From a virus: a stretch of 22,582 nucleotides of DNA. The notes under the pieces are model-generated. The model was given only the letters and a program-made list of their open reading frames with translations, was not told where the DNA came from and made no database searches. Of this stretch, positions 1-22,582 are shown piece after piece. Made by a program: the position numbers and the translations under genes. The stretch covers positions 1-22,582 of the IMG/VR virus record IMGVR_UViG_3300032323_000323; one strand, given 5' to 3'. The number at the start of each line of letters is the position of its first letter. Position 1 is the first letter of the stretch.

Positions 1-151
1 AATCTGTGCAAGGCAGGCTGAACCAGAACTTGAATACGAACACTGGCAAGGCACCGCTGGCATGTATCGCCGCATCGACGACTTCCCCGGCATCGTGCAG
101 ATCGGGACGTGTGATTGGAAAGAGTCTAAGGTGAGGAGGCCACGGGGATGA
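1..151 (+). CDS. 3' end of an unknown gene (partial)
   Basis: The frame that begins at base 2 is open to a TGA at 149-151 and gives 49 visible residues, ending in the basic tail KVRRPRG. The stop overlaps the ATG of the next gene as ATGA, the same coupling seen through the rest of the region, which supports it as real. The visible part is mixed polar and hydrophobic (for example YRRIDDFPGIVQIG), with no cysteines in a recognisable pattern. I do not recognise a family. The beginning lies outside the window. Confidence 0.6.
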   Translation, partial: ICARQAEPELEYEHWQGTAGMYRRIDDFPGIVQIGTCDWKESKVRRPRG

Positions 152-351
152 GTGACGATCTAAAGCCCTGCCCGTTCTGTGGTGGAGAACCCTTCTCCCT
201 TGAAGACTACGGCCACTCTACAGCGTGGGAAGTTGGATGTTCCAATTCTCAGTGTCGTGTGGAGCCGCATGTGTGGGAGAAAACAAAAGACGAAGCTATC
301 GCTTCATGGAACACACGCGCCCCTGATCCCCGCATGGGAGAGAAAGAATGA
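148..351 (+). CDS. Lar-like restriction alleviation / zinc-ribbon protein
   Basis: A 67-residue protein with the layout of the Lar restriction-alleviation family. It has an N-terminal CPFCGG at residues 8-13, a second cysteine pair at C31 and C36, and the closing motif WNTR at 54-57. Lar of the Rac prophage lowers restriction by host type I enzymes, but many phage relatives are known only by this zinc-binding layout, so the anti-restriction role is inferred. The ATG overlaps the upstream stop, and GAGGAGG-like purines just before it serve as ribosome binding site. The last bases overlap the next start (ATGA at 348-351). Family assignment is fairly sure; function is not. Confidence 0.8.
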   Translation: MSDDLKPCPFCGGEPFSLEDYGHSTAWEVGCSNSQCRVEPHVWEKTKDEAIASWNTRAPDPRMGEKE

Positions 352-800
352 GTGACCTAAACCCATATGAAGAAAGTCTTGCCATTGATTTGGCAAAAGC
401 AAATGACGGCATCAAGCAACTCCAACAAGCCCTCAAAGATCAGTCGTCTGTTTCTGATAGGCTTGCTGAGGCTAATGAGAAACTAACCGCCGAGCGTGAC
501 GAGCATTGGAAGTCGTTTTTGCATTGGCGGAAAGAAGCGGACGCCCTGACCGAGCAACTCGAAGCCGCACGTGCTGACGCCAAGGAGGCCGAGGCTTATG
601 CGGAAGAGTTGGCGAAGCAACTCAATATCTGCCGCATGGCTCAGGTCGTGATGGAGAACGGGATCGCTCAGGTCGAGGGCGAATTTGCAAGGGCAATGAA
701 GCACGTCATGGATTATTCCAACGACAGACATCTTGTTGCCTTTGCCCGCGCCACGCTGGCCGAGATTGAGGGAGAGAAGGGCGAGGAGCAGGAGGGATGA
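348..800 (+). CDS. Coiled-coil protein of unknown function
   Basis: A 150-residue, strongly charged protein. Residues about 10-95 are a run of Glu, Lys, Ala, Leu and Gln with heptad-like spacing (for example LTEQLEAARADAKEAEAYAE), which predicts a long coiled coil. A short hydrophobic patch and a second helical part ending in EGEKGEEQEG follow. No catalytic motif is visible. The start is coupled to the Lar-like gene by ATGA and its stop region overlaps the next start at 797. Such proteins often sit among phage accessory genes and may be scaffolds or regulators, but nothing in the sequence decides this. Confidence 0.75.
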   Translation: MSDLNPYEESLAIDLAKANDGIKQLQQALKDQSSVSDRLAEANEKLTAERDEHWKSFLHWRKEADALTEQLEAARADAKEAEAYAEELAKQLNICRMAQVVMENGIAQVEGEFARAMKHVMDYSNDRHLVAFARATLAEIEGEKGEEQEG

Positions 801-1084
801 TAGACCCCGAGATAAGGAACCGAATACGTGTGGCAGCGGCGGCATATGCCTACGAGGTCGAGAACGATCCGATCCTGACAGATGCAGAGTTCGACGCCCT
901 GTGCTTGACTATCAACCCAGAAGTAGATACAGGGAACGCTGTGATGGACAAGTTCTTCCGTGAAGAGTTTGACCCTAACACTGGCTCATGGGTTCATCGT
1001 CACCCCAACAAAGAAGGTTTGGCACAGATCGCAGCAATGCACAGGGAACACAAGAACAAACTGGTTGACACTGTTAACCAATAG
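797..1084 (+). CDS. Small phage protein of unknown function
   Basis: A 95-residue protein that starts with an ATG overlapping the previous stop (ATGA at 797-800). Residues about 10-35 (AYAYEVENDPILTDAEFDAL) resemble the N-terminal helix of NAD-dependent DNA ligases, where a YY/D...SDAEYD pattern occurs. The rest lacks every other ligase motif, so it is not a ligase. A later part, FREEFDPNTGSWVHRHPN, looks like a conserved phage motif but I cannot name it. It is the last gene before the tRNA region, and a -35-like TTGACA lies inside its 3' end. Confidence 0.7.
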   Translation: MIDPEIRNRIRVAAAAYAYEVENDPILTDAEFDALCLTINPEVDTGNAVMDKFFREEFDPNTGSWVHRHPNKEGLAQIAAMHREHKNKLVDTVNQ

Positions 1085-1094
1085 GGTGTAGAGT
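1065..1094 (+). promoter_or_regulatory. Sigma-70-like promoter for the tRNA region
   Basis: A perfect TTGACA (1065-1070) is followed 18 bases later by TAGAGT (1089-1094, 4 of 6 matches to TATAAT). The first base of the broken tRNA follows 10 bases after the -10 box, which is where transcription of a tRNA operon would be expected to begin. The -35 box lies inside the end of the upstream gene. The call rests on sequence only. Confidence 0.5.
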
Positions 1095-1103
1095 ATAGAG
1101 ATA

Positions 1104-1133
1104 CTACCCGTAGCTCAGTTGGATAGACGAGAC
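1104..1133 (+). pseudogene. 5' fragment of a broken tRNA gene
   Basis: CTACCCG (1104-1110) has the place of a 5' acceptor strand. It is followed by TA and by GCTCAGTTGGATAGA (1113-1127), a textbook D-arm start. The D-stem does not close well (GCTC against GACG), and no anticodon arm, T-arm or matching acceptor strand follows in the next 250 bases. Instead the sequence runs into the reverse complement of an HNH gene whose stop codon is the TCA at 1115-1117, inside the D-arm. A TTGTGGT at 1134-1140 looks like a His anticodon loop but is the complement of two His codons of the HNH gene. Confidence 0.6.
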
Positions 1134-1402
1134 TTGTGGTGTTCTTCCCGATGACAGTTGGCGCAGAGCATCACACACTTATCAAGTTCAGAGGTAATCT
1201 TGTCCCAAGAACGTAAGCGAAGTTTACTCCAGTCCACATCCTTTTGTAGTGGGTCTGTGTGGTGGAACTCAAGTGCGCCGTAAAATCTTTTGTAACCACA
1301 GTGGGCGCAACAGCCACCCTTGTAGATTATCGCTTTCTCTTTGATCTTGATCCACCTTTTTACTTGATTCTTGTACAGGTCTTGCTTATCTTTATACGGC
1401 AT
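1115..1402 (-). CDS. HNH homing-type endonuclease
   Basis: A 95-residue protein with the full layout of small phage HNH endonucleases. There is a zinc pair C32-x2-C35 (CAHCG), then LEFHHTDP at 44-51 with the catalytic-type histidines H47/H48, and CVMLCANCHREEH from 76 with the second zinc pair C80-x2-C83. HNH enzymes of this size nick or cut DNA and often spread by homing. It is the only reverse-strand gene in the left 19 kb. It is wedged between tRNA sequences: its stop codon lies in the D-arm of a broken tRNA, and its AGGA ribosome binding site is the complement of the acceptor strand of tRNA-Arg. It was probably inserted here. Confidence 0.88.
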   Translation of the reverse strand: MPYKDKQDLYKNQVKRWIKIKEKAIIYKGGCCAHCGYKRFYGALEFHHTDPLQKDVDWSKLRLRSWDKITSELDKCVMLCANCHREEHHKSRLSN

Positions 1403-1406
1403 CTTC

Positions 1407-1481
1407 GGTCCTATGGTGTAAGGGATAACATATCCGTCTTCTAAACGGCTGATCTTGGTTCGAATCCAAGTAGGACCACCA
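1407..1481 (+). tRNA. tRNA-Arg (anticodon TCT)
   Basis: The acceptor strands GGTCCTA (1407-1413) and TAGGACC (1471-1477) pair perfectly. The discriminator A is followed by an encoded CCA (1479-1481). The anticodon loop CTTCTAA (1438-1444) carries TCT at 1440-1442 between CCGT and ACGG. The T-arm is CTTGG, TTCGAAT, CCAAG. The D-stem is weak, with two pairs (GT/AC). It reads AGA codons, which some genes of this phage use heavily (see the recombinase). Confidence 0.93.
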
Positions 1482-1531
1482 AATCTACAAAGTTATACCT
1501 ATACAGGATAGAATGTCAACATCTAACCTGA

Positions 1532-1542
1532 CGGGTAGGCCA
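1532..1542 (+). pseudogene. Possible 3' end of the broken tRNA
   Basis: CGGGTAG (1532-1538) is the exact reverse complement of the acceptor strand CTACCCG at 1104-1110, and it is followed by G and CCA, as a tRNA 3' end would be. No T-arm can be folded in the bases just before it, and tRNA-Arg plus the HNH gene lie between the two halves. It is therefore either a decayed 3' end or a chance match. Confidence 0.3.
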
Positions 1543-1546
1543 TGCA

Positions 1547-1601
1547 AGGGCGCAGACACGCTAGTCGTGGTAGAACCGTGGGGGATATGACGCGCCCTCC
1601 A
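1547..1601 (+). other. tRNA-like structured remnant
   Basis: AGGGCGC (1547-1553) and GCGCCCT (1592-1598) form a perfect 7-bp stem, directly followed by CCA (1599-1601). Between them lies GCTAGTCGTGGTAGAAC (1560-1576), close to a D-arm with an AGTCGGTAGA-type loop. Only about 15 bases remain for the anticodon and T arms, so the tRNA would have lost roughly 20-30 bases. An alternative fold is the hairpin CACG-CTAGT-CGTG (1557-1569). It could also be a processing element between tRNAs. Confidence 0.35.
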
Positions 1602-1605
1602 CTCT

Positions 1606-1681
1606 GCTGGTGTAGCTCAGTTGGTAGAGCAGTTGCCTTGTAAGCATCAGGTCGGGGGTTCGAGTCCCTCCACCAGCACCA
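1606..1681 (+). tRNA. tRNA-Thr (anticodon TGT)
   Basis: A complete cloverleaf. The acceptor strands GCTGGTG (1606-1612) and CACCAGC (1671-1677) pair fully, and the discriminator A and CCA end at 1681. The D-arm is GCTC-AGTTGGTA-GAGC. The anticodon loop CTTGTAA (1637-1643) has TGT at 1639-1641, and the T-arm GGGGG/TTCGAGT/CCCTC has one wobble pair. The anticodon stem has one mismatch (T-T). It should read ACA and other ACN threonine codons. Confidence 0.95.
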
Positions 1682-1697
1682 TTTCACAGGGTTTTCA

Positions 1698-1880
1698 ATG
1701 GGTTATGAACCAGACGACTGGGACTACATACTGTCCACAGTGTGTAATGCCTACTTCTCAGACTTGAAGTTCGAGGAACTGGTTGATTGTGTTATGCTAT
1801 CCTCGAACAAGGAAGAACTTGACGCCGCTGTAACAGCAACCATCAGACTATGGGAGATAGTCAACCATGAAGAGCAATAG
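1698..1880 (+). CDS. Small acidic protein of unknown function
   Basis: A 60-residue acidic protein (MGYEPDDWDYILSTVCNAYF...) with two predicted helices and no motif I recognise. It starts 16 bases after the encoded CCA of tRNA-Thr, with AGGG as a modest ribosome binding site, and its last 14 bases overlap the start of rIIA. The tight overlap suggests co-translation with rIIA. Function unknown. Confidence 0.6.
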   Translation: MGYEPDDWDYILSTVCNAYFSDLKFEELVDCVMLSSNKEELDAAVTATIRLWEIVNHEEQ

Positions 1881-3807
1881 CACACTGCGTGTCGTAGAGA
1901 CCAATAGCCAGACGACCAAAGACTTCACCATCCAAGCCTCTGGCAAGATGTTCCACATGGTGATCTCTGGCCTCTACTCAGACAAGCCCAAGTCCATCAC
2001 CCGTGAAATCTGGTCCAATGCCTTTGATGCACATGCTATGGTGGGCAAGGAGGCTGTCCCATTCGAGGTGACTTTCCCTACTGCCATCACACCCACCTTC
2101 ACCTGCCGTGACTTCGGACCGGGGATTGCCCACGATGACATGGAGGGTTTCTATACTGTGCTGGGTCACTCCACCAAGGAGAATACCAACAAGGCTGTAG
2201 GTAAGTGGGGCGTTGGGCGTATGTCACCCATGTCTTATACCGATACCTTCTCTGTCGTTTCCCGTCACAAGGGCATGGTCAGCTACTATGCGGTCCAACT
2301 CGGTCCTGACGGATCACCACAACTCCATGTCCTCGCTGAGCCTCAGCCCACTGCCGATCCTGATGGTCTTGAAGTCTCCTTCCCTGTGAAGCGTCAGGAC
2401 ATTCAACAGTTCCAAACCGCAGCCAATGTGATTTCTGTGGGCTTCGATGTTCCACCTGTTGTCACCAACTCCAAGGAGAAGTCTTTCAGCCCCCTCAAGA
2501 AGATGTACGAGGGCAAGGACTACTACCTGTACGAACACGAGTCGATGTCTGGTGCCTTTGCTCAGATGGGCTGTGTCCTGTACCCCATCCCCTTCGAATA
2601 CCTACCGAGAAACTCATGGGCCTCACGCAGCATCGTCTACAAGTTTGACATTGGTGATCTGGAAGTCACTGCATCACGCGAAGCCCTGTCCTTCGGTCCC
2701 AATGATCCTACTGCTGCCAGCATCAGGGCCAAGACTGAGATAGTTGAACAGCAACTGTTTGATGCACTACAGGCTGAGGTTGAAGCACAGCCCAAGATGT
2801 TCCTTGCAGCCAAGCTGGCACCCAAACTGCGTAGGTTCATTCGTAGTGGTGATTTCAAGTGGAAGGGTATGCAAATCCCGAAGGTGTGGAACCTTGCGAA
2901 GTACCAGAAGGTTTCTCTGCACTGTGGTTACAAGGGCTACCGTCAGAAGACTGCGGGGTTTGGTATTGACAGAGACCTGAGTGTGACCGAGGACCACACC
3001 ATCTTCATTCAGGATTGGTCAGACAAGAAGGGCTGTGCTCGTGCTGCGACCCGTATCTGTAGTGCTATTGACAGCTACAAGTACTACGTCTGGGTCAGGG
3101 CTGATCTGACAGACAAAGAACAGAAGGCTGAGGTTGATGCCCTGATTGCTGAATTGGACTTCCCTGTGAAGTACGTGAAGGACTTGCCGGATGATGGCCC
3201 CAGACAGTCTGGCACTCGCAGTAAAGTTATGTTGTCCCACCTGAGAAGTGGACACCTAGTCAAACATGATATGGATGCCACAGAGTTTAGTGGGGGTGGT
3301 TACTACTGTAAGATGTCGAACAACGAAGTGCCGCACCAGATACGCAGGGCATATGCAGTCTTCTTAAGCAAGTTTGGGAAGGAGCTAGTGTTGGTGCCTA
3401 AGACCCTCTGGAGTAAGTTTGAGGGACAGGCAAACTGGCTTGATGCAGAAGTTGCTTTGGAACATCTTGTGAAGGAGGAGGTAAAAAACGTGAATGAAAT
3501 CTTTGGGAATGTTTACGACGCTTACCCCTTCAACCACCTCAGAAATCTTGAGGAAGCAGGCGGCATTGTCGGAGAGTTCTCAAAGAAGATTAAGGAACCT
3601 AAGCCAAAGCAATACCTTGATCTTGGCTCTACCCAATGGGGGGACTTACTGAACCACTACAATTTGCCTGCCTTCTCCAGCAAGGGTTCTGAGGCCAAGT
3701 ATAAGAAAATCCTTGACAAGTACCCACTGCTTACCCTATGCAGGGGTGACAATACCGAGAACTTCCTGCAATACATCCAACTGATCGACAACGCAGCAAA
3801 GGAGTAA
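1867..3807 (+). CDS. rIIA: rIIA-like protein with GHKL ATPase domain
   Basis: A 646-residue protein whose N-terminal 200 residues carry the Bergerat (GHKL) ATP-binding motifs. The N-box is EIWSNAFDAH with N51, the G1-type motif is RDFGPGI at 81-87, and the glycine-rich lid is KWGVGRMSP at about 113-121. This matches the RIIA family of T4-like phages, in which RIIA and RIIB act at the host membrane, affect lysis timing and protect against exclusion by lambda Rex. The remaining 450 residues have no motif I can name. It lies directly before an rIIB-like gene, the same order as in T4, which strengthens the call. GGGAG just upstream of ATG 1867 is the likely ribosome binding site. The biochemical role of RIIA is poorly known even in T4. 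Confidence 0.85.
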   Translation: MKSNSTLRVVETNSQTTKDFTIQASGKMFHMVISGLYSDKPKSITREIWSNAFDAHAMVGKEAVPFEVTFPTAITPTFTCRDFGPGIAHDDMEGFYTVLGHSTKENTNKAVGKWGVGRMSPMSYTDTFSVVSRHKGMVSYYAVQLGPDGSPQLHVLAEPQPTADPDGLEVSFPVKRQDIQQFQTAANVISVGFDVPPVVTNSKEKSFSPLKKMYEGKDYYLYEHESMSGAFAQMGCVLYPIPFEYLPRNSWASRSIVYKFDIGDLEVTASREALSFGPNDPTAASIRAKTEIVEQQLFDALQAEVEAQPKMFLAAKLAPKLRRFIRSGDFKWKGMQIPKVWNLAKYQKVSLHCGYKGYRQKTAGFGIDRDLSVTEDHTIFIQDWSDKKGCARAATRICSAIDSYKYYVWVRADLTDKEQKAEVDALIAELDFPVKYVKDLPDDGPRQSGTRSKVMLSHLRSGHLVKHDMDATEFSGGGYYCKMSNNEVPHQIRRAYAVFLSKFGKELVLVPKTLWSKFEGQANWLDAEVALEHLVKEEVKNVNEIFGNVYDAYPFNHLRNLEEAGGIVGEFSKKIKEPKPKQYLDLGSTQWGDLLNHYNLPAFSSKGSEAKYKKILDKYPLLTLCRGDNTENFLQYIQLIDNAAKE

Positions 3808-3811
3808 CTCA

Positions 3812-4591
3812 ATGCGTGTCCCCTATACCCTCTCTGCCGAAAGCGTCACCGTGTTTGTTAGCGGCAAGATGCGTACCGTCCTCTCTGGCAACAAGAACTT
3901 CGAGAAGCTCCGTGAGCACCTTCGTGGACCTGAGCATGACGCTGCCACCATCCTCACCCTGTCTGATCGTGAAGAGACTATTCGTCAGTCTACTGGCAAG
4001 TCTGTTGAGGTTATCAACGGCACGGTCTACTACAAGGGCGAAGAGCTTCACAACGCTCTGACCAATAAGCTGCTGAACCTGCTGGACGATGGCTTCGATG
4101 CTACCCCTTGGATCAAGTTCCTTGAGAAGATGATGGACAACCCCTCGTTCCGCTCTCGCAACTGCCTCTACGGGTTCCTTGAGCACTTCAATGCCCCGAT
4201 CACCCCAGAAGGTAACTTCATCGCCTTCAAGCGTGTTGGTTGGAACTGGAAAGACCTGCACACTGGTACGATGGACAACAGCCTTGGTAAGGTGGTGAAG
4301 ATGGATCGCAGCAAGGTCGATGATGATCCCCAGCACACCTGTTCGTCTGGCCTGCATGTCTGTGCTGACGAGTACCTCAAGGGCTATGCCACTGGCGAGA
4401 ACAACCGCACTCTGGTGGTTGAGGTGAACCCTGCCAATGTGGTTGCTGTTCCCTACGACTACAACTTCTCGAAGATGCGAGTGTGTGAGTACAAGGTTCT
4501 TGCGGAGATTGAACCCAAAGAAATCCCTGACATTCTCTCTGAGGAGATGTATGACTTTGATACCAGAGAGGAACTGGATGATTGGGTTTAA
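3812..4591 (+). CDS. rIIB: rIIB-like protein
   Basis: A 259-residue protein matching the RIIB family of T4-like and other phages. The most telling part is residues about 95-200, where FLEHFNAPITPEGNFIAFKR is followed by CSSGLHVCADEYLKGY. This is the conserved cysteine/histidine block seen in RIIB-like proteins and in some stand-alone phage proteins. RIIB works with RIIA at the inner face of the host membrane. It starts 5 bases after the rIIA stop, so the two are one transcription unit. AAAGGAG at 3798-3804 provides the ribosome binding site. Twelve of its 13 arginine codons are CGN and only one is AGA, unlike the recombinase 0.5 kb downstream. Confidence 0.83.
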   Translation: MRVPYTLSAESVTVFVSGKMRTVLSGNKNFEKLREHLRGPEHDAATILTLSDREETIRQSTGKSVEVINGTVYYKGEELHNALTNKLLNLLDDGFDATPWIKFLEKMMDNPSFRSRNCLYGFLEHFNAPITPEGNFIAFKRVGWNWKDLHTGTMDNSLGKVVKMDRSKVDDDPQHTCSSGLHVCADEYLKGYATGENNRTLVVEVNPANVVAVPYDYNFSKMRVCEYKVLAEIEPKEIPDILSEEMYDFDTREELDDWV

Positions 4592-4592
4592 T

Positions 4593-4661
4593 GTGTTGAG
4601 GTTTGATCTCGCTTTGGCGTTGAACATCGCCCTCATTGCACTCTTCCTCGTAGTCATGTAG
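4593..4661 (+). CDS. Possible tiny membrane peptide
   Basis: A GTG two bases after the start of the rIIB stop codon opens a 22-residue frame, LRFDLALALNIALIALFLVVM after the start residue, which is almost one transmembrane helix. It would be translated by coupling to rIIB, because no good ribosome binding site is near (GAGGAA lies 19 bases away). The next gene starts 9 bases after its stop. A similar 22-residue membrane peptide with better start evidence is found at 19491. Still a weak call. Confidence 0.35.
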   Translation: MLRFDLALALNIALIALFLVVM

Positions 4662-4670
4662 AGGTAAGAG

Positions 4671-4886
4671 ATGTACCATGTTAGGGTGAGCGACAACGGG
4701 AAGGTCATTGCAAGTTCTCTCCAAGAGGGGTTGGCTGATGCAGTGGCTTACGGGATAGCCTTGGGACAGAAAGGGAATCGTATCATCATCCATGACTCAG
4801 TTCAAGATGCTACGGGAAAGATTCTGGACCTTGATGAAGTTCTCTCTACGTACATTCTTGAAGAGAACCATAAAGAGTATCCTTAA
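4671..4886 (+). CDS. Small protein of unknown function
   Basis: A 71-residue protein (MYHVRVSDNGKVIASSLQEG...) with an alternating beta/alpha look: a strand, a helix around EGLADAVAYGIALGQ, a strand NRIIIHDS and a C-terminal helix. AGAGGTAAGAG directly before ATG 4671 is a good ribosome binding site. The fold pattern recalls small phage proteins that store or sense short peptides, but I cannot assign a family. Its stop codon lies inside the first CTTAAG palindrome of the recombinase leader. Confidence 0.7.
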   Translation: MYHVRVSDNGKVIASSLQEGLADAVAYGIALGQKGNRIIIHDSVQDATGKILDLDEVLSTYILEENHKEYP

Positions 4887-4926
4887 GTATTATTATTTCT
4901 TTAAGAAGTAAAAGTACCTTAAGGTA
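4878..4926. promoter_or_regulatory. Pair of CTTAAG-centred palindromes upstream of the recombinase gene
   Basis: TACCTTAAGGTA (4915-4926) is a perfect 12-base palindrome. A second, imperfect copy centred on CTTAAG at 4882-4887 (flanked by TA and TA) lies 36 bases upstream, centre to centre. The intervening DNA is AT-rich. CATAAAGAG is also repeated directly at 4869-4877 and 4929-4937. The layout suits an operator pair or recombinase arm-binding sites; no match to a known site is claimed. Confidence 0.4.
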
Positions 4927-4941
4927 TACATAAAGAGATAG

Positions 4942-4980
4942 AGGGTAGCACAGGTCTTTCTTCATGGCAAGTGCTACCTT
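4942..4980. repeat. Inverted repeat / RNA hairpin in the recombinase leader
   Basis: GGTAGCAC (4944-4951) and GTGCTACC (4971-4978) form a perfect 8-bp stem, extendable to 10 bp with one G-T pair, around a 19-base loop. It ends 30 bases before the recombinase ATG. It could be a recombination core (attP) with arm sites to its left, a protein-binding site, or a leader hairpin that limits translation. The loop is long for an intrinsic terminator, and the following T-run is poor. Confidence 0.45.
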
Positions 4981-5009
4981 CAACTATTTTCTCTGGGCTA
5001 GAGGACGAC

Positions 5010-6095
5010 ATGAAATACACTCGTAAAGTCAAGAACAAGGATGGGTCTGTCGTTCACAGGTTTGTCCCACCACCAGAGGTTCTCAAGGCTGGTGTCGTTA
5101 AGTCTCAGACCTTCAAGGATGGTAGGGCTGCACGTTACGAAGTCCCTAGACTGATGGAGAAGGTGGAGGCTTATCGAAGAGGAGAGATCAAGGAAGGGAA
5201 CGTAGGACCAAGCTCCAAGATCATCCATGTCATCAACTATTACCTGTCGTCCAAGCAGTTTGCCTCTCTCGCTAACAGGTCTCAGATCAAGTACGAGGCA
5301 GACTTGAAGAGTGTTTCTCGTTCAGACCTTGGCCATATCTCAATTAACAAATTGACTGCGAAGATATGCAAGGAAGCCTACGAGGATTGGGTTCAAGCAC
5401 ACTCGGTTGCAAGGGCCAATGAGAGGGCAAGGATACTTTCCATCGTACTCAACTTCGCCCGATCTCTCGATCTTATCAACGACAACCCAATGTCCAAGGT
5501 GAAGAAGCTGAGGCACGAACCCAAGACACCGATCTGGACGAGGGATCAGGTTGAAGTGTTCCTCGACACTGCCTTCACCAAGTTCGAGTGGAGAAACGTG
5601 GGGCTTCTGGTGATGATGTGCTACGAGTGGGCGCAAAGACCAACAGACATCTGCCACCTCAAGTGGGACAACCTCGACCTCGACAATGCAAGGATGAAGG
5701 TCAAGCAATCCAAGAGAGGTGCAGAGGTAGAGATGCCCATTGAGGAACCCCTGCTGACCATGCTCAAGGAACAGAAGGAAGATTGGGGCTTCCAGAAGTA
5801 CGTGGTGCCACACCACAGGGCCAGCGATAATGCCTATGTCCCCTTGAAACCTGAATCGTTTGGGCCTATACTTCGCCAGATAAAGCAGGCATGTGGCTTG
5901 CCAGAAGAGTTGAAGATTGGACACCTGAGAAAGACTGCCATCACAGAGTTTGTAGCTGCGGGAGTTGACAGCACAGGCATCATGCAGGTCACAGGACACA
6001 AGAACATCGCCAGCCTCAACCCATACATGAGGCACACATACGAGGGTGCTAAGACAGCACAGAACGTCAGAAAGGGTTACAAAGATGGAACATGA
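5010..6095 (+). CDS. int: Tyrosine recombinase (phage integrase family)
   Basis: A 361-residue tyrosine recombinase. The N-terminal half (to about 165) holds an arm/core-binding helical domain. The catalytic domain shows box I Arg R210 in WAQRPTDICHLKW, a lysine in the beta-hairpin KVKQSKRG (about 232-235), box II GHLRKT at 304-309 with R307, box III H330 in TGHKNI and the nucleophile Y339, nine residues after H330 as in the family. The usual box II His lines up with G304. Such enzymes integrate phage DNA or resolve dimers. ATG 5010 is preferred over an upstream GTG at 4971 because GAGGA lies just before it and 4971 is inside the inverted repeat. Eighteen of 24 Arg codons are AGA/AGG, unlike rIIB and the replication genes. 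Confidence 0.88.
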   Translation: MKYTRKVKNKDGSVVHRFVPPPEVLKAGVVKSQTFKDGRAARYEVPRLMEKVEAYRRGEIKEGNVGPSSKIIHVINYYLSSKQFASLANRSQIKYEADLKSVSRSDLGHISINKLTAKICKEAYEDWVQAHSVARANERARILSIVLNFARSLDLINDNPMSKVKKLRHEPKTPIWTRDQVEVFLDTAFTKFEWRNVGLLVMMCYEWAQRPTDICHLKWDNLDLDNARMKVKQSKRGAEVEMPIEEPLLTMLKEQKEDWGFQKYVVPHHRASDNAYVPLKPESFGPILRQIKQACGLPEELKIGHLRKTAITEFVAAGVDSTGIMQVTGHKNIASLNPYMRHTYEGAKTAQNVRKGYKDGT

Positions 6096-6573
6096 AACTA
6101 ACGATATTCTGGCTGCTACCATCTGGAGAGATAAGTACTACAACCACTGTGAAGATACTTTCACCATCAAAGTCCCTACCAAGTCCCTCCTCTTGGGGGG
6201 TTATCAACTGACAAAGGAAAGTAAAATGACCAAGCTCTACGAAATTCGGCACCTCGAAAAGACTCTCTATGGTCACAAGCTGGCAGTGAACAGCCAAGGC
6301 CACTGGGTCATGGAAGTCAAAGGCACTGGCGAAGTGCTTGCTGTTGATAAGTCCTATGTTGAAGAAGTTTTGCCTCACACCATTGGGGTCCAGTTCGAGA
6401 CGGGTAAGATGGTGTACCACTACCTTGCTGATGCAGGGAAATACCAAGTCGGTGAGTTCTATATCCTTGATGCCCCAAGCGGTCGTGTTATCGTTCAGGT
6501 CACGGAAGTGGACACCAAGAGTGTTGCTGCTACCAAAGAGTTCAAGCCTCTTGCAAAGCTGGCTGTGGAGTAA
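6085..6573 (+). CDS. Unknown protein, possibly with two starts
   Basis: From ATG 6085 the frame gives 162 residues, with AAAGGG 9 bases upstream and an 11-base overlap with the recombinase gene. A second ATG at 6226, preceded by AAAGGAAAG, would give a 115-residue protein beginning MTKLYEIRHLEK. The shorter form looks like a compact beta-rich domain (EIRHLEKTLYGHKL, HWVMEVKGTGEVLAV, RVIVQVTEV). The extra 47 residues are less regular and contain a GC hairpin at 6185-6200 at DNA level. No family recognised. Either start could be right. Confidence 0.6.
   Translation: MEHETNDILAATIWRDKYYNHCEDTFTIKVPTKSLLLGGYQLTKESKMTKLYEIRHLEKTLYGHKLAVNSQGHWVMEVKGTGEVLAVDKSYVEEVLPHTIGVQFETGKMVYHYLADAGKYQVGEFYILDAPSGRVIVQVTEVDTKSVAATKEFKPLAKLAVE
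6185..6200 (+). promoter_or_regulatory. Small GC hairpin before an internal start
   Basis: CCCTCC (6185-6190), loop TCTT and GGGGGG (6195-6200) form a 6-bp stem with one T-G pair. It ends 25 bases before the internal ATG at 6226 and its AAAGGAAAG. It may separate translation of the long and short forms of the gene, or mark a leader of the shorter gene. The following bases are TTATC, too poor in T for a terminator. Confidence 0.25.
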
Positions 6574-6576
6574 AGG

Positions 6577-6768
6577 GTGGAGCATAACAAGTATGACCGC
6601 AACAAGGACACATCTCTCGTCAGCATTCACACCCTGCTAAAGAAGCTAGGACAACAGGTGGAACAGGCTGAGTGGGATGGGAAACCCTGCGAACATCTGA
6701 GACAAGAATACAAGATGGTATCTGAGTACCACAGCCACACAGGCAGCAACTTCTACCCAACCTTCTGA
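6577..6768 (+). CDS. Small hydrophilic protein, GTG start
   Basis: A 63-residue charged protein (EHNKYDRNKDTSLVSIHTLL...) rich in Gln, Glu, His and Lys. One helix, LVSIHTLLKKLGQQVEQAEW, may be amphipathic. GTG 6577 is chosen because GGAG sits 6 bases before it, inside the end of the previous gene, and it lies 3 bases after that stop. The C-terminal HTGSNFYPTF has no known meaning to me. It is followed at 11 bases by the next gene with its own GAGGAG. Unknown function. Confidence 0.55.
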   Translation: MEHNKYDRNKDTSLVSIHTLLKKLGQQVEQAEWDGKPCEHLRQEYKMVSEYHSHTGSNFYPTF

Positions 6769-6778
6769 GGAGACAGAC

Positions 6779-7072
6779 ATGACCAGAGAGAAAGACGTAG
6801 TGGCTTCTATCGTAGAGAAGCTCATCAACAATGGTGCTATGGATGAGATTGTCTTGGCAGTGTTGGAGAGTTCCTTGGAGACCAACTTCGAGGAGTTGGA
6901 GAGGCTGTCCCAGAGGAAGTACCTTGAGGCTCACCACTGGCAGGACTACGCTGATTGCTTGCAGTATGTTCACTCCTGCATCAAGGTTCTTCGGTGTTTC
7001 TCTGCGGACTACTACACAGAAGAACAAGACCGTGCCAACTATTATTCACTCAAGATTGAGGAACTTTGCTGA
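6779..7072 (+). CDS. Helical protein of unknown function
   Basis: A 97-residue protein predicted to be nearly all helix (VVASIVEKLINNGAMDEIVL, ETNFEELERLSQRKY, and a C-terminal helix with a YYTEEQDRANYY stretch). GAGGAG lies 9 bases before ATG 6779, an excellent ribosome binding site. The stop overlaps the next ATG as TGATG. I recognise no motif. The position in the thyX leader cluster only says it is likely an early gene. Confidence 0.7.
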   Translation: MTREKDVVASIVEKLINNGAMDEIVLAVLESSLETNFEELERLSQRKYLEAHHWQDYADCLQYVHSCIKVLRCFSADYYTEEQDRANYYSLKIEELC

Positions 7073-7269
7073 TGGAGCTTATCGGATATACACCACTTGA
7101 CGGGAATGGTAAACCCGTAAGACCTCATCGGTCTGGTTACTCTTGGCAGTTAAACCTGACTTCTCCCCCTCGCATATACACTACGCTAGGTCGGGCTAAA
7201 GGGCAATCACCTGTGGGCTTAGCTGCCAAGGTATACATCGAAACAGTACACGAGGATTCAGATGATTAA
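7072..7269 (+). CDS. Small basic protein of unknown function
   Basis: A 65-residue protein starting at ATG 7072, which shares its A with the stop of the previous gene (TGATG). A TTG six bases earlier in the same frame is less likely. The sequence (GYTPLDGNGKPVRPHRSGYS...) is rich in Gly, Pro, Arg and Thr, with two beta-like stretches (SWQLNL, RIYTTLG). The pattern PRIYTTLGRAKG...VYIETVHE resembles a short family of phage proteins of unknown role. Its last 8 bases overlap the start of thyX. Confidence 0.65.
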   Translation: MELIGYTPLDGNGKPVRPHRSGYSWQLNLTSPPRIYTTLGRAKGQSPVGLAAKVYIETVHEDSDD

Positions 7270-7948
7270 AGCTACCTACATCGACCACATGGGAAGTGAT
7301 CTGTCTGTCGTTAATGCGGCACGGGTCAGCTTTGGTAAAGTGTCTCAACTAGAGACAGTAGATTGGGTGAATGGACGCGAAGTTAAGGGGTTATCTGACC
7401 GTGATGCTAAGCTCATCCACTACCTTGCCAAGCACAAGCACATGTCCCCCTTCGGTCATGCCTTCGCATCCTTCCACGTTAAGGCACCCATCTTCGTAGC
7501 ACGACAGTTGGTGAAGCATAAGTTCCTTCGGTGGAATGAAATCTCTCGTCGTTACGTAGATGATGAACCAGAGTTCTATGTACCTGAGGTATGGCGTGGG
7601 CGTAGCAAGGACAAGAAGCAAGGGAGTGATGGTGTATCGGATTGGCCACCAGAAGGTACTGGTTCTGCGTATCTGCTTGAACACCGTTACCCCGCTATCT
7701 CTGCAACGTACCACAGGATGATCGAATCTGGCGTAGCCCCTGAACAGGCGCGTATGGTTCTCCCTCAATCGACAATGACTGAGTGGTACTGGTCTGGGAG
7801 CCTTGATGCCTTCGCGGATATGTGTCGTCTACGCTGCAAGGATGATACCCAGTACGAGACACGCCTAGTCGCACAACAGATCAGCGTGATAATGGAAGAC
7901 CTCTTCCCTGTATCATGGAAGGCTTTGGTAGATGCTGAACGAGGATGA
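7262..7948 (+). CDS. thyX: Flavin-dependent thymidylate synthase ThyX
   Basis: A 228-residue ThyX, the FAD/NADPH/methylene-tetrahydrofolate enzyme that makes dTMP from dUMP. The ThyX signature region is RQLVKHKFLRWNEISRRYV at 81-99. The usual RHR-x7-S is present as K85-H86-K87-x7-S95, followed by RRY. Other family marks are HKHMSPFGHAFASF (58-70; the usual EH..F-like block), LPQSTMTEWYW, and TQYETR with the conserved Arg that binds dUMP. The size is normal (ThyX about 220-250). It is not fused to other domains. The gene supplies dTMP for phage DNA independent of the host ThyA/DHFR cycle. Overlaps at both ends place it in an operon. Confidence 0.93.
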   Translation: MIKATYIDHMGSDLSVVNAARVSFGKVSQLETVDWVNGREVKGLSDRDAKLIHYLAKHKHMSPFGHAFASFHVKAPIFVARQLVKHKFLRWNEISRRYVDDEPEFYVPEVWRGRSKDKKQGSDGVSDWPPEGTGSAYLLEHRYPAISATYHRMIESGVAPEQARMVLPQSTMTEWYWSGSLDAFADMCRLRCKDDTQYETRLVAQQISVIMEDLFPVSWKALVDAERG

Positions 7949-8156
7949 TCTGAATGGGCTGGCACCGGGATTTACAAGCATGAGATGGAAAGTTCTACCC
8001 TACGACTACGCAAGATGCGGGACACAGGACTGCCCCCTAGAGAAGACGTGTATGCGTAAGACACCGGGGCATCCAACCTACCAGTCCTACTTCCTACCTG
8101 ATCCAAGCAAGGACTGTGACTATTACATCCACAAGGAGGAAGACGATGAACACTAA
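7932..8156 (+). CDS. Small cysteine-containing protein, unknown
   Basis: A 74-residue protein starting inside the end of thyX (17-base overlap) with GGAAGG about 10 bases upstream. An in-frame ATG at 7980 is possible but has a poor ribosome binding site. Four cysteines (CGTQDCPLEKTC and a later DCDYY) suggest a metal or redox site. The C-terminal DCDYYIHKEEDDEH is acidic. No family recognised; it might be a small zinc protein. Confidence 0.6.
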   Translation: MLNEDDLNGLAPGFTSMRWKVLPYDYARCGTQDCPLEKTCMRKTPGHPTYQSYFLPDPSKDCDYYIHKEEDDEH

Positions 8157-8364
8157 CAACGTAATACCTCTTGGGAATGTCACCCGTCTAAACCTACCGA
8201 CAGACCGAGTTTTAGAGGCAGCTAAGGGGCATTGCCCTGACGGTGTGGTAATTATGGGGTTTGACGAAGGGGGAGACCTCTACTTTGCATCCTCTGTTGC
8301 AGATGGGGGAACTGTTCTGTGGCTGCTTGAACACTGTAAAAAGAGACTGATGGAGGTAGAATAA
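8146..8364 (+). CDS. Small protein of unknown function
   Basis: A 72-residue protein with AAGGAGGA 6 bases upstream of ATG 8146, one of the best ribosome binding sites in the window. It overlaps the previous gene by 11 bases. Residues DGVVIMGFDEGGDLYFASS and VLWLLEHCKKRLMEVE look like a beta hairpin then a helix. This arrangement is widespread in small phage proteins called by the pattern 'G.D..G...v..S..dg...l.wLl...k..Ll', but no activity is known to me. Confidence 0.7.
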   Translation: MNTNNVIPLGNVTRLNLPTDRVLEAAKGHCPDGVVIMGFDEGGDLYFASSVADGGTVLWLLEHCKKRLMEVE

Positions 8365-8529
8365 ATGAGTGAGAAGAAGTTCAAGTACCATGTAGAAGAT
8401 ACATACTCCCCTCCAGAACAGTTCTGGTTGGAGAAGATGGGTAAGGTAGGTTGGGAACTTGTGACCATCCTTCGAGAGAAGCACAATGGCAGTTTCCTGT
8501 ACACTGCCTACTTCAAAAAAGAGGTGTGA
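8365..8529 (+). CDS. Short DUF4177-like protein
   Basis: A 54-residue frame that starts directly after the previous stop (TAA then ATG), with GGAGG about 9 bases upstream. It reads MSEKKFKYHVEDTYS, then a helix EQFWLEKMGKVGWELV and strands VTILREK and SFLYTAYFKK. The combination 'Y.v....L...g..GWELV.i......YTAYFKK' resembles the DUF4177 fold, common in bacteria and phages without known function. Confidence 0.6.
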   Translation: MSEKKFKYHVEDTYSPPEQFWLEKMGKVGWELVTILREKHNGSFLYTAYFKKEV

Positions 8530-8530
8530 C

Positions 8531-8767
8531 ATGGGAAACCCCAATGACCCCTTCCGCATCATCGTAAACAAAGTGTTGGAGCATGAGGATGGTGGTGCTA
8601 CGTACACCTTTGACATGGACCATGCAGCTACACAATCTATAGCTCAGTGTGGCCTAGAGCTTATCCTTCTCTGTGCAGCATACGGGGTTGACATTCAGGA
8701 TGCCTTCGATAGTATTCGCACCCTAAACAAGATAGAGGAAGACGAACGTGACGGAGCACCCACATAA
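8531..8767 (+). CDS. Small acidic protein of unknown function
   Basis: A 78-residue protein; the start is ATG 8531, one base after the previous stop. Residues 15-32 (VLEHEDGGATYTFDMDHA) are acidic and the next part (QSIAQCGLELILLCAAYGVD) is a hydrophobic helix, followed by a charged C-terminus. Its last 20 bases overlap the GTG start of the primase-helicase gene, which suggests translational coupling to replication. I do not recognise a family. Confidence 0.65.
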   Translation: MGNPNDPFRIIVNKVLEHEDGGATYTFDMDHAATQSIAQCGLELILLCAAYGVDIQDAFDSIRTLNKIEEDERDGAPT

Positions 8768-10319
8768 ACCATGCCCCTTCGAGAATTGCAAAAGCTCTGA
8801 CGCATTTTCTTGGAACGACAACGGGTATGGACAGTGCAAATCTTGTGGACAGAGTTACCCATCTAGGGGTATGAAGGGACTGAAAGATTGGGCAAAGGAG
8901 ACCTACCCAGTGAAGCAACAAGTCGATGTAAGAAATCTGCCAGTCTCCAAGGTTAGCTACGAGAACATTCGCGGGCTGGACCCTGATGTGTGCAAGCTGT
9001 ATGGTATTCAGCTTCACCTTGACGACAATGACAAACCTGTGCGCTATGCCTTCAAGCATACGGACAATGTGAAGTACCGTGGCTACGACGAGAAGGTGTT
9101 CTGGACTAAGGAGAAGGGCAAGCCTTTCGAGGATTTGTTTGGACCTGAGTTCAATGCTGGCACCTCCAAGCGTATCTACATCACCGAGGGGGAGTTTGAT
9201 TCTGCTTCCCTCTACCAAATCCTTGGTAAGACCTATCCGGTTAAGTCACTTCCCAGTGCTGGCATTGGGGAGAAGTTTGTCAAGAAGAACTACGCCTACC
9301 TCAACTCCTTCCAAGAGGTTGTGTATGCAGGTGAACTGGACGAGGCAGGCAAGAGAGCCGCAGAGGTTCTGTATGGTGCCTTCCCCCAGAAGTTCTGGTA
9401 TGTACCTATGTCTCAGCACAAGGACGCCAATGAGTTCTTGATGGCTGGCAATGGGGATGCACTCAAGTGGGCTGCAATCAAACCCCAACGCTACACCCCA
9501 GACAACTTCTTCTGTTCGTCGTTGGATGTGGAGAAAGCAATCCTCACCGAGAACCCCTACGAGTACGTTCCTACAGGACACACTGGGATCGACGAGAAGT
9601 GCAGGGGTCTGGTCAAGGGTGGCATTACATTCATCAAAGCCCCTCGTGGTACTGGTAAGACAGAGGTGATCCGTTACTTCGAGACTGCCATGCTGCGTGA
9701 TCCTGATGAACGCATTGCCCTGCTGCACATGGAAGAGATGAAGTCCACCACCTACCGTGCTATGGCCACCTACGAGTTGGGTGTTAATGTTCGTACCAAG
9801 GACGATGCCAAGTACAACGCTGTGGACGAGAAGGAGGTCATTGAGGCAGCAATCAAGGCCACCAAGGGTGAACGTACCATCATCTTCGAGATGCGTCTCC
9901 ACGACGATCCTATGAAGCTGTTGGAGTATGTGCGTCTTGCTGCCTCAGTCTATGGTGCAGGCTTCATCTTCATCGACCACGTTCAGCGTCTGGCCTACTT
10001 GTCTAGTGCTGGTGTTGATGGTGCAACTTCCTTGCTGACTGCTCTCGGTTCTCAGATGGCACAGCTTGCCAAGGAACTGAACATCGGTGTGATCTTTATC
10101 TCACAGGTGAACGAGGATGGTCGGACAAAGTATGCTGCAGCCTTGGAAGAAGAAGCTATCATCTGCATAAAGATTGAGCGTGACGTAGAGAATGAGGACG
10201 AGGTGGAGCAGAACACTACCTACTTCCACGTTGACAAGAACAGGCCGTTTGCTAAACTTGGCTCAGCAGGTTCCCTCTTCTGGGATTCTGAAACCACAAT
10301 CCTCCGAGAAGGCTTCTGA
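8748..10319 (+). CDS. T7 gp4-like DNA primase-helicase
   Basis: A 523-residue two-part enzyme, near the 566 of T7 gp4. Residues 9-33 form the primase zinc ribbon (C9-x4-C14 and C30-x2-C33). The TOPRIM part shows YITEGEFDS at about 144 and AGELDEAGKRA near 200, with acidic metal ligands. The helicase C-terminal part has Walker A APRGTGKTE near 300 and Walker B FIFIDHVQRL near 407. The VIFISQVNE motif follows. It unwinds duplex DNA 5' to 3' as a ring and lays primers for PolA, which is encoded next and shares the TGATG junction. GTG 8748 is chosen because GAGGAA lies 8 bases before it and the zinc motif follows at once. Confidence 0.93.
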   Translation: MTEHPHKPCPFENCKSSDAFSWNDNGYGQCKSCGQSYPSRGMKGLKDWAKETYPVKQQVDVRNLPVSKVSYENIRGLDPDVCKLYGIQLHLDDNDKPVRYAFKHTDNVKYRGYDEKVFWTKEKGKPFEDLFGPEFNAGTSKRIYITEGEFDSASLYQILGKTYPVKSLPSAGIGEKFVKKNYAYLNSFQEVVYAGELDEAGKRAAEVLYGAFPQKFWYVPMSQHKDANEFLMAGNGDALKWAAIKPQRYTPDNFFCSSLDVEKAILTENPYEYVPTGHTGIDEKCRGLVKGGITFIKAPRGTGKTEVIRYFETAMLRDPDERIALLHMEEMKSTTYRAMATYELGVNVRTKDDAKYNAVDEKEVIEAAIKATKGERTIIFEMRLHDDPMKLLEYVRLAASVYGAGFIFIDHVQRLAYLSSAGVDGATSLLTALGSQMAQLAKELNIGVIFISQVNEDGRTKYAAALEEEAIICIKIERDVENEDEVEQNTTYFHVDKNRPFAKLGSAGSLFWDSETTILREGF

Positions 10320-12193
10320 TGATCGTTTTTGACTGTGAAACAGATGGACTGCTAGATCAGGCTACTAAGGTCCATGTGCTTTCGTGGACAAGTGATGGTA
10401 AAGAGTTCCACTCGACTAACAGCTACAAGGAGATGCGGGAGCTTCTGGCTTCTGAGACTATTCTTGTAGGTCACAACATCTGCCGCTTTGATATTCTTGT
10501 CTTGGAGAAAATCCTCGGCATCAGTATCAAGGCTAAGCTGTACGACACGCTGCCTATGTCTTGGGTCATGTACCCCCAACGTCAACTCCACGGGCTTGAG
10601 TCCTTCGGGGAAGACTTCGGGGTGCCTAAGCCTGAGATCACTGACTGGGAAGGTCTGACCTACGAGCAATACAAGCATCGTTGTGAAGAGGATGTGAAGA
10701 TCAACTGGCTCCTCTGGAAAGACCTCATCAAGCGTTTCAAGATGGTCTACAAGGACGACAAACAGTCTATGGACAAGTTCTTCCAGTACCTGACCTTCAA
10801 GATGAAGTCTGCTGCTATGGCTGAACAGGCTGGCTGGCGCATCAACAAGGAGCTTGTAGAGCAATCTCTGGCAACCTTGGAGAAGGCTCAGGAAGAGAAG
10901 GTCGAGGAACTGCGTCAGGTCATGCCACCTGTGACCAAGTATGCAGAGAAGACCAAGCCAGAGAAGATGACCAAGAAGGATGGCACACACAGCAAGGCTG
11001 CTATCGACTGGTTCAATCTTCTGGAAGAGCACGACCTACCCCTCTTCCACGAAGACCCTGTGCGTGTCGTTAAGAGTGTCGAACAGCCCAACCCCAACTC
11101 GTCCGATCAGGTCAAGGACTGGCTCTTCTCTATGGGCTGGGAACCTTGCACCCACGACTACAAGAAGAACGAGGATGGCACTGAGCGTATGATCCCTCAG
11201 GTCCGTAAGGATGGAGAGCTTGCACCCTCAGTCAAACTCCTGATTGAGAAGAACCCCGGAGTGGGGTTGCTTGATGGGTTGACCGTGATCCAGCACCGCA
11301 AGTCCATCTTCGAGGGTATGCTTGAGTCTGAGGTGGGTGGCTACGTGAAGGCTGAGATTGCTGGCCTGACCAACACACTACGCTTCAAGCACAAGAAGCC
11401 TCTGGTCAATCTCCCCGGTGTTGATAAGCCTTGGGGCAAGGAGATCAGGGGTTCACTTATTGCTGACGAAGGTACGATCCTGTGTGGTGCTGACATGGTG
11501 TCTCTTGAGGCTACCACCAAGCGTCACTTCATCTTTCCCTACGACCCAGAGTATGTTGCAGAAATGTCTGTCCCCGGCTTCGATGAACACTTGGACCTTG
11601 CTGTTCGTGCAGGCTACATCAACAGTGACGACTACGACTTCTACACACGGGCAGACGAAGATACGGTCAACGACAAGGATCGCTTCAAGAAGATCAAGAA
11701 GACCCGCAAGAAGTTCAAGCCCGTCAACTATTCTGCAGTCTATGGTGTTGGTGTTCCTAAGCTGTCTCGTACCACTGGCATGTCCCCTGCAGAAGCCAAG
11801 GTTCTTCTGGAAGCATACTGGGAACGTAACTGGGCTGTGAGACAGTTTGCCAAGGATCAGGAGGTCAAGACTGTGAACGGGCAGATGTGGGTCAAGAACC
11901 CTGTGAATGGTTTCTGGTACACGCTGCGCTACGAGAAAGACATCTTCTCAACTCTCAACCAAGGCACAGGTGCATACTGCTTCGATCAGTGGGTTGCACA
12001 CTACCTGACCAAACGACCAAACATTGTTGGACAGTTCCACGACGAATCCATCAACAGGGTCAAGAAGGGTGAAGAGCAGGAACACGAATCGGTTCTTCGT
12101 TGGGCCATCAACAAGGTCAACGAGAAGCTGAAACTCAACATCAAGCTGGACATTGACGTGCAGTTTGGGGTACGATACGCAGACATCCACTAA
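10319..12193 (+). CDS. Family A DNA polymerase, T7-like (3'-5' exonuclease + polymerase)
   Basis: A 624-residue replicative PolA, shorter than T7 gp5 (704). The exonuclease motifs are intact: DCE at 5-7 (Exo I), GHNICRFD near 51-58 (Exo II) and YKHRCEEDVKINW near 117-129 (Exo III). Polymerase motif A is GADMVSLEA near 391-399, motif B (O-helix) is R463-x3-K467-x3-Y471-x3-Y475-G, and motif C is HDE at 574-576. Tyr471 takes the place of E. coli Pol I Phe762 and T7 Tyr526, so this is a Tyr762-type enzyme. It would copy the genome with the primase-helicase (overlapping start) and the SSB 437 bases downstream. The thioredoxin-binding loop of T7 cannot be recognised. Confidence 0.95.
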   Translation: MIVFDCETDGLLDQATKVHVLSWTSDGKEFHSTNSYKEMRELLASETILVGHNICRFDILVLEKILGISIKAKLYDTLPMSWVMYPQRQLHGLESFGEDFGVPKPEITDWEGLTYEQYKHRCEEDVKINWLLWKDLIKRFKMVYKDDKQSMDKFFQYLTFKMKSAAMAEQAGWRINKELVEQSLATLEKAQEEKVEELRQVMPPVTKYAEKTKPEKMTKKDGTHSKAAIDWFNLLEEHDLPLFHEDPVRVVKSVEQPNPNSSDQVKDWLFSMGWEPCTHDYKKNEDGTERMIPQVRKDGELAPSVKLLIEKNPGVGLLDGLTVIQHRKSIFEGMLESEVGGYVKAEIAGLTNTLRFKHKKPLVNLPGVDKPWGKEIRGSLIADEGTILCGADMVSLEATTKRHFIFPYDPEYVAEMSVPGFDEHLDLAVRAGYINSDDYDFYTRADEDTVNDKDRFKKIKKTRKKFKPVNYSAVYGVGVPKLSRTTGMSPAEAKVLLEAYWERNWAVRQFAKDQEVKTVNGQMWVKNPVNGFWYTLRYEKDIFSTLNQGTGAYCFDQWVAHYLTKRPNIVGQFHDESINRVKKGEEQEHESVLRWAINKVNEKLKLNIKLDIDVQFGVRYADIH

Positions 12194-12205
12194 GGAGTAA
12201 GGTAC

Positions 12206-12454
12206 ATGGAAGAAGAAGCTTTTGACTACCTATTACAACTTCAAGTTTTGCTAGAGGATGCTTTTGACGAAGATATCTACACTAGTCTTGGGGTAAGCAA
12301 GGATGGAGTTATACTCCTTCGTGGGAGCGTTGCAGAGAATTTCTTTGCTGCACAGTATGACCCCACCTGTCCTGTAGAGAAACTTGCAGAAAAGATTATC
12401 AACAGGGTCAAGGCCCTCAGCAACAAAGGAAATACAGATGGAAAAGAAGACTAA
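12206..12454 (+). CDS. Small acidic protein of unknown function
   Basis: An 82-residue protein with GGAG 9 bases before ATG 12206, 12 bases after the polymerase stop. It is acidic at the N-terminus (EEEAFDYLLQLQVLLEDAFDED), then LGVSKDGVILLRGSVAENFF and a lysine-rich helix. It resembles no family I can name. It is between polymerase and a tiny basic protein and likely belongs to the same transcript. Confidence 0.65.
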   Translation: MEEEAFDYLLQLQVLLEDAFDEDIYTSLGVSKDGVILLRGSVAENFFAAQYDPTCPVEKLAEKIINRVKALSNKGNTDGKED

Positions 12455-12572
12455 GGGCCTCAAGCAACTCACGAAACCTTACAGCATCCCTGTGCGTCTG
12501 GCCAAGGGTGGTAAGGAGTTGGTGCGTGACAATAGCAAAGAACGCAAATACAAGGTGGCTGGTGAGAAATAG
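12438..12572 (+). CDS. Tiny basic protein of unknown function
   Basis: A 44-residue protein, about one third Lys/Arg (MEKKTKGLKQLTKPYSIPVR...), that starts in the end of the previous gene (17-base overlap) with AAAGGAAA before ATG 12438. Such charge suggests nucleic-acid binding. No signal peptide, no membrane segment, no recognised motif. A promoter-like site follows directly. Confidence 0.55.
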   Translation: MEKKTKGLKQLTKPYSIPVRLAKGGKELVRDNSKERKYKVAGEK

Positions 12573-12575
12573 TTC

Positions 12576-12605
12576 TTGCCTCTGCTTTGAAGAATCTGCT
12601 ACAAT
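12576..12605 (+). promoter_or_regulatory. Sigma-70-like promoter before the SSB operon
   Basis: TTGCCT (12576-12581) and TACAAT (12600-12605) are spaced by 18 bases. TACAAT matches the -10 consensus in 5 of 6 positions and TTGCCT matches the -35 in 4 of 6. The site lies in one of the few real gaps between genes, 25 bases before the SSB-like start. It would let SSB and the recombination genes be made apart from the polymerase operon. Confidence 0.5.
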
Positions 12606-12629
12606 ACCCGAATAGCAAAGGAGCTAAAC

Positions 12630-13154
12630 ATGGGAACTCGTAAAGTAAAACTGACTGGCTACGCATACTGGGCCAAGGTGTTTGAAGACAACCGCGACAA
12701 GACTGGCTTCGAGAATGCGCTGGTTGAGATTGGTGGTCAGACCACTATCGACATGGACCTCGACAACGAAAGCATGGAAAAGCTCAAGAAGTCCAAGTCC
12801 ATGAAGCGCGGTTCGCCAAGCAATGACAACGATGGTATGACCCGAGTGCGTTTCACCCGCAAGTGGACCGAAGAGTATGGTGGTGGTGAGCCTACCGTGG
12901 TCAAGGCTGATGGCACCAAGTGGGACTACGACGAGGATGGTCCGATTGGGAATGGTTCGACTGTTGAAGTTGTCCTCTCTGTCTACGACACATCCCGCAA
13001 GGCCATCGTGGGTACTCGTCTCGACAAGGTTAAGGTTCTGGAACACAAAGCCTACAACCCTGATGGTGACGACGATGAGGAAGAAGAGGTGAAGTCCGTA
13101 GCCAAGGCCAAAGCATCTGCCAAGATGGAGCTTGAGGATGAGATTCCGTTTTGA
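12630..13154 (+). CDS. Single-stranded DNA-binding protein (T7 gp2.5-like role)
   Basis: A 174-residue protein whose C-terminal tail is the acidic run DGDDDEEEE followed by the tip ELEDEIPF. That tip matches the DDIPF-type end of bacterial SSB, which recruits partner enzymes. The N-terminal 130 residues are charged and beta-rich (VKLTGYAYWAKVFEDN, STVEVVLSVYD), consistent with an OB fold, but I cannot identify an exact family. Location between polymerase and exonuclease supports an SSB role in replication and recombination. AAGGAG is 8 bases before the ATG. The stop TGA overlaps the TTG start of the next gene. Confidence 0.8.
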   Translation: MGTRKVKLTGYAYWAKVFEDNRDKTGFENALVEIGGQTTIDMDLDNESMEKLKKSKSMKRGSPSNDNDGMTRVRFTRKWTEEYGGGEPTVVKADGTKWDYDEDGPIGNGSTVEVVLSVYDTSRKAIVGTRLDKVKVLEHKAYNPDGDDDEEEEVKSVAKAKASAKMELEDEIPF

Positions 13155-14005
13155 GTAAAAAATTAGACACCATCGTAGAGGACATCTACAGGGTTGTCGA
13201 AGGGAAGGGAGGGTGGGATGCAACTGTCACAGAGTTCTTCTCGTCCTCCCTTTCTAGTATCGCAGAGGCTAGGTTTTCTCAGGAGCAAGTCCCCCGAGAT
13301 TACCTCAGTCTCTCTGGCATAGGCTCACCCTGTGACCGTAGACTGTGGTACAAGATCAACCAAACCGAATCCTCAGAGCCACTCACTGCCGAGGCTCTTG
13401 GAACCTTCTTCTACGGAGACTTACTCGAAGCCCTTATACTGTCACTGGCAAAGGCAGCAGGACACAACGTCGAGGGTATGCAGGACAAGGTTGAAGTCTT
13501 CGGTATCCCCGGCTCTCGTGACGCTGTGATTGATGGGGTGACAGTTGATGTTAAGTCTGCATCCAAGTATGGGTTTGAGAAGTTCCGTAAACACAACCTG
13601 CGAGAAGACGATCCCTTCGGGTACATCAGCCAGTTGAGTTCGTATGTCTACGCAGGCAAGGGTGATCCTCTGGTGAAGAACAAGACCGAGGGCGCTTTCC
13701 TTGTCGTTCAGAAGGACAGGTTCAAACTCTGCTTGGATCGTTACGACTTCACAGAAGAGATTGCCAAGAAGGAGGAAGAGATTGAGAGAGTCAAGAAGCT
13801 GGTTGCTGGGTCAATCCCAGAGGATCGTATTCCACCTGTCCCTCAATCTAAGACTTCTGAGAACACGGTGCTCTCTACTACTTGTGGATACTGCGACTTT
13901 AGGAAGGTATGTTGGCCAGAAGCCAGAACTTTTCTATATTCTACCGGACCAGTATTCATGGTTGATGTCGTTAATGAACCCCGAGTGACGGAGTTAATTG
14001 AGTGA
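13151..14005 (+). CDS. Cas4/RecB-family exonuclease with Fe-S cluster
   Basis: A 284-residue PD-(D/E)XK nuclease. The active-site block is D124 in GSRDAVIDG, followed by D133-V-K135 (DVK), and the RecB-type motif Q161-x3-Y165. Four cysteines, C61 in GSPCDRRLWY and C245, C248, C254 in TCGYCDFRKVC, have the split 1+3 arrangement of AddB/Cas4 iron-sulfur clusters. Cas4 enzymes cut single strands and ends. In phages they probably give 3' overhangs for recombination or degrade host DNA. There is no cas1/cas2 near it, so a CRISPR role is unlikely. The start is TTG 13151 (TTGA overlap with the SSB stop), with GAGGA upstream. The first in-frame ATG comes far into the protein. Confidence 0.85.
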   Translation: MSKKLDTIVEDIYRVVEGKGGWDATVTEFFSSSLSSIAEARFSQEQVPRDYLSLSGIGSPCDRRLWYKINQTESSEPLTAEALGTFFYGDLLEALILSLAKAAGHNVEGMQDKVEVFGIPGSRDAVIDGVTVDVKSASKYGFEKFRKHNLREDDPFGYISQLSSYVYAGKGDPLVKNKTEGAFLVVQKDRFKLCLDRYDFTEEIAKKEEEIERVKKLVAGSIPEDRIPPVPQSKTSENTVLSTTCGYCDFRKVCWPEARTFLYSTGPVFMVDVVNEPRVTELIE

Positions 14006-14457
14006 GTAGAAGACCCAAAGTTTCACCCGAAGCTAGGGGTTACAGGTCGGGCTTGGAGGGCAGAGTTGCTCAACAACTGGAGACACTGGGAATCAAAGTA
14101 GAGTATGAAGCATACAAAATCCCCTATGTCATCCCAGAAAGCTCTCACAAGTACTCACCTGACTTCGTGCTTCCCAATGGGATCATCGTCGAAACCAAGG
14201 GGAGGTTTGTTCTGGCAGACAGGAAGAAGCACTTGCTCTTGCAATCCCAGAGACCAGAGTTAGATATTAGGTTTGTGTTCTCCAACAGTTCTGCAAAGAT
14301 CAACAAGGGATCATCCACCTCTTACGCTGACTGGTGTAACAAGTATGGCTTCATCTTCGCAGACAAACTTATCCCAGAGTCTTGGGTCTCAGAGAAAGGC
14401 GACAAGAATGTTCAACTGGCTACGAAAGAAGTTCTCAAAAGAAGAAGAAAAGCCTGA
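14002..14457 (+). CDS. Endonuclease I, T7 gp3-like Holliday junction resolvase
   Basis: A 151-residue protein close to T7 gp3 (149), sharing blocks such as RSGLE, YVIP.S, Y.PDF.LPNGI.VETKG and RKKHLL. The catalytic acids and lysine are present: E19, D54, E64 and K66 (T7 E20, D55, E65, K67). The enzyme acts as a dimer on four-way and branched DNA, and in T7 it also helps break down host DNA. Start GTG 14002 overlaps the previous stop as GTGA. The C-terminus LKRRRKA is basic and overlaps the following gene by 50 bases. It lies just after the Cas4-like nuclease, forming a recombination pair. Confidence 0.95.
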   Translation: MSRRPKVSPEARGYRSGLEGRVAQQLETLGIKVEYEAYKIPYVIPESSHKYSPDFVLPNGIIVETKGRFVLADRKKHLLLQSQRPELDIRFVFSNSSAKINKGSSTSYADWCNKYGFIFADKLIPESWVSEKGDKNVQLATKEVLKRRRKA

Positions 14458-14680
14458 CCAAACACTACTCTGGGGTGTCGTAGAGGGACCATTCTCTGCA
14501 AAAGAAATCCCAGACTGCGGGTTCCCGCCTGAATCGACGATGCTGATTCTAAAAGTTTCCCGTGGTGAAGATGTGTTTGATGCAGAGTTCTGGTTTGATG
14601 ATCTCGACGAGGCGTATGTCTTGGTGAAGCACTTCCAGACCAACCTGTACCCAATCGTTCTCAACAACAAGGAGCCTTAA
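14408..14680 (+). CDS. Small acidic protein of unknown function
   Basis: A 90-residue protein starting MFNWLRKKFSKEEEKP, with a long 50-base overlap onto the end of endonuclease I and AAAGG 10 or so bases before ATG 14408. The rest is acidic with several aromatic residues (DAEFWFDDLDEAYVLVKHF). This resembles a small beta-alpha domain but I cannot name it. One base separates its stop from the phosphoesterase start. Confidence 0.6.
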   Translation: MFNWLRKKFSKEEEKPDQTLLWGVVEGPFSAKEIPDCGFPPESTMLILKVSRGEDVFDAEFWFDDLDEAYVLVKHFQTNLYPIVLNNKEP

Positions 14681-14681
14681 T

Positions 14682-15461
14682 ATGGCTACTAAAACAGTCG
14701 TAGTATTCTCGTGTGCACATGCCGACCCTGCAACAAGCAGCCTGCGGTTCAAAGCACTAGGAAATTTCCTCTATGATCTCAAGCCAGACATGGTGTTTGA
14801 TTTGGGTGATGGAGCAGACATGAGGTCTCTCAACAGCTATGATGAAAGATACCCTAAAGCACTGGCTACACAGAGCTATGAGAAGGACATTGAGTCCTAC
14901 AACACAGCCCAAGAACTCCTCCGACATCCGTTCAGACATCACCGGAAGAAGCGACCTTTTTGGGTGGGATTCGAAGGAAATCACGAGAACCGAATTAAAA
15001 AGTACCTCGCCCTTAACCCAAGGAATGAGGGAGAAAAGTACGGGGTTTCCTTTAGCCATCTTCAAACAGACCACTACTTCGACGAATACCACGAGTATGA
15101 AAACAGTGGACCAGCCATCGCCCTCTACGACAAGGTGGCCTACGCGCACTACTTCACTTCTGGTAATTCTTCTACTGCTACTAGTGGCATCCATCACGCT
15201 TATACGATGGTGAATAACCTTGGCTGTTCTGCCACCTGTGGGCACTCTCACAAGCGTGACATGTACTTCAAGGATGGTGGGCTACCTCATGGCAACATTG
15301 GCCTCGTGGTGGGCTGCTACAAGGGCGCAGAGGAGCACTGGGCTGGGCAAGCAAACAGACAGTGGTGGCACGGTGTTGTGGTGAAGCGTGAGTTGGAGAA
15401 TGGCATGTACGAGCCTGAGTTTGTTTCCCTCAACCAGATCATGCGAGAGTATGCTGAATGA
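14682..15461 (+). CDS. Calcineurin-like metallophosphoesterase
   Basis: A 259-residue phosphoesterase with the metal-binding motifs in order: SCAH at 10-13 (usual D-x-H; here Cys11 and His13), GDGAD at 42-46 (GDxxD), GNHE at 99-102, and GHSH at 187-190 (GHxH), with an extra HYF at about 156. Members of this fold include SbcD/Mre11 nucleases, protein phosphatases and cyclic-nucleotide phosphodiesterases. The neighbours (Cas4-like nuclease, endonuclease I) favour a DNA or nucleotide substrate, but this is inference. It has no SbcC-like partner in the window. The loss of the first Asp is the odd point. AAGGAG lies 10 bases before the ATG. Confidence 0.88.
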   Translation: MATKTVVVFSCAHADPATSSLRFKALGNFLYDLKPDMVFDLGDGADMRSLNSYDERYPKALATQSYEKDIESYNTAQELLRHPFRHHRKKRPFWVGFEGNHENRIKKYLALNPRNEGEKYGVSFSHLQTDHYFDEYHEYENSGPAIALYDKVAYAHYFTSGNSSTATSGIHHAYTMVNNLGCSATCGHSHKRDMYFKDGGLPHGNIGLVVGCYKGAEEHWAGQANRQWWHGVVVKRELENGMYEPEFVSLNQIMREYAE

Positions 15462-15622
15462 ACTACGAAGTGACAATCCTTGTTGAAGTCCATCCCGAAG
15501 CAGCCTTTGCTGGTACCGACGACGAGATGGAGAATGTCTACAGCTTGATTGAATCAGCAGTGTTTGATATTGACGATCTGACGCTGCACACACTGGATGT
15601 AATGGAGGCAGGAAATGGCTAA
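15458..15622 (+). CDS. Small acidic protein of unknown function
   Basis: A 54-residue protein (MNYEVTILVEVHPEAAFAGT...) linked to its neighbours at both ends: ATGA overlap at 15458 and 8-base overlap with the MazG-like gene. It looks like a beta strand followed by an acidic helix (DDEMENVYSLIESAVFDIDD), then TLHTLDVMEAGNG. No recognised family. The coupling argues for a real gene. Confidence 0.6.
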   Translation: MNYEVTILVEVHPEAAFAGTDDEMENVYSLIESAVFDIDDLTLHTLDVMEAGNG

Positions 15623-16001
15623 GTGGAAAGACACAGGACTGGACTACTTTGAACAAGAGAAGCACTCTACCCCTTCCGCTATGGTGAGGGAGTTCTCTAG
15701 AGTTCTGGATCAAAAACCTGACGTGGCACTGTATCAGAGATTGATCTGTGAGGAGTACGAGGAGTGGTGTAAAGAGTTGCCACACACCGTGAAGGACTTG
15801 AAGGAGCTTGCAGACCTTGTGTATGTGATCTACGGCTATGCCCATGCCGCTGGGTACAATCTGGACGAGGCTGTTGAACGTGTGCATGACAACAATCTTG
15901 GTCGTTGTGTGCAACCTGATGGGACCGTCAAGCGAAGGGAGGATGGGAAGATTATAAAGAACCCTGACTATCCTGCAGTCTACTTGGAGGATTTGATCTG
16001 A
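15615..16001 (+). CDS. MazG-like nucleotide pyrophosphohydrolase
   Basis: A 128-residue all-alpha NTP pyrophosphohydrolase of the MazG / phosphoribosyl-ATP type. The metal motif EXXE-x13-EXXD is visible (E47-x2-E50, then E64-x2-D67). The following helix is YVIYGYAHAAGYNLDEAVERVHDNNL, with the usual NxxR-like end. Family members hydrolyse NTPs or dNTPs, and phage members are thought to clean damaged nucleotides or alter ppGpp signalling. Here it stands between DNA-processing genes and ribonucleotide reductase, suggesting a role in dNTP pools. AATGG overlaps the previous gene, and the stop overlaps the next ATG as TGATG. Confidence 0.85.
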   Translation: MAKWKDTGLDYFEQEKHSTPSAMVREFSRVLDQKPDVALYQRLICEEYEEWCKELPHTVKDLKELADLVYVIYGYAHAAGYNLDEAVERVHDNNLGRCVQPDGTVKRREDGKIIKNPDYPAVYLEDLI

Positions 16002-16063
16002 TGTCGATCTATCTCTTGACAACTCCCTTCCTTGGACTAAAACTACTCGGTTCGAACACATGA
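16001..16063 (+). CDS. Very short coupled peptide
   Basis: A 20-residue frame, MSIYLLTTPFLGLKLLGSNT, that starts at the TGATG of the MazG-like stop and ends overlapping the next ATG (ATGA). The double coupling is the only support: no good ribosome binding site of its own beyond TTGGAGGA about 15 bases upstream. It may be a leader peptide that passes ribosomes on to the next gene. Mildly hydrophobic. Confidence 0.4.
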   Translation: MSIYLLTTPFLGLKLLGSNT

Positions 16064-16224
16064 CAGTGCAAGAGCTTATAGACAAGCTGCAGAAAGTGCA
16101 GGACAAGGGGGTTCCAGTTGTACTGGTTGACTGGTCCATCCAGAACCCACTGACAGCCAAGTATGACCTCAGCACAAACCGTATCGTGGTGCAAGCACAT
16201 CGCGTTGCAATCATAATGAGCTAG
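16060..16224 (+). CDS. Small protein of unknown function
   Basis: A 54-residue protein (MTVQELIDKLQKVQDKGVPV...) starting at ATG 16060. The opening amphipathic helix followed by VPVVLVDWS and a beta-rich end (NRIVVQAHRVAIIM) matches a common kind of small phage protein ('TV.eLi..L.....d..V.v'), whose role is unknown. It is followed by a 37-base gap before RNR. Confidence 0.6.
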   Translation: MTVQELIDKLQKVQDKGVPVVLVDWSIQNPLTAKYDLSTNRIVVQAHRVAIIMS

Positions 16225-16261
16225 ATCGTGGTCGAACTGGCCTCAAAAAGAAAGTGAAAAA

Positions 16262-18208
16262 ATGAGTAACCACCTGCCTACTGACTATCAGTCCTTCATT
16301 CACACATCACGCTATGCTCGTTGGCTCGAAGAATATAAGCGGCGTGAGGGTTGGGGTGAGACTGTCTCTCGCTACATGACCAATGTTGTTGTCCCTAAAA
16401 CCCGTGACGAGATCATCCTTGACGAAATCGAAGAGGCTATTCTTGGTCTTGAGATCATGCCTTCGATGCGGGCTGTGATGACTGCTGGTCCTGCCTTGGA
16501 GCGCGACAACACGGCTGGCTACAACTGCTCCTACCTGCCTGTGGACGACCCCAAATCCTTTGACGAGGCTATGTTCATCCTCCTGTGTGGCACTGGTGTT
16601 GGCTTCTCTGTGGAGCGTCAATACATCAGCAAGCTGCCTGAGGTTCCTGAGCAACTGTTTGCTTCGGAAGATGTGATCGTTGTCCACGACAGTAAAGAAG
16701 GTTGGGCCAAGGCTCTGCGTAAGCTGATTGCTATGCTCTATGCAGGGGAAATTCCTAAGTGGGACGTGTCTAAGGTTCGTCCTGCTGGTGCTAAACTCAA
16801 GACCTTTGGTGGTCGTGCATCTGGTCCTGCCCCTCTGGTGGAATTGTTCCAGTACACGATTGAGAAGTTCAAGGGTGCTGCTGGTCGCAAGCTGTCTTCG
16901 ATTGAGTGCCACGACATCATGTGTAAGATTGGCGAAGTTGTTGTGGTTGGCGGTGTTCGTCGCTCTGCAATGATTTCTCTGTCGAACCTGTCTGATGATC
17001 GTATGCGTCATGCTAAGTCAGGTATGTGGTGGGAAGGTAATGCTCAACGTGCCTTGGCTAACAACTCTGTGGCCTACACTGAGAAGCCTGACATGGAAAC
17101 CTTCATGCGTGAGTGGCTCTCTCTGGTCGAATCCAAGTCTGGTGAACGTGGTATCTTCTCACGTCAGGCATCTAAGAAGCAGGCTGCAAAGAATGGACGA
17201 CGAAATGATTCTTGGGACTTTGGAACTAACCCATGCTCTGAGATCATCCTTAGACCCTACCAGTTTTGCAACCTTACAGAAGTGGTGGTACGAGCGACAG
17301 ACACACTCGAAGACCTCGAACGGAAAGTCCGTCTTGCCACTATTTTGGGTACTATCCAAAGCACATACACACACTTTCCATATCTGCGGAAAATCTGGCA
17401 GCGCAATACTGAGGAAGAAAGACTGCTAGGTGTGTCGTTGACTGGCATCATGGACCACAAAGCCCTTAGTGGGGCTATCGACAAGTGTGCGGGTCTGGCT
17501 TGGGGGTTTTCTGGTGATGAGGAGTACACTCTAGCGCAAACCTTGGAGCATCTTAAGAATGTCGCTGTTGCTACTAATGCTGAGTGGGCTGAACGCCTTG
17601 GTATTCCTGCTAGTGCTGCTATTACATGCGTCAAACCGTCAGGCACTGTTTCCCAGTTGGTTGATAGTGCCAGTGGTATTCATGCTCGTCACTCAGCCTA
17701 TTATATTCGGACTGTCCGTGGCGACAACAAAGACCCTCTGACGCAGTTTATGAAGGATCAGGGTATTCCTAGTGAGCCTTGTGTGATTAAGCCTGAGACT
17801 ACCACAGTCTTTAGCTTCCCACAGAAGTCTCCCGAAGGTGCTATTACCCGTAACGACATGACGGCTATCGAACAGTTGGAGTTGTGGTTGGTCTATCAGC
17901 GTCATTGGTGCGAACACAAACCTTCAATCACGGTTACTGTTCGTGACAGTGAATGGATGGAAGTCGGTGCTTGGGTCTACAAGTACTTCGATGAAGTCTC
18001 TGGTGTGTCTTTCTTGCCGCACTCTGACCACAGCTACCAACAGGCACCCTATCAGGAGGTTAATCAACGGGAGTATGAAGAGTTGCTTGCTGTCATGCCA
18101 CCGAAGATTGATTGGACTAAGCTGAGTGACTACGAGAAAGAAGACACTTCCAAAGGGACTCAAACCTTTGCCTGTGTTGGCTCTTGTGAGATCGTTGACC
18201 TGACTTAA
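16262..18208 (+). CDS. nrdJ: Class II (B12-dependent) ribonucleotide reductase, monomeric type
   Basis: A 648-residue adenosylcobalamin-dependent reductase of the Lactobacillus leichmannii RTPR type. The active-site Cys pair and acid are C325-S-E327 in TNPCSEI, with C336 in QFCNL. The 11-residue spacing equals that of C408/E410/C419 in RTPR. C89 in AGYNCSYL matches C119, and the C-terminal CVGSC (638-642) is the redox pair. The family usually has about 739 residues, so this one is shorter. It makes deoxyribonucleotides from ribonucleotides for phage DNA, needing host cobalamin, and works with ThyX and the MazG-like gene. The start has a poor ribosome binding site (AAGAAAGTG before ATG). The gap before it shows no strong promoter. 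Confidence 0.92.
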   Translation: MSNHLPTDYQSFIHTSRYARWLEEYKRREGWGETVSRYMTNVVVPKTRDEIILDEIEEAILGLEIMPSMRAVMTAGPALERDNTAGYNCSYLPVDDPKSFDEAMFILLCGTGVGFSVERQYISKLPEVPEQLFASEDVIVVHDSKEGWAKALRKLIAMLYAGEIPKWDVSKVRPAGAKLKTFGGRASGPAPLVELFQYTIEKFKGAAGRKLSSIECHDIMCKIGEVVVVGGVRRSAMISLSNLSDDRMRHAKSGMWWEGNAQRALANNSVAYTEKPDMETFMREWLSLVESKSGERGIFSRQASKKQAAKNGRRNDSWDFGTNPCSEIILRPYQFCNLTEVVVRATDTLEDLERKVRLATILGTIQSTYTHFPYLRKIWQRNTEEERLLGVSLTGIMDHKALSGAIDKCAGLAWGFSGDEEYTLAQTLEHLKNVAVATNAEWAERLGIPASAAITCVKPSGTVSQLVDSASGIHARHSAYYIRTVRGDNKDPLTQFMKDQGIPSEPCVIKPETTTVFSFPQKSPEGAITRNDMTAIEQLELWLVYQRHWCEHKPSITVTVRDSEWMEVGAWVYKYFDEVSGVSFLPHSDHSYQQAPYQEVNQREYEELLAVMPPKIDWTKLSDYEKEDTSKGTQTFACVGSCEIVDLT

Positions 18209-18222
18209 GAGCTTGCTACATC
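18195..18222 (+). promoter_or_regulatory. Sigma-70-like promoter near the end of RNR
   Basis: TTGACC (18195-18200) and TACATC (18217-18222) are separated by 16 bases, straddling the stop codon of the reductase. TTGACC is 5 of 6 to the consensus and TACATC is 4 of 6. It would give separate expression of phoH and the genes behind it. A start near 18229 would make the first ATG of the next gene almost leaderless, so the GTG at 18271 may be the true start if this promoter is used. Confidence 0.4.
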
Positions 18223-18228
18223 CTGAGC

Positions 18229-18441
18229 ATGATGATAAACTGCTCACAACAAATCCTCGTGGAGCACACAGTGACCATTGAAATAGCTATCCTAATTGGA
18301 CTCGCAGTGAACGTCTTACTCTCTTGGTTGATTAAGAGGGAGGTAGATGAAATAGAACAGGTCGTGGTGCAGATGCTCCTTGATCTGGGTAAACAAGGTA
18401 TCTTAAACGTGGAGGTTGATGATGACTCTGGAGAAGCCTAA
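18229..18441 (+). CDS. Small membrane protein
   Basis: A 70-residue frame with one transmembrane segment (IAILIGLAVNVLLSWLI) and a charged C-terminus (KREVDEIEQVVVQM...) that faces the cytoplasm by the positive-inside rule. Two starts are possible: ATG 18229 and GTG 18271, the second having GTGGAG 10 bases upstream and giving 56 residues. The end overlaps the phoH start. Function unknown; could be a holin-like or anchoring peptide, but it lacks any such family mark. Confidence 0.5.
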   Translation: MMINCSQQILVEHTVTIEIAILIGLAVNVLLSWLIKREVDEIEQVVVQMLLDLGKQGILNVEVDDDSGEA

Positions 18442-19126
18442 GGGCAAACGGGTATCACGGTACAAGAACGCTGAACAAGAAGGCGCAATGCGTACTGTTG
18501 CCATTAAGCCACTCAACGACAATCAAGCACTCTACCTCAAACATCTGGATAGCTCAGATCAGGTGATTGTTTGTGGGTTCTCTGGTACAGGTAAGACCTT
18601 TGTTGCAGCCACCTATGCAGCCAACATGTATGCCAACAGAGAGATCACCAAGATCATTCTGACCCGCCCCAACGTCTCTGTAGGTAAGGACTTAGGTTAC
18701 TTCCCCGGTACACTCGAAGAGAAGTTTGCTCCTTGGGCTGCACCTGTGCTTGATGTTCTTAATGAGCAGTTGGGCAAGGGTACGGTAGAGACTGGGATCA
18801 AGAACGGCAACATCGAAATGGCACCCCTATCTACTATGCGGGGACGGTCGTTCAAGAATGCTTTCATTATCTTAGACGAGGCACAAAACACTTCCATCGC
18901 TGAGGTCAAAATGTTCTTGACTCGGATCGGAAAAGATTGTAAAGTTGTAATCAACGGTGACATAAAGCAGTCAGATATTGGTGGTAAGTCGGGCCTAGCA
19001 GCGATCATCCATCTTGTTAAGAAGCACAATCTGCCTGTGCCTGTCATTGAGTTCGGAGTGGATGACATTGTTCGATCTGACATCTGTAAAGACTGGATCA
19101 TCGCTTTCGAAGCAGAGGGTATCTAA
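18422..19126 (+). CDS. phoH: PhoH-like ATPase
   Basis: A 234-residue PhoH family P-loop protein. Walker A is GFSGTGKTF at 52-60, and Walker B FIILDEAQNT sits at 148-157. VINGDIKQSDI and the C-terminal GVDDIVRSDICKDW are also typical. In bacteria PhoH is induced by phosphate starvation and often linked to RNA processing. It is a common marker of marine phages, but its phage role is still unknown. GGAGG ends 6 bases before ATG 18422 (and 3 bases before ATG 18419), so 18422 is preferred. It overlaps the previous small gene by 20 bases. Confidence 0.93.
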   Translation: MTLEKPKGKRVSRYKNAEQEGAMRTVAIKPLNDNQALYLKHLDSSDQVIVCGFSGTGKTFVAATYAANMYANREITKIILTRPNVSVGKDLGYFPGTLEEKFAPWAAPVLDVLNEQLGKGTVETGIKNGNIEMAPLSTMRGRSFKNAFIILDEAQNTSIAEVKMFLTRIGKDCKVVINGDIKQSDIGGKSGLAAIIHLVKKHNLPVPVIEFGVDDIVRSDICKDWIIAFEAEGI

Positions 19127-19494
19127 TGGATAACTTGGAATACCGCAGTGCAGAAACTGCTACAACAACTTGGGAAGGCCCAATTAATATCCGGCAGTCT
19201 GGGGTTCCAATCTCGACGAAGCCGCCTATGCAAGTCGTGAGTAACTACTACAAAGAGAAATGGGAAAAGATGGAAAAAGACGCAGTAAATAGCCCTGCAC
19301 ACTACGGCCAAGGGAAGATTGAGTGTATCGAATACATTGAAGATTTCCTCAGCCCAGACGAGTACATTGGTTACCTGCGTGGGAACATTGCTAAGTACAA
19401 CCATCGCTGGCGTTACAAGAATGGTCTAGAAGACTTGCGTAAGGCAGAGTGGTATCACAAGCGGCTCCTAGCTTTCATGGAGAAGCAAGTATGA
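19126..19494 (+). CDS. DUF3310 protein, T7 gp1.7-like
   Basis: A 122-residue protein whose C-terminal half is DUF3310. It runs from VNSPAHYGQGKIECIEYIED through FLSPDEYIGYLRGNIAKYNHR to KNGLEDLRKAEWYHKRLL. The domain includes T7 gp1.7, a nucleotide kinase acting on dGMP/dTMP. Here the first 50 residues are a polar, poorly structured extension. The assignment to DUF3310 is firm, the kinase activity is inferred from T7 gp1.7. The start overlaps the phoH stop as TAATG. Confidence 0.88.
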   Translation: MDNLEYRSAETATTTWEGPINIRQSGVPISTKPPMQVVSNYYKEKWEKMEKDAVNSPAHYGQGKIECIEYIEDFLSPDEYIGYLRGNIAKYNHRWRYKNGLEDLRKAEWYHKRLLAFMEKQV

Positions 19495-19559
19495 CTGAGG
19501 GTTTACTGCTCTTAGCACTGGTAGTATTTATAATCTGGGCGCTCAATGGAGACGACTGA
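19491..19559 (+). CDS. 22-residue membrane peptide
   Basis: MTEGLLLLALVVFIIWALNGDD is nearly one transmembrane helix flanked by charged ends. It starts with an ATGA overlap onto the DUF3310 gene and stops with TGATG on the next gene, so both ends are coupled, which is strong support for a frame this short. It may be a membrane-active or regulatory peptide. Confidence 0.6.
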   Translation: MTEGLLLLALVVFIIWALNGDD

Positions 19560-19750
19560 TGAACGCATTTGAACAAGGATACAAAGATTTTGGCAAAGGG
19601 CAGACCACAAACCCGTACCACAAGGACACAACAAAATACAGAGATTGGGAGTTTGGATTCAACAAAGCCTATTCTCGAAACTTGGAGTGGGTCAGAGACA
19701 ATGAACATCGAAGAAGAGGCCAAGGAGTTCAGAGCAAAGAAGAGGCATAG
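19559..19750 (+). CDS. Small RMF/CrpP-like protein
   Basis: A 63-residue basic protein reading FEQGYKDFGKGQTTNPYHK, then YRDWEFGFNKAYSRN. This layout (GY..G..G...NPY....... W..GF..A) recalls ribosome modulation factor (RMF) and small RMF-fold phage proteins. RMF pairs ribosomes in stationary phase, so a phage relative could touch host translation, but this is inference from a short pattern. It begins in the stop of the membrane peptide (TGATG), and its last 50 bases overlap the next gene. Confidence 0.6.
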   Translation: MNAFEQGYKDFGKGQTTNPYHKDTTKYRDWEFGFNKAYSRNLEWVRDNEHRRRGQGVQSKEEA

Positions 19751-19895
19751 TGTCCCTCCTAAGCCCATGACTTCCAAAATCTACTTGATGGGAATGGCCA
19801 TGAATGCACTCCTCTCAAGGTCTACTGGCCTCGTAAGAAGGGAGGAGATCAAGAGGGAAGCCGAAGAGTGGGCTGACTATATGCTTGAAGATTGA
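19701..19895 (+). CDS. Small charged protein of unknown function
   Basis: A 64-residue protein starting MNIEEEAKEFRAKKRHS, with an unusually long 50-base overlap onto the previous gene. It is highly charged (Arg, Lys, Glu) and helical, with KREAEEWADYMLED at the end. No motif recognised. It is the last gene of the forward strand, 17 bases before the terminator hairpin. Confidence 0.6.
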   Translation: MNIEEEAKEFRAKKRHSVPPKPMTSKIYLMGMAMNALLSRSTGLVRREEIKREAEEWADYMLED

Positions 19896-19912
19896 ACTTA
19901 ATGAATGACTTA

Positions 19913-19941
19913 GGGGGCCGCGAGGCCCCCTTTATCTTTTT
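19913..19941. terminator. Intrinsic terminator between converging operons
   Basis: GGGGGCC (19913-19919), GNRA-like loop GCGA, GGCCCCC (19924-19930) form a perfect 7-bp GC stem, followed by TTTATCTTTTT on the forward strand. It follows the last forward gene by 17 bases and comes just before the stop of the reverse-strand gene. The forward T-run is clear. For the reverse strand the tail is weak, so it mainly stops forward transcription. Confidence 0.9.
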
Positions 19942-19943
19942 GT

Positions 19944-22582
19944 TTATTCGATGCGTTCCTTTGGGAAACCTACAAACCCTGTGCTCATCTTCTTAGACCA
20001 AGTCATAATCTCTTGTCTTCGAAGAAGCTCTTCAAGAATACTATCAGAGTCCCCAAGGTAGTCTGCAGCATTGGCAAAGTTACCCTGAGTGAAGGTACTC
20101 ACAGCAGTGTCATAAACACCTTTGTCGCCAGAGTCCGTGATAGCCTGTCTCTCAGAGATAACGTACAGGTTACGGATGTAGCCTGCAGCTACTTTGGGCC
20201 TTTCTTGCAAGAGGTTCTCAAACCCAGCGGATGCTTGTTCTTTAGCGGCAGTAATCTCACTCTTGATGAACTCTTCCAACAAGAACCGTTTAATGTTGTT
20301 GTCTTCGATCTCATCGTAGGTCTGATCTGCAAACCTACCACCATGCTTGACTTGCTCTTTCCAAGCAAAGAACTTCTGAGGCAGGTTCTTCCCCAGCATC
20401 TCTCTGACAAAAACATCCACTGCAGGGTTCTCAACAGTCTTACTACCATAGAGTTCAAACTCTTTCAGCCCCATACGGCTGATCTCTTTCTGCAGTTCGT
20501 TAGGCTTTCTCGAAGACTGCATACCAAGTTGTTTGGAGAGCGGATCAAGAGCACCGATAGGAGTAGAGCTAAAGGGGCTGTAGTAAGGGATAGAAGTCTT
20601 GCCGTTGTAACTCTGAGCATACTGAACAAAGTCCACCTCGGGCAAGAAGCGTGTGGCCCTACGGAGCATTTCATCCAGATAATTACCCTCACCAAAAATC
20701 TCAGGCTCTTCGAGGCTACCACCAAACACTTCTCTCGTGTAAGGGGTTGTAACCAAGTCAGGATTAACCTGTCCCAAGAAGTCTCTGGTAGGGGTCAGAG
20801 GGTAGGTAAAGGTAGCAGCAACGTCACCCAGAGACCTAGCAAGACCAAGGGTCACTCTACCTTCATCGTAGCTCTTCCCAATCTCCACGAGCAAGGGTGC
20901 AGAGATACCAAGATCAGTCTGACCAATAGAGATGTCCATCATGGTGCTGAGAACTTTCTCTGTAGGCAGATCATTCTTCCAACGATAGTAAAGATCACCC
21001 AGATACAGGTTCATCAACCAAGGGCCAGCAGTACGACTCAGATCGACAACACCAGTATCTGTCTGCATCTTATCGTAGTCAACAGTACCATCTGTGGATG
21101 CAGCAGTGTATGCACCCAGCATGAAGAGAGAGGCACCTGTCATCTGTCTTGCAAAACGATCTGCACCTGTCTTGTTGAAATCACCAAACACCGTGTCATC
21201 GTATCTGTTCAAACCACCAGTAACGATACCAATGGGGGTATAGTCATTGATGTGTTCAAGATGGTTGGCGATGTATCTCGGGAAGGGGATACCTGCACCT
21301 GCAGAAACGACGAAAGGAAGCTTGTGGTGAGCATCAATGACACTCTGAGCTACCGTACCGAATGCAGACTTATCTCCTCTGTAAGAGCGTTGGAAGGTAA
21401 ATCTACGGGCATCATCAACAGCTTTGGCCATAACACCTTCTGGGAGATTGTCCAGAGGAAGCTTCTTGTCTAGGAACTCCCCAAGGTTCAGACCCAGAGC
21501 AGGATCAGCAAGTTCTTGCAACTGTCTGTCTACACTGGAATAGAGAGTAGCCTGTTTGAAGACAGAGTCGATAGTGGAGTTAAGGATGTTGACACCACGG
21601 CTCACACCAGCCATACGAGAGGTGCTTTCAGAGGCCACTTCTGCACGAGATGCTTCATAGAACAGTTGAGAATATTGCTCTGGTTGCTCTTCCAAGAACA
21701 CTTCTCTAAACAGTCTAGCATCCTCTTTGTTCCAAGACAGACCTTTGATCGTGGAGAGAGTGCCACCAAGCCAACGACGTTGAACAGTATCACCAGCCTG
21801 CTTACCGAGAGTCACATTGGCCACATTCTTCCAGAATTGGTCGGACATGTCGATGATGAGGTTGCCTGTGGAGGTGATGGTGTTGGCCGCAGTGGTACCA
21901 AGCTGAGAGGTCATAAAGGCAATACGGATAGAGTCCGCATCCTGCAGTGCACGATAGACAGGGTTACCCTTACCCTTATACACGCTTGCAGCAGCCTTAC
22001 GAAGTTCAGCATCAGCCAGAGTTTCAAGGCCATTCTCAGCCAAGAAATCTAGATCGCTTGTCGTCGCCTCTACACCTTTCTTAGCAGTCTCTTTCGCAGC
22101 CTTACGACCCTGAGACTTGCTGATGTAGCTTGCCTCTGCCAAGGTCTTACCAGCCTGAGAGAGATCGGCCAAGAAGATGTAAGAGGTCTGTTCTTTTGTT
22201 AGGTTGTACTTATCACGCAGGGAGCTAAGATACCCACTGTCAATCTTACCCTCTCTGATACCCCTTGCAACGGCAGAAGAGATACGCTCATTAGGGTTGA
22301 CGTTAAGATTCTCAGAGAGATCAATGGTAGCAGCAGTGATGCTTCTCAGGGTGTCTATGGAAAGGTTAGCAGTAACAAGCCTGTCAACGCTCCCAGAAAG
22401 GACTTCTTTCTTGAGCAGGTTACCTTTCTCGACCAATTTAGGATCAAGAGGATCAAGCTGCACACCATCAAAACGTGCCTGCAAGTTCAGGGCAGCGGTT
22501 ACAGCACGATCAGCAGCACTAGAGGCTTTGTCTGGGCTTACCGCAGAGAGGGTCTCTTTTGCAGCCTCATTACCTGCTTGCT
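19944..22582 (-). CDS. Large virion-type protein, C-terminal part (partial)
   Basis: On the reverse strand the frame is open from the window edge to the TAA at 19944, giving 878 visible residues. No start is visible: the codons upstream of a TTG at 22484 stay open, so the real start lies outside. The protein is large, rich in Ala, Leu and Arg/Lys, with helical stretches and a few hydrophobic helices (ASLFMLGAYTAAS). PFVVSAGAGIPFPRYIANHL and HINDYTPIG resemble the C-terminal parts of large internal virion / polyvalent phage proteins. Its size and direction suggest it belongs to a virion or DNA-ejection protein, the first of a reverse-strand structural operon. The exact family is not clear. Confidence 0.65.
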   Translation of the reverse strand, partial: QAGNEAAKETLSAVSPDKASSAADRAVTAALNLQARFDGVQLDPLDPKLVEKGNLLKKEVLSGSVDRLVTANLSIDTLRSITAATIDLSENLNVNPNERISSAVARGIREGKIDSGYLSSLRDKYNLTKEQTSYIFLADLSQAGKTLAEASYISKSQGRKAAKETAKKGVEATTSDLDFLAENGLETLADAELRKAAASVYKGKGNPVYRALQDADSIRIAFMTSQLGTTAANTITSTGNLIIDMSDQFWKNVANVTLGKQAGDTVQRRWLGGTLSTIKGLSWNKEDARLFREVFLEEQPEQYSQLFYEASRAEVASESTSRMAGVSRGVNILNSTIDSVFKQATLYSSVDRQLQELADPALGLNLGEFLDKKLPLDNLPEGVMAKAVDDARRFTFQRSYRGDKSAFGTVAQSVIDAHHKLPFVVSAGAGIPFPRYIANHLEHINDYTPIGIVTGGLNRYDDTVFGDFNKTGADRFARQMTGASLFMLGAYTAASTDGTVDYDKMQTDTGVVDLSRTAGPWLMNLYLGDLYYRWKNDLPTEKVLSTMMDISIGQTDLGISAPLLVEIGKSYDEGRVTLGLARSLGDVAATFTYPLTPTRDFLGQVNPDLVTTPYTREVFGGSLEEPEIFGEGNYLDEMLRRATRFLPEVDFVQYAQSYNGKTSIPYYSPFSSTPIGALDPLSKQLGMQSSRKPNELQKEISRMGLKEFELYGSKTVENPAVDVFVREMLGKNLPQKFFAWKEQVKHGGRFADQTYDEIEDNNIKRFLLEEFIKSEITAAKEQASAGFENLLQERPKVAAGYIRNLYVISERQAITDSGDKGVYDTAVSTFTQGNFANAADYLGDSDSILEELLRRQEIMTWSKKMSTGFVGFPKERIE

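Follow-up and report, generated by a model that had tools for sequence, protein, structure and literature searches.

A probable mobile HNH endonuclease cassette that splits a phage tRNA-Arg(TCT) gene and carries a replacement with the same anticodon

The DNA analyzed here, hereafter the window, is a 22,582-base virus contig (IMG/VR record IMGVR_UViG_3300032323_000323) in which an HNH endonuclease gene ends inside a broken tRNA gene. How did a nuclease gene come to lie there, and what became of the tRNA that it interrupts? We argue that positions 1128 to about 1531 are probably a mobile, tRNA-targeting HNH homing endonuclease cassette, similar to SegB, which carries a same-anticodon replacement for the gene that it splits. 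The features of the locus are as follows, with positions given in the window.

1065-1094, plus strand: candidate sigma-70-like promoter, TTGACA-18-TAGAGT, ahead of the resident tRNA (consensus scan, 10/12 matches)
1104-1127, plus strand: 5′ half (24 nt, CTACCCGTAGCTCAGTTGGATAGA) of the resident, type I tRNA-Arg(TCT) gene; the same bases start the intact gene in the related loci L004, L005 and L006
1115-1402, minus strand: HNH endonuclease gene, 95 aa (Pfam PF01844, PHROG 2255)
1407-1481, plus strand: replacement tRNA-Arg(TCT), type II, complete with CCA (ARAGORN; Rfam, 61.9 bits)
1482-1531, no strand assigned: spacer travelling with the cassette; spacer plus following remnant match L003 at 93% over 61 bases
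1532-1545, plus strand: 3′ remnant of the resident tRNA-Arg, with the same bases as the tRNA end and junction of L005-L007
1546-1605, no strand assigned: 60-bp insert between the remnant and tRNA-Thr, absent from the loci compared for it
1606-1681, plus strand: tRNA-Thr(TGT), resident neighbor (ARAGORN; Rfam, 73 bits)

An earlier note on this DNA had described the 5′ half of a tRNA running into an antisense HNH gene. That half is present at 1104-1127, where ARAGORN and Rfam called no tRNA, and relatives hold a complete tRNA-Arg(TCT) gene that matches it. The relatives of the locus (L002-L007) are metagenomic contigs found via the neighboring RIIA gene; cultured phages appear only among the parallels described below, and a nucleotide search of the whole region against a phage collection gave matches only to tRNA-Thr and RIIA, with no close cultured relative. 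Window positions 1055-1127 match the relatives that hold the complete gene there at 71-72 of 73 bases. This complete type I gene, CTACCCGTAGCTCAGTTGGATAGAGCAAGTGCCTTCTAAGCACTGGGTCGGGCGTTCAAATCGCTCCGGGTAGGCCA, stands at the junction site in L004-L007, with small differences in L005 and L007, and none of these four carries the HNH gene, so that the empty site is found and the insertion proposed in the earlier note is borne out. Empty sites were also found for the Acinetobacter and Vibrio parallels. The flanks of L006 are 96.7% identical to the window over 4.2 kb; the alignment reaches 1127 and resumes at 1605, and between the aligned flanks L006 has an intact tRNA-Arg(TCT) and tRNA-Thr. In L005-L007, tRNA-Thr follows the intact tRNA-Arg 1 nt later; it is gone from L004. 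The window copy is broken after GGATAGA in the D-loop, at the junction 1127/1128. The start of the L007 gene (4662-4738) differs from the window 5′ half by one D-loop change, GGAGAGAGC in place of GGATAGAGC, located where the window copy is broken; this could be a cut-resistant change or chance.

The earlier note had also stated that no second half follows in place. This needed amending, as 14 nt of the 3′ end, CGGGTAGGCCATGC, comprising the type I 3′ acceptor strand, CCA and flank, lie at 1532-1545 (by chance, this stretch should hold about 4e-7 such matches); the rest, including the anticodon and T arms, is missing as stated. Comparison with the relatives thus places an intact resident gene at this site in the past and a split one now, accompanied by a replacement with the same anticodon. 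The description as a dead remnant holds for the resident gene but not for the whole locus: the insert brought in a complete, divergent tRNA-Arg(TCT) at 1407-1481 that took over the function, which was therefore not lost.

Two pieces of one tRNA on either side of a nuclease gene might also be exons interrupted by a spliced intron. Homing endonucleases are often found in group I introns, including those in tRNA genes, and PDDEXK_5, the nuclease family of one parallel described below, is also that of the tRNA-intron enzyme I-Ssp6803I. However, Rfam detected no group I or group II intron in the window or the parallels, the window “exons” lack the anticodon and T arms, and the parallel in phage CP14 lacks the resident anticodon loop. 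With exon parts missing, and with neither an intron core nor exons that could be joined, the intron reading is refuted for the window and keeps practically no probability. With no intron called by Rfam, the HNH gene lies outside introns and inteins, as a free-standing homing endonuclease does.

A tyrosine integrase gene (4971-6095) lies 3.8 kb away, and since attP cores are often copies of host tRNA segments, the tRNA piece might alternatively be the attP core of that integrase. At the same place, however, the relatives have an entire phage tRNA gene together with its promoter region, and the 24-mer occurred in only 3 of 84,980 genomes, all in Burkholderiales tRNA-Arg(TCT) with different flanks. 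We rejected this reading as hardly credible on the basis of the intact phage tRNA in the relatives and the 24-mer search. The candidate promoter at 1065-1094 lies within the 73-bp block conserved in L004-L007 and reads towards both tRNAs, although about 0.9 sites as good are expected by chance in the consensus scan. Coding genes of the window use AGA and AGG 102 times in ~6,080 codons, so a tRNA-Arg(TCT) has codons to read.

The 95-aa product of the HNH gene scored 26.2 bits against the Pfam profile (cut-off 21.4; E 9e-6) and matched PHROG 2255 with E 3e-27. Its relatives share invariant CxxC, HH and NCH motifs (C32, C35, H47, H48, C80, N82, C83 and H84). The window protein lacks the HTH or zinc region that longer relatives have at the N-terminus, and its activity is thus putative. 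The closest HNH protein, encoded in L100, is 74% identical; identities of 71, 82 and 37% at the three codon positions form the pattern of a selected coding gene. The product is of the HNH kind and lacks the GIY-YIG catalytic domain of the SegB family. Searching solved structures with a profile built from the aligned HNH proteins yielded no useful match.

As the earlier note had observed, the HNH stop lies in the D-arm: TCA on the plus strand at 1115-1117 corresponds to tRNA positions 12-14, and the last codons together with the stop (1115-1127) come from the antisense of the tRNA D-arm. Many HNH relatives likewise end inside an adjacent tRNA, intact or broken, whose bases provide the stop codon. 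We considered a special signal that places HNH stops in tRNAs and rejected it, as conserved tRNA bases suffice: U8-A9-G10, the antisense AACTGA and the anticodon-loop TAA give a stop in one frame to any open reading frame that enters a tRNA.

The type II tRNA-Arg begins 4 nt past the start codon of the HNH gene. Aligned pairwise, the type II (75 nt) and type I (77 nt) genes match at 43 bases, so the cassette holds a linked, sequence-diverged copy with the same anticodon as the broken gene, as in a cleave-and-rescue element. By inspection, the anticodon loop (CTTCTAA) is identical in types I, II and III (the last from L002, below), and all three keep the A after the D-loop GG (A20, an arginine identity element). 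When the type II tRNA was searched in viral contigs, only the contig of L003 matched and a donor was not found. In the spacer, a candidate HNH promoter (TTGACA-16-TATAAC, minus strand, 1519-1492) was noticed by eye; the consensus scan does not call it. The 60-bp insert at 1546-1605 gave no Rfam match, and its origin was not found among the loci compared. It contains a GGGCGC...GCGCCC pairing followed by CCA and is perhaps a decayed tRNA.

Over 5.5 kb, the backbones of L003 and L004 agree at 99.8%, but L004 has type I without an HNH gene and L003 has type II. In L003, the type II tRNA (75/75 bases) and the spacer are accompanied by an HNH gene truncated after codon 31, so a decayed stage of the arrangement is on record. 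Different tRNA alleles and a decayed HNH gene in near-identical backbones indicate that the cassette moves. Backbone identity to the window is 96.7% for L006, 96.5% for L002 and 92.7% for L003. It is nevertheless L003, the most distant of the three, that has the cassette in common with the window, whereas L006 and L002 do not. The cassette has thus crossed between lineages and spread horizontally against the backbone phylogeny, as expected of a free-standing homing endonuclease. The cassette is also more similar between the window and L003 (97.4% over a 233-bp piece) than is the backbone (92.7%; p = 0.002). Leaving out the conserved tRNA weakens this excess to p = 0.06, and the discordant distribution therefore carries more weight. 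In L100, the HNH gene and a tRNA-Arg(TCT) stand back to back beside an unrelated gene, in an unrelated neighborhood.

A tRNA-Arg with anticodon TCT is present in 7/7 genomes of the group despite its three types, and tRNA-Thr in only 4/7. In L002, the type I gene is broken nine bases in and is followed by a truncated, odd tRNA-Arg(TCT) and then by a complete type III tRNA-Arg(TCT). A NUMOD4-HNH_3 gene (PHROG 59) comes after the type III tRNA, and the sequence rejoins within the last bases of tRNA-Thr. Judged from this arrangement, L002 is a second, independent replacement of the same tRNA in the group. Besides itself, the L002 NUMOD4-HNH gene had three relatives, 0 of which were near a tRNA, too few for the family to serve as a control.

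The truncated element of L002 (3204-3270) is a copy of a possible tRNA-Arg(TCT) that lacks the D-arm and has a 20-nt variable region (AGTACCGTAATGGAGTCAAT). The full form was seen in L180 (Limnohabitans phage DC31, 2288-2366), L194 and L195, and in total in 3 viral contigs and one cultured phage. Its acceptor and T arms are sound and CCA is encoded, although ARAGORN does not call it; in DC31 and L195 it comes directly after an HNH gene.

The association of the HNH gene with tRNA-Arg(TCT) extends to its wider family. A profile search fetched 80 HNH relatives, which were reduced to 48 at 85% identity, and 25/48 of these non-redundant relatives had a tRNA-Arg(TCT) within 100 bp. In the same loci, the Arg-TCT share was 25/63 among tRNAs within 100 bp versus 7/201 further off (Fisher p = 4e-12), a statistic that describes this clade and not HNH genes at large because the relatives were ranked by likeness to the window HNH. 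The remaining half or so have no tRNA-Arg(TCT) nearby, and most of those sit among other tRNAs. Broken-tRNA fragments occurred at 0.19 per kb near HNH genes versus 0.04 per kb further away, with small counts (7 and 7). Orphan D-arms numbered 7 in 8.2 kb beside HNH genes versus 2 in 211 kb elsewhere; two of the 7 (L131 and L160) overlap the HNH start and may alternatively be a conserved leader. The tRNA of L130 is broken at GGATAGA, as in the window. In L154, an orphan 3′ half beginning at the TCT anticodon follows the HNH gene, and an intact tRNA-Arg(TCT) lies 27 bp upstream.

Two further arrangements were seen among the relatives. L155 (equivalent to L013/L014) has tRNA D-arm pieces at both ends of the HNH gene, CGTAGCTTAGTT before the start and AACTAAGCTA at the stop, which suggests two insertions or an inverted duplication. 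L016 (892-1869), L017 and L018 (both 2704-3684) encode HNH relatives of 325-326 aa with two tandem HNH domains, downstream of tRNA-Arg(TCT).

Cultured phages provided parallels at other tRNA genes. Among Acinetobacter Saclayvirus, phiAbaA1, Aci01-1, TAC1, phi1_092033, Acba_22 and UOL-KIMZ-24 have allele A of tRNA-Ile(GAT) without an HNH gene. Aci05 and Aci02-2, which are identical over this stretch, have an intact allele B, then a PHROG 2255 HNH gene, then the 3′ half of allele A, which starts in the anticodon loop and provides the stop codon of the HNH gene. Allele B stands without an HNH gene in Ab_121, Liucustia, KissB and CP14. Taken together, the Saclayvirus tRNA-Ile loci read as a full cycle, from the resident allele through the cassette in a split resident to the replacement alone. 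In Acinetobacter phage CP14, both halves of a split tRNA-Tyr(GTA) flank a PDDEXK_5 nuclease gene (E 1e-16) and a divergent, intact tRNA-Tyr(GTA); in its layout, this is the architecture of the window with an unrelated, PD-(D/E)XK nuclease. The same architecture has arisen in other phages and with other nuclease families. KVP40-like phages have three different tRNA-Asn alleles at one place, two of them adjoining an HNH relative of the window gene. Vibrio phage VH1_2019 (L189) has an unannotated HNH gene of 127 aa at 1351-1734 that joins tRNA-Asn exactly at its first base, its stop codon being tRNA positions 8-10; the gene is absent from ValKK3 and phi-ST2.

In five separate cases (the window, L002, L154, Aci05 and CP14) the tRNA beside the nuclease matches the broken tRNA in its anticodon, an agreement far beyond chance. 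The pattern might nevertheless reflect passive mosaicism: the mutual likeness of phage tRNA genes makes them recombine frequently, and the HNH gene would be a chance hitchhiker beside an incoming tRNA-Arg. Phage tRNA arrays are indeed mosaic, L004 lacks tRNA-Thr, L003 and L002 are rearranged at this place, and some break points fall in conserved tRNA arms. However, mosaicism leaves unexplained why nucleases of three families lie inside split tRNAs, in five separate cases, and why the HNH family is so strongly paired with tRNA-Arg(TCT). It fits the data less well than the cassette explanation, and we consider it improbable.

In the cassette explanation, the mobile unit would be a free-standing HNH homing endonuclease gene coupled to tRNA-Arg(TCT), from 1128 to about 1531. 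The HNH protein would cut the genome of a co-infecting phage in its resident tRNA-Arg(TCT) gene, and repair templated by the cassette-bearing genome would place the cassette in the break, splitting the resident tRNA into 1104-1127 and 1532-1545. The cassette tRNA, with the same anticodon, would stand in for the lost function, and the HNH gene could later decay or disappear while the replacement tRNA remains. That the HNH protein cuts the resident tRNA gene is inferred from the usual action of such enzymes and from SegB, which is known to cut within tRNA genes (PMC13096335). Since the cassette tRNA differs in sequence, it should escape cutting, a presumed resistance to which both the break points and the divergence point. 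Retention of the isoacceptor would be maintained by selection. A single cut site common to all cases was not supported, as breaks fall in the D-loop (window, L130 and L158) or in the anticodon loop (Aci05, CP14 and L154); because they differ among cases, the break points may be repair junctions rather than cut sites. Also counting against the cassette explanation are the roughly one half of HNH relatives that have no tRNA-Arg(TCT) nearby, the missing N-terminal region of the window HNH protein, and the tendency of T4 free-standing endonucleases to cut away from their own insertion site (PMC2988022).

Host defense offers a further explanation, which is compatible with the cassette explanation and not opposed to it: tRNA-cutting nucleases of the host would select a resistant tRNA allele, with the endonuclease as its vehicle. 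That a homing endonuclease can provide tRNAs to counter a defense has a published precedent in SegB, which amplifies tRNA-Tyr against Septu (PMC13096335), and the tRNA persists after HNH decay in L003 and KissB. The anticodon loop, a frequent target of tRNA-cutting defenses, is nonetheless CTTCTAA in types I, II and III, and we regard defense-driven exchange as very unlikely.

Among known systems, T4 SegB is alike in being free-standing, lying by tRNA-Arg (segB insertion site, tRNA-Arg/tRNA-Ile; PMC2988022, Table 1), spreading with the surrounding tRNA genes and cutting inside tRNA genes. Its motif RAWTSGAAC (PMC13096335) is the antisense of the conserved T-arm GTTCSAWTY. In contrast to the window gene, SegB is a GIY-YIG enzyme, its gene sits between tRNA genes rather than in a split one, and it has not been described with a same-anticodon replacement for a gene that was broken. 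The same or similar HNH genes lie between tRNA genes in phage arrays (mycobacteriophages, Acinetobacter, Vibrio KVP40-like phages and Cronobacter CR3), and HNH genes have been suggested to spread tRNA clusters (PMC6409571). I-Ssp6803I homes into a tRNA gene and shares its Pfam family (PDDEXK_5) with the CP14 nuclease, but there the tRNA is saved by group I intron splicing, whereas the window has no intron and a second tRNA gene takes over. In Allomyces atp6, a mitochondrial mobile endonuclease element with a foreign gene part restores the gene that it interrupts via the copy that it carries; unlike the phage case, this concerns the 3′ ends of protein genes in fungal mitochondria. Synthetic Cleave-and-Rescue and home-and-rescue drives (PMC7951863, PMC7968924) likewise link a gene-destroying nuclease to a recoded, resistant copy, but they are engineered, act in insects and target protein genes, whereas the phage cutting step is inferred.

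Homing endonucleases in tRNA arrays that spread with tRNAs are already known (SegB; HNH genes in tRNA clusters, PMC6409571). What appears new is that a resident gene is split and accompanied by a replacement with the same anticodon, and that this recurs with several nuclease families. In the open-access papers searched we found no description of this arrangement, nor of tRNA bases used as an HNH stop codon. As other phages have the same arrangement, it has the appearance of a recurrent kind of selfish gene. For a broader proposition we see the chances as even: phages would carry a natural break-and-rescue class in which several unrelated nuclease families (HNH, NUMOD4-HNH, PD-(D/E)XK and perhaps GIY-YIG) recognize conserved arms of tRNA genes, destroy a resident isoacceptor and install a linked, cut-resistant tRNA with the same anticodon. 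In this proposition, tRNA-Arg(TCT) would be the preferred target of the PHROG 2255 HNH clade, and such elements would drive a large part of the allele turnover among phage tRNAs.

The presence of tRNA genes in phages and the fast turnover of their alleles are usually attributed to codon usage or to escape from tRNA-cutting defenses. Selfish nucleases that break a tRNA gene and supply its replacement, keeping the anticodon and swapping the sequence, would be a third and directly testable force, and the cassette would be the natural counterpart of engineered cleave-and-rescue drives. This would also account for broken tRNA halves that adjoin nuclease genes in phage genomes. For annotation, nuclease open reading frames can end inside tRNA genes and tend to be missed, as with the HNH gene of VH1_2019.

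Profile matches elsewhere in the window identified RIIA/RIIB-like genes, ThyX, a primase-helicase, DNA polymerase A, endonuclease I and a tyrosine integrase. The RIIA- and RIIB-like genes (PHROG 612 and 609; 1867-4591) co-occur with the tyrosine integrase (4971-6095), and the same window also encodes a T7-type endonuclease I and DNA polymerase A. Upstream of the tRNAs, a lone 95-aa open reading frame at 797-1084 corresponds to only the N-terminal NAD+-binding domain of an NAD-dependent DNA ligase (Pfam Nlig-Ia, E 4e-10).
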